From: Candidatus Gastranaerophilales bacterium
GTDB lineage: Bacteria; Cyanobacteriota; Vampirovibrionia; Gastranaerophilales; Gastranaerophilaceae
Reading direction: 5' to 3'
Assembly (NCBI GenBank): GCA_944322675.1
Contig: CALUPO010000001.1
Coordinates: forward strand, 62,001 to 126,000
DNA: 64,000 bases
In this document: positions 1 through 64,000 of the stretch, one piece after another
Layout of the letters: each line of letters opens with the position of its first letter
Numbering within the stretch: position 1 is the first letter of the stretch
The notes under the pieces: generated by a model
Told to the model about the DNA's origin: nothing
Seen by the model: only the letters and a program-made list of their open reading frames with translations
Databases searched by the model: none
Made by a program: the position numbers and the translations under genes

Positions 1-237
1 GAGCAGGCAAAACAAATGCAAAGCATAAATCAGGATATGATGCAGTTAAATATGATGCTTGGGCAAAATAATAATTCAAATAATAATAATATGATGAATA
101 TGCTTCCATTTATGATGATGTCTAATAATAATCCAAATTCAAATTTTAAAATGACACCTGAGATGATACAAACTATGGTTATGTCACAGATGATGCCTAA
201 TTTGGATTTCAATATGAGTAATAATAATAGAAATTAA
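1..237 (+). CDS. C-terminal part of an unknown Met/Asn-rich protein
   Basis: An open frame runs in from the left edge of the window (the codons before the Met at 16 are open) and stops at 237, so this is probably the C-terminus of a longer gene cut by the window. The visible 79 residues are low-complexity: clusters of Met (NMMLG, FMMM) and long Asn runs. No domain is recognisable. It lies 21 bp upstream of fliW in the same direction, so it may share that transcript and could belong to a flagellar or surface protein; that is inference only. The Met at 16 could also be a true start, but I see no clear ribosome binding site. Confidence 0.5.
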   Translation, partial: EQAKQMQSINQDMMQLNMMLGQNNNSNNNNMMNMLPFMMMSNNNPNSNFKMTPEMIQTMVMSQMMPNLDFNMSNNNRN

Positions 238-258
238 GAGAGGTTTTAGTTTTTTATT

Positions 259-687
259 ATGAAAATATTAAGTGAAAAACTAGGAGAGATTGAAATTGAC
301 GAAAATTCAATTATACATTTTGTTTCTCCAATTATAGGTTTTAATGATATAAATCAATATGTAATAGTTAAATTAAATCAAAATGATAAATTTAGTTGGC
401 TTCAAGCATGCAATGATAAAAGTGTTACATTTCCAATAACCGTACCACAGGCTTTTGACATTGATTATACGTTTGAAATTGATGATAATAATCAAAAGCT
501 TTTGAATTTAGAAGGATCTGATGATATTTTAACTTTTAATATAGTAAATATTCCACTAAATCGCCCTGAGGATGCCACTATAAATCTGCTTGCACCTGTT
601 GTTATTAATATAAAACAAAATATAGGTGCACAATTGATACTTTCTGGTTCAAATCATTTACCAAATAAAAGACTTTTTGATTTGTAG
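259..687 (+). CDS. fliW: Flagellar assembly factor FliW
   Basis: The 142-residue protein has the FliW family pattern: an N-terminal acidic beta strand (GEIEIDENSIIHF), the GF turn near residue 27, and the conserved LNRPEDATINLLAPVVIN segment near 100-117. FliW binds flagellin and antagonises CsrA, coupling filament assembly to translation of flagellin mRNA. It is followed 25 bp downstream by csrA, the usual partner, which supports the call. A GAGAGG-like sequence lies about 15 bases before the ATG, farther than usual. The length is normal for the family. Confidence 0.93.
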   Translation: MKILSEKLGEIEIDENSIIHFVSPIIGFNDINQYVIVKLNQNDKFSWLQACNDKSVTFPITVPQAFDIDYTFEIDDNNQKLLNLEGSDDILTFNIVNIPLNRPEDATINLLAPVVINIKQNIGAQLILSGSNHLPNKRLFDL

Positions 688-712
688 ATAAAAATAGAAA
701 AGGATATATAAT

Positions 713-970
713 TTGCTTGTATTATCACGTAAAAACGGACAAAAACTTATAATTGATGATAGAATAGAAATAGTTGTTATTGAAAGTTCATATAACTGTG
801 TGAAGCTTGGTATTGTGGCTCCTAAAAATGTTTCCGTTTATCGGGAAGAAGTTTATATTGAAATAATTAAAAATAATAATAATGCCAATTTGACAAGCGT
901 TCAATCTTTAGATGAAGTTAGCAGATTGTTTGAGAAAAAAAAGACTGTAAAAAATGAATTCAAAAACTAA
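713..970 (+). CDS. csrA: Carbon storage regulator CsrA, TTG start
   Basis: This RNA-binding translational regulator is recognised by its N-terminus MLVLSRKNGQKLIIDDRIEI and the central GIVAPKNVSVYREEVY segment, which form the beta strands of the CsrA dimer; the Arg of the YREE stretch is the usual RNA contact. The start is a TTG at 713, preceded by an AAAGGA ribosome binding site, because this frame gives the invariant LVLSRK start. At 85 residues it is somewhat long: the last 25 or so (LTSVQSLDEVSRLFEKKK...) form a charged tail beyond the core fold. Its end overlaps the next gene by 17 bp, implying translational coupling. Confidence 0.95.
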   Translation: MLVLSRKNGQKLIIDDRIEIVVIESSYNCVKLGIVAPKNVSVYREEVYIEIIKNNNNANLTSVQSLDEVSRLFEKKKTVKNEFKN

Positions 971-1544
971 AATTAATCTTATTCGTTCTTCAAATAGAAC
1001 ACAAAGTATTGATATTTTTAAAAAGAAAAATTATTTATATGAATTGGGTTTATGCTATTTACTTGAAGGAAATTTAAAAGAAACAAAAAAAATCTGGCTG
1101 AAACTTGACAAAAATAAAAATTCCATGATTTATTTTAGCCGCTCTATGCTTGGTTTTATTGAAAATAAAATTAAAGATTTACCTTCTTATCTTCAAATAA
1201 AATGTTATTTTGAAAGTTTTTTTGATATACTTTTAGAAAATAAACAAAATGAATTTTGTGATATGTTTTTAAAAAATATTAATGTTTTAGAAGATATAAA
1301 TTGTGAAGTTTATAAATATATAGGTCGTGCACTTTTAAATAATGATTATGATGAACTTGCTTATGATTATTTAAATTATGCTATTCAAATTTTGGATGAT
1401 GATATTGAAGCTTTTTATATGCTAGGAGAATATTATTTAAAATATAATAAAATCGATAAGGCATCTTCTTGTTTTGAAAAGATACTTAAGATAAATAATT
1501 TATATTATCCTGCAATTAAACAACTTAATTTACTTGTAAAATAA
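954..1544 (+). CDS. TPR-repeat protein downstream of csrA
   Basis: The 196-residue protein has helical repeats of tetratricopeptide type, clearest at about 130-190 (YDYLNYAIQILDDDIEAFYML, then YNKIDKASSCFEKILKINNLYYPAI). There is no signal peptide, so it is probably cytoplasmic. It starts inside the end of csrA (17-bp overlap), so it is translated with fliW-csrA and may act as a scaffold in the same regulatory or flagellar process. TPR proteins mediate protein-protein contacts; the partner cannot be read from sequence. Confidence 0.75.
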   Translation: MNSKTKINLIRSSNRTQSIDIFKKKNYLYELGLCYLLEGNLKETKKIWLKLDKNKNSMIYFSRSMLGFIENKIKDLPSYLQIKCYFESFFDILLENKQNEFCDMFLKNINVLEDINCEVYKYIGRALLNNDYDELAYDYLNYAIQILDDDIEAFYMLGEYYLKYNKIDKASSCFEKILKINNLYYPAIKQLNLLVK

Positions 1545-1587
1545 AATATGTACTATTTAATAAAAAAAGAAGAAAGGATTTAAAATT

Positions 1588-2331
1588 ATGAAAGTTAAAT
1601 TTAAAAAATTAATATGTTATTCATTGCTGTCAGCTCTTGCATTTACATTATATCCAAGTTTATCATATTGTGAAGAGAATAATCAAAAAATACTAAATGT
1701 AATACAGCAAGAAGTAAAAGTTAATCAGGCTTATATAGAAAATATTGGGTATCGTTTGCTTAATGCCAATCGTATAGATAAACGAATGAATTTTGTTTTT
1801 AATGGTAAAAATATTATAAATGCTACATCAAGCGGTCTTACCCGCGAAATTACACTTTATAAAGGTATTGCAAATATCTTAAAAACAGATGATGAGTTTG
1901 CCGGTATTTTGGCACATGAAATTTCACATGCTGTTGATTCTTATAACTATAATATGATATCTTATTTTTTAACAACAAAAATGGCTCCTAGAAAATATGA
2001 ATATCGCTGCGATCTTCGTGCTGTTGATTTTATGGTTAAAGCCGGATATGATCCTTTGGGAATGATTGTTGCTTTAAATCGTGTTTTAGATGAAAATAGA
2101 ACTTGGACTATTCTTTGCACTCATCCACGCGGTTCTTTGAGATTAATGAAAGTTTATGAATATATTTACAATAAATATCCTTATTTTTTGGTTAATTCTC
2201 CATATAAAAATGATCCTGTTTATCAAAATTTTCTTCTTACATCACGTAAACAGCGTATGAAATTACAAGAAAAGATTATGGAAAAAAATGAGGCACTAAA
2301 GGATGAGCAAAATGAAAACGAAACTCTTTAA
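1588..2331 (+). CDS. Secreted M48-like zinc metalloprotease
   Basis: The 247-residue protein has an N-terminal signal peptide (about 1-28) and the zinc site HEISH at 110-114, with a likely third ligand in the EYRCDLRAVDFM stretch (Glu138), followed by AGYDPLG as in M48 peptidases of the BepA/Loi type. A conserved THPRGSLRL segment follows near 180. It lacks the transmembrane helices of HtpX and is short, so a periplasmic or outer-membrane quality-control protease is most likely. An AAGAAAGGA ribosome binding site precedes the ATG. The 3' end overlaps the next gene. Confidence 0.85.
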   Translation: MKVKFKKLICYSLLSALAFTLYPSLSYCEENNQKILNVIQQEVKVNQAYIENIGYRLLNANRIDKRMNFVFNGKNIINATSSGLTREITLYKGIANILKTDDEFAGILAHEISHAVDSYNYNMISYFLTTKMAPRKYEYRCDLRAVDFMVKAGYDPLGMIVALNRVLDENRTWTILCTHPRGSLRLMKVYEYIYNKYPYFLVNSPYKNDPVYQNFLLTSRKQRMKLQEKIMEKNEALKDEQNENETL

Positions 2332-2845
2332 AAAAATACAGTTCTTTTTACTTGTTTTATCATTATTTCAAAGTCATTATGCTGCTATTGCTTCAAGTAT
2401 GGTAATAAAAGATGAACTTGTGGAGTCTACTTTAAAAGATAAAAATTTGACTTTTGAAAAATATGAAAAACCTGTAATTCAAGATGAACTTACTAAATTT
2501 TTAGATTACATTGAAAAACCCCAGGTAAGAAAAGGTTTAATTATTGAAAATGAGGATGTTCATTATTTAAAGACTGTTAAAAAACCTTATGTAAACGAAA
2601 ATATAACAATTGAAAACGAGGATATAAAAAATTTAGATTATGATAGAATTGATATTTTGGATAATGTTAATAATGCTGATTTTCAAGATACGTTAAATGT
2701 TTTGAAAATAAAACCGGTAAAAATTATATCGGCAAAAAATTGTCATCTTGGACAATCTGTTGAATTTAAAACTATTGGCAATACCAGATATAAAGATAAC
2801 TATATTGAAGATGGAACTTCTATTATATGCAAAATACAAATATAA
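2312..2845 (+). CDS. Exported protein, N-terminal part of a frame-disrupted gene
   Basis: A signal peptide (MKTKLFKKIQFFLLVLSLF..., ending near IASS) leads into a region with repeats such as LIIENEDVHYLKTVKKPYVNE / ITIENEDIKNLDY. I place the start at the ATG at 2312: TAAAGG sits 9 bases before it but directly abuts the alternative ATG at 2303. The frame stops at 2845, but the adjacent frame (2827-3102) continues with residues that match the C-terminal beta domain of the exported protein at 44174-45124 (GTxxxxKITN ... IxIxxFxFKxK). The two pieces therefore look like one protein split by a frameshift near 2828-2840. It may be a pseudogene, a sequencing error or programmed shifting. Confidence 0.6.
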   Translation: MKTKLFKKIQFFLLVLSLFQSHYAAIASSMVIKDELVESTLKDKNLTFEKYEKPVIQDELTKFLDYIEKPQVRKGLIIENEDVHYLKTVKKPYVNENITIENEDIKNLDYDRIDILDNVNNADFQDTLNVLKIKPVKIISAKNCHLGQSVEFKTIGNTRYKDNYIEDGTSIICKIQI

Positions 2846-3102
2846 CAGATAATGCTTTTGGTGGCAATCCTGGCGATATTACAATTGAAAATTTTCAATT
2901 TAAAGATAAGTCTAAACGTAATTTTAGACTTGAAGGAACAATTGATAAGCATGGGGCAAATAGAACTTTGTGGATTGTGCCTTTAACTGTAGCCACCAAT
3001 TTTTTTACTTTTTGCGGCGGTTACCTTTTTTATATTATTAAAGGCGGACATGCAAAATTGAAACCTGGTGATGAATTTGAACTTGAAATTTTACATAATT
3101 AA
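2827..3102 (+). CDS. C-terminal part of the frame-disrupted exported protein
   Basis: This 91-residue frame starts inside the end of the preceding one (19-bp overlap, offset by one base) without its own ribosome binding site. The segment NTNITDNAFGGNPGDITIEN followed by FQFKDK resembles the C-terminal domain of 44174-45124, which has KITN, then GNGGLIEIKVNSFKYKNK; both then have a hydrophobic Gly-containing stretch and end with a strand of alternating residues. It is best read as the continuation of 2312-2845 rather than an independent gene. The stop lies 5 bp before the left end of a large repeat element. Confidence 0.55.
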   Translation: MQNTNITDNAFGGNPGDITIENFQFKDKSKRNFRLEGTIDKHGANRTLWIVPLTVATNFFTFCGGYLFYIIKGGHAKLKPGDEFELEILHN

Positions 3103-3172
3103 AATTTGGGATTTATATATAAGTTTAATTTTTTAAGAATTATTTAAAATTATTTTAACGACCTCCGGACGG

Positions 3173-3198
3173 GGTTACTTTTGCAGTCAAAAGTAACC
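3173..3198. repeat. Hairpin inside element 1 (TTAC class)
   Basis: Arms GGTTACTTTTG and CAAAAGTAACC are separated by 4 bases. The equivalent position in the second unit (3739-3760) has the different but still paired GCAGCTTTT/AAAAGCTGC, so the pairing is kept while the bases change. Confidence 0.75.
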
Positions 3199-3389
3199 AA
3201 AACCTTTCAACCCACTTGGTTTTCGTATATTCACACGACTCAACCTGAGCCTCCTTAACTCGTGCACTTCGTGCACTCAAACAAAAGGAGGCTTTGACAA
3301 TGTTTCGTCTGTGACTATTACTCAAACCTGCGTATGGGTTGCCATTGTTGATCTCGTTCTCCAACTTTTTTATTCTCCCTCTCCCTAAA

Positions 3390-3410
3390 GGGAGAGGGTT
3401 GGGGTGAGGG
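3390..3410 (+). repeat. G-quadruplex motif in element 1
   Basis: Four G-runs (3,3,4,3) are separated by loops of 3, 2 and 3 bases. An equivalent motif lies at 4001-4021. Each directly follows a CCCTCTCCC stretch that could instead pair with the first two G-runs, so a hairpin and a quadruplex are alternatives. Confidence 0.6.
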
Positions 3411-4000
3411 TGATAAAAATTAAGTTTAAAATTAATTTAATATCCTCCGGACGGGGTTACTTTATTTATTTTTTTTAAAGAATTAAACAGTCGTAGAATA
3501 AAGTCAACAAATGTAACCCATACGCAGGCACGAACAATTATCACTCTCTTGAATTTCCTTCAAGCTCAAAGCACTTCGCCTATCGCACTTCGTGCTGTCG
3601 GCTTCGGTTTTTTTTCCGCCTGAGGTATCCGCCCTCATTTCATTCGGGAGTCTTTCCTACGGCGGAAATTAGTAATATATGGGGGAGGCTTTGCCTCCCC
3701 CATATCCCCCACACGAAAGTTAACGACCTCCGGATGGGGCAGCTTTTACGCAAAAGCTGCACAAAACCTCAACCCACTTGGTTTTCGTATATTCACACGA
3801 CTCAACTTGAGCCTCCTTAACTCGTGCACTTCGTGCACTCAAACAAAAGGAGGCTTTGACAATGTTTCGTCTGTGACTATTACTCAAACCTGCGTATGGG
3901 TTGCCATTGTTGACCGCATTCTCTAACTTTTTTATTATCCCTCTCCCTTTTAAGCGTGAGGGTTAGGGTGAGGGTCTTTTCCTATCTCCCTCTCCCTAAA

Positions 4001-4021
4001 GGGAGAGGGTAGGGGTGAGGG
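4001..4021 (+). repeat. Second G-quadruplex motif in element 1
   Basis: Same four-G-run pattern as 3390-3410, with one base changed in the second loop. It is preceded by the self-complementary CCCTCTCCCTAAAGGGAG block. Confidence 0.6.
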
Positions 4022-4408
4022 TGGCAAAATTGTTAAGTTTAAAATATTTTAATGTCCTCCGGACGGGGCAGCTTTGTTTCACGATTTTTTAAAAAATACT
4101 AAACAATTGTAGAATAAAGTCAATAAATGTAACCCATACGCAGGCACGAACAATTATCACTCTCTTGAATTTCCTTCAAGCTCAAAGCACTTCGCCTGTC
4201 GCACTTCGTGCTGCCGGCTTCGGCTTTTCGCTCCCCGGGGCTTCGCCCGTACGGAAATCCGCTTTTTCCACAAAAAGTGCCTCCGCCTGAAAGGCTTTAA
4301 TTTTATTTAATTATTTAAAATTTTTTTCAAAAAATGATTTAAAAATTATTTCAATGTCTTTTAGACGGAGAAACTTTGTGTAAAGTTGTATATAAGTCCC
4401 TAAAATAA

Positions 4409-5005
4409 TTATATTAATACACGACACTCAATAGCTTTGCTTATGGTAATTTCATCAGCATATTCTAAATCCGAACCTATAGGAAGTCCCATGGCAATTC
4501 TACTTATTTTAACATTAAAAGGTTTTAAAAGTTTTGAAATATATAAACTTGTAGCTTCACCTTCAACAGTTGGATTTAAAGCAAGGATAACTTCTTCTAT
4601 TTCATTTTGAGAGATACGATTAATTAACTCTCGAATACGTATATCATTTGCCCCTATTCCATCAAGTGGTGAAATAACTCCTTGAAGTACATGATATACG
4701 CCATTATATTCATTTGTTTTTTCTATTGCAAGAAGATCTTTTGTCTCACTAACAACACATATAGTTTTGTCGTCACGATTTGAATTTGAACAAATTTCAC
4801 AAGGATCACTTTGAGACATATTATAACATATACTGCAATAATGTATTTTTTCTTTAGCTTCAATCATTAAATTGGCAAATTTTTGGACTTCAGGACTTGA
4901 CATTTTAAGCAAATGTAATGCCATTCTTTGTGCTGACTTTGGACCTATTGACGGGAAACGTTCGAAAAAGTCAATAAGGTTTGCTAAAGGCTTTGTATAT
5001 TGCAT
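4409..5005 (-). CDS. recR: Recombination mediator RecR
   Basis: The 198-residue protein has the RecR architecture: an N-terminal helix-hairpin-helix (FERFPSIGPKSAQRMALHLL), a C4 zinc finger with Cys57, Cys60, Cys69 and Cys72, then a TOPRIM domain (ICVVSETKDLLAIEKT ... VLQGVISPLDGIG). RecR acts with RecF/RecO to load RecA on gapped DNA. It sits directly after ybaB (3-bp gap), the classical ybaB-recR pair. The length is normal. Its stop codon is 8 bp from the end of the long repeat element. Confidence 0.97.
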   Translation of the reverse strand: MQYTKPLANLIDFFERFPSIGPKSAQRMALHLLKMSSPEVQKFANLMIEAKEKIHYCSICYNMSQSDPCEICSNSNRDDKTICVVSETKDLLAIEKTNEYNGVYHVLQGVISPLDGIGANDIRIRELINRISQNEIEEVILALNPTVEGEATSLYISKLLKPFNVKISRIAMGLPIGSDLEYADEITISKAIECRVLI

Positions 5006-5008
5006 TGT

Positions 5009-5344
5009 TTAAAATAACCCCGGTATATTTATTCCGCCTGTTAAGCCTTTCATTTTATTTTCAAAAACAGATGATGCTTTTTTATTTGCTTCATTTATTG
5101 CTTGAGTTATTAAATCTTCTAACATTTCAACAGTTTCATCATCAACACTTTGAGGATTTTCAGGATTTATGGCTTCTTTTGTTAACTTAATTGACTTAAA
5201 ATTCTTTTGTCCATCCACAACAACGGTAACGCTTTTATTTGGTGCATAACCTGTTAATTCTTGAGCTTTTAATTCTTCCTGTGCTTGAGTCAATTTTTTT
5301 TGCATTTGCCCAAACTGTTTCATTAAATTCCCCATATTCATCAT
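5009..5344 (-). CDS. ybaB: Nucleoid-associated protein YbaB/EbfC
   Basis: The 111-residue protein has the YbaB/EbfC pattern: N-terminal coiled coil (LMKQFGQMQKKLTQAQEELK) followed by TVVVDGQKNFKSIKL and a C-terminal helix ending in GGINIPGLF. YbaB forms dimers that bind DNA. It is immediately upstream of recR; dnaX, often the gene before, is absent, so the pair has its own promoter at 5386-5414. Two adjacent ATG codons (5344, 5341) are possible starts; a GGGGAGAA sequence lies a little far upstream. Confidence 0.95.
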   Translation of the reverse strand: MMNMGNLMKQFGQMQKKLTQAQEELKAQELTGYAPNKSVTVVVDGQKNFKSIKLTKEAINPENPQSVDDETVEMLEDLITQAINEANKKASSVFENKMKGLTGGINIPGLF

Positions 5345-5385
5345 AATTTTTAATTTCTCCCCACAATATTTATATTTCTCAAATT

Positions 5386-5414
5386 ATTATACATAAAATA
5401 AACATTTATAGCAA
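5386..5414 (-). promoter_or_regulatory. Predicted sigma70-type promoter of ybaB-recR
   Basis: On the minus strand TTGCTA (5414-5409) and TATAAT (5391-5386) are separated by exactly 17 bases and lie 42 bases before the ybaB start. Confidence 0.6.
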
Positions 5415-5437
5415 TTATACATTGTTGGATAACTATA

Positions 5438-5693
5438 CTATTTTTTTATTTTTCTTGTAGCATTTATAATACTTGCACTCCAGGCAATAATATTTAAACC
5501 TATAAGCCAGGATTTTATTTTTTTAACTTCAATATTGTTTATGAGGTTTAGAAATGATAGATGCCAATCCAAATAAAAGAAAACCAAATTCATTCCACAC
5601 TTTAGAACTATTTTTTTGCTTTTGAAACATTGGTGTAAAAATATTTGCTTTAATAAGAAAATCAATAATTGGCGATACAGGTGTTTCAATCAT
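5438..5693 (-). pseudogene. Frameshifted small membrane-associated protein gene
   Basis: From the ATG at 5693 one frame gives MIETPVSPIIDFLIKANIFT, then a hydrophobic stretch (FLLFGLASI), and stops early after KPHKQY. A second frame picks up with NLINNIEVKKIKSWLIGLNI and an amphipathic or membrane stretch, ending in KIKK at 5438. Read together they make a plausible protein of about 85 residues with two hydrophobic segments, so a one-base shift around 5550 has probably broken the gene. No family is recognised; the second half loosely resembles the C-terminal hydrophobic region of the neighbour at 5913-6422. A sequencing error cannot be excluded. Confidence 0.45.
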
Positions 5694-5731
5694 AACCAAA
5701 TTGTTGTTTTGTTCATTTGCTTTAAATTTAT

Positions 5732-5767
5732 GGGGGTTATATATTAGTTTACACTAAGTTTTGTGTA
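5732..5767. repeat. Half copy of the terminal-inverted-repeat palindrome
   Basis: The stretch GGGGGTTATATATTAGTTTA followed by CACTAAGTTTTGTGTA matches one arm and the centre of the short palindromes at 34225, 45132 and 55660. The other arm is missing: the sequence passes directly into a broken nucleotidyltransferase-like reading frame. Confidence 0.55.
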
Positions 5768-5771
5768 TTTT

Positions 5772-5912
5772 AATCAAAAGAATAAATATATTTATGAGTT
5801 AAAAGAATTAATAAACAATAGCAATATTCCTTTTATAGTTGAAATATAGGATTTTGATAGATTACCAAATTCTTTTCAAAATGAAATAAAAAAAAGAATA
5901 TATAAGAATTTT
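5772..5912 (+). pseudogene. Remnant of a minimal nucleotidyltransferase (MNT-like) gene
   Basis: The plus-strand frame starting at 5772 reads NQKNKYIYELKELINNSNIP, then FIVEI, an in-frame TAG, then DFDRLPNSFQNEIKKRIYKNF. This is the typical C-terminus of MNT-domain nucleotidyltransferases, where ELK..L..S.IP.KVD is followed by D...LP..F...I. The catalytic N-terminal half (GSR...DxD) is absent and the stop interrupts the remaining part, so it is a decayed fragment. Such proteins are often the antitoxin partner of HEPN toxins; no HEPN gene is visible here. The fragment abuts a half copy of the palindromic repeat, which may mark the deletion point. Confidence 0.5.
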
Positions 5913-6422
5913 TTAAGCTTTTGTGTTTTCTTTTTTATACCCCTTCCAGGTAGCAATATTTGATATTGTCGTGGCGGCAAGTGCAACGCCTGAAAGGCAA
6001 GCGGCTATTATGCCGCTTTTGCGATCAGGTTTTTTATTTATTGCTTGAGAAATTCCGCAAGCTATAAGAGAACCTAAAAGTGCAGTTGATATGGCTTGTT
6101 TAGTCAACAAGTGATTCTTAACTTTCTTGTCATCTGTTTTACCATAAAAATCTGAAATAGTTATACTTTTAAAATTATTAATTCCCGTTAAAATTAACAT
6201 TAACATTGTTAAAGAATAAGCCAGCTTATGCTTCTTTACTTCTTGTTTCAAGTTATCAACACCATCAAATATTGGCACACTTGTTGCTCCTGCAATATAA
6301 GACAATGTTGTAAGTGTACTTGATGCAAGGCTGTTTTCTATAACTAAATTTTTTTTATTTATATTTTTATCTTTTTGATTTTGTCTAAAACCAATATTCA
6401 TATTTGGATTAATAGCTTGCAT
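5913..6422 (-). CDS. Orphan membrane protein with an N-terminal GF motif
   Basis: The 169-residue protein is not recognised. After a polar, Asn/Lys-rich N-terminus containing NIGFRQNQ (residues 9-16) come three or four hydrophobic segments, at about 31-52, 66-84, 108-124 and 139-157, with the polar DFYGKTDDKKVKNH between the second and third. It lies 11 bp after 6434-7399 on the same strand and is probably co-transcribed. The N-terminal GF sits where other orphan proteins of this window have SFG or YFG. There is no signal peptide. Confidence 0.6.
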   Translation of the reverse strand: MQAINPNMNIGFRQNQKDKNINKKNLVIENSLASSTLTTLSYIAGATSVPIFDGVDNLKQEVKKHKLAYSLTMLMLILTGINNFKSITISDFYGKTDDKKVKNHLLTKQAISTALLGSLIACGISQAINKKPDRKSGIIAACLSGVALAATTISNIATWKGYKKENTKA

Positions 6423-6433
6423 ATTTTTTCCTT

Positions 6434-7399
6434 TTAGTGTCGTTTTGCAAGACGTTTACATTCTTTTATTGCTTTTTCGCCAAGTGTTTTAGCAGATACT
6501 GAATTCACTCCGGCTCTAATAACAGATCGTATCCCTGGAATATTTGATGCAATTTGTGTTGCACCTTCTTTAATTACTTCTGATGTTGCTTCTTTTGCAA
6601 CTTGTTCAGCAGTTTCTTTACCAACAATAGAAATAACGTCTGTAACAGGGCCTTCAAAACGATTGTAATCATCTAAGTTTAAACTTTCAAATAAATCATA
6701 TTTTTCTTCACGTGAAAGCCCATATATATCTGCAATTTCCTGAACCATAAGTTTACGTTGATCTGGTGATACTTTAAAAGAATCAACACTAGAACCAATA
6801 AGAGGAATTGCACCTACTGCAGCACCTGTTGCAGCTGTACCTGCAGTATAAGTATCAACAACTATACGTGCTTTTTTTTCACGTGGTGAACTTGGTCTAC
6901 CTTTAAGATCTTTTGAAACTTCATGACATGTTGTTGTTATAGCTGAAATTGGAGCACCAACAACTTTACTTACTCCTTTAACAACACCTTTAAAGCCTTT
7001 ACCCTTCATATTTTTAACAGCTTCCTCAGCTTCTCCTAAGCTTTTTACAGGAATACTAACAGCATCAATAGTTGCATTTAATATTCGTTCACCTTTTCTT
7101 AATTCTTCTGCCGGGCAATATGCTTCTGCATAATTCACAATTGCCTCACCTGCCATACCAAAAGGTGAAATGTTATAAAGAGGGATGTCAGCATCTCTCA
7201 TTTTTTTACAACCGGCAATAAGTGTTACTGCAGCAGTCTCTTTAATCCAATCGCCAAACGGTGCACCAAACGAAATTTTATCCTTTTGAACACTATGTTG
7301 ATTATTCATCTTCATTCCAAAACTTTGGGGATTTGAATGCATGTTTTTTACTTTCATGCCATTTCTATTTATTTTTGTTTTGTACCCATTTGTACCCAT
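6434..7399 (-). CDS. Orphan protein with two N-terminal SFG motifs
   Basis: The 321-residue protein is not recognised. Its N-terminus has two short motifs, PQSFGMKM (SFG at 26-28) and KISFGAPFG (43-45). The body contains Ala/Gly-rich hydrophobic stretches (TGAAVGAIPLIGSSVDSF near 190) and a C-terminal half rich in amphipathic helices. The ATG at 7399 is the middle one of three ATGs generated by a 10-bp tandem repeat and the only one in frame; none has a good ribosome binding site. Internal Met15 and Met20 are alternatives. It is followed at 11 bp by 5913-6422. Confidence 0.6.
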   Translation of the reverse strand: MGTNGYKTKINRNGMKVKNMHSNPQSFGMKMNNQHSVQKDKISFGAPFGDWIKETAAVTLIAGCKKMRDADIPLYNISPFGMAGEAIVNYAEAYCPAEELRKGERILNATIDAVSIPVKSLGEAEEAVKNMKGKGFKGVVKGVSKVVGAPISAITTTCHEVSKDLKGRPSSPREKKARIVVDTYTAGTAATGAAVGAIPLIGSSVDSFKVSPDQRKLMVQEIADIYGLSREEKYDLFESLNLDDYNRFEGPVTDVISIVGKETAEQVAKEATSEVIKEGATQIASNIPGIRSVIRAGVNSVSAKTLGEKAIKECKRLAKRH

Positions 7400-7410
7400 T
7401 TGTACCCCAT
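7381..7410 (-). repeat. Three tandem 10-bp units spanning the start codon of 6434-7399
   Basis: The unit TGTACCCATT occurs twice exactly and a third time with one extra C. On the minus strand each copy gives ATGGGTACAA or ATGGGGTACA, so each carries an ATG in a different frame. Only the middle ATG opens the gene; the other two run into stops within about 14 codons. Confidence 0.7.
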
Positions 7411-7649
7411 AACTTAAATTGTTTACTTTTGATTTTATTTATCCTCTCTTTTTTTAATAATCTTTAGTTTAATTTTTAATTATATAAAAAACGTAAAAAA
7501 ATAATTTGCTAATTAAATATAAAATGTTTACAAAAGTTAATGAAATTTAAATTAAAAAAAATTAAAAAATGGTTAATTTTAAAGAAAAAAATAAAAAAAG
7601 TTTTAAAATAAAAATATGAATATATATGTGATAAAGGAGGCATACTTAT

Positions 7650-10277
7650 ATGATGGATTTGAATCAATTAACGCAACGAGCACAAAACATATTATTTCAA
7701 GCACAACAGCTTATGCTTGAAAATAATAATTCACAAATTGATGATGAACATATTTTAATGAGTATCTTAAATGATGAAGATGATATATCAAAAGAGTATG
7801 TAAAAGATTTAAAACTTAACCAGCAATTTAAGACAAAACTTCAAAATCTTATTGATAAAAAGCCAAAACTTTCTCAAGTTATGAATTCTCAACAGCTTTA
7901 TTTATCAAGCAATACAATAAATTTGCTTGAAAATGCAAAAAATGAAGCACAAAAATTGCATGATTCATTTATTAGTGTTGAACATTTATTACTTGCTTTA
8001 ACTCAAACGACTAATGAACAGTTGCTAAGTTTGATAAATAATTATGGTATAACAAAAGATAAAATACTTTCGGTAATGAAAAAAGTTAGGGGAAATAATA
8101 CTGTGGATTCACAAAATGCAGAAGAAAAATATAAAGCTTTAGAAAAATATTCAACAGATTTAACTGAAATGGCAAGGAAAGGTAAACTTGATCCTGTTAT
8201 TGGTCGTGATGAAGAAGTTCGTCGTATAATTCAGGTGTTAAATAGAAAAACAAAAAATAATCCTGTTTTAATAGGTGAACCTGGCGTTGGTAAAACAGCC
8301 ATAGTTGAAGGGCTTGCTCAAAGAATAGTACGCGGTGATGTGCCTGAGAGTATTAAGCATACAAAACTTATATCACTTGATTTAGGTGCACTTGTTGCAG
8401 GTGCAAAATTTAGAGGTGAATTTGAAGAACGTTTAAAAAGTGTTTTAAAAGAAGTGGAAAAGTCAAATGGTGAAATAATAATGTTTATTGATGAATTGCA
8501 TCTTGTTGTAGGGGCCGGAAATCAGGAAGGTTCAATGGATGCAGGTAATTTACTTAAACCGCTTCTTGCACGTGGTGCATTAAGATGTATTGGTGCTACA
8601 ACTATTAATGAATATCGTAAATATATTGAAAAAGATCCTGCATTAGAACGACGTTTTCAACCAGTGATGGTACTTGAGCCAACTGTTGAGGACACTATTT
8701 CAATATTACGCGGTTTAAAACAACGTTACGAAGTTCATCACGGAATAAGAATTAAGGACTCAGCTTTAATAGCAGCAGCAAAACTTTCTAATCGCTACAT
8801 TCAGGATAGATTTTTACCCGATAAAGCAATTGATTTGATTGATGAAGCTGCTTCATCATTGCGTATTGAAATAGATTCAATGCCAAGTGAATTGGATAAT
8901 TTAATAAGGCAAAAAATGCAGCTTGAAATTGAACGCGAAGCTTTGAAGAAAGAAGATCAGGATGATGAAAATGTAAAAAAAATTCAAAATTTAGATAATC
9001 TAATAAAAGATTTAAGTCAAAAAATAGATGTTTTAAAAACTCAATGGGAAAGTGAAAAAGAAGCTTTAATGAGTGATAATCAAATTCGTGAGGAAATTGA
9101 AAAAACAAAAATTGAAATAGAAAAAGCAGAACGTGAAACTGATCTTCAAAAGGCTGCCGAGTTAAAATTTGGTAAACTTATTGAACTTGAAAAACGTCTT
9201 AAAAATATTGATGAAAAAAATAGCAACAAGAAAAATGAAAATACATTACTTAAAGAAGAAATAGATGAAGATGATATAGCAAATGTGGTAAGCAAATGGA
9301 CAAATATCCCTGTGAATAAGCTTATGGAAGCTGAAATGGAAAAACTTTTAAAAATGGAGGATATAATTCATAATGAAGTCATTGGTCAAGATGAAGCTGT
9401 TGAGTCTGTGTCAAATGCTATTCGTCTTGCACGTTCAGGTTTGAAAGATCCAAAACGTCCTATTGGAACATTTATATTTTTAGGTCCTACAGGTGTTGGT
9501 AAAACTCAACTTGCAAAAGCACTTGCCAAGTTTATGTTTAATGACGAAGATGCCTTGATACGTATTGATATGTCAGAGTATATGGAAAAACATCAAGTTG
9601 CAAGATTAATTGGTGCTCCTCCGGGATACGTTGGATATGACGAAGGAGGACAATTAACTGAAGCTGTTCGTCGTAAACCATATTCTGTTATATTGTTTGA
9701 TGAAATTGAAAAAGCACATAGCGATGTTTTTAATATTATGCTTCAAATGATAGATGATGGACGATTAACTGATTCAAAAGGTAGAACTTGTGATTTTAAA
9801 AATACACTTATAATTATGACAAGTAACTTAGGAAGTGAAATAATTTTAAATGATACTTTAAATTCTTTTGTTTCAAATGAAGAATTTGATAAAACTAAGG
9901 AAAAAATTCTTGATTTGTTAAAACATTCTTTTAAACCTGAATTTTTAAATCGTATTGATGATATTGTTTATTTTAAAGCGTTGTCTCTTGCACAATTAAC
10001 AGGCATTGTTGATATAAAAATGCAGAATTTGAAAAATCTTTTAAAAGAAAAAAATATTAATCTTGAGTTAACTCAAGATGGACGTGAATATATAGCAACT
10101 CAAGGGTTTAATCCTGTTTATGGTGCTCGTCCTTTAATTCGGGTTATTCGTAATCTTGTTGAAAATCCTATGTCAAAAAAGATACTTGGCGGAGAAATAA
10201 AAGATGGCGATACAGTTGTTATTGATTCAAATCATGATACAGTTGAATTTAAAGTTAAACATAGCAGTGATGATTAA
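7650..10277 (+). CDS. clpB: Chaperone ClpB (Hsp104-type disaggregase)
   Basis: The 875-residue protein has the full ClpB layout: N-terminal Clp_N repeats (about 5-145), first AAA+ module with GEPGVGKT at 209-216, a long coiled-coil middle domain (about 400-530) that separates ClpB from ClpA/ClpC, second AAA+ module with GPTGVGKT near 613 and the pore motif GYVGYDEGG, and the C-terminal D2-small domain. With DnaK it dissolves protein aggregates using ATP. A strong TAAAGGAGG precedes the start. It is transcribed alone and ends at a terminator shared with pckA. I see no CIRCE-like element upstream. Confidence 0.97.
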
Positions 10278-10310
10278 CTAAGTTTCTTTAATAAAAACAT
10301 AAATAAAATA

Positions 10311-10347
10311 AAAGGATTAACAATTTAACTTTGTTAATCCTTTTTTT
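10311..10347. terminator. Bidirectional intrinsic terminator between clpB and pckA
   Basis: Perfect 13-bp arms AAAGGATTAACAA and TTGTTAATCCTTT around a 7-base loop, with T-runs on both strands. It serves the convergent clpB (plus) and pckA (minus) transcripts. Confidence 0.9.
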
Positions 10348-10372
10348 AATATTTTACTTTTTGATATTTTTA

Positions 10373-12016
10373 TTATTTAATTTCTTCAATAACGCGATTT
10401 AAAGCATTTAAAGCATCTTCAGGCAACTTATCGAGTCCTGCTTTTTCTGTTTCACGTGAGGCAATAAAATTAATTCTATCCTGCATCCGTTTAATAAACT
10501 GTTCTTTATATTCTTTGTTATTAAATGATGTATCAAATCCTTCAATATTCATAATTTGAATATCTGAAAAATTTTCCCATTTTTCAAATTTAGCATTGCC
10601 TTCAACAATGGCTTCAAGTATACCAAGAGTATGTTTGGGTTCAACTTTCTTACCCATAAACTCACCTGTATTTAGGATATAACAATCAACACCATCTTCA
10701 ATTAACTGTTTAAAACGAATATAATCCATTTCTAAAGGATAAACGCGGAAAGGATTAGCGTAAGGTTCAACAACAAGAGCATTTGGGTCGACTCCTTTTG
10801 CAAGACGTTCTGCAGTTGTGCGTTTTGTTGCTAGAGTTGCACCCATAGCAGAGCCTAAAGATGCACCTGACAGTTTTAAAACAGGAGGAATAGTTGGATC
10901 TTTCATTAACCAGAAAATGGCATCAATAGGTTCATTAATTCTATCAACACGATTAGCAGACCACAATTTTGACTTAACGGCACGCCCATTGCCATTTCTT
11001 ATATCTTCAGTTATAGATAACAACTTGCCATCTTTTGTTGCAATCACTCCATTATTTTGCTGGGTTAATATATATTTGTTATCTTCACAGCCAATTGGAT
11101 AATCCTGTGTTTTATCAAAATACGCAGGTTCTAAAGCTATTGTGTATTTGTCATGAACATTAATAATAAACGCATCATCATGAAGAACTGTTATATCATA
11201 TTTATTGTTATGTTTTGCATGAGTGATGGTTGATTTACCTGATCCTGAAAGCCCAAATACTGCCGCCTGGAATGATTTTTGAGGAAGATTATAACGTTTC
11301 ATACCACCATGGCATGAGGCATATCCATTACGGGCAGCACAGCCCCATGCAAGTGTCAATGTTCCTTTTTTATGTTCTCCAAAATATCTCATACCTAATA
11401 TTGCAGCACAATTATGTTTTGGATCAAAGAATGTCAAGCCGTATGGGAAATCAGGATGAGTCCAATCAGGATCAGAAAATATAAATATATCACCTTCGGG
11501 TAATTCACGTGATTTTTCATACATTTTTGCATATTCTTCATTGATATACTGAAAGTTTAACATCCAAGAATACATAATGTTTTCAAAACCACTAGGAATA
11601 AGCAAATGAGCTTTCACCATAAAATCTTCATCAAGTCCAACATATGCTTCTGTGCGATACATAAGTTTATCACGTGTTTGATAAACAGCTTCACGAATAA
11701 TCGGCAGCAATGTAGGTAAGTCACAATTTGGTTCTCCAACTATTTTTCTTGCAGCAGCACAGCGTCCAACAACAGTACCATCGTTAAATAATAGTTGATT
11801 AGCATTTTGAGGTAAACCGATTTTTTCAGGTTCAAATACTGGCATACCAGTTAATTCAACTGTACCGGGACTATTTTTTGCTAGTTTATATGCTTCTGCT
11901 ACAGTTTTGATTTCTTCAACATTATTACCATAAAATGGTGCAGTTATTGTTGCTTTTGCACTTGAGTATAACTTTTTAATGTCTTCGCTTGTGGTAAAAA
12001 ATTCTTTTGTGGCCAT
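10373..12016 (-). CDS. pckA: Phosphoenolpyruvate carboxykinase (ATP)
   Basis: The 547-residue enzyme interconverts oxaloacetate + ATP and PEP + CO2 + ADP. The kinase-1a motif GLSGSGKST is at 255-263 and the metal-binding HDDAF at 279-283; an Arg-rich substrate region (RTEAYVGLDE) lies near 121-130. The ATP-dependent family is clear from these motifs and the length. In an anaerobe it could run either toward gluconeogenesis or toward fermentative CO2 fixation. It is a single-gene unit, with a CTAGGAGAAAA-like ribosome binding site before the ATG at 12016 and the shared terminator downstream. Confidence 0.95.
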   Translation of the reverse strand: MATKEFFTTSEDIKKLYSSAKATITAPFYGNNVEEIKTVAEAYKLAKNSPGTVELTGMPVFEPEKIGLPQNANQLLFNDGTVVGRCAAARKIVGEPNCDLPTLLPIIREAVYQTRDKLMYRTEAYVGLDEDFMVKAHLLIPSGFENIMYSWMLNFQYINEEYAKMYEKSRELPEGDIFIFSDPDWTHPDFPYGLTFFDPKHNCAAILGMRYFGEHKKGTLTLAWGCAARNGYASCHGGMKRYNLPQKSFQAAVFGLSGSGKSTITHAKHNNKYDITVLHDDAFIINVHDKYTIALEPAYFDKTQDYPIGCEDNKYILTQQNNGVIATKDGKLLSITEDIRNGNGRAVKSKLWSANRVDRINEPIDAIFWLMKDPTIPPVLKLSGASLGSAMGATLATKRTTAERLAKGVDPNALVVEPYANPFRVYPLEMDYIRFKQLIEDGVDCYILNTGEFMGKKVEPKHTLGILEAIVEGNAKFEKWENFSDIQIMNIEGFDTSFNNKEYKEQFIKRMQDRINFIASRETEKAGLDKLPEDALNALNRVIEEIK

Positions 12017-12114
12017 GTTTTTCTCCTAAGTTTATGTAATTAATAAAGTGTTAAATTGACAATACTTTTCTTATATTACAATAACTTCAAAAAAAAAACC
12101 AGCTTTTTTATTTC

Positions 12115-13566
12115 TTAATTATTTTTTACATGGTTTAAATGTGCATTTTTAATGTAAAAATCACGTGCTTGACGATTGAATTCTTTTTGTGCTTTATATT
12201 TTTTTCTAAAATCATCAATTTTTTTGAATACAAAGTTTAAAGCATAGCCGGATAAAGTTCCTATGGCAAGTGATTTTAACGCATTATCCATTTTGGCTGC
12301 TGAAATAAAACTAACTCCAAGACCTGCAAATAAAGGTAATCCTACGGTTAGCGTTTTTGAAGTTGCTTCTTCTTTATCTTTGGATTTACACAAACTATAA
12401 CCGAAACCTGCTGCTGGAACAAGGAAAAATAAAGTATCACTTGTTGCTGAGCCAACTGATAATTCAATAAATTTTTCGTATAAAAGCTGACTTTCAGTAT
12501 TTACTGTTTTTGATAAGTTACTATTTGCACTTAATACTTTTTTAGCAAGTTTTTTATATTCTTTTGAATCTTTTCCCATAATTTTTGCAAGTTCGTCAAG
12601 TTGATTTCTTAGTCCTTTATCTATTGCCGAATATTTATTTAAAACATCTTGACTTAATTTTGTTTTGGTTTCTAATATTTGCGGTAAGTTAAAGCTTATA
12701 TATTTTTTATTTTTACCAAAAAGCATTTTATGTTTATCTATATATCCTTTAATTCCGTCTTTTTTATTAAAGTTAAAAATATAATCTCTCACTATTTTTT
12801 TAGCACTATCCAGTTTATCTTTAGCATTCATAAATCTTTTATTTCGATTTATCTGTGAAAATCCTTCTTCAAATGCTAAATTTACATCTTTTAATGATTT
12901 TAAAAGAGAATCTTTTGTTGCTTTATCAATTTTGTTAGATTTTAAAAGATTTTCTATTGTTTTTTCAATTTCAAGGTATGCCTGTGAAAATTTATTGCCG
13001 GATTTTGAATACATTGAGTCAATAGTACCTATAGATAATTTTTGATAAAATCTTTTTAACCAGCCTGTAAATTTTGATAAATGTAATTTATCGCTTGTTT
13101 CTTCAATTGCAATATCACGAATTGCAACAGGATTATTCATCCATGGATTTATAAAATCATTAATTTTTGTGAGAATATTTGTTGTTTTTTCTGTGACATT
13201 ATTTTTAAATTTTGTCCAGAAACTTAAAATCTTTTTGTTTGAATAGTCAAGATTAATTTTCTTTGATTCTTTATTTAAAATATCAACTTTAGCTTTGAAG
13301 TTTCCTTTTCCAAGCAAGAAAAATAAAAGTCCTGCTCCTAATAAAAGAGTTGAACCAAGTCCTAAACCTATGCCTATTTTTTTACGAAGACTAAATTTTT
13401 CGCTTATTGTGCCTATTTGTATTTCATCATAATTTTCAGGCAAATTATAAGCACAGCTAGAATTTGTTGTCAATTTATCATCATTTTTGTTTTTATTCCG
13501 ATTAAATATTGACGTTTGCTCATTAAACTGAGGATTGTAATTTATCTGTCCTTGATAATTTAACAT
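12115..13566 (-). CDS. Orphan membrane-anchored helical protein
   Basis: The 483-residue protein has a polar Asn-rich N-terminus (NYQGQINYNPQFNEQTSIFN), a clear transmembrane segment at about 66-86 (GIGLGLGSTLLLGAGLLFFL), a long Lys-rich helical middle (about 95-370), then two further hydrophobic segments near 375-395 and 405-450. No known domain is recognised and there is no cleavable signal peptide. The N-terminal NPQFNE resembles the position, though not the exact form, of the F-G motif of other orphan proteins here. It is transcribed alone or with the XRE gene 81 bp upstream. Confidence 0.65.
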   Translation of the reverse strand: MLNYQGQINYNPQFNEQTSIFNRNKNKNDDKLTTNSSCAYNLPENYDEIQIGTISEKFSLRKKIGIGLGLGSTLLLGAGLLFFLLGKGNFKAKVDILNKESKKINLDYSNKKILSFWTKFKNNVTEKTTNILTKINDFINPWMNNPVAIRDIAIEETSDKLHLSKFTGWLKRFYQKLSIGTIDSMYSKSGNKFSQAYLEIEKTIENLLKSNKIDKATKDSLLKSLKDVNLAFEEGFSQINRNKRFMNAKDKLDSAKKIVRDYIFNFNKKDGIKGYIDKHKMLFGKNKKYISFNLPQILETKTKLSQDVLNKYSAIDKGLRNQLDELAKIMGKDSKEYKKLAKKVLSANSNLSKTVNTESQLLYEKFIELSVGSATSDTLFFLVPAAGFGYSLCKSKDKEEATSKTLTVGLPLFAGLGVSFISAAKMDNALKSLAIGTLSGYALNFVFKKIDDFRKKYKAQKEFNRQARDFYIKNAHLNHVKNN

Positions 13567-13647
13567 TTTTCACACATTTTTATACTCAATTATATAAAAA
13601 ATTAAAAATGTAAAAAATTGCTAAAATATTAAGTTTTTTTAATAATG

Positions 13648-13866
13648 TTACAAAATTTTATAAATTTCGTTTAAGTCAATTTTTAAAACACGGCATATTT
13701 TGACTATTACTGTTATGGAAGGATTAACTTTTGCACATTCAATTGAACTTAAGTATTTTTGTGAAATACCTGAAAGTTCAGCTAATTTGTCTTGATTAAA
13801 ATTATTTTTTATTCGCTGTAATTTTATATTTAAACCAATTGTTGATAAGATATTATCTTTAATCAT
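13648..13866 (-). CDS. Small XRE-family HTH transcriptional regulator
   Basis: The 72-residue protein is a single Cro/C1-type helix-turn-helix domain: IGLNIKLQRIKNNFNQDKLA, then ELSGISQKYLSSIECAKVNPS, then a fourth helix ending ICRVLKIDLNEIYKIL. It has no sensor domain. The immediately upstream DNA (13900-13938) contains several short palindromes overlapping the expected promoter, suggesting autoregulation. Such single-domain regulators are common beside restriction or toxin genes, but no such partner is present here. Confidence 0.85.
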   Translation of the reverse strand: MIKDNILSTIGLNIKLQRIKNNFNQDKLAELSGISQKYLSSIECAKVNPSITVIVKICRVLKIDLNEIYKIL

Positions 13867-13899
13867 AAATAATATAATATTATACTTGACGTTATTAAT

Positions 13900-13938
13900 G
13901 TATACATGATAGTATATACTTTAAGTATTATCATACTT
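13900..13938 (-). promoter_or_regulatory. Putative operator cluster of the XRE gene
   Basis: Three palindromes in 39 bp: GTATAC (13900-13905), AGTATATACT (13911-13920) and AAGTAT-TATC-ATACTT (13923-13938). A TATAAT (minus strand, 13884-13879) lies between them and the gene, so a bound repressor would overlap the -35 region. Confidence 0.45.
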
Positions 13939-13955
13939 AAAATTTGTAAATCAAA

Positions 13956-13986
13956 GCCCGAAATTTTAATAATTAAAAAATCGGGC
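13956..13986 (-). terminator. Probable terminator of the response regulator gene
   Basis: GCCCGA at 13956-13961 pairs with TCGGGC at 13981-13986; the A/T-rich interval adds further pairing. It lies 30 bp after the stop of the 14017-14709 gene, followed by a weak T-rich tail. Confidence 0.5.
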
Positions 13987-14016
13987 ATTTCATTATATTG
14001 AAAAGTTTCATTTATT

Positions 14017-14709
14017 TTATACAATATTTTCGCGTATTGCTTTAACTGCAGCCTGCACTCTATCTTCAACACACAATTTTTGAAGAATTGAGCAAACATG
14101 TGCTTTTGCTGTATGAACGGATACAATAAGCTCATTTGCTATTTCTGTATTACTTTTTCCATCAACTAAGTGTTTTAAAACTTCAAGTTCACGTTCTGTT
14201 AATTGAGCTTTAATGTTATCATAATTTGGCTTTGAAGCTAAGTTTGTATTTTCTGGTTTAGGAAATGCTTTTAAAGCTGCACTTCTAACTTTCGGAGATA
14301 AAAAACAAGCACCTTTATAGACATTTTTTATTGTGTCAGCAAGTAAATCAGGTGTTATATCTTTCAAGCAATATCCTGAAGCACCGCAGCCTAATGCAGC
14401 TGTAATTTCTTCATCACGCTCATGTGAAGTTAGCATAATAATTTCGCATTTTGGCATCATTTCTTTTATCTTAGAAGTTGCTTCTAAACCATTCATTCCG
14501 GGTAAACCCAAATCCATAAGAACAACATCCGGGTTAAGTTCTTTAACTTTTTGAATGGCTTCTTCGCCGCTTTGGGCTTCACCAATAACAGATAAACCTT
14601 CGAATTCATTTAAAACTGAACGTAAACCGACACGTGTTAGTTTATAATCTTCAACTATTATCAGTGAAATGTCTTTTTCTTTTTGATTAATTGTGCATGT
14701 TTTGTCCAT
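14017..14709 (-). CDS. NarL/FixJ-type response regulator, paralogue 1
   Basis: The 230-residue protein has a receiver domain (about 14-130) with the phosphoacceptor Asp66 in DVVLMDLGLPGMNG, the conserved Thr/Ser of LTSHERDE and the Lys of CLKDIT, then a LuxR-type HTH (about 170-230; LTERELEVLKHLVDGKSNTE). No histidine kinase is adjacent, so it is an orphan. It is a close paralogue of 39328-40026: the recognition-helix region (SNTEIANELIVSVHTAKAHV) is identical, so both probably bind the same DNA sites. A hairpin lies about 75 bp upstream of the start. Confidence 0.92.
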   Translation of the reverse strand: MDKTCTINQKEKDISLIIVEDYKLTRVGLRSVLNEFEGLSVIGEAQSGEEAIQKVKELNPDVVLMDLGLPGMNGLEATSKIKEMMPKCEIIMLTSHERDEEITAALGCGASGYCLKDITPDLLADTIKNVYKGACFLSPKVRSAALKAFPKPENTNLASKPNYDNIKAQLTERELEVLKHLVDGKSNTEIANELIVSVHTAKAHVCSILQKLCVEDRVQAAVKAIRENIV

Positions 14710-14783
14710 TTTTCTTCCTATTCTGACGTACTGTCGTTTGAACTTGTTTTTATTTTAAGTTTTTAATTTTTATAAAGATATTC

Positions 14784-14817
14784 GCCATGTGGGTATTAAG
14801 TTGAGTACCACATGGGC
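14784..14817. repeat. Inverted repeat upstream of the response regulator
   Basis: GCCATGTGGGTA and TACCACATGGGC face each other across 10 bases with small offsets. It could be a binding site in the regulator's own promoter region or an RNA hairpin in its leader. The 343-bp gap between 14709 and 15053 otherwise holds only A/T-rich promoter-like DNA. Confidence 0.4.
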
Positions 14818-14924
14818 AATAAAAAATACATTTTTTTATAAATTATTTAGAATAAATAAAATAAAAAACGATTTAACGTTTATTTTCGCCAGAATAATAT
14901 ATATAAAGTTTTGTAAATTATAAT

Positions 14925-14952
14925 TTGCAAAAAATAATATTTATAGTATATT
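14925..14952 (+). promoter_or_regulatory. Possible promoter of the rpmG-secE-nusG block
   Basis: TTGCAA (14925-14930), 16 bases, then TATATT (14947-14952), about 100 bp before rpmG. A second TATAAT at 15011-15016 lacks a good -35. Confidence 0.35.
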
Positions 14953-15052
14953 ATAAGATATAGTGAAATAAACTCTTCCAAAAAATAGAATATAAGGAAA
15001 ATGTGTATTCTATAATTTGGGGTGTAAAAAATAAAAATAGAGAAGGTAAGAA

Positions 15053-15220
15053 ATGGGAATCAAAGGTAAAAATGACAGGATGGTTGTACTTGCATGTGAA
15101 GATTGCAAGGAACGTAATTATACAACAACTAAGAATAAAAAGACAAATAAAGAACGCTTGGAGTTAAAGAAATATTGCCCGCGTTGTAAGGCTCATACAA
15201 GTCACAAAGAAACGAAGTAA
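15053..15220 (+). CDS. rpmG: 50S ribosomal protein L33
   Basis: The 55-residue protein translates as [20 protein letters not shown]..., with the two zinc-binding CxxC pairs (CEDC and CPRC) of the zinc-containing L33 type and a basic C-terminus ([10 protein letters not shown]). GAGAAGG lies 6-8 bases before the ATG. It heads the block rpmG-tRNA(Trp)-secE-nusG-rplK-rplA, an arrangement found in many bacteria, which supports the call. Confidence 0.95.
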
Positions 15221-15241
15221 ATATTAAATAAAAGAAGATAT

Positions 15242-15314
15242 GCGCCTTTAGTTCAGTTGGTAGAACGTCGGTCTCCAAAACCGGATGTCAAGGGTTCAAG
15301 TCCTTTAGGGCGCG
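15242..15314 (+). tRNA. tRNA-Trp (anticodon CCA)
   Basis: A 73-nt cloverleaf: acceptor arms GCGCCTT (15242-15248) and AGGGCGC (15307-15313) with G as discriminator, D arm around GTTCAGTTGGTAGAAC, anticodon loop CTCCAAA giving CCA, and T arm with TTCAAGT. CCA is not encoded. It lies between rpmG and secE, a common place for tRNA-Trp. The T-run after it belongs to the secE leader. Confidence 0.97.
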
Positions 15315-15347
15315 TTTTTTCAAATAGTTAAGGATAAGTAACAAATA

Positions 15348-15575
15348 ATGGGAAATATTGCTAAATTTGAGAAAAAAAATGATAGTTTTGTTTCAAAAAC
15401 AAAAAATTATTTTAAAGGTGTCAAGAATGAATGGGGAAAAATAACATGGCCTGAAAAAAAACAGGTTTTTGTTGAAACATTGTATGTAATTGCGATAGTA
15501 TTTGTGTTTACGTTATTTATTCTTATCTTGGATTTAGTTTATAAAGGTGCTTTTAGTTTTTTAAAAATTAATTAA
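15348..15575 (+). CDS. secE: Preprotein translocase subunit SecE
   Basis: The 75-residue single-span SecE has the conserved amphipathic helix KGVKNEWGKITWPEKKQ (about 24-40) before one transmembrane segment (VIAIVFVFTLFILILDLVY, about 48-66). SecE stabilises SecY in the translocon. AAGGATAAG lies upstream of the ATG. It is followed after 18 bp by nusG, the almost universal secE-nusG pair. Confidence 0.96.
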   Translation: MGNIAKFEKKNDSFVSKTKNYFKGVKNEWGKITWPEKKQVFVETLYVIAIVFVFTLFILILDLVYKGAFSFLKIN

Positions 15576-15593
15576 GGAAAACGGGTTTTAAGT

Positions 15594-16295
15594 ATGTCAA
15601 CAAATAATAGTAATAATGAAAATAACAAAGAAGTAATAGTGAGAAAAGCTGATCGTGAAATAGAATTTGACGAAAATCTTGGAAAGTATAAAAGTGTTGA
15701 AGTGAAACCTTCTTCTTTGTCTTCAGGCAAGAAAAAATCATCAAGTGATTCTTTAAACGGGGAAAAGGAGCCTAAAAAGCGCTGGTATGTTGTTCATGTT
15801 TACTCAGGACATGAAAATAAAGTTAAAGTTAATCTTGAAAAACGTATTGAATATATGAATATGGGAGAGAAAATTTTCCGTATAGAGGTTCCTCAAAAGG
15901 CTGTTACTAAGGTTAGAGATGGAAAAAAACATGATGTGGAAGAGAAAATATTTCCAGGTTATGTGCTTGTTGAGATGATTATGGATGATGATTCCTGGTA
16001 TGTTGTTCGTCATACAGCTGGCGTTACAAAATTTGTTGGATCTTCAAAAAGACCTATTCCTGCTCGAGAAAGTGAAATTAAGAAAATTATTCAAAGAACT
16101 CAATCACAAACAGTTAAGGTTGAATTGGATGTTAAAGTGGGTGATCAGGTTCGTATCGTTTCAGGTCCGTTTGCTGACTTTATTGGTGATATTACTGATG
16201 TTTACCCGGATAAAGCAAAATTAAGAGCAAGTGTTTCTATCTTTGGACGTGAAACACCTGTTGAGTTAGAATATAAACAAATTCAAAAAGTATAA
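15594..16295 (+). CDS. nusG: Transcription termination/antitermination factor NusG
   Basis: The 233-residue protein has a polar N-terminal extension of about 60 residues (Asn/Ser/Lys-rich), then the NGN domain (KRWYVVHVYSGHENKVKVNL; FPGYVLVEM) and a C-terminal KOW domain (VGDQVRIVSGPFADFIGDI). NusG binds RNA polymerase and links it to Rho or the ribosome. The extension makes it longer than the usual 175-185 residues. It is in the secE-nusG-rplK-rplA order. Confidence 0.96.
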   Translation: MSTNNSNNENNKEVIVRKADREIEFDENLGKYKSVEVKPSSLSSGKKKSSSDSLNGEKEPKKRWYVVHVYSGHENKVKVNLEKRIEYMNMGEKIFRIEVPQKAVTKVRDGKKHDVEEKIFPGYVLVEMIMDDDSWYVVRHTAGVTKFVGSSKRPIPARESEIKKIIQRTQSQTVKVELDVKVGDQVRIVSGPFADFIGDITDVYPDKAKLRASVSIFGRETPVELEYKQIQKV

Positions 16296-16317
16296 TAGAT
16301 TATATAGTTAAAAACAA

Positions 16318-16360
16318 CGTGGAAGGCATTAAAAATCGCCGTTATCACCACGAAAGGAGA
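16318..16360 (+). promoter_or_regulatory. Structured leader of rplK
   Basis: CGTGG (16318-16322) pairs with CCACG (16348-16352), with an inner GGC (16325-16327) and GCC (16338-16340) pair, directly before the GAAAGGAGA ribosome binding site. A near-copy precedes rplA. Ribosomal protein L1 is known to repress L11/L1 mRNA by binding its leader, so this is a candidate L1 site. Confidence 0.55.
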
Positions 16361-16367
16361 CAAAAAA

Positions 16368-16793
16368 ATGGCAAAAAAAGTAGTAGGCAAAATTAAATTA
16401 CAAATCCAAGCCGGAAAAGCAAATCCGTCACCTCCTGTTGGTCCTGCGTTAGGTCAACATGGTGTTAACATAATGGAATTTTGTAAACAGTTTAATGCAA
16501 AAACTGAATCTCAAGCTGGTTACATTATTCCTGTAGTTATTGATGTATATGAAGATAGAAGTTTTTCTTTTGTTACAAAATCACCACCGGCTGCTGTTTT
16601 AATAAAAAAAGCAATAGGGCTTGAAAAAGGCTCGGCTGTCCCAAATAAAACAAAAGTTGGACAAATTACAAAAGCTCAATTGGAAGAAATTGCCAAAATT
16701 AAAATGGAAGATTTAAATGCAACTACCATGGAAGCTGCTGTTGAAATGATTAAAGGTTCAGCACGTGCAATGGGAGTTACTGTAGTAGATTAA
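16368..16793 (+). CDS. rplK: 50S ribosomal protein L11
   Basis: The 141-residue protein shows the L11 signatures: [20 protein letters not shown] near 7-26, [13 protein letters not shown], and the C-terminal RNA-binding domain ending [13 protein letters not shown]11 forms the GTPase-associated centre with 23S rRNA and is needed for stringent-factor activation. A strong GAAAGGAG precedes the ATG. The length is standard. Confidence 0.98.
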
Positions 16794-16795
16794 TT

Positions 16796-16837
16796 GTGGG
16801 AGTTTTTAAAACAAACGTTATTACCACGAAAGGAGAT
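16796..16837 (+). promoter_or_regulatory. Structured leader of rplA
   Basis: GTGG (16796-16799) pairs with CCAC (16824-16827), with an inner GTTTT/AAAAC pair. Its right side, CGTTATTACCACGAAAGGAG, is nearly identical to the corresponding part of the rplK leader (CGTTATCACCACGAAAGGAG). Each gene thus has its own copy. Confidence 0.55.
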
Positions 16838-16845
16838 ATTTTATT

Positions 16846-17571
16846 ATGTCAAAGTTGACTAAAAAACAGAAGAAAATACAAGAACTTATGGAAAATTTTA
16901 CTCAACCTTCAAGTGCTTGTGATGCTATAAAAAAACTTAAAGAAGTATCAAAAGAAATAGCTAAATTTAATGAAACAGTTGAATGTCATATGCGTTTGGG
17001 TATTGATGTAAAACATGCTGACCAACAAGTTCGTTCAACAACCGTGTTACCTGCAGGATTGGGCAAAACAGTTCGTGTTTGCGTTATTGCTAAAGGTAAT
17101 AAAGTTCAGGAAGCTATTGATGCAGGGGCCGATTTTGCAGGAACTGAAGATATTATTGATAAAATTTCAGGTGGTTGGTTTGATTTTGATACTTTAATTG
17201 CAACACCTGATTGTATGGGTATGTTAGGTAAATTAGGTCGTGTTTTAGGGCCTAAAGGCTTAATGCCTAACCCAAAAACAGGTACTGTTACATTGGAAGT
17301 TGGTAAAGCCGTTAAAGATGCAAAAGCCGGTAAGGTTGAATTTCGTGCCGATAAGCAAGGTATGATTCACGTTCCTATTGGTAAAATTGAGTTTTCTCAA
17401 GAAGATTTAGTAAAAAACTATGCTACACTTGCTGAAGCAGTTTTAAAAGCTAAGCCATCTGCAGCTAAGGGTGTTTATATTAAGTCTGCTTTCTTGACCA
17501 CAACTATGGGGCCAAGTATCAAGCTTGATGCAAAAAATATAGCATCTGAAGTTAAAGAACTTGTGGTATAA
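16846..17571 (+). CDS. rplA: 50S ribosomal protein L1
   Basis: The 241-residue protein matches L1: [20 protein letters not shown] near 44-63, [15 protein letters not shown], the conserved [20 protein letters not shown] loop near 128-147, and the C-terminal [16 protein letters not shown]1 forms the mobile stalk of the 50S subunit and autoregulates its operon. rplJ and rplL, which often follow, are not present; the operon ends at a terminator shared with folC. Confidence 0.98.
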
Positions 17572-17615
17572 TAAATTTAACTATAATATAAGTAATAAAG
17601 TATAATGTGTCTCTT

Positions 17616-17647
17616 AGGCTGCTTAAACCTTTAAGCAGCCTTTTTTT
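17616..17647. terminator. Intrinsic terminator after rplA, overlapping the folC 3' end
   Basis: Perfect 11-bp arms AGGCTGCTTAA and TTAAGCAGCCT with a 4-base loop and a following T-run (17641-17647). The right arm and T-run encode the last codons of the convergent folC gene (KKAA-stop). Confidence 0.9.
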
Positions 17648-18890
17648 CTTCAAAAATTTCTCCTAACATATAAAAAGAACCGCATATTATTGTTAACTTT
17701 TCGTCTTCTTTTTTATCATTAATAATATTTATAACCTGTGATTTATTTATTATTTTTAAAGGTTTATTTATTATTCTTTCTAAATCTTTAACTTTGACTG
17801 CATTTTGGCAATTAAATTCGTATAAAAAAATGTCATCATTAGGAGTAAATAAAACATTCACAATTTTTTCATATTCTTTTGTATTTAATGAACCGTATAT
17901 GAATTGAATTTTTTTATCTTTAAAGTAAAAATCAAGACTTTTTCTTAATTTTATTGCTGCATCAAAATTGTGAGCTCCATCTAAGATAACATGATTATTT
18001 AGAAATTGAAAACGATAATCCCATTTCACATTTTTTAAACTAAATTTTAACACCTCTTGTTGATTATAATTAATGTTTTTTAATAAATTATCTTTTAAAT
18101 AGTCAAATGCATTTAGCACCAAATTAAGATTTTCAACTTGCCACAAGCCTAAAAGATTAAACTCATATTCTTCATTGCTATTGATTTTAACATAGTTTTT
18201 GTTGTTTTTGAAATTTAATTTTATATCATTTTCATTCAAAATCACTTGAACATTTTTTTGAACGGCAATATTTTTTATGACGTTAAATCCTTGATTATAC
18301 TTTGAAATAACAAGAGGAACATTTTCTTTTATAATTCCTGCTTTTTCAAATGCTATTTGTTGAATTGTATTTCCAAGACGATCCTTGTGGTCAATTGAGA
18401 TTGAAGTTATAATAGTTAAAATAGGCTTTTTTACAATATTTGTTGCATCAAAACGTCCGCCAAGTCCTGTTTCTAAAATCACAACATCTACATTTTCTTT
18501 TTTAAAATATAAAAAAGCAGCAACTGTTAAAATTTCAAATTCTGTTAGATGTGTATTATTTTCTTTTGATACCTTTTCAATTTTAAAAATAAGTTCACTT
18601 AAATCTTCTTTTTTAATATCTATATTATTTATTTTAATTCTTTCACAATATGATAAAATATGAGGAGAAGTGTAAAGTCCAACATTTAGCCCGACGTTTT
18701 TTAATAACTCACATAACATTGCACAAGTTGAACCTTTGCCATTTGTGCCTGCAATATGGATTATTTTTAAATCTTCTTGGGGGTTGTTGAATAATTTAAG
18801 AACTTTTTCTATTCTGCTTAAACCAAGTTCAATATAGAATTTACCGTTTTTATTTAGTATATTTATTGCCTTTTGAAAAATTTCTTCCAT
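17631..18890 (-). CDS. folC: Folylpolyglutamate synthase / dihydrofolate synthase
   Basis: The 419-residue Mur-ligase-type enzyme adds glutamate to dihydropteroate and/or tetrahydrofolates. It has the ATP-binding GTNGKGS at 48-54, the TSPHILSYCERIKIN segment near 74, ETGLGGRFDATN near 140, and ISIDHKDRLGNTIQQIAFEKAGIIK, all FolC hallmarks. The central and C-terminal domains follow (LDGAHNFDAA). The start overlaps the end of the FkbM-type gene by 28 bp, indicating coupled translation. Its 3' end carries the terminator of rplA. Confidence 0.95.
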   Translation of the reverse strand: MEEIFQKAINILNKNGKFYIELGLSRIEKVLKLFNNPQEDLKIIHIAGTNGKGSTCAMLCELLKNVGLNVGLYTSPHILSYCERIKINNIDIKKEDLSELIFKIEKVSKENNTHLTEFEILTVAAFLYFKKENVDVVILETGLGGRFDATNIVKKPILTIITSISIDHKDRLGNTIQQIAFEKAGIIKENVPLVISKYNQGFNVIKNIAVQKNVQVILNENDIKLNFKNNKNYVKINSNEEYEFNLLGLWQVENLNLVLNAFDYLKDNLLKNINYNQQEVLKFSLKNVKWDYRFQFLNNHVILDGAHNFDAAIKLRKSLDFYFKDKKIQFIYGSLNTKEYEKIVNVLFTPNDDIFLYEFNCQNAVKVKDLERIINKPLKIINKSQVINIINDKKEDEKLTIICGSFYMLGEIFEEKKAA

Positions 18891-20059
18891 AATGAATTAT
18901 GTCTTTTTTTATATATCTCTTTTGGAATAGCTTGTATTATTACTTCACATAATTTATCAATAGGGTCATAGTATAATTTGTAAACATAATTGTCAAGTGT
19001 TTTATTGAAAAACGCAGGTATTTTAATAAAATGTTCATAAGAGTGATATATACAAATAGACATTTGTGGTCTATCACGTTTTATTGTTTCAATTGCACCA
19101 TTTAATGCATTAAGTTCTGAATTTTCTAAATCCATTTTTATAAAATCAACTTTTTTTATATTATTTTCTTTAACAAATTCATCGATTGAAATGGCTTCAA
19201 TATTAATAAAATCACCTTCTTTGTTTAAAGTGACTGTGTTTGAAACATCTCTTACAGATGAGGCTATGTATGAAGCTTGAGCAATTGCTTTAAATTGCAA
19301 TGTTTCTTTTTTGTCCCAAAGTGCTTTTTCAATAATTTTTATTTTATTATTTTTTGAAACTAATTTATCTTCAAGTTCTTTTTTACAAATATTGTATAAA
19401 GGCTCAAAAGCATATATTGTTTCAACATTTTTAAATTGAGAAGAAAAAATAGTTGATATTTCACCAGTATTAGCCCCACCATCAATTACTGTTTTGATAA
19501 CATCTTTATTTAAATATTCGCAATATTGTGGACAAATTTCATTTTTAAAATATTTTTTTCTTAATTTTTTATTAAACTCAAGTAATTTTTTGTTGTTTTT
19601 AAAACCTGATAAAATATTTAAAAATAATAATTTATAAAGTTTTTGTTCATCTTTTGTTTCAAAAATGTTTTTTGATGTTTTGTATTTTTTGTATAATTCC
19701 TCTGAAACCAAAAAACCTTGATTAGACTTCATAAAATTTTTATTCAAAAATATAATATTGTAAAAATTTAAATTGTTTAAAATAACTTCAATTTTGTTTT
19801 TATGAGCAATTGATGAAATTATTATATAATCAAATTCACTATTTAAATCTTCATATTCAAAAGGAGATTTAACTTTTAAATTGTCGATATCACCTGTCTT
19901 AAAAGAATCTAAAAAACATACAAGTTGAATGTCAGGTCTATAGATTTTTAAATTTTCTTTTATTCTTAAACCTAAGTCACAAGTTCCGTATATAGCAATT
20001 TTGGCATTTTCTTTAATCTGTAAAAATAATTTTTTATATTTATTTTGAAAAAAAGTCAT
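18863..20059 (-). CDS. FkbM-family methyltransferase with N-terminal nucleotide-binding-like domain
   Basis: The 398-residue protein has two parts. Residues about 15-115 look like a Rossmann-type fold (KIAIYGTCDLGLRIKENLKI ... YDYIIISSI), as in sugar-modifying enzymes. The C-terminal half is an FkbM methyltransferase: SAM motif VIDGGANTGEIS near 192-203, IYAFEP, VDFIKMDLENSE and NALNGA. Such enzymes often methylate glycans or lipids. The neighbouring folC is unrelated in function; the 28-bp overlap shows only co-transcription. No clear ribosome binding site precedes the ATG at 20059. Confidence 0.8.
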   Translation of the reverse strand: MTFFQNKYKKLFLQIKENAKIAIYGTCDLGLRIKENLKIYRPDIQLVCFLDSFKTGDIDNLKVKSPFEYEDLNSEFDYIIISSIAHKNKIEVILNNLNFYNIIFLNKNFMKSNQGFLVSEELYKKYKTSKNIFETKDEQKLYKLLFLNILSGFKNNKKLLEFNKKLRKKYFKNEICPQYCEYLNKDVIKTVIDGGANTGEISTIFSSQFKNVETIYAFEPLYNICKKELEDKLVSKNNKIKIIEKALWDKKETLQFKAIAQASYIASSVRDVSNTVTLNKEGDFINIEAISIDEFVKENNIKKVDFIKMDLENSELNALNGAIETIKRDRPQMSICIYHSYEHFIKIPAFFNKTLDNYVYKLYYDPIDKLCEVIIQAIPKEIYKKRHNSLWKKFFKRQ

Positions 20060-20286
20060 ACAAATTATCTCGGGGGTTAAAATAATATACTTGTTTATTA
20101 TAAGTTATTAATCTTAATTTTTCAAATGTTTTAAATTAATTTTTATAAAGTATTAGGTAAATTGGATAATATATTATAAATATTTGTTTATTTCTTTATT
20201 ATACTATTCGGGAATATTTTAATAATTATTTTTTAAATAATATAAATTTGTAAAATAAATTGAATTATTAAATTTAAGGAGCAAAT

Positions 20287-21138
20287 ATGGAGAAAATTAT
20301 CACATCTCAGGTTTGTAAATTGGAACGACTTGAAAATCTTTTTATTCAACTTACTTATGGCAATTGCAATTTAAAATGTAAACATTGTTATATAACTCAA
20401 AATAAAAAGTTGGAAAAATCTGATTTTATATCGCTTGATTTAATAAAAAATACAATATATTCAAATTCAACCAGGTTTGTAGAAAATATTTATTTAACAG
20501 GTGGTGAGCCTTTAATGCATCCTCAGTTTAATAATATTTTGAGAATGTGTCTAAAAAGAACAGATACAACAATTATTACAAATGGTGTTAATATAAATGA
20601 TAAAAAAGCACGTTTTTTTGCAAAAGTTGAAGACGAATTTGAAAATTCAAACTTATATTTTAAAATCGGTATTGAACACTATGATGAGTTAAAAGTTGAT
20701 GACTTAAAAGGAAGAGGAACATTTCGTAAAAGTATCAATGCTGTTGTAAGTTTATTAAAATACGGTTTTTCTCCCATAATTTTCTGCACAAATTATTATA
20801 ATGAAAAAGAAGACAATTTAATAGATGGATTTACTAAGGTATTGTTGCGATATAATGCTCAAATAACAAGTCAAAACGTTAAAATAATTCCTTATTTTGA
20901 TAAAAATAAAATAGATGACAATGATACATTAGTTGAAAGACATGATAATGATTTTAATATTGACTGCAAAACTAGTCGTATATTAACATCAAAAGGCGTC
21001 TATTGTTGTAACTTTTTAGCAAATGATTATCGTGGTCGAAGCGGGCCTGATTTAAATGAATTTGCTCAAAAAACATATCTTGAATCCCCTTGTTGTAATT
21101 TATGTTTAAAAGAAAATAGAAAATTATTTACGGATTAA
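20287..21138 (+). CDS. Radical SAM protein
   Basis: The 283-residue protein has the radical SAM cluster motif CNLKCKHC (Cys27, Cys31, Cys34) and the SAM-binding IYLTGGEPLMHP near 70-81. Additional Cys residues near the C-terminus (KGVYCCNF and PCCNLCLK) could hold an auxiliary Fe-S cluster, as in SPASM/twitch-type enzymes. It therefore probably performs a radical modification of a small molecule or peptide; the substrate is unknown. A strong AAGGAG precedes the ATG. It is the first gene of a same-strand run reaching purD at 25705, although a separate promoter precedes the second gene. Confidence 0.88.
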   Translation: MEKIITSQVCKLERLENLFIQLTYGNCNLKCKHCYITQNKKLEKSDFISLDLIKNTIYSNSTRFVENIYLTGGEPLMHPQFNNILRMCLKRTDTTIITNGVNINDKKARFFAKVEDEFENSNLYFKIGIEHYDELKVDDLKGRGTFRKSINAVVSLLKYGFSPIIFCTNYYNEKEDNLIDGFTKVLLRYNAQITSQNVKIIPYFDKNKIDDNDTLVERHDNDFNIDCKTSRILTSKGVYCCNFLANDYRGRSGPDLNEFAQKTYLESPCCNLCLKENRKLFTD

Positions 21139-21155
21139 TAAATAGTCAAAATACA

Positions 21156-21185
21156 TTGTTTATTTTTATCTATTTGTTATATAAT
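21156..21185 (+). promoter_or_regulatory. Promoter placing the transcript start next to the HAD gene's ATG
   Basis: TTGTTT (21156-21161), 18 bases, TATAAT (21180-21185). The ATG at 21195 is only 9 bases after the -10 box, so the predicted leader is about 2-3 bases and there is no room for a ribosome binding site. Confidence 0.55.
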
Positions 21186-21194
21186 TAAGAAGTT

Positions 21195-21827
21195 ATGAAT
21201 GAAAAATATCAAATTTTTTGTGATTTTGACGGTACAATAACAAAAGTTGATACGATTGGGGAATTTTTAAACCGTTTTGCAAATAAAAAATGGCTTGATG
21301 TTGAAAAGCAATGGAGAAATGGTCAGATTGGCTCACGTGATTGTATGATAAAACAATTTTCTTTTATTAAAAATGTTTCTATGTCTCAACTTGAAAGTTT
21401 TTTTAATGATATTGAAATTGATGAAACATTTATTGAATTTTATAATAACGTAAAGAAAAGAAATATTAAATTTACAATTGTAAGTGATGGTTTTGACATT
21501 TTTATATATAATATTTTAAAAAAATATAAACTTAATGATATTGATGTTTTTGCAAATAGATTAAAAATTAAAAATGGGGAATTTATTCCACTATATGATG
21601 ATAAATATAAAGATTGTAAGAAACAATCAGGTGTGTGCAAGTGTAAAGTTGTAGAAGATAAGAGTATAAAAGATCATGAAATAATTTTTATAGGTGATGG
21701 CTTGTCAGATGCTTGTGTTTCAGGTAAAATAAGTAAAATATATGCTAAAAATTATTTAGCACAATACTTAAGTTCAAATAATAAACCTTATATTAAGTTT
21801 AACAGTTTTAATGAAATAAAAATATAG
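21195..21827 (+). CDS. HAD-superfamily phosphatase (MtnX/SerB-like)
   Basis: The 210-residue protein has HAD motif I DFDGT at 10-14 (nucleophile Asp10, acid Asp12), motif II in TIVSDGFDIF near 94-103, and motif IV IGDGLSDAC near 165-173. The cap sequence after motif I (VDTIGEFLNRFANKKWLDVE) resembles MtnX-like and phosphoserine-phosphatase-like enzymes. It probably removes phosphate from a small metabolite. The next gene is a class III aminotransferase, so a phosphorylated amino-sugar or amino-acid intermediate is conceivable. It appears to be translated from a leaderless transcript. Confidence 0.82.
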   Translation: MNEKYQIFCDFDGTITKVDTIGEFLNRFANKKWLDVEKQWRNGQIGSRDCMIKQFSFIKNVSMSQLESFFNDIEIDETFIEFYNNVKKRNIKFTIVSDGFDIFIYNILKKYKLNDIDVFANRLKIKNGEFIPLYDDKYKDCKKQSGVCKCKVVEDKSIKDHEIIFIGDGLSDACVSGKISKIYAKNYLAQYLSSNNKPYIKFNSFNEIKI

Positions 21828-21872
21828 TTGTATTAATAAAGCTTTAAATAATAAAAGGGATGAGGTAGAAGA

Positions 21873-23264
21873 ATGATATTAAAAGAAGATGTAAATAATT
21901 TGACTGATGAAGAAATACGTGAGCTTGATAATGAGTATTGTTCTTGGGGTGATACTGCACATTATAGTGAGAATCCTAAAATATTTTCATCATGCGAAGG
22001 TTCGTATATGTATGATAGTAATGATACTCCATATTTAGATCTTCAGATGTGGTATGCTTCTTGTAATCTAGGCTATAAAAATAAACGTATAAATGATGCT
22101 GTTATTGACCAAATAAATACAATGCCAGGAATTGCACCAAAATTTATATATAATTATAAAGCTTTATTATCTCAAAAAATAGCAAAAGGCATGGTGAAAA
22201 GATTTGGCGAAAAGGGTCGTGTTCATTTTAATGTTGGAGGAGCACAGGCGATTGAAGATGCTATAAAGGTCTTAAGAAATTATACTCATAAAAACCGGCA
22301 ATTTGCATTTATGGGTGGATATCATGGACGCACAATAGGGGCATCTTGCATTACATCAAGTTATCGTTATCGTGAGTCATACGGTCATTTTTCTGATAGA
22401 GCACATTTTGTTCCTTTCCCTTACTGTTTCCGTTGTCATTATGGTAAAAAATGCGAAAATTGTAATTTCTATTGTGTAAAGCAGTTTGCTAAGAATTTTG
22501 AAAGTGAATATAATTCATTCTATGACAAAAAAACAGGTGACTGTGAATATGGAGCATTTATTTGTGAACCCCTTCTTGGAACAGGTGGTTATGTTGTTCC
22601 GCCAAAGGGATACTTTAAAGAATTAAAGAAAGTATTGGATGAATTTAATATTGTTTTTGCAGTTGATGAAATACAAATGGGAATATATCGCACCGGTAAG
22701 TTGTGGGCTATTGAACATTTTGGTGTGACACCTGATTTGATTACATTTGGTAAATCACTAACAAATGGCTTGAATCCACTTGCAGGGTTATGGGCTAAGG
22801 AAAAATTAATTGCACCTGATGTATTTCCGCCAGGGCGGGCACATTCTACATATTCTTCAAATCCAATTGGAACAAGAGCCGGATATGAAGTTATGTCTAT
22901 CCTTGAAGAAGAAGATTTTGAAACAAGTGTTAAGGAAAAAGGGGAATTATTTCTTGAAGGACTTAGATTGTTAAAGTCAAAATATTCTGTAATTGGTGAT
23001 GTTGATGGCTTAGGGCTTGCATTACGTATGGAAATAACACAAACGGATGGATTTACTCCTAATCGTGATTTATGTGACAAACTTCAAGAAGAAGGCTTAA
23101 AGGGTGATTTAACTTATAAAGGTAAAAAATGCGGTCTTGTTCTCAATAATGGAGGTTATTATAAGAATGTTATAACATTTGTTCCTTCATTATATATTAC
23201 AAAAGATGAAATAAATATGGCAATTGAGCTTTTAGACCAGTTATTTACGAGGTTTGAAAAGTAA
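21873..23264 (+). CDS. Class III PLP-dependent aminotransferase
   Basis: The 463-residue enzyme has the class III hallmarks: VGGAQAIEDAIK near 121-132, FMGGYHGRT near 146-153, VDEIQMGIYRTGKLWAIE with Asp265, and the PLP lysine Lys294 in TFGKSLTNG. A Cys-rich insertion (CFRCHYGKKCENCNFYC, 185-201) is of the type seen in GabT/ornithine-aminotransferase relatives and may bind metal. The substrate is probably an omega-amino compound. A GGGATGAGG ribosome binding site lies before the ATG. It is followed after 2 bp by the hydrolase. Confidence 0.88.
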   Translation: MILKEDVNNLTDEEIRELDNEYCSWGDTAHYSENPKIFSSCEGSYMYDSNDTPYLDLQMWYASCNLGYKNKRINDAVIDQINTMPGIAPKFIYNYKALLSQKIAKGMVKRFGEKGRVHFNVGGAQAIEDAIKVLRNYTHKNRQFAFMGGYHGRTIGASCITSSYRYRESYGHFSDRAHFVPFPYCFRCHYGKKCENCNFYCVKQFAKNFESEYNSFYDKKTGDCEYGAFICEPLLGTGGYVVPPKGYFKELKKVLDEFNIVFAVDEIQMGIYRTGKLWAIEHFGVTPDLITFGKSLTNGLNPLAGLWAKEKLIAPDVFPPGRAHSTYSSNPIGTRAGYEVMSILEEEDFETSVKEKGELFLEGLRLLKSKYSVIGDVDGLGLALRMEITQTDGFTPNRDLCDKLQEEGLKGDLTYKGKKCGLVLNNGGYYKNVITFVPSLYITKDEINMAIELLDQLFTRFEK

Positions 23265-23266
23265 TT

Positions 23267-24106
23267 GTGAAAAGTTCGCCTGATTTAGACTTTGAGTTTA
23301 TTGATGAAAATAATAAATCAAAAGGTGCTGTGTTGCTATTTCATGGGCTTACAGGAAGTACATTTGAAATGAAAAAATATGCACAACATTTACACTCGAA
23401 TGGTTTTGATGTTTTTGCATATTGTCTTCCAGGTCATGGTGAAGATACAGGGCAGATACGTTGTGTTCGTTATATTGATTGGATAAATTTTGCCGGATAT
23501 AAATTTAAAAAGTTGAAGAAAAAATACAATAATGTATATTTGGGCGGATTATGTTTGGGGGCTGTTTTAGCACTTATTCTTGGTCAAAAATATAAATTGG
23601 AGGTAAATGGTATAATTTCTCTATCAACAACTTTATATTTAGACGGTTGGACAATGCCATGGTATAATTTTATGATGCCTTTGGGCTTGTATACTTTGAT
23701 TCGTTATTATTATACATTTCCAGAGCGAGAACCGTATGGTATAAAAAATATAAAAAAACGAAGAAGTATTCAAAAAATAATGGGTAAAAATTCAATAGCT
23801 ATGGATAATTATCCTTTAAGTTGTGTTTATGAACTTTTAAAATTGTCTAAATTAGCACGTAAAAATATGAAAAATGTAATTTCCCCTATTTTAATTATGC
23901 ATTCAAAAGAAGATGATTTAACAAGTATAAAAAGTGCCAAATTTGTTTATAATAATGTAAGTTCTCTTGATAAAGAAATATTTATCCTTGAAAATAGTTA
24001 CCATCTTATGTTATATGACAATGATAAAGATTTTGTGTTTGATAAAAGTGTTGAATTTTTGAACAATTTGGTGCAAAAGAAGGAAGTTTTAAATTATGCT
24101 AATTAA
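23267..24106 (+). CDS. Alpha/beta hydrolase with a cysteine nucleophile, GTG start
   Basis: The 279-residue protein has an alpha/beta-hydrolase core: HGLTGS oxyanion turn at 26-31, nucleophile elbow GLCLG (Cys96) where most esterases have GxSxG, a likely acid at Asp216 or Asp217 (HSKEDDLT) and His246 (ENSYHLML). The overall pattern resembles Est30-like carboxylesterases; the Cys nucleophile recalls dienelactone hydrolases. It starts with GTG 2 bp after the aminotransferase and overlaps the next gene by 11 bp, so it is translated in the same run. Confidence 0.82.
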   Translation: MKSSPDLDFEFIDENNKSKGAVLLFHGLTGSTFEMKKYAQHLHSNGFDVFAYCLPGHGEDTGQIRCVRYIDWINFAGYKFKKLKKKYNNVYLGGLCLGAVLALILGQKYKLEVNGIISLSTTLYLDGWTMPWYNFMMPLGLYTLIRYYYTFPEREPYGIKNIKKRRSIQKIMGKNSIAMDNYPLSCVYELLKLSKLARKNMKNVISPILIMHSKEDDLTSIKSAKFVYNNVSSLDKEIFILENSYHLMLYDNDKDFVFDKSVEFLNNLVQKKEVLNYAN

Positions 24107-24428
24107 TTCTTTTATTTCAATCAATATGTTGTTAATTGTTGCATTTTTATTGGGTCAGTATTTTTTGAAGTTGGATAAACCAAAATTGATGGCTGCTTTT
24201 TCAATTTTTATTTCAATAGTTTTGGTGTTTTATTTGGCTTTCATTTTAATAATATGTGTAAAATCTATTATTTATAAGGAATATTTAAATTTGATTTTAT
24301 TTCCATTTATGTTTGTACCGTTTATTATTGGAATATTTGCTAATTATAAAAAAATTAATTTTTATACAAATATTCAAAATCTTTTTTTTGTGTTAAGTTT
24401 AGTTATAGCTATATTTTTATTTAAGTAG
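24096..24428 (+). CDS. Small four-helix membrane protein
   Basis: The 110-residue protein is almost entirely hydrophobic with about four transmembrane segments (roughly 5-22, 30-55, 64-82, 90-108). It is not recognised. It overlaps the hydrolase gene by 11 bp and precedes purD by 23 bp, so it belongs to the same transcript. It may be a membrane partner of the upstream enzymes, but nothing shows that directly. Confidence 0.65.
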   Translation: MLINSFISINMLLIVAFLLGQYFLKLDKPKLMAAFSIFISIVLVFYLAFILIICVKSIIYKEYLNLILFPFMFVPFIIGIFANYKKINFYTNIQNLFFVLSLVIAIFLFK

Positions 24429-24451
24429 TATAAAGGTGATCGGAAAAAATT

Positions 24452-25705
24452 ATGAATATTCTTCTTTTTGGTGCTGGTGCAAGAGAGCATGTTATTTTAG
24501 CAAAATTGCACGAGTCAAAATTATTATCAAGGCTTTTTCTTGCAAATCCAGGTGATGGATTTAAACGTTTAGGGGAGATAATTGAGTTTATAGATTATTA
24601 TGATTTAGGAAAAAAATGTGTTGAAAGAAAAATAGAACTTGTCATAATTGGCCCTGAAGAACCACTTGCTGAAGGTATTGTTGATGTTTTAAATTCGTTT
24701 GGTATTAAAACAATTGGGGCAAATAAACATTTTTCAAAACTTGAATCCAGCAAAATATTTGCAAAGCAATTCATGCAAAAGTATAATATTCCCACAAGTC
24801 CTTTTGAAATTATAGAATCATATCAAGATATTGAGACAAAATTTATTGAGTTTGTTGATAAATATAAAGAAAAAAAAATTGTCTTAAAAGCAGATGGTTT
24901 ATGTAAAGGTAAGGGAGTTTTCATTTGTGATGATATTAAATTTGCTAAAGACAAATTAAAAAAACTTTTGGATGGAGAATTTGATAAAGCTTCAAAAAAA
25001 GTTATTGTTGAAAAATACCAGGAAGGAGAAGAAATATCATTAATTTGTTTGTTTGATGGTAAAATATTGTTGCCTTTTTTGCCTTCACGTGATTATAAAA
25101 GAGCATACGATGGAAATATTGGACCAAACACAGGTGGTATGGGTGCTTATTGTCCTTTAAAGTTGTCTAATGATGTAAAAAAACAAATAAGTCAATATTT
25201 AATTAAATTGCAAAATGCACTTATTAATGAAAAAGCTAATTTTTCAGGTTTTATATATTCAGGTCTTATAATAACAAAAGAAGGTCTTAAAGTTTTAGAA
25301 TATAATATGCGTCCTGGTGATCCTGAAATACAGGCATTATTAACAGCTTTAAAATCTGATTTTTTAAATATATTATACAAAGCATCTGAAAAAAGGCTTG
25401 ATGAGGTAAATTTAAATTGGGAAAATAACTCATCATATTGTTTGGTTGTTGCTTCTGAAGGATATCCTCAAAATCCTAAGTTTGGTGATGAAATTGTTAA
25501 TCTAGATAAACTAAAACAAAAATATCCTGATGTTTGTGTTTATTATGCAAATGTTTTAAAAAAGGACAAAAAAATATATTCAAATGGTGGAAGAGTTTTA
25601 TCCTTGTGTTCGCATAATGCTTATATTTTGTATAAATTTGCAGAAGAACTTGATTTTAAAAATAAGTTTTATCGTAAAGACCTGTTTGGTTTAAAATCGT
25701 TTTAA
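24452..25705 (+). CDS. purD: Phosphoribosylamine-glycine ligase
   Basis: The 417-residue ATP-grasp enzyme joins phosphoribosylamine and glycine in purine synthesis. It begins NILLFGAGAREHV, contains IGPEEPLAEGIVDVL near 67-81, the ATP-grasp VLKADGLCKGKGVF near 144-157, the central DYKRAYDGNIGPNTGGMGAY, and the C-terminal YNMRPGDPEIQALL. An AAGGTGATC lies upstream of the ATG. Other pur genes are not nearby. Its stop is 10 bp before the second long repeat element. Confidence 0.96.
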   Translation: MNILLFGAGAREHVILAKLHESKLLSRLFLANPGDGFKRLGEIIEFIDYYDLGKKCVERKIELVIIGPEEPLAEGIVDVLNSFGIKTIGANKHFSKLESSKIFAKQFMQKYNIPTSPFEIIESYQDIETKFIEFVDKYKEKKIVLKADGLCKGKGVFICDDIKFAKDKLKKLLDGEFDKASKKVIVEKYQEGEEISLICLFDGKILLPFLPSRDYKRAYDGNIGPNTGGMGAYCPLKLSNDVKKQISQYLIKLQNALINEKANFSGFIYSGLIITKEGLKVLEYNMRPGDPEIQALLTALKSDFLNILYKASEKRLDEVNLNWENNSSYCLVVASEGYPQNPKFGDEIVNLDKLKQKYPDVCVYYANVLKKDKKIYSNGGRVLSLCSHNAYILYKFAEELDFKNKFYRKDLFGLKSF

Positions 25706-26092
25706 AAGAAATTAAGGGACTTATATACAAGTTTACACAAAGTTGCCCCGTCCGGAGGACATTAAAATATTTAATTTGTTGAAATTTAACATTTTTGTCA
25801 CCCTCACCCCAAACTTTACGCTTAAAGGGAAAGGGGAAAATAAAAAAGGTTGAGAATGAGCTCAACAACGGCAACCCATACGCAGGTTTGAGTAATAGTC
25901 ACAGACGAAACAGTGTCAAAGCCTCCTTTTGTTTGAGTGCACGAAGTGCACGAGTTAAGGAGGCTCAAGTTGAGTCGTGTGAATATACGAAAACCAAGTG
26001 GGTTGTGGTTTTGTGCAACTTTGTCCACACAAAGTTGCCCCGTCCGGAGGACGTTAAAATATTTAATTTGTTGAGATTTAACAATTTTGCCA

Positions 26093-26113
26093 CCCTCACC
26101 CCAACCCTCTCCC
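26093..26113 (-). repeat. G-quadruplex motif in element 2
   Basis: Minus-strand four-G-run motif equivalent to 3390-3410; a further copy lies at 26433-26454. The first module of the element (around 25801) has lost it. Confidence 0.6.
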
Positions 26114-26432
26114 TAAAGGGAGAGGGAGATAGGAAAAGACTTTTACCCCCGCCCTTAAGCTAAAAAAAGAAAGTGGAAAATAAAAAAGTTTGAGAAAGAG
26201 GTCAACAATGGCAACCCATACGCAGGTTTGAGTAATAGTCACAGACGAAACATTGTCAAAGCCTCCTTTTGTTTGAGTGCACAAAGTGTACGAGTTAAGG
26301 AGGCTCAAGTTGAGTCGTGTGAATATACGAAAACCAAGTGGGTTGGGGTTTTGTGCAACTTTGTCCACACAAAGTTGCCCCGTCCGGAGGACGTTAAAAT
26401 ATTTAATTTGTTGAGATTTAATAATTTTGCCA

Positions 26433-26454
26433 CCCTCACCCCCACCCCTCTCCC
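26433..26454 (-). repeat. Second G-quadruplex motif in element 2
   Basis: Runs of 3, 5, 4 and 3 C on the plus strand with 1-3-base loops, equivalent to the motif at 26093-26113 but with extra C residues. Confidence 0.55.
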
Positions 26455-26695
26455 TTTATGGAGAGGGAGATAGGAAAAGACTTTTACCCCCGCCCTTAAG
26501 CTAAAAAAAGAAAGTGGAAAATAAAAAAGTTTGAGAAAGAGGTCAACAATGGCAACCCATACGCAGGTTTGAGTAATAGTCACAGACGAAACGTTGTCAA
26601 AGCCTCCTTTTGTTTGAGTGCACGAAGTGCACGAGTTAAGGAGGCTCAAGTTGAGTCGTGTGAATATACGAAAACCAAGTGGGTTGAAAGGTTTT

Positions 26696-26721
26696 GGTTA
26701 CTTTTGACTTCAAAAGTAACC
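26696..26721. repeat. Hairpin inside element 2 (TTAC class)
   Basis: Arms GGTTACTTTTG and CAAAAGTAACC. The two preceding modules carry GCAACTTTGT/ACAAAGTTGC at the same place (26015-26038 and 26355-26378). Confidence 0.7.
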
Positions 26722-27206
26722 CCGTCTGGAAGACATTAAATTAATTTTAAATAATTTTAAAAAAATAATTGTTCGTGCCTGCGTATGGGTTACATTTGTT
26801 GACTTTATTCTAAAGCTGTTTAACATTAAATTTTGTGTGGGGGGATATGGGGGGAGGCTTTGCCTCCCCCCCCCCATAAATACTAATTCTCGCCGTAGGA
26901 AAGACGCCCGAATGAAATGAGGGCGGATACCTCAGACGGAAAAAAAGCCAAAGCCGACAGCACAAAGTGCTATAGGAGAAGTTAAACAAAGCTGCCCCGT
27001 CCGGAGGATATTAAAATATTGAAACTTCTATATAACTTTACACAAAACTTAGTGTAAACTTATATATAAATCCCGAAATTAATTTAAGAAAATGTTTCAA
27101 ATATGTATGTATGTTTTTTTATCCTTTAAAAATATAAATGAAGTTAATAAATTTTTTTTTAACTCATAATATTATATTTATGAATATTAAATAAAGGAGA
27201 TAAAAA

Positions 27207-27596
27207 ATGCATGAATATATCAATGACTTAACTTATAACACTAAAAAAGCACAAAAGTTTTTTGCAAAAAAACTTGCATATTTAATGAGTCCTAATGAAC
27301 TTTCAAATAAAATATCAGAACATTGTGAAAAAATAGTTTTGATTGATGTACGCGATGAAGCATCATATAATGATGAACATATTCCAACTTCCATAAATGT
27401 ACCTTTTGAGCGTTTAGAAAAATATATGGGAAATTTATCAAAAAATAAACTGCATATTTTATATAGTTATAATCAAGATTGTTTACTAAGTGCAAAAGCA
27501 GCATTAAAACTTACTTTAAATGAGTATCCTTCAAAAATATTAATGGGCGGGTTTAATATTTGGAAAAGTTTTGGATATGATATTGAAGAAAGCTAA
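27207..27596 (+). CDS. Rhodanese-domain protein
   Basis: The 129-residue protein is a single rhodanese domain: LIDVRDEASYNDEHIPTSIN near 45-64, active-site Cys92 in YNQDCLLSAKAA, and GGFNIWKSFGYDIE at the end. Rhodanese domains transfer sulfane sulfur via the Cys. The active-site loop departs from the usual CxxGxR, so the substrate may differ. An AAAGGAGAT precedes the ATG. It is convergent with the TOPRIM gene. Confidence 0.85.
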   Translation: MHEYINDLTYNTKKAQKFFAKKLAYLMSPNELSNKISEHCEKIVLIDVRDEASYNDEHIPTSINVPFERLEKYMGNLSKNKLHILYSYNQDCLLSAKAALKLTLNEYPSKILMGGFNIWKSFGYDIEES

Positions 27597-27609
27597 TATT
27601 TTAAATTGC

Positions 27610-28527
27610 CTATGTTTCTTTAATAATGTCAAGAATTCTGATTATAGATTTTGATAAGTGTGATTTATTTGAAATATTTTTTTGAATAAGTTTTGCAAAT
27701 TCACTTTTTTGAAAGTCACCAATACATTTTACTTTGTAAAGTTTTTCTAAAGCTTCAACTTTTGATAAATTTTTATCGATATCAGAAATTTTGATTTGTG
27801 TGACATTTTTGAATTTTGAATTTATTGCTTTTTTAATTAAAGATGGTAAAAGTAAATCTTCAAATTCGCCTTTTTTAAGTAAAATCATTTTGTCACACTC
27901 ACGGAGTTTTGGCTTTAGTTTGTCATAAATAGATTTTGCATCACTATCAAGTAAAATAATAATAGGAATTTTAACATAATTTATATATTCTAAATAGTAT
28001 TTTGCAAGATGGTTTTTCCCTCCGGAAGCTATAAGTTGAATATTATTTATATTAAAATCATAACCATAAACTTGTGAAAACCTTGGTAGTAAAATTTGTT
28101 CAGTTATACCTTCGGTTAGCACAAGTTTTTTTGTTGTTGGTATTTTTACATTCAAACCAGATTTTTTTATTAAAGGTTCTAAAATTATTTTAGATTCAAA
28201 TATTTTCTTTTCAAAATCATTTAATAAGAAAATATGATTTAAATCATTAATTAAGATATTGGAATAATTATAATTTGTCTTGTAAATTTCATAAACAGAT
28301 GTATTCCATATTGTTTCAATTATTTTAACAGTTTCATCTGGATTTTTTAATATATAATAATCAAAATTTAATTTAGGTATAATCAAATACTTATCAATAA
28401 TATCAAAGAAAATATTTTTAATTTTTTTTGTTGGATTTTTAAATTTGAAAAGTTTTTTTGTATAAAATAAAAGTCTTTCTTCGCTTATGAGTTTAAATTT
28501 TAGATTATTTAAAACAAAGGTATTCAT
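27610..28527 (-). CDS. Stand-alone TOPRIM-domain protein
   Basis: The 305-residue protein has a TOPRIM core: the catalytic Glu139 in LVLTEGITEQILLP, a central IASGGKNHLAKYYLEY, and the DxD pair Asp194/Asp196 in ILLDSDA. OLD-family nucleases have a similar TOPRIM domain but also an ABC ATPase, which is missing here; residues 1-130 are Lys/Ile-rich and not recognised. It could be a nuclease or a relative of OLD C-terminal halves. It is divergent from 28628-30073. Confidence 0.65.
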   Translation of the reverse strand: MNTFVLNNLKFKLISEERLLFYTKKLFKFKNPTKKIKNIFFDIIDKYLIIPKLNFDYYILKNPDETVKIIETIWNTSVYEIYKTNYNYSNILINDLNHIFLLNDFEKKIFESKIILEPLIKKSGLNVKIPTTKKLVLTEGITEQILLPRFSQVYGYDFNINNIQLIASGGKNHLAKYYLEYINYVKIPIIILLDSDAKSIYDKLKPKLRECDKMILLKKGEFEDLLLPSLIKKAINSKFKNVTQIKISDIDKNLSKVEALEKLYKVKCIGDFQKSEFAKLIQKNISNKSHLSKSIIRILDIIKET

Positions 28528-28627
28528 GATAACATAATATCATAAATTAACAAAACTTAATAAAAAAACAAAAAAATAGCAATTTTTTTTATGTTTCTGT
28601 TTAAAATATTTAGTTAAGGAAAAAGAT

Positions 28628-30073
28628 ATGGTCAGTATTACATCAAGTGTTAATAATAAAATAAATTTTACATCGAATTCTGAAAATAAAAATTCCCCTA
28701 AACAAAAGGTATTTTTAACAGAATATAATATAAATGAAAAAAATAAAATATCTCAGAATGTCAAGAAAAATATAGATATTAAAAATGAACGAAATTATTA
28801 TCTTCAAAGACTTCCAAATGTAAGTTTTGGAAATGAAAATGCAAATGTTGTAAATAAAACAGGTTTAAACGAAAATGATACAAAAATGTTTAATGCTATT
28901 TATAACAATTGCTCAAACGTGTCAAAGAAAGGTTTGAATTATTTACTTAATAATAAAGTATTACTTAATAATGATTCAAATGATAAATCAAGTGTTTTAA
29001 CAAATCTTTATAAAATTGCAACTACAAAACGTGCAAATGGTTTAAATAATCAAATAGTTCTTGATGAAACAATTCGAGAGTTGTGTAATCCATTTTCAAT
29101 TGAACAAAAATTTGGAACATTTTCAAGAAAAGAAATTAACCAGTTGTTAAGGAATAAAGAAAGATTATATGTAAAAACTCAAAGTGAAAATCCAATAAAT
29201 AATAAAATGAATGCTTCAAGTTTAAATCCTTTTTCAAATTGTTGTGTAGCAGCAAGTATGGAATTTAACCTTGCATCCAAGCATCCCGCCGAGTTTGCTC
29301 GTATGGTTGAAAATGTTACCTCACAACAAATGACAATATATAAAAAGGTACATTTAAGCAGTATGTCTGATTCCATTGTTAATTCAATAAATGATCTGGT
29401 TGATTTTCAAGTTGACTTTGAAAATGATAATTTAGATTATGTAACAGTTATGATGAAACCGGATAAAAATGCAATTATAAGAGCAGCAAAACAAGCAGCT
29501 TCCAAAAAGCATGGTGAGCGTTCATGTATTGATGTTTTACTTCAATCAACATTTATGAGTCTTGGAACACAAAATACATATAATTCATTAACAGATGCAA
29601 ATGATAGTATTTTTAGTGCAGATGGACGCGGGTTGACAGCTGTTGAGAAAAATTTTGTAGAACAAATTATTGAAGATAAAAACAAAGTAACAGTTACATA
29701 TCAGGTAATTGATGAAAATAATATATTGAAAGATAAAGGAGACTATAATCAAAAAATTGAACATTTAATTAAGTCTTTAAATAAAGGTGCAAATGTAATT
29801 GTGGGGATAACCTATTGGGACAAAAATAATCTTGTTACAAATGGTCATGAGTTAACTGTTGTTGGTTATAAGAATAACAAAAATAAAGAACTTGTATTTA
29901 TCCTGAATGATACCGATGATGAATATCAAAAACCTGTTGAAATGAAAGCAAAAGATTTAATTCCTCGTATACACCATGCAGGAATTCCGGGTGAACTTTT
30001 ATCAAATGAGTTCAAAAATGTAAATTATCCGGATGAATGTTTGGATTTTTATCATAAGTACATTAAAAAATAA
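28628..30073 (+). CDS. Orphan protein with SFG motif and papain-like protease features
   Basis: The 481-residue protein has an Asn/Lys-rich N-terminus with LPNVSFGNEN (SFG at 66-68) and an earlier INFTSN. The C-terminal half shows what looks like a Cys-His-Asn/Asp catalytic set of the papain/C39-like fold: NPFSNCCVAASM (Cys205 or Cys206), NGHELTVVGY (His407) and FILNDTDD (Asn427 or Asp428). It has no signal peptide. A secreted or host-directed protease is possible but unproven. A TTAAGGAAAA ribosome binding site lies 5-8 bases before the ATG. Confidence 0.6.
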   Translation: MVSITSSVNNKINFTSNSENKNSPKQKVFLTEYNINEKNKISQNVKKNIDIKNERNYYLQRLPNVSFGNENANVVNKTGLNENDTKMFNAIYNNCSNVSKKGLNYLLNNKVLLNNDSNDKSSVLTNLYKIATTKRANGLNNQIVLDETIRELCNPFSIEQKFGTFSRKEINQLLRNKERLYVKTQSENPINNKMNASSLNPFSNCCVAASMEFNLASKHPAEFARMVENVTSQQMTIYKKVHLSSMSDSIVNSINDLVDFQVDFENDNLDYVTVMMKPDKNAIIRAAKQAASKKHGERSCIDVLLQSTFMSLGTQNTYNSLTDANDSIFSADGRGLTAVEKNFVEQIIEDKNKVTVTYQVIDENNILKDKGDYNQKIEHLIKSLNKGANVIVGITYWDKNNLVTNGHELTVVGYKNNKNKELVFILNDTDDEYQKPVEMKAKDLIPRIHHAGIPGELLSNEFKNVNYPDECLDFYHKYIKK

Positions 30074-30078
30074 GAGTT

Positions 30079-32073
30079 TTATTTGTTAAATTTATTTAAT
30101 TCTCTTAATTTTTTTAATTGATCACGTAAACTTGCCGCACGTTCAAAATCAAGTTGTTTGGCGGCTTTGTGCATTTCTTTTTCGATGCGTGAAATAAGTT
30201 TTGGAACATCATTAATATCAAGGTTTAGATTTGTCAATTCTTCAAAAACTATATCTTCAACGGTTCGATAGGAATTTAAAAGTTGAAGAAGATTATTTTC
30301 AATAGGTTTAATGATTGTTTTAGGTGTAATATTATTTTCCTTATTGTATTTTATTTGTATTTCCCTTCTAAATAAGGTTTTATCTATAGCATCCTTCATA
30401 CTGTCGGTTATTTTATCAGCAAATAATATAACACGTCCATTTGCATTTCGTGCTGCACGTCCTATTGTTTGAATGAGGCTTCTTGAAGATCTTAAAAAAC
30501 CTTCTTTATCGGCATCCATAATTGCAACAAGTTCCACTTCTGGCATATCAAGCCCTTCACGAAGTAAATTGACACCTACTAATACATCAAAGCTTCCAAG
30601 TCTTAAATCTCTTAAAATTTCAACACGTTCAATTGATTCAATACCGCTGTGAAGATATTTTATTTTTATATCAAATTTTGATAAATAATCTGTTAAATCC
30701 TCAGCCATTCGTTTTGTTAATGTTGTTATTAGTGTTCTATAACCGTTATCAGTTGTTAATTTTATTTCTTTCATTAAGGCATCCATTTGATTTAACGTTG
30801 GATATATTTTTATATCAGGATCTAAAAGCCCTGTAGGACGAATAATCTGATCAACTTTATTTTGTGAAACTTCAAGTTCAAAATCTCCTGGAGTTGCTGA
30901 TACAAATATTTTTTGATTTATTTTATTCCAAAATTCATCAAACATTAATGGACGGTTATCTACAGCACAAGGCAATCGAAAACCATAATCAACAAGCACT
31001 TCTTTTCTTGATTTGTCAGCATTATACATGCCTCTTAGCTGGGGGATGGTAACATGGGATTCATCTATAACAGTTAAGAAATCGTCTTGAAAATAATCAA
31101 GCAAAACACTTGGAGCCGAACCCGGCGGCCGTCTTTCAATGATTCGAGAATAGTTTTCAATGCCATTGCAGTATCCCATTTCTTTTATCATTTCAATATC
31201 ATAATTTACTCTTTCGTTTAATCTTTGAGCTTCAAGTAATTTATTTTGACTTTTAAGTTCAACCAACCTATTATTTAATTCATTTCTTATAAGATTTATT
31301 GTTTCCTCGACATCATTATCATAAGATAAATAGTGAACGGCAGGGTAAACAATAAGTTTATCAGGTTTTTCAATTATTTCTCCAGAGATAGGATCAATTC
31401 TTGTTATTTTTTCAATTTCATCTCCAAAAAATGAAATTCTATTTATTATTTTTTCAAATGTTGGCATAAATTCGACAATATCACCGCGTGCACGGAAAGT
31501 TCCAGGTTTTAATTCCAGATCATTACGGCTAAATTGAGTGAAAATAAGATGCCTTAAGAAGTCATCACGATTTAAAGAATCATTTGTTTTAATTGATATT
31601 GTTCCTTTATAATAACTTTGTGGAGTTCCTAAACCGTAAATACAACTTACAGATGCTACAATAATAACGTCTTTCCGCTCATAAAGACTTCGAGTTGTAT
31701 TATGACGTAATCTATCTATTTCTTCATTTATCATGGCACTTTTTTCAATATACGTATCAGTTCGTGGAATATAAGCTTCAGGCTGATAATAATCGTAGTA
31801 ACTTATAAAATATTCAACAGCATTATTTGGAAATATTTCTTTAAATTCATTATATAATTGTGCAGCAAGTGTTTTATTATGAGCAATAACAAGAGTCGGT
31901 TTTTGAATTTTTTCAATGACATTGGCGATTGTAAACGTTTTGCCGCTTCCTGTTATTCCAAGAAGCGTTTGATTTTTATATCCTTCATTTAAACCATCTA
32001 CAAGTGATTTAATTGCCTGTGGCTGGTCACCTGTTGGTTTAAATTTGCTTTCTATTCTAAATTTGTTGTCCAT
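30079..32073 (-). CDS. uvrB: Excinuclease ABC subunit B
   Basis: The 664-residue protein has the UvrB layout: Walker A GITGSGKT at 39-46, the beta-hairpin region YYDYYQPEAYIPRTDTYIEK near 93-112, VIDESHVTIPQLRGMY, helicase motifs V/VI (GVNLLREGLDMPE; QTIGRAARNANG), and a C-terminal UVR domain (LISRIEKEMHKAAKQLDFER). UvrB verifies DNA damage and recruits UvrC. Its start overlaps the CxxC protein gene by 17 bp, so the two are translationally coupled. Confidence 0.98.
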   Translation of the reverse strand: MDNKFRIESKFKPTGDQPQAIKSLVDGLNEGYKNQTLLGITGSGKTFTIANVIEKIQKPTLVIAHNKTLAAQLYNEFKEIFPNNAVEYFISYYDYYQPEAYIPRTDTYIEKSAMINEEIDRLRHNTTRSLYERKDVIIVASVSCIYGLGTPQSYYKGTISIKTNDSLNRDDFLRHLIFTQFSRNDLELKPGTFRARGDIVEFMPTFEKIINRISFFGDEIEKITRIDPISGEIIEKPDKLIVYPAVHYLSYDNDVEETINLIRNELNNRLVELKSQNKLLEAQRLNERVNYDIEMIKEMGYCNGIENYSRIIERRPPGSAPSVLLDYFQDDFLTVIDESHVTIPQLRGMYNADKSRKEVLVDYGFRLPCAVDNRPLMFDEFWNKINQKIFVSATPGDFELEVSQNKVDQIIRPTGLLDPDIKIYPTLNQMDALMKEIKLTTDNGYRTLITTLTKRMAEDLTDYLSKFDIKIKYLHSGIESIERVEILRDLRLGSFDVLVGVNLLREGLDMPEVELVAIMDADKEGFLRSSRSLIQTIGRAARNANGRVILFADKITDSMKDAIDKTLFRREIQIKYNKENNITPKTIIKPIENNLLQLLNSYRTVEDIVFEELTNLNLDINDVPKLISRIEKEMHKAAKQLDFERAASLRDQLKKLRELNKFNK

Positions 32074-32560
32074 TATTTTTTGCTTTTTGTTCTAAATAAT
32101 CTATTATATCATCAACTTTTTTTATATTTTCTTTTATTATTTTTTCAAGTCCGCAACCTTTGAAGAAGAATGTTCTTTTGTCAACTGCAGGATAAAACCG
32201 GCAAAAATCAGGTCTATCTTCATATATTTGGCATTTTTTGTCTTTATTTAGGTACCTACAGTGGAAAAATGTTATTTCATGTTCATTTTTCTTTGTGGAT
32301 TTTAATATCATATCGACAAAATCTGAGTTTACGTTTCTTGCTTCATCAATTGAATTAAAAGGCATAAATGTTGATAAAAAGTCATTAGCACTATTTATAA
32401 CTGCTTCGGATTCATTTGTTTCTCCATTTGCGACTTTTAATAATTCTTTATATGTTATGCTTCCTCTTGCTGTGGCAATTTCACAACATTTTCCGCAAGC
32501 TTTGCAATAACCTTCCGGTATTTGCATTAATTTTTCAACTTCTTTAATGTAATCTTTCAT
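32057..32560 (-). CDS. YkgJ-type CxxCxxCC zinc/iron-binding protein
   Basis: The 167-residue protein has the YkgJ family signature CKACGKCC (Cys19, 22, 25, 26) and a second Cys set in FHCRYLNKDKKCQIYEDRPD followed by FCRFYP. Members are thought to bind Zn or an Fe-S cluster; the function is mostly unknown. It is directly upstream of and overlaps uvrB. A second protein of similar type is at 42118-42702. Confidence 0.85.
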   Translation of the reverse strand: MKDYIKEVEKLMQIPEGYCKACGKCCEIATARGSITYKELLKVANGETNESEAVINSANDFLSTFMPFNSIDEARNVNSDFVDMILKSTKKNEHEITFFHCRYLNKDKKCQIYEDRPDFCRFYPAVDKRTFFFKGCGLEKIIKENIKKVDDIIDYLEQKAKNNGQQI

Positions 32561-32658
32561 TTTGTTAACTTTTCTTAATATTTTAACTATTTTTTGGCAT
32601 TATTTTTTTATAATATGTTTTTATTTATATGTATAAGTAGTTAAGTAACGAATGTATT

Positions 32659-33567
32659 ATGTATAATTTATCATACCCTAATTTTAATAATAGTGCTTTT
32701 TGTTATAATAATCAAGTTATACAAAATTCAAAAAATGCTTCTAAAGCTAACCGTCAAAGTTTTGGTGAAAATGTTCAAAGCAAGACATCAACAACGCAAA
32801 ATACAAATCATAAAACAGTTTATGTTCCAACAACAACTCCAAATGGTAATGCTTCAGGTGTTAATATAATTATATATAATCCTGCTGTTGTTCCTGGAAA
32901 CAATACAACATTTAATAACAATTATACACAAAGCCCCACTTTAAATACAAATAATAAAGAGCAAGGTGAATCACCACAAATGCAACAAAATCTTGAGGAT
33001 GAAAATTTAACTCAAAATGAAAATTTATATAATGACTTAACTCAAAATGAGAATCCTAATGGTGGATTAAGTGAAAATCAAGAATTAAATCAAGTATCTG
33101 ATGAAGATAAAAATAATATGTTTAATCAAAATGCAAGTAATGATGAAGTTAAAGAAAAAGAAACCAAAACAAAAACAAAAGAAGTCACTTTATTAACGGA
33201 TGAATACATTAAAACATTGGAAAACTATTTACGTAATGAAAATAAAGATATAAGAAAACAAGGCATGGACATGCTTTCAAAATGTTTTCGGGAGGATAAA
33301 AGCCGATATGATGATGAGGCTTTAAATAATTTATTAAATCTTGCACTTCAGGATATTGAACCTGGTATTCGTATTCTTGCAATGTGTGTACTTGATACAA
33401 AAGATGCAAAAGGTGACGATTTGACGTATGATATTTTAACACAGCTTCAAAATTCAACAGCTTATGGCGGTGAAGAGGCTAAAATGGCTGCAAAAATTCT
33501 TCTTGAATTTAATACACAAAAAGTTACCGTAACACAACATGATATGGAGGTTAATAATGGCGAATAA
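32659..33567 (+). CDS. Orphan protein: SFG motif, Asn-rich linker, HEAT-like C-terminus
   Basis: The 302-residue protein has an N-terminus with NRQSFGEN (SFG at 34-36), a long Asn/Gln/Thr-rich low-complexity linker (about 40-160, including the repeat LTQNENLYNDLTQNENPNGG), then helical repeats resembling HEAT repeats (about 175-290: TLENYLRNENKDIRKQGMDM, LLNLALQDIEPGIRILAMCV). There is no signal peptide. It overlaps the next gene by 11 bp, so they are a pair. Confidence 0.6.
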   Translation: MYNLSYPNFNNSAFCYNNQVIQNSKNASKANRQSFGENVQSKTSTTQNTNHKTVYVPTTTPNGNASGVNIIIYNPAVVPGNNTTFNNNYTQSPTLNTNNKEQGESPQMQQNLEDENLTQNENLYNDLTQNENPNGGLSENQELNQVSDEDKNNMFNQNASNDEVKEKETKTKTKEVTLLTDEYIKTLENYLRNENKDIRKQGMDMLSKCFREDKSRYDDEALNNLLNLALQDIEPGIRILAMCVLDTKDAKGDDLTYDILTQLQNSTAYGGEEAKMAAKILLEFNTQKVTVTQHDMEVNNGE

Positions 33568-34213
33568 AAATATATTTAGTTCATTATTATCGACAGTAAC
33601 AGCAATAGGCTCATTAAGTATTATGGCATCTTGCATTTATGATGCTGGTAAAAATGCAAAAAATATGTCTAATGCTGATGTTTATAATTTAAATATGCAG
33701 TATCAGTTTAATAACCCTCTAAATGCCAATGTATTGATAAATAATTCCTATGCTCAAGGGATATATTCAAATATTAACCAACCTACTAATTTAGAAAATT
33801 TAGGTGCAAAACTTAAAGGTGGATTAAAAGGTGCGGTAGCTTCTTTATCTCAAAATTTTATTACCTTGTGTCTTGCTGCTTTAGGAGCAGTATGTAATCG
33901 TAATTATATTGGAAAATTATGTTTTATTGGGTCACTTGTTTCAATGTTTGGAAAAAATTTATTAAAAAAATCAAAATTGTCGAATAAAGAACTTGCAAGT
34001 ATGGGGTTAAATATTAATAACAATGTTCCTTATCAAAATATAAATAGTATGACTTTGACAAATGCTCCTAATAATTTACAAATTAATCCACTTATGCCTA
34101 TGGTTCAAACACCTGTTATGTATTATGGCAATAATCTTGTTAATCCGGCTTATCCATATTTACCAAATAACTCTCCTTATATTCCATATCAACAAACTAT
34201 GCGATTATACTAA
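33557..34213 (+). CDS. Orphan membrane protein paired with the HEAT-like protein
   Basis: I place the start at ATG 33557 because ATATGGAGG lies 7 bases before it; the upstream ATG at 33539 has none. The 218-residue protein has an N-terminal hydrophobic stretch (FSSLLSTVTAIGSLSIMASC), an Asn-rich segment, a second hydrophobic region near 105-140 (FITLCLAALGAVC), and a Pro/Tyr/Asn-rich C-terminus (NPAYPYLPNNSPYIPYQQ). No family is recognised. A palindromic repeat follows 11 bp after the stop. Confidence 0.6.
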   Translation: MANKNIFSSLLSTVTAIGSLSIMASCIYDAGKNAKNMSNADVYNLNMQYQFNNPLNANVLINNSYAQGIYSNINQPTNLENLGAKLKGGLKGAVASLSQNFITLCLAALGAVCNRNYIGKLCFIGSLVSMFGKNLLKKSKLSNKELASMGLNINNNVPYQNINSMTLTNAPNNLQINPLMPMVQTPVMYYGNNLVNPAYPYLPNNSPYIPYQQTMRLY

Positions 34214-34224
34214 TATTTATATTT

Positions 34225-34278
34225 GGAACTTATATACAAGTTTACACAAAGCTTTGTATAAACTTGTATATAAGTTCC
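34225..34278. repeat. Short palindromic repeat (terminal-inverted-repeat family)
   Basis: A near-perfect 54-bp palindrome: GGAACTTATATACAAGTTTA... meeting ...TAAACTTGTATATAAGTTCC around ACAAAGCTTTGT. It lies 11 bp after the stop of 33557-34213. It could fold into one long hairpin in either transcript. Confidence 0.8.
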
Positions 34279-34395
34279 AAAATAATTTATATTAAAAATA
34301 ATAAAATCAGAATATTTTTAAAAAATTCAAACTTTTGTATAATTCACATCCTCCATAAAATGTAGGATAATAAATTATGTTAGGGATATAAATTT

Positions 34396-34725
34396 ATGAT
34401 AAGTCACAAAATAAGGAAAAACTATATAATATCAATAATAAATGCATGTGAATTTGATGATGCATTTATTATTGAATTAAATAAATTATATTTAAAATAT
34501 AAAAATTATAAAAAAGTTCTGGATATAACCAACCTAACTAATATCGACTATAAATTTATATATTTTGCAAATAAAAATAAAATAAAGTTAATAAATAGAA
34601 GTTCAAGTAATTTTTTAAAACTTTTCCTAACACACTCTGACAAGTATGTTAAAATATACAATACGGAACATGATTTATTAACTAATAACATAATAGTCAA
34701 ACGGCGTTTAAAACTTTGCAGCTAG
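34396..34725 (+). CDS. Orphan small protein, possibly STAS-like
   Basis: The 109-residue, Lys/Ile/Asn-rich protein is not confidently recognised. The segment VLDITNLTNIDYKFIYFANK, then NKIKLINRSS has the strand-helix-strand rhythm of STAS-domain proteins, as in anti-sigma-factor antagonists, but no diagnostic residue is visible. AGGGAT lies upstream of the ATG. It is convergent with 34722-34955, overlapping its 3' end by 4 bp. Confidence 0.45.
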   Translation: MISHKIRKNYIISIINACEFDDAFIIELNKLYLKYKNYKKVLDITNLTNIDYKFIYFANKNKIKLINRSSSNFLKLFLTHSDKYVKIYNTEHDLLTNNIIVKRRLKLCS

Positions 34726-34955
34726 TCATCAAGAAGAAACTGAGGAATTTCGACATCAGGCTTTCCAAGTACACGCACCAATTCAAGAACAGAAGCCTTC
34801 ATCTGACAGGTTTGATTACTTGTATTAAAAAAATCACTATAAAAACATCCCTCACACACGCATCCACGCTTATAACATTCTAAAGCTGTATTCGTCCACC
34901 TTCTTACAGAGGTAGATTTTCCCATATCTCTACTTCTTGGCACTTTATCCTCCAA
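34722..34955 (-). CDS. Small Cys-rich protein
   Basis: The 77-residue protein contains SVRRWTNTALECYKRGCVCE followed by GCFYSDFF and TCQMKASVLELVRVLGKPD: five cysteines, of which CxCxxC plus a distant CQMK could hold a metal. From memory, similar short proteins with WT..A.ECY..GC.C..C occur in Cyanobacteria/Melainabacteria; I cannot confirm it here. The start is uncertain: a TTG at 34955, or an ATG at 34925, with GGAGG between them. Confidence 0.6.
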   Translation of the reverse strand: MEDKVPRSRDMGKSTSVRRWTNTALECYKRGCVCEGCFYSDFFNTSNQTCQMKASVLELVRVLGKPDVEIPQFLLDD

Positions 34956-35076
34956 AATCCCACATAAATATCTATCAAATTTTCAGGTTTATATCATCTT
35001 TACCTGTTAATTACAATTATATCTATTGACATGGCATTTACAAGAGAATTTGATTGAACCTTAACATTTCTAAACA

Positions 35077-35195
35077 AAACGTCAAAAATATTGTAAATAA
35101 ACATTTTTGACGTTTAAAAATCTCATTTTGCATGATACAACATGGTTTTAGAGATTTTTATCATGAAAAACCATGTTATACATGGTTTTTCATGA
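35077..35195. repeat. Three consecutive inverted repeats in a 587-bp gap
   Basis: (1) AAACGTCAAAAAT (35077-35089) with ATTTTTGACGTTT (35103-35115), perfect 13-bp arms. (2) AAAAATCTC (35116-35124) with GAGATTTTT (35151-35159). (3) TCATGAAAAACCATGT (35161-35176) with ACATGGTTTTTCATGA (35180-35195), perfect 16-bp arms around TAT. Part of stem 3 (ACATGGTTTT) also occurs in the loop of stem 2, so alternative folds are possible. This could be a structured RNA or a multi-part regulatory or replication site. Confidence 0.65.
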
Positions 35196-35257
35196 TTTTA
35201 AAATGCTAAATTTTCTTAATATTTCTTAAAACTTAACATTTTTTTACAAAAATAAAC

Positions 35258-35398
35258 TTATGACTTACCTTGCAAACTTAAAAGTAATATTCTTTTTTCT
35301 AAATTATGAATTAAAAACTTTGTATTAGTTCTTTCAAAAACATTTGTTACTTTATTTTTTAACTTTAATTCATTTTTTTTAATATCTTCTTCTGTCAT
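35258..35398 (-). CDS. 46-residue basic protein, unannotated small gene
   Basis: On the minus strand an ATG at 35398 preceded by AAAAGGGG (5 bases away) opens 46 codons: MTEEDIKKNELKLKNKVTNV... ending LLLSLQGKS. The frame is clean, the ribosome binding site good, and the composition helical and charged. No family is recognised. It lies between the zinc-protease-like gene and the three-hairpin region, which would be its 3' untranslated region. Confidence 0.5.
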   Translation of the reverse strand: MTEEDIKKNELKLKNKVTNVFERTNTKFLIHNLEKRILLLSLQGKS

Positions 35399-35425
35399 GT
35401 TTTCCCCTTTTAATATCTTAAGTTT

Positions 35426-35470
35426 ATAAAATCCTTCTTACATATATAAAGTATTTAAGAAAGATTTTAT
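35426..35470. repeat. Inverted repeat upstream of the 46-residue gene
   Basis: ATAAAATCCTTCTTA (35426-35440) faces TAAGAAAGATTTTAT (35456-35470) with one G/A difference. It is 28 bp upstream of the small gene and could be its operator, or part of the 3' end of 35543-36496. Confidence 0.4.
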
Positions 35471-35542
35471 TGATATATTTCAACATATTAATTTACAAAA
35501 ATTTACAAATTAATAATATGAAAAATTTGCTACATATTAAAA

Positions 35543-36496
35543 TTATTCATTCTTGCTAAAATAATTTAATTGAGATTTATACGCATCTTCTTCAAGTATA
35601 TTATCAAATTCTTTTATATTGTGCTGCTGTTGAGCATCCAAAAGTAAATTGGCACATTTTATTATTTTCCTTTTTTCTTCGGTTGAAACAGCCAATGATT
35701 GACCTATATCATTTATACCTTTACGGTCTAAATTATCCAAACATCCTTCGAAATGATTATAATAAGGCATAAATTTATTTATATATAGAGATATTTGATT
35801 TATAAAATTCTCTTCTTTTTTACCGGCTGCTATTCGTTCTTTATACGATTTAATATATTTTTCTGCTTGCTGACTTTCACTTTCTAAAAGATTCGGGGTG
35901 TTATTGAACAAATTTTCATAAAATTCTTTATTAAATTTTGAGTTATCCATTTCATAAGTTTGTTTCTCATTGCCATTTATAATTAAATTGAAATACGATT
36001 TTAATCCTAATTTTTTAACCATTAATATATTTTGTTTAAAATGAGTTAATTCATGAACCAATATTCCTTCAACACAATTTGCTTTAGGATTTTTTAAAAC
36101 ATTTTTAACATAAACAGGCAGATTTTTTTCTTCAGTTGAACCCAATTCTCCTTCAAGAGAAACTTCAGGGGATATGGTTAAAACACCTTGACTCCAGGAA
36201 TATTCTGCAGCTCTGGCATCGGGTTTTCTAAATTCTAATTTTGGCAAAATATTTAAACCGAGTTTGTCTTTTAGATTTAAATATGTTTTTACGATTGTTT
36301 GTTGTTTTAAAGATAAATTCTCATATCTTGTTCCCTGTAAAATACTGTTATATATTGCATTTGGATTTGTAGAACCAAAATACACAGTTTGTTTTGTTGG
36401 TTGTTTATTATTTAACATGTTTAATTTGTGATTTTTAAACTTATAATTTTTATTGGTATAAAATGTTTGTTTTTGCAAATTAATTGTATTATTCAT
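35543..36496 (-). CDS. Orphan zinc-protease-like protein with YFG motif
   Basis: The 317-residue protein has KQTVYFGSTNPN (YFG at 39-41) near its N-terminus, after a Lys/Asn-rich stretch, and a putative zinc-protease motif HELTH at 148-152 in CVEGILVHELTHFKQN. A third metal ligand is not certain, though Glu residues follow. There is no signal peptide. The combination of an N-terminal F-G motif and a catalytic-looking domain parallels 28628-30073. Confidence 0.6.
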   Translation of the reverse strand: MNNTINLQKQTFYTNKNYKFKNHKLNMLNNKQPTKQTVYFGSTNPNAIYNSILQGTRYENLSLKQQTIVKTYLNLKDKLGLNILPKLEFRKPDARAAEYSWSQGVLTISPEVSLEGELGSTEEKNLPVYVKNVLKNPKANCVEGILVHELTHFKQNILMVKKLGLKSYFNLIINGNEKQTYEMDNSKFNKEFYENLFNNTPNLLESESQQAEKYIKSYKERIAAGKKEENFINQISLYINKFMPYYNHFEGCLDNLDRKGINDIGQSLAVSTEEKRKIIKCANLLLDAQQQHNIKEFDNILEEDAYKSQLNYFSKNE

Positions 36497-36606
36497 AAAA
36501 ATTCTTCTTTTAAACTAATACAATTATAGTATATCAATCAAAAAATATAAGCAACATTTTTTTTAAGTGATATAATAAAAATATAAAGGATAAAAGTTAA
36601 GGACTT

Positions 36607-36816
36607 ATGGGAAGAATAGTTATAAATAAAGACAGATGTAAAGGTTGCGGTATATGCATTGAAGCTTGTCCAAAGGGACTTATCCAGATAAGCTCAGATT
36701 TAAATAAATATAATAACCATTATGCACAATATATTGATAATGATAATAAATGTGTGGGATGTCAAATTTGTGCAAAAAGCTGTCCGGATATTGCTATTTG
36801 TGAGGTATACAGGTAA
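36607..36816 (+). CDS. 2-oxoacid:ferredoxin oxidoreductase, ferredoxin (delta) subunit
   Basis: The 69-residue protein has two 4Fe-4S motifs, CKGCGICIEACP and CVGCQICAKSCP, the standard 2[4Fe-4S] ferredoxin pattern of KorD/VorD. It passes electrons from the thiamine active site to free ferredoxin. It is the first of four genes (delta-alpha-beta-gamma), with gaps of only 8-53 bp. AAGGA lies before the ATG and a TATAAT is at 36571-36576. Confidence 0.92.
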   Translation: MGRIVINKDRCKGCGICIEACPKGLIQISSDLNKYNNHYAQYIDNDNKCVGCQICAKSCPDIAICEVYR

Positions 36817-36824
36817 AACTTCAA

Positions 36825-37907
36825 ATGAATGATATAAAGGAAAAAATACTTTTAAAGGGTAATGTTGCTATTGCAAAAGCAGCAATAGAAGCTGGATGCG
36901 AGTGTTATTTCGGGTATCCTATCACTCCTCAAAGTGAAATAGGAGAATATTTAAGCAAAGCAATGATAGAAGAAAATCGTGTTTTTATTCCCGTAGAAAG
37001 TGAACTTGCAGCTATAAATATGGTAATTGGAGCAGGTTCTACCGGAACAAAAGCTATGACATCATCATCATCTTGCGGTATAGCATTAATGCAAGAAGCA
37101 ATATCGGCAATGTGCTGTCAGCAAATTCCAGGAGTTATTGTTTCTGTTATGCGTGGGGGGCCGGGTTTAGGAAATATTGCACCTTCACAGGGAGATTATA
37201 ACCAGGCTTGCTATGGCGGTGGCAATGGTGATTATAAAATCATTGTTTTATCCCCTTCAACTGTTCAGGAATCTATTGATTTAACATATTTGTCTTTTCA
37301 TCTTGCATTTAAGTATAGATGCCCTGTTATGTTACTTGCAGATGGCATTTTAGGACAAATGATGGAACCTTGTGAAATAGGTAACTATCCTTACAAAAAT
37401 TATAATTATGATATTGAATCGTGGGCCTTAGATGGTGCAAAAAATCGTAAAGCACGCAATCTTATCTCACTTCATATGGATTTAGGCGAGTTAGAAAAAC
37501 TCAATTACGAATTAAACAAAAAAAATATTGAAATTGAAAAAAATGAAATAAGATATGATAAGTACTTAACTGATGATGCAAGCATAATAATTACAGCCTT
37601 TGGAACAGTTGCACGTGTTGCAAAAGCCGCTATTAAACAAGCACGTGAAATGGGTATTAAAGCTGGATTATTTAGACCAATTACTTTAAGTCCGTTTCCT
37701 TCAAATGAACTATATAATACAATAAATGAAAACACAAAGGTTGTTCTTGACATTGAGATGAATTTAGGTCAAATGTTAAAAGATGTAAGAAGTAGTGTTT
37801 TTGGTAAGTGCGATGTGAAATTTACAGGCAAACCAGGCGGTGGTATCATAAATAGTGATGAGATTTTACAAAAAATTATTGATTTAAATAATAATATAGA
37901 AAGTTAA
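36825..37907 (+). CDS. korA: 2-oxoacid:ferredoxin oxidoreductase, alpha subunit
   Basis: The 360-residue subunit has the GYPITPQSEIGEYLSKAM segment near 30-47 and SELAAINMVIGAGSTGTKAM, both typical of KorA/VorB alpha subunits, then a pyrimidine-binding fold. It acts with the beta subunit to decarboxylate a 2-oxoacid (2-oxoglutarate or 2-oxoisovalerate) to the acyl-CoA, reducing ferredoxin. The exact substrate cannot be read from sequence. The gamma domain is a separate gene here, not fused. Confidence 0.9.
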   Translation: MNDIKEKILLKGNVAIAKAAIEAGCECYFGYPITPQSEIGEYLSKAMIEENRVFIPVESELAAINMVIGAGSTGTKAMTSSSSCGIALMQEAISAMCCQQIPGVIVSVMRGGPGLGNIAPSQGDYNQACYGGGNGDYKIIVLSPSTVQESIDLTYLSFHLAFKYRCPVMLLADGILGQMMEPCEIGNYPYKNYNYDIESWALDGAKNRKARNLISLHMDLGELEKLNYELNKKNIEIEKNEIRYDKYLTDDASIIITAFGTVARVAKAAIKQAREMGIKAGLFRPITLSPFPSNELYNTINENTKVVLDIEMNLGQMLKDVRSSVFGKCDVKFTGKPGGGIINSDEILQKIIDLNNNIES

Positions 37908-37918
37908 AGTGAATTATA

Positions 37919-38680
37919 ATGGAAAAACTTGTTTATAAAGAACCAAAATGTTTAGTTGAAAATTTTAAATATACCTTTTGCCCCGGATGTGGTCATGGAT
38001 ATGTTCTTGCTATCATTGCAGGGTTAATAGATGAGTTTAACCTTCAAGGCGACACAATAGCAGTTTCATCGGTTGGTTGTTCGATATTCCTTGAAAAATT
38101 TTTTGAACTTGATGTAGTTGGGGCTTCACATGGTAGATCTCCTTGTGTTGCAACCGGTGTAAAGCGTTCAAAACCTCAGAAATTTGTATTTACATATCAA
38201 GGAGATGGCGATGCTTTAACAATAGGTTTCAATGAAACGTGTCACACCGCATTACGCGGGGAAAATATAACTACAATTTGTATAAATAATACAAATTTTG
38301 GTATGACAGGAGGACAGGCAAGTGCTACAAGCTTACCAAATCAAAAAACAAAAACCACGCCATTTGGACGTGATATTAAAAAATACGGATATCCCATAAA
38401 AGCAGCGGAAATTATTGCTAAATGTGAAGGTGCAGCCTTTGTTGCACGTTGTGCTGTGGGCAGTCCAAAATTATATGACGAAACAAAAAAGATTATTAGA
38501 AAGGCTTTTTATAATCAAATTAATAAAATTGGATATTCATTTATTGAAGTTTTATGTTCTTGCCCGACTAATTGGCAAATGACACCGGTTGAAGCTAATA
38601 ATCATATAATAAATGATGTGGCAAAATATTATAAACTTGGAATATTTAAGGATGTATTAGAAGAAAATAAGAGTATATAA
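37919..38680 (+). CDS. korB: 2-oxoacid:ferredoxin oxidoreductase, beta subunit (TPP-binding)
   Basis: The 253-residue subunit has CPGCGHG near 22-28 and the thiamine-diphosphate motif YQGDGDALTIG followed by ICINNTNFGMTGGQ, with EVLCSCPTNW near the C-terminus. The conserved Cys residues suggest the 4Fe-4S cluster typical of these beta subunits. It follows korA by 11 bp. Confidence 0.93.
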   Translation: MEKLVYKEPKCLVENFKYTFCPGCGHGYVLAIIAGLIDEFNLQGDTIAVSSVGCSIFLEKFFELDVVGASHGRSPCVATGVKRSKPQKFVFTYQGDGDALTIGFNETCHTALRGENITTICINNTNFGMTGGQASATSLPNQKTKTTPFGRDIKKYGYPIKAAEIIAKCEGAAFVARCAVGSPKLYDETKKIIRKAFYNQINKIGYSFIEVLCSCPTNWQMTPVEANNHIINDVAKYYKLGIFKDVLEENKSI

Positions 38681-38733
38681 ATTAGAAAATAAGCAAAAAG
38701 CTTTTATATAAAAGGAAAGGTTTTAACAAAAAA

Positions 38734-39297
38734 ATGGAAAAAAGTATTATAATTGCAGGATATGGTGGGCAAGGTGTGTTATTTGCAGGGAAGCTTTTAA
38801 GTTATGCTGCTATTATTGAAAATTTCAATACCACATGGATACCTTCGTATGGTGCTGAAATGAGAGGTGGAAATGCAAATTGTTCAGTGAAACTTGGTGA
38901 TGATGAAATAGGCTCTCCAATAATTAATAAACCTGATATTTTGATAACTTTAAATACACAATCATTTTATCACTTTGAAAAAAATGTAAAATCCGGTGGC
39001 ACAATCTTTCTATGTGGGGATGAAGATGAAATTGTTAAAAGTCGTGATGACATAAATTATGTTTTTATTTCTTTGAAAAAAATAACAAAAAATATTAAAC
39101 AGCTATCTTTTTTAAATATTGTTGCATTAAGTGCTATGATTCGAAAAACAGGCATGTTAAAAATTGAATCATTAATTCTTGCTTTAAATAAATTAATTCC
39201 AAAAGATAAACTTAATATTTTAACATCAAATATTGAAGCAATAAAATTAAGTGCTCAAATTGTTTTTGATAATAAAAATTCAAAAGTGCTTGTATAA
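38734..39297 (+). CDS. korC: 2-oxoacid:ferredoxin oxidoreductase, gamma subunit
   Basis: The 187-residue subunit begins IIIAGYGGQGVLFAGKLLSY and has PSYGAEMRGGNANCSVKLGD, the hallmarks of the gamma domain that binds CoA. AAAGGAAAGG precedes the ATG. It completes the delta-alpha-beta-gamma set and ends 30 bp before the convergent response regulator gene. Confidence 0.93.
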   Translation: MEKSIIIAGYGGQGVLFAGKLLSYAAIIENFNTTWIPSYGAEMRGGNANCSVKLGDDEIGSPIINKPDILITLNTQSFYHFEKNVKSGGTIFLCGDEDEIVKSRDDINYVFISLKKITKNIKQLSFLNIVALSAMIRKTGMLKIESLILALNKLIPKDKLNILTSNIEAIKLSAQIVFDNKNSKVLV

Positions 39298-39327
39298 AAA
39301 TAAATCAAAGAGAGATAATAAATTAAA

Positions 39328-40026
39328 TTAGATAAGTCCTTGACGTATAGCTTTGACAGCAGCTTGCACTCTATCTTCAACGCATAATTTTTGAAGTATA
39401 GAACAAACATGTGCTTTTGCAGTGTGAACACTTACTATTAATTCATTTGCTATTTCAGTATTGCTTTTACCTTCAACTAAAAGTTTCAAAACTTCCTGCT
39501 CACGTTCGGTTAAAAGAACTTTTGCATTATCATTCTGAGCATTTTGTGAATTTAGTGTGTTATGAGACAATAAAGAGGCATTATCAGGTTTTGGAAAAGC
39601 TTTCAGGGCAAGATCTGAAACCTGAGGTGAAATATAACAGGCACCTTGTGCTACATTACGTATAGCTTCAGCAAGTGCATTTGGAGTGATATCCTTTAAA
39701 CAATATCCCTTTGCACCAAGACCCAATGCAGCTGTAACTTCTTCTTCACGTTCATGTGAAGTTAAAACAATAACATTACAAGTCGGAAGTTTTTGCTTAA
39801 TCTTTTGTAAAGTTTCAAGACCATTCATCTTTGGCAAACCTAAATCCATAAGAACAACATCAGGTTTTAATTCAAATACTTTTTCAAGACCTTCTTCACC
39901 ACTTGCTGCTTCACCTATAACCTGAATATTTTCAAAATCATTTAAAGAAGAACGCAATCCAACACGGGTAAGTTTATAATCCTCAACTATAATAACTTTA
40001 ATAATACTTTGCACATTTGATTCCAT
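39328..40026 (-). CDS. NarL/FixJ-type response regulator, paralogue 2
   Basis: The 232-residue protein has phosphoacceptor Asp61 (DVVLMDLGLPKMNG), LTSHEREE, CLKDIT and a C-terminal LuxR-type HTH. It is a close paralogue of 14017-14709, with an identical stretch across the recognition helix (TEIANELIVSVHTAKAHVCS). The linker between the domains differs (NTLNSQNAQND). No histidine kinase is near. An AAGGAGC ribosome binding site lies before the ATG. It could compete for the same operators. Confidence 0.92.
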   Translation of the reverse strand: MESNVQSIIKVIIVEDYKLTRVGLRSSLNDFENIQVIGEAASGEEGLEKVFELKPDVVLMDLGLPKMNGLETLQKIKQKLPTCNVIVLTSHEREEEVTAALGLGAKGYCLKDITPNALAEAIRNVAQGACYISPQVSDLALKAFPKPDNASLLSHNTLNSQNAQNDNAKVLLTEREQEVLKLLVEGKSNTEIANELIVSVHTAKAHVCSILQKLCVEDRVQAAVKAIRQGLI

Positions 40027-40229
40027 TTTACAGCTCCTTAATATAAAGCATTAAAATATATATTATGCAATTGTTGCGGTAAATATATACAAAAATAAAT
40101 TTATTAAACTTTTTTTATTATATATATATTATTTTAAATAATTCTTATATATATTCTCCAGTTGGGTAATATTTTATGTAGTAGTTTGTAATATTTAAAA
40201 AATCATTTATAAGATGGAACTTGTATTAT

Positions 40230-40258
40230 TTTACAAAAGACAATATTTTAGCTATACT
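40230..40258 (+). promoter_or_regulatory. Promoter giving a leaderless lepA transcript
   Basis: TTTACA (40230-40235), exactly 17 bases, TATACT (40253-40258). The lepA ATG at 40265 starts 6 bases after the -10 box, so the expected +1 falls on or beside the A of ATG. No ribosome binding site is present. Confidence 0.6.
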
Positions 40259-40264
40259 TTAATT

Positions 40265-42070
40265 ATGAAAAAAATAAATAATATAAGAAATTTTAGCATT
40301 ATTGCACATATTGACCATGGAAAATCAACTCTTGCTGATAGACTGCTTGAAGCAACTGAAACAATATCTCAAAGAGATATGCAAGACCAGCTTATGGACA
40401 CAATGGATATAGAACGTGAAAGAGGTATTACAATAAAACTTAATACCGCACGCATGAAATATAAAGCTAAAGACGGAAATGAATATATATTAAATCTAAT
40501 TGACACACCGGGACATGTTGATTTTTCATATGAAGTATCACGTTCTCTTGCTGCTTGCGAGGGGGCTTTACTTATTGTTGATGCTACGCAGGGTGTTGAG
40601 GCTCAAACACTTGCAAATGTTTATTTAGCTATGGAACAAAATCTTGAAATAATTCCTGTCATAAATAAAATTGACCTGCCATCGGCTGATGTTGAGCGGG
40701 TTAAAGCAGAAATTGAAGAAGTTCTTGGTATTGATGCTGATATTGCAATACCGGTTAGTGCAAAAGAAGGAACAAACATTGATCAAGTTCTTGAAGCTAT
40801 CATTAAATATGTTCCTCCACCTCATGACACATCAAATCAACCTTTACGTGCACTTGTTTTTGATAGTGCTTATGATAAGTATTTAGGTACAATTTGTTTT
40901 TTTAAAGTTGTTGACGGGTGTGTTAAAGTAGGTGACTCTATAAAATTTATGGCAAATAATAAAATATATGAAGTTACCGAAGTTGGCTATTTAAACCCGA
41001 AAAGAATTCCTCAAAATGAACTTAAAACAGGTGAAGTTGGCTATTTAGCCGCTTCAATAAAAGATATAACAAGATTTGTTGGTGACACTATAACTTTAAG
41101 TGAAAATGGAGCAAAAGAACCCCTTGAAGGTTATAAAGAAGCTTTGCCCATGGTTTTTTCAGGAGTGTACCCGGTTGATAATGATGACTATCATGATTTA
41201 AAAGATGCTTTGGAAAAACTTAAGCTAAATGACTCATCAATAACATTTGAACCGGAAACTTCTCAGGCTTTAGGGTTTGGATTTCGTTGCGGCTTTCTTG
41301 GAATGCTTCATATGGAAATAGCACAGGAAAGGCTTGAACGTGAGTATGACTTATCAATTGTGACAACTGCTCCTTCTGTTGTTTATAAAGTATACAAAAC
41401 AAATGGTGAAATGGTTGAAATTGATAACCCTGCAAATTTACCCGAGCCACAATTCCGTGATTATATTGAAGAACCATATGTTAAGGTAAATATTTTTACA
41501 CCCAATGATTATGTGGGCACATTAATGGATCTTGCACAGGGAAAACGCGGTATTTTTATTAATATGCATTATATTGATACAATACGTGTTAATTTGGAGT
41601 ATGAAATTCCTTTAAGCGAGGTTATTACTGATTTTTATGATCAATTAAAATCAAGATCTAAAGGATATGCAAGTTTAGATTATGATTTTTCAGAATACAA
41701 ACGTTCTGACCTTGTGAAAATAGATATTTTACTTGCAGGTGAATCTGTTGATGCACTTTCTTGTATTGTTCATAAAGATAATGCTTATCATGTTGGTCAA
41801 AAGCTTACCGCTAAACTTCGAGATATTATACCACGACAAATGTTTGAAGTACCTATTCAAGCTGCAGTCGGCGGAAGGGTACTTGCCCGAACAAATATTA
41901 AAGCGATGAGAAAAAATGTACTTGATAAATGCTATGGCGGTGATATAACACGAAAACGTAAACTTCTTGAAAAACAAAAAAAAGGTAAAAAACGTATGAA
42001 AGCAGTCGGTCGTGTTGAAGTCCCGCAGGAAGCATTTATGGCCGTTTTAAGTCTTAATGAAGAAACTTAA
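40265..42070 (+). CDS. lepA: Elongation factor 4 (LepA) GTPase
   Basis: I place the start at 40265 ([20 protein letters not shown]), because this matches the usual LepA N-terminus and the 17 codons upstream overlap a promoter. The 601-residue protein has G1 AHIDHGKS (14-21), DTPGH, NKID, domain II, and the LepA-specific C-terminal domain ending in [19 protein letters not shown]. LepA binds ribosomes and helps translation under stress. It is the clearest leaderless candidate in the window. Confidence 0.96.
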
Positions 42071-42117
42071 CTTAATACACAAAATTAAAATATAAATCTA
42101 AAATTAAATTAAAATTT

Positions 42118-42702
42118 ATGTTTCAAAAATACGAATTATATTTATTTGCATTAAGTCAAAAACTTTCCAGATTTTTTGAAAATCAGAAAGAGTACATTTG
42201 TTGCAAAGAAGGATGTGCTTATTGTTGTTGTGATGGAAATTATCCTTATACTTTTATTGAAGCAGAATATTTAAAATTCGGACTTGCAAGATTGACTCCA
42301 TTATTACAAAATAATATCCATCAAAAAATATTAAAAATTAAAAAAGACAAGCTTGATTGGAAGGGAAATGATGCTGATTTTATTTATGAATGTCCTTTTT
42401 TAATAGATAATAAATGCTCTGTTTACACATACCGTGGAATAATATGCAGGACATTTGGACTTGCTTATTTCGATAAAAATAATAAAACAAAAGTTCCTAA
42501 TTGTGTTTTTAAAGGATTAAATTATGCAAAAGTTTATGATCCACAAACTAAACTTATATCAACTGAATTATTTAAAAAAGAAGGTTATAAAAACGAACCT
42601 GTTGCTTATAATTTAAGTTTAAAATTTTTATATAACAATGAAATTACAGATTATATAGGAATTAACTTTGGAACTGTCAAGCCTATGATTGATTGGTTAT
42701 AA
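42118..42702 (+). CDS. CxxC-rich (YkgJ-like) metal-binding protein
   Basis: The 194-residue protein has a dense Cys motif, CCKEGCAYCCCDG (Cys28, 29, 33, 36, 37, 38), and a second set in ECPFLIDNKCSVYTYRGIIC. This is the YkgJ-type CxxCxxCC arrangement with extra cysteines. The function is unknown; metal or Fe-S binding is likely. It starts 47 bp after lepA with no visible ribosome binding site, and is convergent with the glycosyltransferase gene (6-bp overlap). Confidence 0.8.
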   Translation: MFQKYELYLFALSQKLSRFFENQKEYICCKEGCAYCCCDGNYPYTFIEAEYLKFGLARLTPLLQNNIHQKILKIKKDKLDWKGNDADFIYECPFLIDNKCSVYTYRGIICRTFGLAYFDKNNKTKVPNCVFKGLNYAKVYDPQTKLISTELFKKEGYKNEPVAYNLSLKFLYNNEITDYIGINFGTVKPMIDWL

Positions 42703-43707
42703 TTTTTGAATAATTTCATTAATATCAATATTTAAGCACTCTAAACTTTGACAGGTGACTTGACGTTTGTCCCATAAACAAGGACGACATAAAGTTGACT
42801 TTGAAGTTATTGGAATAAAATTTTTATTACCTTGTGGTATAAGTTTTTTTTCATCCGTTGGACCAAATATAGCTATTGTTTTCTTATTTAAGGCCACTGC
42901 AATATGCATTGGTGCAGAATCAGAACATACAATTGCATCACATGCCATTATAAGTTTTGCAAGTTCTTTTATATTTTTTGTTTTACCATACATATTTATA
43001 AAATTAGGGTTATCACCAGGCAAATTGTCAATAATTTGCTTTATTATCTTTTCATCGTCAGGTCCTCCGGCAAGATATACTTTTTTTCCAATGGTTAAAA
43101 GTTTTTGAATAATTTGAACCCACTTTTCATAACCAAAAATTTTAATTATACCTTTTTCAACGGATATTTTACTAACACCGGGATGTATAAGAACACTATT
43201 TTCAAATTTTTCTTTATTTGTAACATCAATATCAATTTTAGGTAGAGGAACTTTGTCAATTAATGTTAAATCATCAAGAAGATTATGATACATATTTGAA
43301 GCATACTGTTTTTTATTTAAATCAATAGCTTTTGTAAGCAAATATTGGCTAAATTTTCCATTTTTGTAGCCGTATCTTTTCTTTATCCCTGATAAAAATA
43401 AAAGAAAAGGTATAAGCTTGTTAGAGCCTGATGAAATAACCATATCAAAATTATTAAACCGCATAAACAAAAAAAGTTTAAAAAGTTCAATAAATTTATT
43501 TTTTCCTTTTATATTAAAAACTTTTACTTTATCGATTAATGATGTTAAATCAATTATTCCACGCCCCCTTGGCTCTAATATAAGGGTTATATTTGAATTA
43601 GGATATATTTTTTTCAAAGTATTTAATGTTGGTAAAAACAATATCTCATCACCCAACCCGCCAAAGTTTATGGTAAGTATTTTTTTTATATTTTGTCTTT
43701 GTTTCAT
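42697..43707 (-). CDS. Family 9 glycosyltransferase (heptosyltransferase-like)
   Basis: The 336-residue protein has the GT9 pattern: an N-terminal GGLGDEILFLPTLNTLKKIY followed by PNSNITLI, and a C-terminal donor-binding segment CDAIVCSDSAPMHIAVALNK, then IAIFGPTDE. It resembles RfaF/RfaC-type enzymes that add heptose to the LPS inner core, but donor and acceptor are not proven. With lpxI/lpxB it supports an LPS-bearing outer membrane. The ATG follows a promoter closely, so the transcript may be leaderless. Confidence 0.85.
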   Translation of the reverse strand: MKQRQNIKKILTINFGGLGDEILFLPTLNTLKKIYPNSNITLILEPRGRGIIDLTSLIDKVKVFNIKGKNKFIELFKLFLFMRFNNFDMVISSGSNKLIPFLLFLSGIKKRYGYKNGKFSQYLLTKAIDLNKKQYASNMYHNLLDDLTLIDKVPLPKIDIDVTNKEKFENSVLIHPGVSKISVEKGIIKIFGYEKWVQIIQKLLTIGKKVYLAGGPDDEKIIKQIIDNLPGDNPNFINMYGKTKNIKELAKLIMACDAIVCSDSAPMHIAVALNKKTIAIFGPTDEKKLIPQGNKNFIPITSKSTLCRPCLWDKRQVTCQSLECLNIDINEIIQKL

Positions 43708-43716
43708 AACTTATAT

Positions 43717-43745
43717 ATTTTAATATTGAAATATTTAAAAGTAAA
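43717..43745 (-). promoter_or_regulatory. Promoter next to the start of the glycosyltransferase gene
   Basis: On the minus strand TTTACT (43745-43740), 17 bases, TAAAAT (43722-43717), then 9 bases to the ATG at 43707. The predicted leader is 2-3 bases. Confidence 0.45.
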
Positions 43746-43806
43746 GAAAAAACTAGTGCTTGTGTTAAAATTAAATTCTTTAAGATTTTAAAATTTATAA
43801 AAAAAA

Positions 43807-44112
43807 CTAATAATCAAAATATCTATCAAAATCAACATCATCAAATGAACATAAAAGCATAAATATTTCATCATTTTCATCCATACGTTGAAAGTTATAA
43901 TTGTCAAATGTCCAATATTTAGGATTCAAACCTTTAACTTTAATTATTCCTTTATCGTAAAGAATTTTTAAACTTTTTTTAACACAATCAATATTCAAAT
44001 CAAGAATACGTGAAAGTTCAACAGCTGTTATACCATCAGGACTTGAACATTTTTGTTCTGTTAAAAACATCAATTCTAAACCAACTTTTTTTAAGTCATT
44101 CTCATCAATCAT
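43807..44112 (-). CDS. Small winged-helix regulator
   Basis: The start is set at ATG 44112 (MIDENDLKKVGLELMFLTEQ), because the upstream Met at 44145 lies inside the promoter. The 101-residue protein has a winged-helix DNA-binding pattern: GITAVELSRILDLNIDCVKK as the helix-turn-helix and LYDKGIIKVKGLNPKYW as the wing, then an acidic C-terminal tail (DENDEIFMLL ... DDVDFDRYFDY). It is divergent from the exported protein gene 44174-45124, with only 61 bp between them, so it may regulate it. Confidence 0.75.
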   Translation of the reverse strand: MIDENDLKKVGLELMFLTEQKCSSPDGITAVELSRILDLNIDCVKKSLKILYDKGIIKVKGLNPKYWTFDNYNFQRMDENDEIFMLLCSFDDVDFDRYFDY

Positions 44113-44122
44113 AACATATATT

Positions 44123-44167
44123 ATTATAACATTAAGTGTTAACATAAAACAATTTTTACCCTATAAT
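44123..44167. promoter_or_regulatory. Interlocked divergent promoters, both with almost no leader
   Basis: Minus strand: TTGTTT (44152-44147), 18 bases, TATAAT (44128-44123), 10 bases to the ATG at 44112. Plus strand: TTAACA (44139-44144), 17 bases, TATAAT (44162-44167), 6 bases to the ATG at 44174. The two promoters overlap, so the polymerases would compete. Confidence 0.55.
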
Positions 44168-44173
44168 TAGTGT

Positions 44174-45124
44174 ATGAAAAAGCGTTTATCATTGTTAATA
44201 TTAATTTTATTTTCATTATCTAATGTTGCAATATATGCTGATGTAATTATTGATGATTCAATTCATTCAGAAATAGAAAAAGAATATGAACTTGATAAAT
44301 TGCCACCCTTACCTCAAACGAGTAACAACAGTAGTATCAACAGCAACAGTAACAACAGCAATAACAATAGTAGCAATAAAAATAAAAACCCCATACAAAG
44401 TGTGCCTATAAAATATTCAAATAAAAAAACAAACACAACTAATAGTCAAAAAAAAGAAGAAATAAATGAAAAAAAAGAAACCCAACAAACACAATCATCA
44501 AAACCAAACAAAGTTATAACTTCGCAAATAGAAAATGATAACAATAAATCGATTAAGCTAAATAAAGGTAAAACATTTGATGTTAAATTATTAAACACAA
44601 TATCATCAAAAAGTAAAATTGGCACAAATATTTCTTTTTCTTCAGTAAAACCTCAAACATTTAAATATGTGACAATTCCTGTTGGAACAATGTTTTATGG
44701 AAAAATTACAAATGCTCATAGTGCTCAATTAACAGGCAATGGCGGTCTAATTGAAATAAAAGTTAATTCTTTTAAATATAAAAATAAAATATATTCAATT
44801 GATGCAAAAGTGACATTAGCAGATGATAAACATATATTCTTTAACAATATAAAGGGTAAAAGAATGTATTTAAAAAATATGTACAAAAAAACAAATTATG
44901 GACGAAAAACAGTTAAACGCACATTTAGATCATCCGTTCGCTTAACTAAAGATCCATATACTTTAATACTTTCACCTTTTCCAATATGTTTTGGTCTTGT
45001 TGCATATAGTGTGAATGCCGTTCTTTCACCTTTTCTTGCAATATTCACAAGAGGAAGTGACATCACAATACAAAAAAATGCAAGGTTTAAAATTAAAATG
45101 CTTGATGACGCTTATATATATTAA
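44174..45124 (+). CDS. Exported protein with Asn/Ser-rich linker and beta domain
   Basis: The 316-residue protein has a signal peptide (MKKRLSLLILILFSLSNVAI, ending near YAD), a low-complexity Asn/Ser linker (about 48-72), a Lys/Gln-rich stretch, and a C-terminal beta-rich domain (about 130-316) with VPVGTM-like and KITNAHSAQLTGNGGLIEIK segments. This domain resembles the split gene at 2312-3102, whose C-terminus has the same pattern. It may be a periplasmic or cell-envelope protein. Its promoter overlaps that of the winged-helix gene. Confidence 0.65.
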   Translation: MKKRLSLLILILFSLSNVAIYADVIIDDSIHSEIEKEYELDKLPPLPQTSNNSSINSNSNNSNNNSSNKNKNPIQSVPIKYSNKKTNTTNSQKKEEINEKKETQQTQSSKPNKVITSQIENDNNKSIKLNKGKTFDVKLLNTISSKSKIGTNISFSSVKPQTFKYVTIPVGTMFYGKITNAHSAQLTGNGGLIEIKVNSFKYKNKIYSIDAKVTLADDKHIFFNNIKGKRMYLKNMYKKTNYGRKTVKRTFRSSVRLTKDPYTLILSPFPICFGLVAYSVNAVLSPFLAIFTRGSDITIQKNARFKIKMLDDAYIY

Positions 45125-45131
45125 AATTAAA

Positions 45132-45185
45132 GGACTTATATATACAACTTTACACAAAGCTTAGTGTAAAGTTGTATATAAGTCC
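45132..45185. repeat. Short palindromic repeat (terminal-inverted-repeat family)
   Basis: GGACTTATATATACAACTTT... meets ...AAAGTTGTATATAAGTCC around ACACAAAGCTTAGTGT. It lies 7 bp after the stop of 44174-45124. It has no T-run of its own on the plus strand. Confidence 0.8.
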
Positions 45186-45317
45186 CATATAGTATTTTTA
45201 ATTTTAAAACAGAAACATACAAATACCGGAGAAGAAAAATTGGATGTAATCTATAAATATTAGTATTTAAAGATTTAAATTAATAAAAAAAATTAAAAAA
45301 TTCCCCGTTGTATTAAA

Positions 45318-45346
45318 TTGACAAAAATGATATATTTAGATATAAG
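45318..45346 (+). promoter_or_regulatory. Promoter of the GGDEF/HD-GYP gene
   Basis: TTGACA (45318-45323), 17 bases, TATAAG (45341-45346). The remaining gap between 45124 and 45449 is A/T-rich DNA plus the palindrome. Confidence 0.6.
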
Positions 45347-45448
45347 GGTAAATTGTAAAAAAATGTAAATTTTTTTTCAAAATAAGCAAGATTTTTTATT
45401 TATTAACTTTATATAATTAAAAAAATTTTAAAGAGGTATAAGCATAAA

Positions 45449-47323
45449 TTGTTCTCGAAATTCAATTCAAAAAATAAATACAATAATGAAAAATTAAACA
45501 AAGACAACAGGCTTAAAAATGAAAGTTCCAATCCGATAGGCTCTTCAATTGTTAATAAATTAAATAATCTAAACTTATCGGCAAATGCAAATAATAGGCT
45601 TTATGGAGGATATTATAGTGCTTCTAATAAGGTTGTCAAAAAAGTTGATTTAAACGAATTTATATCAATAGTTAACGAAATTTTTTCATCAAAAGATGAC
45701 GTCTCAGAAGTATTTTATTCCATACATAATTTATGCTCAAATTGTTTAAATACAAATTATACAGCTTTAGGATTGTTAAATTTACAGAAAAACTGTATAA
45801 ATCTAAAACTTATTGATAAGTTAGATAGTGTTTATTCAAGTCGATTATTAACAACAAATGATATAAATCCTATTATTAAAGCCTATTTAAGTAATGAAGT
45901 TATTGTTTGTGATGATTCCTCTTTTCTATCAGTTGTGCATTTGAAACAGGATAGTTGCTTTATTATTCCAGTTGTAGTTAAAAACGAAACAAAAGGTGTA
46001 ATTTTGTTCGGGACTCAAAATAAAAATATGCCCCTTCCCGAATTAAAGCTTATTTCAACTATGATTGGTTTATTTGTTCAAAACCGGAATCTTGAACAAA
46101 AAGTTATACAAAACGCCGATAACGACTCATTAACAGGATTATTTAATTATCGCAAGATTAGACAAATATGCATAAGTGAAGTTACAAAAATAGGAAGTAA
46201 AAACTGTCCCATATCATTAATTATGCTTGATATAAATAATATGATGTCAATAAATAAAGAGTTTGGCTGTCAAAAAGGTGATGAAATAATACAAATGGTT
46301 GCAAAAAGTCTTAAAGAACTTATTGGGATAAGTAAATATTATGCTTCCCGTTATATTTCTGACGATTTTTGTATTATAATGCCGGATACAGACGAAAATG
46401 AAGCTATTGAATTTGCCGGTCGCCTTAAATATTCACTTTCATGTCAAAATATTGATGATGTCGGGCCTTTAAAAGTATCCATTGGAGTTGTTACTGCAAA
46501 TGGCGAAAAAGACGAAAAACTAGACACTGAAAAATTATTTTCACTTGCAAGACAAGCTATGTATATATCAAAGAATAAAGCTTATGAAACAGGAGAATCA
46601 AGTATAATAACCTCCTCTCAATTTAAATTCTGGGATGATATTGCTTTAAAATCATATGCATCAGTTTTAACAAAAGAATATAGTTATATGGGTGCAAATT
46701 TTGAAGAAGAACTTGTTAATCAAATAAAAAATGAAGATGTTTTATCACAGGTGCATTTAATTGACCTGGTTACGCTTTTAGCTTCGGCTATTGATGCAAA
46801 AGATGAATATACCAAAGGACATTCTTTATCTGTTTCGCGTTATAGTGAAGCACTTGCAAGAGCTTTAAATTTGCCGGAAAAAGAAGTCGAACAAATTAAA
46901 CTTGGTGCTTTGCTTCATGATGTTGGAAAAATAGGAATACCTGAACATATATTAAAGAAAACAGACAAATTAACAGATGAAGAATGGAAAATTATGAAAG
47001 AACATCCGGTTATAGGTGCTGAAAAAGTATTAAAATCAAACTCTTCTCTTCACAAACTTATACCAATTGTGAAATATCATCATGAACATTACGACGGGTC
47101 TGGATATCCGGATAAATTAAAAGGTGAAAATATTCCTCTTGTGGCACGTATTGTTGCAGTTGCGGATGCTTATCATGCTTTAATTTCAGACAGGCCCTAC
47201 CGGAAAGGTTTAAGTATCGAAAAAGCATGCGAAATTCTTCGTATTGGCTCAAATATCCAATGGGATTCAAATTTGGTACGTAAGTTTATTGAGCTTGCTC
47301 CTTCTTTAGCTACCAAAATATAA
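45449..47323 (+). CDS. GAF-like, degenerate GGDEF and HD-GYP signalling protein
   Basis: The 624-residue protein (TTG start, AGAGG upstream) has a GAF-like region (about 70-215), a GGDEF-type domain beginning DNDSLTGLFNYRKIR near 227, where the active-site GGEEF is replaced by SDDF in RYISDDFCII, and an HD-GYP phosphodiesterase domain (about 440-610) with LLHDVGKIGIPEHIL, HHEHYDGSGYPDKLKG and DRPYRKG. The cyclase site looks dead, so net activity is probably c-di-GMP hydrolysis. c-di-GMP could tie to the pilus and flagellar genes here. Confidence 0.9.
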   Translation: MFSKFNSKNKYNNEKLNKDNRLKNESSNPIGSSIVNKLNNLNLSANANNRLYGGYYSASNKVVKKVDLNEFISIVNEIFSSKDDVSEVFYSIHNLCSNCLNTNYTALGLLNLQKNCINLKLIDKLDSVYSSRLLTTNDINPIIKAYLSNEVIVCDDSSFLSVVHLKQDSCFIIPVVVKNETKGVILFGTQNKNMPLPELKLISTMIGLFVQNRNLEQKVIQNADNDSLTGLFNYRKIRQICISEVTKIGSKNCPISLIMLDINNMMSINKEFGCQKGDEIIQMVAKSLKELIGISKYYASRYISDDFCIIMPDTDENEAIEFAGRLKYSLSCQNIDDVGPLKVSIGVVTANGEKDEKLDTEKLFSLARQAMYISKNKAYETGESSIITSSQFKFWDDIALKSYASVLTKEYSYMGANFEEELVNQIKNEDVLSQVHLIDLVTLLASAIDAKDEYTKGHSLSVSRYSEALARALNLPEKEVEQIKLGALLHDVGKIGIPEHILKKTDKLTDEEWKIMKEHPVIGAEKVLKSNSSLHKLIPIVKYHHEHYDGSGYPDKLKGENIPLVARIVAVADAYHALISDRPYRKGLSIEKACEILRIGSNIQWDSNLVRKFIELAPSLATKI

Positions 47324-47463
47324 TTTTATAATTGTTAATAAATACTTTACATAAATATTTTTTATTGTATTATAATTATATATTACTTATCATTAAATCC
47401 TCAACATGTTTTATGCAGATTTTTTATTTGTTGTAATACAGGTTGAAACTAAGGAGAAATTAA

Positions 47464-47733
47464 ATGGCTAACATTAAATCAGCAAAAAAAAGAATTTTAA
47501 TAGCACAACGTAATCATTTAAGAAACGTTGCTTTTAAATCTTCTATTAAAACAGCTGTTAAAAAGGTTATTAAACTTGCAAGTGAAAAGAATTCAGAAGC
47601 TTTAAAACTTGAATTATCCAATTTGTATAAATTATGTGATAAAGCTGTTTCAAAAGGTATTTTACATAAAAATACGGCAAGTCGTAAAAAATCTCGTGTC
47701 ACAAAAGCTGTTAATAAGCTTATTGCTGTTTAA
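47464..47733 (+). CDS. rpsT: 30S ribosomal protein S20
   Basis: The 89-residue, highly basic helical protein begins MANIKSAKKRILIAQRNHLR and ends KNTASRKKSRVTKAVNKLI, the S20 pattern. S20 binds 16S rRNA early in 30S assembly. AAGGAG precedes the ATG. It is monocistronic and followed by a strong terminator. Confidence 0.97.
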   Translation: MANIKSAKKRILIAQRNHLRNVAFKSSIKTAVKKVIKLASEKNSEALKLELSNLYKLCDKAVSKGILHKNTASRKKSRVTKAVNKLIAV

Positions 47734-47756
47734 TAAACTCATTATTAAGTTAATTT

Positions 47757-47789
47757 AAAAACGGGAATGTATATTACATTCCCGTTTTT
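47757..47789. terminator. Bidirectional terminator between rpsT and the usher gene
   Basis: Perfect 15-bp arms AAAAACGGGAATGTA and TACATTCCCGTTTTT with a 3-base loop; it reaches the stop codon of the usher gene. Confidence 0.92.
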
Positions 47790-50775
47790 ATAATTTATAG
47801 GTATATTCTAAATTTACATTGTCAATAATAACAAAGTCTTCATATTTACAGGGAATATCTACAATAAAGTTTTTTGTATTTTCATCTGGATGTATTTTTA
47901 GTAATTGAAGCAATTCATCAACAATTTTTACATGATATTTTCCAGGTGCCAGCCCTGAAAATGAAAATGTACCATCATCATTTAAATTTGTATAGTCAAT
48001 TTCTTTATTATTTGCATCAAAAATACTTACAACAAGATCATTAAATTTCAAATATTCACCAAACTCATTTTTTATTGTAACTGTACCTTCAATTTGCCCG
48101 GAAGAACTTATTAAACCAAACTCAACCGGTGTAACATTACCATTTTCAACTTTTACAAAACGAATTGGTTTTGTGTTTTTATGAATATTTAAAAAAGTAG
48201 GCAAATTGTCTTCACATAAACTTATATTATATATTCCTTCCTCAAGAGGTACAAGTTTTGTTGCTCCTTTTTTATCCGTATATACAGGCTCATACATATT
48301 TTCAAATTTAATAGGAATATTAGGTATATAAGGCTCAGTCTCATCTTTAAGACCATTCAAATTTAAATCAAGAAACACTTTTGCAACAACTTTTCCCTTA
48401 TTTAAATTATTCATACCTATTGGCTGAATTGACTTATCACCAAAACCATAAACTTCACCAAAATCCAAATTAATACTATGCCTCATATTTGATGGCAAAT
48501 ATATATTATTTATCATTATAAATGGTACTACACTATAATGATAGGCAAGGCTTATTGTCGAGCCCGATTTTAAACGTTTTGTCAATCCAACACCAAAATC
48601 AGTTCCTTTATTTGTGCCGCTATAGTGATATGCTGCATTTAAATTTAAACTTATATCTTTTATCATTGGTGTATTGTAGGAAATTTTAATTTGTTTATAG
48701 TCATTTGTAACATTATCTGATTTTGTGTTTACAATATTATGCGACAAAGTCACATTGCCAAATTTCTTTCCTAAAGGAAAACTTATATCGGTATAAATAT
48801 CTGAATATTTTGAAGAATAACTTATAAAATCAGCTTGATTATAATTATTTTTATAGTTATTTTGCCTTATACCTGTATTTACACTTACATTTTTAAATCT
48901 TTTTGAAAGAGATGCCTCAAACATACCCGTTTGTATTTCACCAATACCATTTGACCCTTCTTTATTTGTAAATTTTATATTTAAATTCGGCCATTTTTGA
49001 AAATTAGTTCTAAAATAAAGACTATAATCATCTACATACATTTTTCCACCATTAAAATAATCAGAAAAATTAGTTAAATATTTTGAATAATTCCCTTGAA
49101 ACATACATTTTTTTATCGTAGTTGAAAGGCTTATATTTCCTCCAAGCCTATCCCAATAAAATCCCCCATTTGACATATTACCTGCCACATAAAAATCTTT
49201 GGAAGAAGAAAATACCCCTCCCTTTATTTGTGTTGTTTTATTTGGATTATAAAACGATTCCCATTTCAAATAATATCCGGGTCCACTTGATAAATTTTCA
49301 ACTCGAGTTGTATTTTGACTTAAAGCTAAATATAATTTTGAATCAAGTTTTTTATTATGTTTTATATTTAAAACATTCATATATGTTATCCCTTCATAAT
49401 TGTTAGGGTTTCTAAAATTTGTAAAGTTTAAGTAATTTTTATTCCCAAAAATACTTTGTAAATAACCATTTTCCTTATTTTGTGATAGTATGCTATCGGC
49501 AATTAAAAAACTCTCATATTTTATTTTTTCATTAAGTGGTTTTTCATATTTAAATCCAGTAACAAATTTTTTTGCATTTGATTCATAGATATAATCATTC
49601 ATAGCAAATATACGGTTTTGATAACCTGAAATACCGGCTATCATATCCTTTTTTGAATTATAGTCTTTTTTATCATTTTCCTTTTCAAAGTCAACATTTA
49701 AAATTTCTTTTAGGTCACCATTTTCTTTAATTTCACTTAATTTTATATTTTTTACTTTATTATAATAATTAATACCCTTTAAAGTGTAATAGCCATTATA
49801 TGTGTCAATATTTTTAATAAATTCCCCATTATTTATTGAAACTTTAATAATTGAACCCTTTGATACCCGTCCTTCAAGTTTTTGAATATCATTCTTATTT
49901 TGCTTATCATCAATATCCTTTATTTGAAGTCCTAAAATATCATGTGACATAGAAAAACCATCAAATTCCCAACTTTGAGGTTTACCAATTGTATATTCAA
50001 AATTTTCAGTTTTATTTCGATATTGTGGAGTTATTCCCGAAAATCCAAATAAATTATCATTATAACTATTTGTTCCTACTTCAAGTGAATAATCACCTGT
50101 TTTTATTTTTCCATTTAAAGTTAAATTTAAATTGTTATTATAATTTAAATTTGTATTTCTATTATTTTGATAAATCTGTGCATAAGAATCCGAGAGCATA
50201 CTTTGTCGAACGGTTAATGAATCAAACGTCACCGCTTTTTGTTTTTGTGGTAAATAAATATCATCATATCCTTTAGCCTTTTTTTCACCTTTAACTAAAA
50301 AACCTTGAAATATAGGCTCACTTTTTTCGCAATCGGATGAAATAGAATTATTTTCTCTGGTTTTAATATAAGTAGTAAAATTCACAAAATCCGAAGTAAT
50401 TTTATAACCTAAAATATCATTAAGAGCTTTATCAATAACAAAATATTCATTTTTGACATCTGTAATTCCATTTTTAATATAAAAAACTTTATAATGTAAT
50501 GGTTTATTATTTTTATATAATTGATTATTAACTATTTTATAATCTTTAAAACTTATACTTTTTTGTGCATGATTTTGTGTGTATTCTACATCAAATAACT
50601 CCAGAATAACCTTAAGAGGCAAATAAATTTCATTATTGTGAGCAACAACTTCAATTTCATATTCATTTTCATCATCAACATTTAAAGATGAAATTATATT
50701 TTCATATGCAAAACAATAATTTATATTAAAAATAAAAATAAAACATACAAATATATGTATAAACAACTTAAACAT
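47788..50775 (-). CDS. Divergent outer membrane usher-like protein with C-terminal beta-sandwich repeats
   Basis: The 995-residue protein has a signal peptide, an N-terminal region (YLPLKVILELFDVEYTQ) of the kind ushers use to receive chaperone-subunit complexes, and a long middle (about 180-760) of alternating polar and hydrophobic strands with many Tyr/Asn/Gly turns, as in a beta barrel. From about 790 there are Ig-like or SdrD-B-like modules (GKVVAKVFLDLNLNGLKDET; GQIEGTVTIKNEFGEYL; GTFSFSGLAPGKYHVKI). It follows a chaperone-like and three pilin-like genes, which supports an usher. It overlaps the last subunit gene by 1 bp (TAATG). It is longer than typical 800-residue ushers. Confidence 0.65.
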   Translation of the reverse strand: MFKLFIHIFVCFIFIFNINYCFAYENIISSLNVDDENEYEIEVVAHNNEIYLPLKVILELFDVEYTQNHAQKSISFKDYKIVNNQLYKNNKPLHYKVFYIKNGITDVKNEYFVIDKALNDILGYKITSDFVNFTTYIKTRENNSISSDCEKSEPIFQGFLVKGEKKAKGYDDIYLPQKQKAVTFDSLTVRQSMLSDSYAQIYQNNRNTNLNYNNNLNLTLNGKIKTGDYSLEVGTNSYNDNLFGFSGITPQYRNKTENFEYTIGKPQSWEFDGFSMSHDILGLQIKDIDDKQNKNDIQKLEGRVSKGSIIKVSINNGEFIKNIDTYNGYYTLKGINYYNKVKNIKLSEIKENGDLKEILNVDFEKENDKKDYNSKKDMIAGISGYQNRIFAMNDYIYESNAKKFVTGFKYEKPLNEKIKYESFLIADSILSQNKENGYLQSIFGNKNYLNFTNFRNPNNYEGITYMNVLNIKHNKKLDSKLYLALSQNTTRVENLSSGPGYYLKWESFYNPNKTTQIKGGVFSSSKDFYVAGNMSNGGFYWDRLGGNISLSTTIKKCMFQGNYSKYLTNFSDYFNGGKMYVDDYSLYFRTNFQKWPNLNIKFTNKEGSNGIGEIQTGMFEASLSKRFKNVSVNTGIRQNNYKNNYNQADFISYSSKYSDIYTDISFPLGKKFGNVTLSHNIVNTKSDNVTNDYKQIKISYNTPMIKDISLNLNAAYHYSGTNKGTDFGVGLTKRLKSGSTISLAYHYSVVPFIMINNIYLPSNMRHSINLDFGEVYGFGDKSIQPIGMNNLNKGKVVAKVFLDLNLNGLKDETEPYIPNIPIKFENMYEPVYTDKKGATKLVPLEEGIYNISLCEDNLPTFLNIHKNTKPIRFVKVENGNVTPVEFGLISSSGQIEGTVTIKNEFGEYLKFNDLVVSIFDANNKEIDYTNLNDDGTFSFSGLAPGKYHVKIVDELLQLLKIHPDENTKNFIVDIPCKYEDFVIIDNVNLEYTYKL

Positions 50776-51404
50776 TAGGGTATATTATCCAGATAAACCA
50801 TAACTTCAAAAGTATTATCACCATCAAGTGCAGTTTGACTATCATAAGTTCCGGGTTTGGGTGTAGTTCCTATGTTAAGTGAAATATTAGTATTGCCATT
50901 TAGAATTGTACAGTTATAATATCCTTGATTTGATTCATCAAGTTGATATTCAAGCGTTCCTTGATTATCAATATTTAAAGTGCCTAAATATGCAATAGCT
51001 TCTTCATTAATTTGAGGTGTTGAATTTGGTGCTTTACAATCTGCAATTGAAGCTGCTGTCGGTGGATATGTATTGTTTGCAAGAACAACATAACAACTTG
51101 CATTTGACCCTATTGAACTTTGTTGTGAGGAAATTGCACTTATTGAGGTATTATTTGAATCATTTACAATTGCTTTTAATCTTATATTATTTAAATCTTC
51201 ATTTGACGAAACTAAAAAATTAATTGTCAAATTTGACCCCAAAGTCCCGTTATCAGGATTTATATTTGTACTATAATTACCTTGGATATCAACTGAAACT
51301 GTAGGTGTAACTTCAATTAAAAGATTATTTAAAGCAACAATATCCGCATATGCTTTATTTGATATAAAAAATAAAAATAACAATAAAAATTTTAAGAATT
51401 TCAA
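50775..51404 (-). CDS. Pilin-like subunit 3
   Basis: The 209-residue exported protein (signal peptide MKFLKFLLLFLFFISNKAYA) has a strand-rich body: IEVTPTVSVDIQGNYSTNIN, then DNGTLGSNLTINFLVSS, and a C-terminal GDNTFEVMVYLD strand. It resembles subunits 1 and 2 in order and in the motif G.L...L...F.I.S, but is more divergent. Its stop codon overlaps the start of the usher gene. It may be a minor subunit or assembly terminator. Confidence 0.6.
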   Translation of the reverse strand: MKFLKFLLLFLFFISNKAYADIVALNNLLIEVTPTVSVDIQGNYSTNINPDNGTLGSNLTINFLVSSNEDLNNIRLKAIVNDSNNTSISAISSQQSSIGSNASCYVVLANNTYPPTAASIADCKAPNSTPQINEEAIAYLGTLNIDNQGTLEYQLDESNQGYYNCTILNGNTNISLNIGTTPKPGTYDSQTALDGDNTFEVMVYLDNIP

Positions 51405-51439
51405 GATTTATCTCTCCATAAATAATAAATAAAATTAAA

Positions 51440-52072
51440 TTAAATAAATGATAAGGTTATAGTTGCTTGATAATTACCCCCTTCATCACATGTTGAATAA
51501 GTATTTGTAAGAGGCAATTCACCACCTGGAATTTCGACATTTAAAGCTGTTGCTCCACGTTTTAAAAGTGTTATATCCCATCTGTTAAAGTTATTGTCAT
51601 AACGAACATCCATAACGTTTGGAATATCTTCTAAATTGGTCATACGATAAGCAATTACATTTGGATTATTATCACTATTTAAAGCACCATTAAATTTTTT
51701 AACGCAATCAACACAATGTGAAGGCGGCAAAACATTTGAATTTGTAAGAGCTATATAGTGATATTCAAGACTAAACAACGGAAAGAAAAATGCATTAACA
51801 GGACCATCCTGAGTGTTACATGTTGCTGTTAATTGAAGTGATTTTTGCGAATTTGAATTTGTAACAATTAAAAATCCGGGTGTTAATGCATTACTTAACT
51901 TGCCATCGTTTACATCGATATTTGCACTCAATTGACCACCATTTGCAACAATTGATTTAATTTCTCCATTTGTTGCACTTAATTTTGTTATTGGCGTTTG
52001 AGCACTATACGAAATTGAATTTGAAATAAATAAACCCAATATTGATAGTAAAAATAAGGTTTGTTTCTTCAT
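51440..52072 (-). CDS. Pilin-like subunit 2
   Basis: The 210-residue protein has a signal peptide ending near SYSA and a beta-rich body with KLSATNGEIKSIVANGGQLS, DGKLSNALTPGFLIVTNSNS and SLQLTATCNT...GPVNAFF. Subunit 1 has the matching TPLDPGFKIISN and LTLTATTTSSSGEVNAF, so the two are paralogues. The alternating residues after the signal peptide could be a donor strand of the type used in chaperone-usher polymerisation. Two Cys pairs (HCVDC; CDEGG) may form disulfides. Confidence 0.65.
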   Translation of the reverse strand: MKKQTLFLLSILGLFISNSISYSAQTPITKLSATNGEIKSIVANGGQLSANIDVNDGKLSNALTPGFLIVTNSNSQKSLQLTATCNTQDGPVNAFFFPLFSLEYHYIALTNSNVLPPSHCVDCVKKFNGALNSDNNPNVIAYRMTNLEDIPNVMDVRYDNNFNRWDITLLKRGATALNVEIPGGELPLTNTYSTCDEGGNYQATITLSFI

Positions 52073-52106
52073 TTTTTTAGCCTTTAAATTTTCATTGTAA
52101 AAAGTA

Positions 52107-52721
52107 TTAATTATAAGAAAGAATAACTATTGCCTGATAACTTCCAGATTCGTCATTACCATTAAAAGTATTTGGCTTGGCACTTGTTGCAGGAACTACA
52201 AGTTGTGTTATTGTATCACCTTGATGGGTTAAATTTACATCATAATAATTTCCAGAAGAATTCCAGCTGTATTCAAGCTGACCTTCAATATTTGTAGGAG
52301 GCGTAACAGCATAACATATTACATTAGGATTTGATGCTGCCACAGGTGAGTCACTTTGTGCATTTGTTACTGCATCACTTGTAGGCGGAGTATTAACATT
52401 TGCAAGTGCTATATATACATTTCCATTTGAAGAAGAAAAAGCATTAACTTCACCACTTGACGATGTTGTTGTTGCTGTTAATGTTAAAGCCTGACTTGTT
52501 CCAACATTTGATATAATTTTAAACCCGGGATCAAGCGGTGTTGTTAAACTACCTGTATCATCAATTGTTGTTGAAACATTTCCACCATATGATTCAACTG
52601 ATGAAATCGTTCCAAGCACAGCTGTCACTGTTTGTGACGCTATAGGGGCTGCTTTAACATCATTAAAACCTGTAAAACCAATAACACTTAAAGCTATTGT
52701 CGACATTAATAATTTTTTCAT
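52107..52721 (-). CDS. Pilin-like subunit 1 (probably the major subunit)
   Basis: The 204-residue exported protein (signal peptide ending KAAP) starts with SQTVTAVLGTISSVESYGGN, an alternating hydrophobic stretch like a donor strand, followed by SLTTPLDPGFKIISNVGT, ALTLTATTTSSSGEVNAF and a final YQAIVILSYN strand. It is first after the chaperone gene, as major subunits often are. Paralogy to 51440-52072 is visible by eye. No Cys pair conserved with subunit 2 except one Cys near the C-terminal third. Confidence 0.65.
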   Translation of the reverse strand: MKKLLMSTIALSVIGFTGFNDVKAAPIASQTVTAVLGTISSVESYGGNVSTTIDDTGSLTTPLDPGFKIISNVGTSQALTLTATTTSSSGEVNAFSSSNGNVYIALANVNTPPTSDAVTNAQSDSPVAASNPNVICYAVTPPTNIEGQLEYSWNSSGNYYDVNLTHQGDTITQLVVPATSAKPNTFNGNDESGSYQAIVILSYN

Positions 52722-52749
52722 AAAAAACTCCTCCCTTTTTTTACATTAT

Positions 52750-53604
52750 TTATATTTTATTTTGATTAATATTCATATTTGATGTAAAACTTGTTTCTTT
52801 TTTTAAGACTTTTTCTTTATCTTGTTCATCTTTATAAGTTAGAACAAATTTTAGGTTATAATTTTGATTTTTATTAAGAATACAATCCTTCAAATCTATT
52901 TTTTGTTCTTTTTCAAGATAGGCTCCCTGACCACCGGGTAAATTTGAGGATATAACTTTAAATTTCTTTATAAGATTGTTATCATTATCAGTTATGTATC
53001 CCCATCCGTTGTACCGGACTTTACTTGTACCATTTGAAGTTATTTTATATGAACAGTTAAGAAATCCATTATCCTCTCTGGCATTTAAACTTACAAGTTG
53101 TGCTTTTTTTGTAAAATTACCCTTATCTACATAAACAGGCACTCCAACACGTGTTTTTACAAGTATTTTTCCTCCTATGTTTCCATTTAGTTTACTTAGT
53201 AAAACTTCCTTAGTATTAACATCTTCTAAAAACAGCATAAGACGTGATTCACCATTTTGAAGTGTTTTTAATCCGGTAATTGTAAGCCTCACTTTTTGAG
53301 GCTGACCTTTTTGGCATGTAAATTCTGTAGGATAAAATTTTATTTTTCCCATTAAAGAATCACTTTGACCATTATCTCTTAATTCAATAAAACGACCTTT
53401 TTCATCATATTTAAAAAATACAGGATATATCTTAAAACGAATTGTTTCATTTATACCGCCTGAAACATTAAAAGCTGTTGATATATAATCTTTTTTTGTT
53501 GTATTTGCATTTATTTCAATTGTCGATGGCGAAATTTTAATAGCTGCATTCGATTCCATGATTGAAATAAATATTATAAAAATTAATAAAAATATTTTTC
53601 TCAT
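52750..53604 (-). CDS. PapD-like periplasmic pilus chaperone
   Basis: The 284-residue protein has a signal peptide and then two Ig-like domains. The first starts IKISPSTIEINANTTKKDYI and has the PapD-like KIKFYPTEFTCQKGQPQKVR followed by LTITGL, a typical G1-like strand. The second begins near 165 with KAQLVSLNAREDNGFLNCSY. It is placed between the adhesin-like and the subunit genes, as in chaperone-usher loci. A dedicated chaperone is expected to cap subunits by donor-strand complementation. Similarity to classical PapD is weak by eye. Confidence 0.7.
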   Translation of the reverse strand: MRKIFLLIFIIFISIMESNAAIKISPSTIEINANTTKKDYISTAFNVSGGINETIRFKIYPVFFKYDEKGRFIELRDNGQSDSLMGKIKFYPTEFTCQKGQPQKVRLTITGLKTLQNGESRLMLFLEDVNTKEVLLSKLNGNIGGKILVKTRVGVPVYVDKGNFTKKAQLVSLNAREDNGFLNCSYKITSNGTSKVRYNGWGYITDNDNNLIKKFKVISSNLPGGQGAYLEKEQKIDLKDCILNKNQNYNLKFVLTYKDEQDKEKVLKKETSFTSNMNINQNKI

Positions 53605-53606
53605 AA

Positions 53607-54509
53607 TTAGTATGTTTCCAATCTATATTCAAACTCTTCTAGCTTTGATCCTGGTTTCAAAAATTTATCCTTAGGGCCACAAATCAAATAATCTAAATTA
53701 ATGTATTGCTTATCAAGTTTCTTTAAAGCATCGTTAAAAGTTGCTTTTCCACTTGCTATAAGTATTTCGTCATTATTTAGAATAGTAAAATTATTTTTTA
53801 AATAAGTGTTAATTTCATTAGTTGCATTTAAAACTTTTATAAAAGGAGTAATCTTTAAATTATCATTTATATCATTTGAATTACGTTTTACATATAATCT
53901 CCAATCTTTATTAGATGTAATATATAAAGTTAAAGGCATATTGAGATTTTGTTTTGTATTTTTTTGTAAAATATTTTCTTTATCTATTTTCAAATTTACT
54001 AATTGATTTGAAAATTCTAATTTAGCTATTTCACTAATTTCAAAATTATAGTTATAAATATTTTGAGCAATTATATTTTCATTTTCGTCAGTTAATGTAA
54101 ATTTAATATCACAAGTATAAAACCCCGGTTTATCATAATCCTGAGTATTTATCCCAAAATTAAAATTTAAACTATTTGCACCAAGAAGATTATTTGAAGT
54201 TTTAATTTCCACAGGTTTTGAATTTTCAAAATTACTAAATGGTATTTGACCTAAATTAGATATTTCAAACCTTGATAAAGGAATATTAAAATTAGGATTG
54301 GTTTGATTTGTAATACTAAAGTCTAAAACTTGAGCATAAAGTCGCCAGGGACAAGCACTATAAAAAGACAAATTAACAGTTTGTATGATTTTATTACCAA
54401 ATTTTTGACTTTGAGAAATTTTTTCAAATCTTAAGTTATTTGCAAAAACATAATTTATACTCAAAATTATATTTACAAATAAAATTAAAATAATTTTTAA
54501 TAATTTCAT
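53607..54509 (-). CDS. Two-domain exported protein, possible pilus tip adhesin
   Basis: The 300-residue protein has a signal peptide (MKLLKIILILFVNIILSINY) and two related domains: the first with SACPWRLYAQVLDFSI near 51-66 and the second with SNKDWRLYVKRNSN near 200-213; each is followed by strands. It is the first gene of the pilus locus and ends 2 bp before the chaperone gene. Two-domain proteins in such loci usually act as tip adhesins, but a second chaperone or unrelated function remains possible. Confidence 0.55.
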   Translation of the reverse strand: MKLLKIILILFVNIILSINYVFANNLRFEKISQSQKFGNKIIQTVNLSFYSACPWRLYAQVLDFSITNQTNPNFNIPLSRFEISNLGQIPFSNFENSKPVEIKTSNNLLGANSLNFNFGINTQDYDKPGFYTCDIKFTLTDENENIIAQNIYNYNFEISEIAKLEFSNQLVNLKIDKENILQKNTKQNLNMPLTLYITSNKDWRLYVKRNSNDINDNLKITPFIKVLNATNEINTYLKNNFTILNNDEILIASGKATFNDALKKLDKQYINLDYLICGPKDKFLKPGSKLEEFEYRLETY

Positions 54510-54690
54510 AAACTGACCCTAAAAATTCTTTTAACTTGATTGCTTACTTTTTTATTTTTTATTGAAAAAAAGATTTAGCACTTGCCTGGATATTTATAAA
54601 ATACGGGTAATATAAAATTTATACATTTGAGCAATATAAAAACTTAAAATTTAATTTAACTTGATTTTAGAATAGTCAGGAAAATTGTTT

Positions 54691-55656
54691 ATGATAAAAA
54701 AAATTACTAATTTATTATTGTTACTTTTAATATTAATAAGTCAAATTAATATAATAGCAAAAGCCCAAACAACGCCCGTTGCACAGCAGCACTTATCGGC
54801 TTTTTATACAAAAAATCCGGAAAACTTTGAAGACGAAGAAGAAATAGTGATACCGCAACCTGATGACGAAAACGACCCCACCACACCAGGTCAAAATAAC
54901 GATGATACACAAATTAGTGAAACTATTCCTCAAAATGGTGATGATGGAGGAGGTCTATCAACAGGAGGCATTGTCGGCATAGCTGTCGGCACAGGTGGTG
55001 GTGTAGCTGCAGCAGGAGGTGCTTTAGCCATGGCACCTGTATTTATGGCCGGACTTATTCCAAATGGTATAATTGGTGCTGCCGCTCCTATTGACTGTTA
55101 TGATGAATCAAAAAATTACCTAAGACAAATACTTGTTGAAAACTATAAACCTGATGACATTCAAAAAATAGTTACTCAAAAACGTATCGGAAGTAATTTT
55201 TATATAACTCAAAATGATACAGTTCTAAATAATAATGGTTTTAATATTCAAGAATTTAAAATACCCGATGAGCTTTTTAATTATAAACAAGTTAAAATGA
55301 ATGTAATAATGTATTCAGATCCCTATCGTGATATTGAAGGAGACCCAGAACTTGCATTTGGTGCCTTTAAAAATATTGAATTAAAAACTTTAAGTAAAAA
55401 ATTCGAAACTCAACAATTTCTCCATAATTATATAATGAATCGTTATAAAATGCCTTTAGAAATAAATCTTAAAAACTATGGAGCTGGCAAACAAACCTTA
55501 AGTGGTACTATAGATATGACAAAATTTAAAACAAATAACAACAACTGGGTTGTAGTAAGATATACAAAAGGTGGATTCAATGGCAGAAAAGCAAGACTTG
55601 AAACACCAACACAAATTGTTTATGCATATTTAATAGAATTAATTCCTGTAAAATAA
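54691..55656 (+). CDS. Orphan exported protein with Gly-rich membrane segment
   Basis: I prefer the ATG at 54691, because TCAGGA lies 10 bases before it; a TTG at 54685 is the alternative. After a signal peptide (MIKKITNLLLLLLILISQIN) there is an acidic Pro/Asp-rich linker (about 45-90), then a Gly/Ala-rich hydrophobic segment (GGIVGIAVGTGGGVAAAGGA, about 95-130), and a C-terminal strand-rich domain ending YAYLIELIPVK. It is divergent from the pilus locus and may be part of the envelope. It is not recognised. Confidence 0.6.
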   Translation: MIKKITNLLLLLLILISQINIIAKAQTTPVAQQHLSAFYTKNPENFEDEEEIVIPQPDDENDPTTPGQNNDDTQISETIPQNGDDGGGLSTGGIVGIAVGTGGGVAAAGGALAMAPVFMAGLIPNGIIGAAAPIDCYDESKNYLRQILVENYKPDDIQKIVTQKRIGSNFYITQNDTVLNNNGFNIQEFKIPDELFNYKQVKMNVIMYSDPYRDIEGDPELAFGAFKNIELKTLSKKFETQQFLHNYIMNRYKMPLEINLKNYGAGKQTLSGTIDMTKFKTNNNNWVVVRYTKGGFNGRKARLETPTQIVYAYLIELIPVK

Positions 55657-55659
55657 ATA

Positions 55660-55714
55660 GGACTTATATATAAGTATTTACACAAAACTTAGTGTAAACT
55701 TATATATAAATCCC
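55660..55714. repeat. Short palindromic repeat (terminal-inverted-repeat family)
   Basis: GGACTTATATATAAGTATTT... meets ...AAACTTATATATAAATCCC around CACAAAACTTAGTG. It begins 3 bp after the stop of 54691-55656. Confidence 0.8.
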
Positions 55715-55779
55715 TAATAAATTATAAAATAACGAAAAACTATTTATGTAAAATAATTATAACCTAATAACATACAAGT

Positions 55780-56505
55780 TTATTTCTGGTCTGTCAAAAT
55801 AAATAGACTAATTAGATCATTTATATTGGAAACTTGTTTTTGATATTCCAACGCTTGACGTTCAAGAGTTTGCACATGATGCTTATATTCTTGAATAGTT
55901 GACATACAATCGCGAATGGCATCATTAAGATCATCCTGCACACTTTGAGCTTCACTTAACACACTTGTCATAGATATACCAAGTGCCTCAAGTGTTTGTC
56001 GGATAATTTGTGCACCTGTTTGTTTGGTTACACCACTTGGAAGTTGTCTTATCAAGTTTTTTAAAACAGAAACATTTGATGGTAATTCAAACTCTTTAAC
56101 AGGAGGAGGCATTTGAACTTTAGAAATGGACTTACTTTTATCATGAAAATCACCGTTTATATCATTTGCATACTCAAACGTTGCATTATAATCCCAACCT
56201 GTTTGTATGGGTTCTTTTAATACATTTATTTGAGGTTCATCAATATTTTTTTCAAAAGATGTCTCATTAGCAATAATTTCATTTATTTCATTAAATTGAT
56301 TGTTTGGTTGATTAACGTCACTTTCATTAGCCGGTATTGAAGAAGAAGAGGAAGAAGAAGCTTCTTTTATTTCATTTAAAAATTCATTATTTTCATGCTC
56401 ATTTTTTTCAACACTATTACTTTGCTTTTCAAGTTCCTGTTGTTTTTTTAATGCCTCGACAATTTTCTTACCGACACCTTCGGGCAGTTTTTCATTAGAT
56501 GACAT
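55780..56505 (-). CDS. Orphan coiled-coil protein with poly-Ser linker
   Basis: The 241-residue protein has an N-terminal EGVGKKIVEALKKQQ, a poly-Ser stretch and an Asn-rich linker, then a C-terminal helical domain: VLKNLIRQLPSGVTKQTGAQ, then IIRQTLEALGISM, a coiled coil with EAQSVQDDLNDAIRDCMSTI and QTLERQALEYQKQVSN, ending NDLISLFILTD. The C-terminal half is much more regular than the N-terminal half and is likely to be the conserved part. No known family is recognised. An AGGGAGAAAAG ribosome binding site precedes the start. Confidence 0.65.
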   Translation of the reverse strand: MSSNEKLPEGVGKKIVEALKKQQELEKQSNSVEKNEHENNEFLNEIKEASSSSSSSIPANESDVNQPNNQFNEINEIIANETSFEKNIDEPQINVLKEPIQTGWDYNATFEYANDINGDFHDKSKSISKVQMPPPVKEFELPSNVSVLKNLIRQLPSGVTKQTGAQIIRQTLEALGISMTSVLSEAQSVQDDLNDAIRDCMSTIQEYKHHVQTLERQALEYQKQVSNINDLISLFILTDQK

Positions 56506-56732
56506 TTCTTTTCTCCCTTAAAAAACTTTTTTAATTTAGTTTTAATTATAACGAAAAAAATATTATTTTTAAATTAACTATTAAGTTTTATTGCGAAAAA
56601 GATAACTATTTTAATTATGTTATTTCTTCATCCCTTAACTTGTGGGTAATTATTTTTATATTAATTATAAAAAAGGAATAAAAAAGGAGAAGATAATTAT
56701 TTATATTTAAATAATGGAGAGGGAGAAAATTA

Positions 56733-56807
56733 TCCGGAAGATATCAAAATATTGAAACTTGTATACAACTTTTCACAAAACTTAGTGTAAACTTATATAT
56801 AAATTCC
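56733..56807. repeat. Partial copy of the repeat family
   Basis: TCCGGAAGATATCAAAATAT, then TTGAAACTTGTATACAACTT and ACACAAAA-type centre, ending TATATATAAATTCC, corresponds to the last part of element 2 (27000-27074). The module to its left has been lost. The rest of the gap 56506-56901 is A/T-rich with no gene or hairpin that I can see. Confidence 0.6.
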
Positions 56808-56901
56808 AAAGTTATATTTAGGTATTTAAAGATAATAACTCATTAAATTTTTCTTTATAAAAACTAATAGTATACATATTATTTATAAAAAAACTTATTA
56901 T

Positions 56902-58059
56902 TTAACTTTTATTTAAAAAATCATAAATACATTTTGCAGCTTCATAACTTGAATTTTTTGTTGATAACATTTTTTCTACATCATTAAAATTGCATATCAT
57001 ATTTTGTCGGTATGTGGAATCATTTAATATTTTTATTATTTCATTTGCAATTTGTGTTTTATTACACCTTTTTTGAATCATTTCCTGGATAATTATTTTG
57101 TTGAGTATGATATTTGGAAGAGACACCATTTTGATACATCTCACCATTAAATATATCAAATAAAACAACCATGGACCACGATAAGCTATTAAGAAAGGTG
57201 TTTTATATAAAGCTGCTTCCAAAGCAACGGTTCCTGAAGCAAGTATTAAAGCATCGGAGTATTTCAAAAGTTCGTAGTTTTCACCTTTTATTATTTTTAT
57301 ATCTTGATTTTTAATGTATTTTTTTACAAATTTATTAAACATATTATCATCTAAATTTTTTGCCTGTGATAATACAAATTGAACATTTTCTTTTTCACTT
57401 TCACAAATTATATTTTTTGCATCTATAAAAATTTTGAATAAATGATTTAATTCAAACTTGCGGCTTCCTGGAAAAATAGAGATAAGTTTTTTATTTTCAT
57501 CAAGATTGTGTCTTTGTAAAAATTCATTTTTTTCTATGGTAATTTGAGGCATTTCGTTTATTAGAGGATGACCTGTATATTTTACATCAATTCCTTTATT
57601 CTCATAAATTTTATTTTCAAATGGAAAAATTGTTAAAACTTTATCAACATATTTTTTAATTATATTTATTCTATAACTTCTTGAAGCCCATATTTGGGGT
57701 GGAATATAATAAAAAACCTTAAAACCTTCTTTCTTTAAAAATTTAGACATATTTAAGTTAAAACCGCCATAATCAATGAGTATAACTAAATCTGGTTTGT
57801 AGTCATTTTTTAAATAATTTAAAAGTTTTTTTCCTAGTTTAATATGATGAAAAATAATATTAAAACTTAACCCTACAGCATTCATTTTTTGATGAGATTC
57901 AAAAAGATGAACACCCTCATTTTTAAGATTTTCACTTCCTATGGCTTCAATTTGTATACTGTTATCAAATTTTTTAAGTTCTTTAACCATATAAGCAGCA
58001 TGCAAATCACCGGATAATTCACCTGTTATTATAAAAATTTTTTTTGATTGTTTTTCCAT
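56902..58059 (-). CDS. lpxB: Lipid-A-disaccharide synthase
   Basis: The start is set at ATG 58059 (MEKQSKKIFIITGELSGDLH): TTGGAG lies 6 bases upstream, and the upstream ATG at 58119 falls inside lpxI. The 385-residue GT19 enzyme condenses UDP-diacylglucosamine with lipid X. It has TGELSGDLHAAYMVKELK, DYGGFNLNMSKFLKKEGF and IFPGSRKFELNHLF, and the C-terminal SGTVALEAALYKTPFLIAYR. It is 13 bp downstream of lpxI, which makes lipid X. Confidence 0.93.
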   Translation of the reverse strand: MEKQSKKIFIITGELSGDLHAAYMVKELKKFDNSIQIEAIGSENLKNEGVHLFESHQKMNAVGLSFNIIFHHIKLGKKLLNYLKNDYKPDLVILIDYGGFNLNMSKFLKKEGFKVFYYIPPQIWASRSYRINIIKKYVDKVLTIFPFENKIYENKGIDVKYTGHPLINEMPQITIEKNEFLQRHNLDENKKLISIFPGSRKFELNHLFKIFIDAKNIICESEKENVQFVLSQAKNLDDNMFNKFVKKYIKNQDIKIIKGENYELLKYSDALILASGTVALEAALYKTPFLIAYRGPWLFYLIYLMVRCIKMVSLPNIILNKIIIQEMIQKRCNKTQIANEIIKILNDSTYRQNMICNFNDVEKMLSTKNSSYEAAKCIYDFLNKS

Positions 58060-58072
58060 ATAAACTCCAAAT

Positions 58073-58888
58073 TTATATAGCCATAACAACAATATTATTT
58101 TTATTGGCAAAATTAACAAGTTCAGCCTGGTTGACTATAATAGTTTCTCCTCCTTCGACTGCTAAAACTTTACCTTTAAATTTTTTCATCATTTTTAAAG
58201 TATTTACACCGATTGTAGGGATGTCAAAACGTTTATCCTGATTTGGTTTTGAAACTTTTACAATAACAGCATCTTTTTTTGCAAGACGGCATCCACGTTG
58301 AATACATCTATCTGTTCCTTCAATAGCTTCAACAGCCATAATCATTTTATTCTTAATAACAACAGATTGCCCTATATCAAGTTTTCCCATTTCTTTAGCA
58401 AGTTTATAACCATATTCAATATCTTTAATTTCATCGGATGTAGGTTGTGTTTTTCCTAAAATTCCATTTGGAATAAGTAAATTTTTTATAAATATAGTTT
58501 GATCTAAAACAATAATTCCTATTTTTTCAAGTTCACTTACAATTGTGAGCATAACAGCATCATCATTAAGCTTGGGTGCATTTTTTAATAACTCTAAAGC
58601 TTCCATATCGAACTTTGGACAGCGAAGCAAAAGACCTTTATGAACTTTTCCTAAAAAAGTAAGTTGTTTTATTCCTTCTTCTTTTAAAGTTTTTTTTATC
58701 TTGCCTATTTCTCCAGGGCCAAAATTATAAACTTTTTCACAATAGTTTTTTAACTTATGCCGGTTATCTGATGATAATGATATTGCAATGACTTCAAATC
58801 CACTATTTTTAGCATTTATTGCAAACTCTAATGGCAAATTTCCATCACCGGCAATCAAACATTGTTTATTTTCCAATTGAATTGTCAA
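58073..58888 (-). CDS. lpxI: UDP-2,3-diacylglucosamine hydrolase LpxI
   Basis: The 271-residue DUF1009-type protein has the LpxI pattern: an N-terminal GDGNLPLEFAINAKNSGFEV and the C-terminal VVIKNKMIMAVEAIEGTDRC, KPNQDKRFDIPTIGVNTL and KVLAVEGGETII. LpxI makes lipid X from UDP-2,3-diacylglucosamine, an alternative to LpxH. It uses a TTG start at 58888 with AAGAGG upstream. It forms a two-gene unit with lpxB. Confidence 0.92.
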   Translation of the reverse strand: MTIQLENKQCLIAGDGNLPLEFAINAKNSGFEVIAISLSSDNRHKLKNYCEKVYNFGPGEIGKIKKTLKEEGIKQLTFLGKVHKGLLLRCPKFDMEALELLKNAPKLNDDAVMLTIVSELEKIGIIVLDQTIFIKNLLIPNGILGKTQPTSDEIKDIEYGYKLAKEMGKLDIGQSVVIKNKMIMAVEAIEGTDRCIQRGCRLAKKDAVIVKVSKPNQDKRFDIPTIGVNTLKMMKKFKGKVLAVEGGETIIVNQAELVNFANKNNIVVMAI

Positions 58889-58992
58889 AATCTACCTCTT
58901 TAAAATTAAACTACCAAATAAATTTATTATAATATAAGCACAATAAAAATCAAAATTTAATTGACTTTTTAATATATATACTTAAACATTAA

Positions 58993-59370
58993 TTGATAAT
59001 GAATTTTATGTTTTTTAATAAAAGAGAATGTAAACATAAGCAAATTTCACCTTATATGGATTCCGGGTATTGTCCTGATTGTGGTGAATATGTCTATTGC
59101 AACTGGTATTTAATAAGATGTAGTTGCTGTAATATCAAACGTGATGGGATTATTAAAAATAATATCATTTTACCAAAGTATAAATTTTGTTCAAATTGTG
59201 GAAGTGATAAGTTTTATATTATAAAATTAAAAAAAATAAATTTTATAGATTTAAAATATGCTATTTTTAAAAAAGAAACAAAAAATGAAATTTTAAAATC
59301 TAATTTATCTATATTCTGGGTAAGTGAACAAAATGAAAACCAGCCATATTTATGTGAACTTATTAATTAA
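58993..59370 (+). CDS. Zinc-ribbon protein of unknown function
   Basis: The 125-residue protein has three Cys-based knuckles: CKHKQI/CPDC near 8-26, RCSCCNIKRD near 43-52 and FCSNCGSDKF near 68-77, so it probably binds one or two Zn ions. The rest is Ile/Lys-rich and helical. Several starts are possible (TTG 58993, ATG 58999 or 59008); none has a clear ribosome binding site. Confidence 0.65.
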   Translation: MIMNFMFFNKRECKHKQISPYMDSGYCPDCGEYVYCNWYLIRCSCCNIKRDGIIKNNIILPKYKFCSNCGSDKFYIIKLKKINFIDLKYAIFKKETKNEILKSNLSIFWVSEQNENQPYLCELIN

Positions 59371-59444
59371 TTTCTTAATACTTGTTTTTTACTATTTATA
59401 TAATATTATAATGTAAGTAGATAAGTATAAAGGAATTTATTGCT

Positions 59445-60224
59445 ATGCATTCTCCTAATTTATTGCCTGTTTCGTTTAATACAAATTTTATTAAGAAAAA
59501 ACAAAGCAATTCAATAAATCCATCAAAACGAATGATGCGTTTTGAAGCAATGTTTGATAATCAAATGCGAAAGTTTAAAAAAACGAAAAATTTTACATTA
59601 TTATCACTTATAGAAAGTTCCATTTTTAGGAAAACATGCTATGAGGTGTTTTCTAATTTTGCCCCTATAGCAAAAAATATAATAAACACACCATCAGGGC
59701 CTATAAGATATTTTGCAAATTATCCTAAAACTTATCATCGTATAAATAACAATGGCAAGAAAGAAAGTATGTATTCATATGAAAATAAAGATATAGTAAT
59801 AGATACTTTAAAAAATTTATCAAATAATAATAGAGAAATGTCAACAAAAATAACTTTTTTTAAAAATGATGATATTAAAGTTTTAACTGCAAATTCATCA
59901 GAAGCAAATTATACACTTTTTAAGGATGATAGTTTTTTATTTACTATGAATTCTAAAGCATGTGATTTAAAAATAACAGATGATAAAGGAGAGTTAAATT
60001 GTGTAAAAAGAAATGGAAAAGAATCTATAAAACAGGAATTATATATATATGATGAACATCAAAATAAAGAAAACAGTTGTACCATATATAAAGAAACAAG
60101 AATAAATAATAAAGCTTTTAAAGATAATGAATTGGGATTTTATCCTGTAAATTGCATTTTTTATACTAAAAACCAAAATAATGATAATAACACAGGTATT
60201 ATTGCGTTTCCGCTTGAAAAATAA
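59445..60224 (+). CDS. Orphan protein with N-terminal SFN motif
   Basis: The 259-residue protein starts MHSPNLLPVSFNTNFIKKKQ, an F-containing motif (SFN at 10-12) like the SFG/YFG proteins elsewhere in the window. The body is Lys/Asn-rich with a middle predicted to be mixed helix and strand and a C-terminal strand-rich part. There is no signal peptide and no recognised domain. AAAGGAA lies before the ATG and a TATAAT about 50 bp upstream. Confidence 0.6.
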   Translation: MHSPNLLPVSFNTNFIKKKQSNSINPSKRMMRFEAMFDNQMRKFKKTKNFTLLSLIESSIFRKTCYEVFSNFAPIAKNIINTPSGPIRYFANYPKTYHRINNNGKKESMYSYENKDIVIDTLKNLSNNNREMSTKITFFKNDDIKVLTANSSEANYTLFKDDSFLFTMNSKACDLKITDDKGELNCVKRNGKESIKQELYIYDEHQNKENSCTIYKETRINNKAFKDNELGFYPVNCIFYTKNQNNDNNTGIIAFPLEK

Positions 60225-60323
60225 AACTTAATATTTTTTAATATAATTGATTTACTATTAGAATTTTTTCTTTCTTTATGTATTAATAAATTATGTATAT
60301 TAATTAAGATTGGGAAAAGCAAA

Positions 60324-61772
60324 TTGGACTCAAATAAATCAAAGAGAATAAAATCAGATAAAAAAATACAAGAGACATATGCACCAATACTGGAGGCTAT
60401 AAAGCGTTCATCATCAAATGGTGGTTCAATACAGTTTCATATTCCGGGTCATACAAAAGGTGTTGGTGTATTACCTGATTTTAAAGCGTTGCTTGACAAA
60501 TATGGTGCAGCGGCTTTAGATTCAACTGATGAATTTGAAAATATAGGTACACTTCATCCTCCAACAGGACCTATAAAAGAAGCACAAGAACTAGCAGCAA
60601 AAGCATTTGGTGCAAAGGAGTCGTTTTTTCTTTTAAATGGTTCCTCTATTGGTAATATGGCTTTGGCACTTACACTTATTAAACCAAATGATAAAGTTTT
60701 AATAGGTCGTAATTGTCATCGTTCTATTGTTACAGGTATGATTATGTCAAGTGCAAATCCTATTTGGATTGCCCCTAAAAAACATGAAAAATATTCTATT
60801 TGGGGTGAAATAACGCCTCAAGATGTAAAAAATCAACTTGAAGCAAACCCGGATATAAAACTTGTCTGGATTACAAGCCCAACGTATGAAGGGATTGTTT
60901 CTGATGTAAAGGCAATATCAAGTATTTGTAAAAGTTACAATATACCATTAATTGTTGATGAAGCACATGGTTGTTTATGGAACTTTAGCCCGAAACTTCC
61001 AACATCAGCATTGCACTTAGGAGCATCCGCTGTTGTTCATTCAATGCATAAAACGGGTGGTAGTTTTTCTCAAAGTTCGATATTACATGTTTCAAAAGAT
61101 AGCATTATTAATGTTGAAAAATTAAAACATAACTTAAGACTTCTTCATACGACAAGTCCATCTATTCTATTACTTGCAAGTATTGATGCAGCACGTGCAT
61201 ATTTGGAAAGTGAAAGTGGTAAAAAGTTAATCGATAATGCAATTGATAATGCTATGTATGTACGACAAGAATTAAAACATTATGAAAATGTTCATATTTT
61301 ATCCAATAATAATGATTTTAAAATTGACCCTACTAAATTATATATTACAATTGATGGATTTTCAGGTGCAAGATTAGAAACAATTTTAAAAACAGAGTTT
61401 AATATTGAAATTGAATCTACAACGGATTATGGTTTTTTAGCTCTTTTAAATATAGGGAATAATTTTAATGAAGTAAAATATTTTGTTGAATCACTAAAGA
61501 AAATTGCAACATCAAATTATCATGATATTTCTTATATGGAAAAGTTAAAATTTATGCCTCTTTTAACACCAACGATTAAAATGACACCTAGAGAAGCTTT
61601 TTATATGGAAAGTGAAAAGGTTAGTCTTGAAAATTCTGTTGGTCGCATTTCATCTGAAATTATTGCAGAGTGTCCACCGGGGATTTTTATTCTTGTACCC
61701 GGAGAGCTTATAACAGAAGCTCATTTGCCATATTTAAGAAAATACAAAGAAATTAGTGTGCTAAAAGATTAA
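60324..61772 (+). CDS. Orn/Lys/Arg decarboxylase family protein
   Basis: The 482-residue PLP enzyme has the family signatures FHIPGHTKGVG near 38-48, STDEFENIGTLHPPTGPIKE near 67-86, VDEAHG with Asp212/His215, and the PLP lysine Lys243 in HSMHKTGGSFSQSS; the C-terminal domain includes CPPGIFILVPGELITEAHLP. It decarboxylates a basic amino acid (lysine, ornithine or arginine) to a diamine or agmatine; specificity is not readable. The start is TTG at 60324, with GGGAAAAG upstream. It lacks the N-terminal receiver-like wing domain of the E. coli enzymes. Confidence 0.9.
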   Translation: MDSNKSKRIKSDKKIQETYAPILEAIKRSSSNGGSIQFHIPGHTKGVGVLPDFKALLDKYGAAALDSTDEFENIGTLHPPTGPIKEAQELAAKAFGAKESFFLLNGSSIGNMALALTLIKPNDKVLIGRNCHRSIVTGMIMSSANPIWIAPKKHEKYSIWGEITPQDVKNQLEANPDIKLVWITSPTYEGIVSDVKAISSICKSYNIPLIVDEAHGCLWNFSPKLPTSALHLGASAVVHSMHKTGGSFSQSSILHVSKDSIINVEKLKHNLRLLHTTSPSILLLASIDAARAYLESESGKKLIDNAIDNAMYVRQELKHYENVHILSNNNDFKIDPTKLYITIDGFSGARLETILKTEFNIEIESTTDYGFLALLNIGNNFNEVKYFVESLKKIATSNYHDISYMEKLKFMPLLTPTIKMTPREAFYMESEKVSLENSVGRISSEIIAECPPGIFILVPGELITEAHLPYLRKYKEISVLKD

Positions 61773-61808
61773 TTAATTTACGTATAAAATTGTTATGTAA
61801 CACTTTTA

Positions 61809-63050
61809 CTATTTTCTCAAATCACTTGCAAGTTTATGGGCACAAAGACCTTCCATTCCTGCTATTACTGAAGCAGCTTTTGCAAGGTGTCGAGCATTTA
61901 AACGGCTTGACATTTGATATGTTTGCACTTTAACATAGTCAAAAACAGACAATCCGCCTGTGTATTTTGCAACACCATTTGTTGGAAGTGTATGATTTGT
62001 TCCGGATATGTAATCTCCAAAGACTTCCGCTGAGTAATTTCCTATAAATAAAGAGCCATAATTTTTGAATAGATGAAATTTATCTTTTGCTTTATCAATG
62101 CATAATTCTAAATGTTCAGGAGCTTTTTTATTAGCAATAATGATAGCTTCTTCGAGGTTATTACAAATAATGCATGTTGATTTCTTATATGATTCAATAG
62201 CTATTTCTTTAGTAGGTAAAATCTTTAACATTTCATTTGCAATTTTATTAACTTCATTAGCTATTTTAACATCAAAAGTAATTAAAATAGCTCGTGCATC
62301 AAGGTCATGCTCACATTGTGAAAGCATATCGGCTGCTACAAATTCAGGATTAGATGTATCATCCGCTATAATCATAACTTCCGAAGGACCAGCTAAAAAA
62401 TCAATACCACATACTCCATAAACTTCTTTTTTAGCAGCTGTTACATATTTATTTCCGGGGCCAACTATTTTATTTACTTTTTTTATGCTCTCTGTTCCAT
62501 AAGCAGCAGCTGCAATAGCTTGTACACCACCTATTTTATATATTTTATCAGCACCTGATAAGTGAGCGGCAACAATAGTTTCAGATTTTATTTTTGGTGA
62601 AAAGGCCAAAATCCTTTCAACTTTTGCAACTTTTGCAGGGATAATAGTCATTATTGCACTTGAAGGAAGAGGATAATTGCCGCCTGGTATATAGCATCCA
62701 ACTGATTCAATCGGGATAATTCTATGCCCTAGTTTACACCCGTATATTTTTGTATCAAGTTTTTTCAAACTTTTTAATTGTCTTTTGGCAAAAGTTCTTA
62801 CATTTTTTATAGCTTTTTTTATAGCTTTTATTTTTTCGTCACTTACTAATTTATACGCATTTTCAATTTCATCCTGAGACACTTCAAAATTATCAAAATA
62901 ACATTTATCAAAAAGCTGGCAATATTTCTTTACAGCTTTATCACCATTTTGCTTTACATCATTTATTATATTTTTGACATTTTCTTCAATATTATAATCA
63001 AAAGTATCATAGAATTTATCGTCAAGTTCACTATATTGTATAATATTCAT
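61809..63050 (-). CDS. hisD: Histidinol dehydrogenase
   Basis: The 413-residue enzyme oxidises histidinol to histidine in two NAD steps. It has PIESVGCYIPGGNYPLPSSA near 113-132, KIVGPGNKYVTAAKKEVYG, GIDFLAGPSEVMIIADDTSN and the zinc/catalytic region LSQCEHDLDARA. The other his genes are not nearby. AAGAGAAAAAT lies before the ATG. Confidence 0.96.
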   Translation of the reverse strand: MNIIQYSELDDKFYDTFDYNIEENVKNIINDVKQNGDKAVKKYCQLFDKCYFDNFEVSQDEIENAYKLVSDEKIKAIKKAIKNVRTFAKRQLKSLKKLDTKIYGCKLGHRIIPIESVGCYIPGGNYPLPSSAIMTIIPAKVAKVERILAFSPKIKSETIVAAHLSGADKIYKIGGVQAIAAAAYGTESIKKVNKIVGPGNKYVTAAKKEVYGVCGIDFLAGPSEVMIIADDTSNPEFVAADMLSQCEHDLDARAILITFDVKIANEVNKIANEMLKILPTKEIAIESYKKSTCIICNNLEEAIIIANKKAPEHLELCIDKAKDKFHLFKNYGSLFIGNYSAEVFGDYISGTNHTLPTNGVAKYTGGLSVFDYVKVQTYQMSSRLNARHLAKAASVIAGMEGLCAHKLASDLRK

Positions 63051-63197
63051 TATTTTTCTCTTTTATTTTAATATTTTTAAATATTTTCTTACTAATTATA
63101 ACATGTGATAAATTTTTTATTTTAACATTGTATAATTATCTAAAAGATAGTATAGATTATATGAGTCAAAAATAAAGGCAGTATTTTAATTTAAAAA

Positions 63198-64000
63198 TTA
63201 TACAACTGATATATTAAGACGTGTTTCGTTATCGATACGTTGTTTTAAAGCACCTGTTGGTAAATAATAAGGTGTAACGGTCATTATTTTTGCAGCAATA
63301 TCAGGATAATAGTAAATAAATCTTAATTCACTATCTGTTAAAGGTCTTTGAGTGTGAACGTTTGCATAACGACATAATTCCAAAATATTTCGAGCTTCAT
63401 CTTCATCATGAAATTCAAGTTCTAAATTTTCGTATACATTTCTAAATCCTTTGATACCGCCATATTCACCTGTTGTGATCATACGTCCTGTTTCAATAAT
63501 TTCAGGTTCTCCCCTGCCTAATTCTTCAAAATCGTATAATTCATAATTTCTGCGATCTTTTAAAGCTCCGTCTGCATGTATGCCTGATTCGTGAGCAAAT
63601 GCGTTATCACCAACTGCCACTTGATTTATGGGTATATCCAGATGAAAAGCATAAGCAGTGTATTTTGCAAGTTTCCACGCTTTTGATAAGTCAATTTGTG
63701 GATCTATTTTATATTTATCTTTAAATCCTGATGATTTCATAACTGATAACAAGCATGAAACTAAATCTGCATTTCCCGCACGTTCTCCCATGCCATTTAT
63801 TGCTGTATTAATATAAGCATCAACTCCTGCATCAATTGCTGCTTTTGCTCCCATAACAGAACACCCGACAGCCATACCCAGATCATTGTGAAAATGCAAT
63901 TCAATATCCATTTTTGTTTCTTTGGCAATTGTATAAATTCTATCATAAGCGGTAAACGGATCATCAAATCCTAAAGTATCACAATAGCGAAACCTTTGTG
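63198..64000 (-). CDS. LeuA/homocitrate-synthase-like acyltransferase, 5' part outside the window
   Basis: The frame is open to the right edge (translation before the Met at 63911 reads RYCDTLGFDDPFTAYDRIYT), so the gene continues beyond 64000. The visible part has a TIM-barrel segment with the metal-binding HFHNDLGMA, NGMGERAGNADLVSCLL, and GDNAFAHESGIHADG of the isopropylmalate/homocitrate/citramalate synthase family. The C-terminal part (GRGEPEIIETGRMITTGEYG) deviates from typical LeuA and lacks the LeuA regulatory domain, so homocitrate- or citramalate-like specificity is possible. Confidence 0.85.
   Translation of the reverse strand, partial: QRFRYCDTLGFDDPFTAYDRIYTIAKETKMDIELHFHNDLGMAVGCSVMGAKAAIDAGVDAYINTAINGMGERAGNADLVSCLLSVMKSSGFKDKYKIDPQIDLSKAWKLAKYTAYAFHLDIPINQVAVGDNAFAHESGIHADGALKDRRNYELYDFEELGRGEPEIIETGRMITTGEYGGIKGFRNVYENLELEFHDEDEARNILELCRYANVHTQRPLTDSELRFIYYYPDIAAKIMTVTPYYLPTGALKQRIDNETRLNISVV

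Follow-up and report, generated by a model that had tools for sequence, protein, structure and literature searches.

The window analysed here, a stretch of 64,000 nucleotides from a 2.1-Mb, 99% complete genome, very likely carries a complete chaperone-usher system of the non-classical kind. What the analysis demonstrates is the predicted fold, the residues, the operon and the bridging homology; assembly, pilus morphology and adhesion are inferred. We regard the system as a strongly diverged branch of the known chaperone-usher kind and not as a new kind. Few bacterial adhesion organelles are as well studied as chaperone-usher pili, and the literature searched contained no paper pairing chaperone-usher systems with Melainabacteria. 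A preliminary description of the window had proposed a chaperone-usher-type pilus locus; this proposal is supported, most clearly for the chaperone and the usher, and pilus formation remains an inference.

The locus, its conservation and its annotation

The six minus-strand genes in tight order that had been described between positions 47788 and 54509 were all confirmed as ORFs (Table 1), with gaps in gene order of 2, 28, 34, 35 and -1 bp, the last being the 1-bp overlap of the pilin 3 and usher genes. The TTG start of the pilin 3 ORF has a good Shine-Dalgarno sequence. One criterion for such a system, that the chaperone-usher genes be clustered in one operon, is thus met. The assignment to a melainabacterium, originally stated only conditionally, also held, with nearly all related contigs labelled Candidatus Gastranaerophilales or equivalent. 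The preliminary description covered neither the divergent accessory gene, which lies outside its coordinates, nor the plug-less relatives discussed below.

Table 1. Positions of the features of the locus within the window
Feature	Position	Strand	Basis
Adhesin-like subunit, 300 aa, first gene	53607-54509	minus	ORF; signal peptide
Periplasmic chaperone, 284 aa, two Ig-like domains	52750-53604	minus	AF2, Foldseek, residue conservation
Pilin-like subunit 1, 204 aa	52107-52721	minus	Paralogue of pilin 2; strand pattern
Pilin-like subunit 2, 210 aa	51440-52072	minus	Paralogy
Pilin-like subunit 3, 209 aa, TTG start	50775-51404	minus	Paralogy to pilins 1 and 2
Outer-membrane usher, 995 aa	47788-50775	minus	AF2, Foldseek, hhalign of barrel
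Usher N-terminal periplasmic domain, residues 25-138	50362-50703	minus	Weak Cu_amine_oxidN1-like profile match; AF2
Usher plug domain, residues ~290-372, after sixth barrel strand	49660-49908	minus	AF2
Usher C-terminal transthyretin/SdrD_B-like domains (two), residues ~803-995	47791-48369	minus	PF17210 E=1.8e-9
Divergent intergenic region, 175 bp, presumed promoters	54510-54684	none	Sequence only
Divergent accessory gene, 323 aa	54685-55656	plus	hmmsearch, hhalign, neighbourhood counts

A search with the usher recovered it in 22 of 99 relatives' genomes, and a chaperone-profile scan of GTDB species representatives yielded 66 loci. In 52 of these, an adhesin-like gene, a chaperone, two pilins and one full-length usher follow one another in this order on one strand; the remainder are mostly truncated at contig ends or have split ushers. 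The operon occurs in about 60 Gastranaerophilales species and its distribution is patchy (56/383 genomes of the family). In this genome and in a sister species none of the six ORFs is broken, and they share 71-85% identity. Fragments or frameshifted copies were found in some relatives (G056, G051, G298 and L033) and split ushers in others (L056, L070 and L099); homopolymer slippage, as a means of phase variation, was weighed for the latter and rejected, as there were no long runs at the three junctions examined.

Similarity to the classical systems had been judged weak by eye, and this held: scans with Pfam and NCBIfam recognised none of the six proteins as a chaperone-usher part. The sole matches of the usher were an SdrD_B-like domain near the C-terminus and a weak copper-amine-oxidase-N-like stretch in the N-terminal domain; the Pfam names SdrD_B and Cu_amine_oxidN1 cover sub-domains only and were rejected as the identity of the protein. 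The source genome, a set of 146 genomes from the class and the 44 members of the usher family all lacked a match to Pfam Usher (PF00577) above the curated cut-off; in a phylum-wide sample, PF00577 ushers occurred in 18 of 386 genomes. PapD_N reached E<0.01 in only 5 of 54 family chaperones (best 0.0025). Profile searches of the PDB with the usher, chaperone, pilin and adhesin alignments returned nothing related to chaperone-usher systems, and no directly detectable similarity in sequence linked them to a chaperone or usher of solved structure. The case for homology therefore depends on the fold, on particular residues and on bridging sequences.

Usher, chaperone and subunits

The AF2 model of the usher (44-sequence alignment; pLDDT 78.8, pTM 0.57) has an N-terminal domain spanning residues 25-138, followed by a disordered linker and then by six barrel strands at 182-287. 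Next come a small beta-sandwich (~301-362) and 18-20 more barrel strands, which run to about residue 800, and the C-terminal part consists of two beta domains. The PapC plug is placed after the sixth barrel strand, the same place as this beta-sandwich, and the plug of the model measures about 80 residues. DSSP gave about 24-26 barrel strands, the exact number not being determined. In a Foldseek search of the PDB, the top 14 hits were without exception FimD or PapC structures, with E values running from 7.0e-24 for FimD 3rfz to 7.5e-11, and the best outer-membrane barrels other than ushers, TonB-dependent receptors, followed only from E 1.6e-6; whole-protein TM-scores were modest (0.37-0.45). 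When the C-terminal domains were removed, the barrel profile aligned with cyanobacterial PF00577 ushers in hhalign (94%, collinear over 617 columns), compared with 1.1% for BamA, 0.2% for FhuA and 0.9% for LptD as barrel controls. Direct comparison with FimD-type ushers and EcpC was not significant (0.7% and 0.2%, hhalign), and significant matches were limited to the cyanobacterial PF00577 set and the new-type set. This missing significance gauges the extent of usher divergence. The C-terminal domains (PF17210) are present in 43 of the 44 family members.

The chaperone was modelled with two Ig-like domains at a pLDDT of 91.9. Its PDB matches in Foldseek were WxLIP (7e-10), CfaA (2.5e-9), CsuC (1.8e-8) and PapD (1.9e-7), together with FimC, Caf1M and EcpB, at modest whole-protein TM-scores of about 0.4-0.5. 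Because the top match is a Gram-positive WxL-interacting protein, the chaperone fold alone is not discriminating. Both the usher-like protein and the PapD-like chaperone of the preliminary description thus held clearly: the two checks that it named, prediction of the large protein as a 24-strand-type barrel and of a two-domain Ig-like fold for the chaperone, were run, and neither refuted it.

In non-classical chaperones, strand D1 holds a Pro common to the whole superfamily, and a diagnostic Arg, Arg89 in both CsuC and EcpB, anchors the C-terminal carboxylate of the subunit, assisted by an Arg and a Tyr of domain 2 (PMC4654587); these domain 2 anchor residues are Tyr196 and Arg174 in CsuC and Tyr169 and Arg148 in EcpB. 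In the family described here, the kink Pro92 and the putative carboxylate-anchor Arg121 are each found in 54/54 homologues at a spacing of 29 residues, equal to that of EcpB, and Pro92, Arg121 and Arg197 aligned to EcpB P60, R89 and R148. Arg197 of domain 2 is kept in 53/54 homologues and lies in the family consensus GNSKVR, compared with GNATLR148 in EcpB. Position 215, the candidate for the anchor Tyr, is Y or F across homologues and not clearly conserved. As for the Arg8/Lys112-type carboxylate anchor of classical chaperones, the position of Arg8 is variable (L/R/K/I/T), and the basic G1 residue Arg152 is invariant; the donor strand is I147-V149-T151-V153. Direct comparison of the chaperone profile with small E. 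coli sets gave only weak results (classical 10%, Ecp 0.5%). As Pro92, Arg121 and Arg197 match EcpB and an equivalent of Arg89 is missing from FimC and SfmC in the alignment with our chaperone, the protein is probably of the archaic or alternative type. It is likely, from fold and residues, that it also works in this manner; binding itself is inferred.

Bridging sequences came from photosynthetic cyanobacteria (G262, G317, G333 and G224), in which the chaperone profile found homologues at E values of about 1e-20 to 1e-25. These chaperones adjoin proteins of 1036-1246 aa with the C-terminal domains of our usher, small subunits lie just upstream, and a plug-like segment was present in those of the large proteins that were read. 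One bridging chaperone (profile ~1e-25), situated beside an usher-like protein that has a plug-like segment, matched PapD_N at 9.5e-8, above the curated cut-off. The cyanobacterial loci L173-L176 resemble the present one in their homologous chaperone (hhalign 99%), the same usher C-terminal domains and the small subunits upstream, but they differ in their ushers of 1036-1246 aa and in subunits that are not demonstrably homologous. More loci of the bridging type (L177-L179) occur in other families of the class.

The evidence on the subunits is less direct. The three pilin-like proteins had been described as paralogues, and their paralogy held, with z-scores against shuffles of 26 for pilins 1 and 2 and of 12 and 6 for pilin 3 against pilins 1 and 2, respectively. 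They carry signal peptides. Pilin 1 has an N-terminal extension with alternating hydrophobics (V32-A34-L36) and a last strand, Y195-A197-V199-L201, that stops just short of the C-terminus. This pattern is consistent with donor-strand exchange, an inference from sequence alone without a predicted structure. The pilin-like label has no support from family or structure: no pilin matched any pilin family or, in profile searches, any PDB entry, and SCPU (PF05229) had no match among 51 pilins. Pilin 3 is an extra copy common to this species and its sister species only, most relatives having two pilins.

The first gene, described as a two-domain adhesin-like protein, was likewise confirmed as a gene; its product has a signal peptide and two halves alike by eye. 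In its family (44 members, mean identity 41%) no member matched a chaperone-usher family, and homology to the pilins was not supported by profile. At about 300 aa, the protein exceeds the pilins in size in every case, and its gene nearly always comes first in the operon. We consider the protein a putative tip or initiating subunit, and this role and the adhesin label are inferred, the role from position and size alone.

The divergent 323-aa protein has a signal peptide, a Gly-rich transmembrane segment and a C-terminal domain, and is related to the ~245-aa tm245 family (hmmsearch 1.2e-12, hhalign 96%). A ~245-aa homologue and a ~160-aa pilin-like protein, whose N-terminal extension matches pilins (hhalign 95%), flank 32 related operons. 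This association is shown, and the gene set is likely to be accessory to the pilus, although that role is inferred. In another clade (13 loci) the divergent genes encode a full pilin and BamA; the link of BamA to the operon may be positional only.

Plug-less ushers

The most surprising result concerns the usher plug, which is shortened in 19 of 44 ushers: from 83-86 residues to 16-21 in 18 of them and to 42 in L118. The barrel segments flanking the shortened plug keep their length, and in the plug-less species the genes for the chaperone, the pilins and the adhesin-like protein are all intact. When the tree was made with the plug region left out, the 18 plug-less ushers, from 18 species, formed one clade with a support of 100/100, and L118 stood apart on a long branch and is less certain. 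Their conservation across many species leads us to infer that these ushers are functional. Because PapC lacking its 76-residue plug is a large, open pore (PMC10418385), plug-less species must either have another way of gating the pore or cope with an open one. A bolder reading, which we can neither favour nor dismiss, is that plug-less ushers assemble pili and keep the closed state by other means, so that the plug is not obligate in the chaperone-usher machine; the C-terminal domains of the usher, or else the divergent membrane protein, itself conserved, might conceivably serve as substitute gates.

Mechanism, alternatives and significance

In the mechanism that we propose, subunits, chaperone and usher would be exported by Sec, as inferred from their signal peptides. 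The G1 donor strand of the chaperone would bind each subunit and Arg121 would hold the subunit C-terminal carboxylate. By inference from FimD and PapC, chaperone-subunit pairs would dock at the usher N-terminal domain, the plug would move aside and the subunits would polymerise via their N-terminal extensions by donor-strand exchange. The pilins would form a fibre, its tip probably occupied by the 300-aa protein, for adhesion in the gut; there are no expression or microscopy data. The divergent membrane protein would be an accessory factor of unknown role.

It is possible that the usher and chaperone are real but that they yield something other than a rod pilus, whether a surface polymer (thin and capsule-like, or non-fimbrial) or a secretion route for surface proteins. 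The small subunits number only two or three, no adhesin family was recognised, the pilins are unlike known pilins, and chaperone-usher systems are known to build non-fimbrial structures (PMC4390875). Against this stand the N-terminal extensions of the subunits with their alternating hydrophobics, and the first gene, whose size and position are those expected of a tip subunit.

A different alternative makes the chaperone-like protein part of a WxL-type surface complex and leaves the large protein as an unrelated barrel of the outer membrane, adjacent by chance. This alternative draws on WxLIP as the top Foldseek match of the chaperone and on a cyanobacterial chaperone homologue (L180) above the WxLIP_PGBD cut-off. 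It is all but excluded: WxLIP is a Gram-positive wall protein, the usher matches of the large protein are 17 orders of magnitude better than those of other barrels, the gene order is conserved and the non-classical chaperone residues are invariant. The patchy distribution and the fragments, frameshifted copies and split ushers of relatives might suggest a locus that has lost its function and is decaying, but this is very unlikely given six ORFs that are intact here and in the sister species at an identity expected under selection.

The preferred reading is a diverged non-classical chaperone-usher system, and the non-classical Csu, ECP and CFA/I are among the closest systems known. Like them, the locus encodes an Ig chaperone of two domains that has the superconserved Pro, the non-classical Arg, a domain 2 Arg in a GN(A/S)xxR motif and a donor strand ending in an Arg-hydrophobic pair, and an usher with periplasmic domains. 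It differs from them in the absence of detectable direct sequence similarity, in its longer chaperone (about 275-284 aa), in pilins that match no Pfam pilin family, in an usher ending in SdrD_B/transthyretin-type domains and in the operon order adhesin-chaperone-pilin-pilin-usher. With the classical PapC and FimD it shares the predicted domain layout, the plug after barrel strand 6 and the best structural matches, whereas the 44 members here have no Pfam Usher match, C-terminal domains of another type and, in one clade, no plug. The archaic cyanobacterial system CccS/CccP/Slr0019 (SCPU, PapD_N, PF00577) is from the same phylum, and our usher profile aligns with cyanobacterial PF00577 ushers; in contrast, such ushers are absent from all 146 genomes of the class, and the subunits here are not SCPU.

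These results extend the chaperone-usher family past the reach of current profiles, to a branch that profile annotation has missed, and natural plug-less ushers make the purpose of the plug directly testable. For a widespread, mostly uncultured gut lineage of non-photosynthetic relatives of cyanobacteria, the locus provides a candidate adhesion organelle.

Variants and remnants of the pilus operon

The plug, a small domain that follows the sixth barrel strand of the usher, is missing from the full-length ushers of an entire clade (related loci L061, L063-L066, L069, L072, L074-L079, L081, L082, L087, L098 and L117), in which the remaining barrel and the operon are retained. One clade (L093, L095-L097, L100, L102-L107, L111 and L112) carries an extra full-size pilin gene, followed by bamA (and skp), divergent from the pilus operon; bamA and skp are core outer-membrane assembly genes. 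The public record assigns the L103 contig to Acinetobacter, yet its operon is clearly of the Gastranaerophilales type; it is probably a mislabelled MAG. The position of a membrane protein gene beside the pilus operon is also conserved. Because several species carry fragmentary or broken operon copies (L033, L041/L070, L042, L045, L056, L099, L183, L184 and L185), the system may have been lost repeatedly.

Features of the operon, its neighbour and a chaperone homologue
Feature	Location	Strand	Remark
Usher plug domain	window 49660-49908	-	residues 290-372
Membrane protein, divergent from pilus operon	window 54685-55656	+	Gly-rich transmembrane segment; function unknown
Cyanobacterial chaperone homologue	L180:4366-5151	-	above cut-off for WxL-interacting protein domain

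Relatives beyond the family

The Gram-positive WxL-interacting protein is the top fold match of the window chaperone and, as the L180 homologue also passes the cut-off for that domain, the two families are possibly related. Homologous chaperones, usher-like proteins (885-1246 aa) and small subunits occur in photosynthetic cyanobacteria (L173-L176) and other families of the class (L177-L179). The Pfam Usher and pilin models do not detect these usher-like proteins and subunits of L173-L179, and the loci represent a broader, uncatalogued branch of the chaperone-usher pathway.
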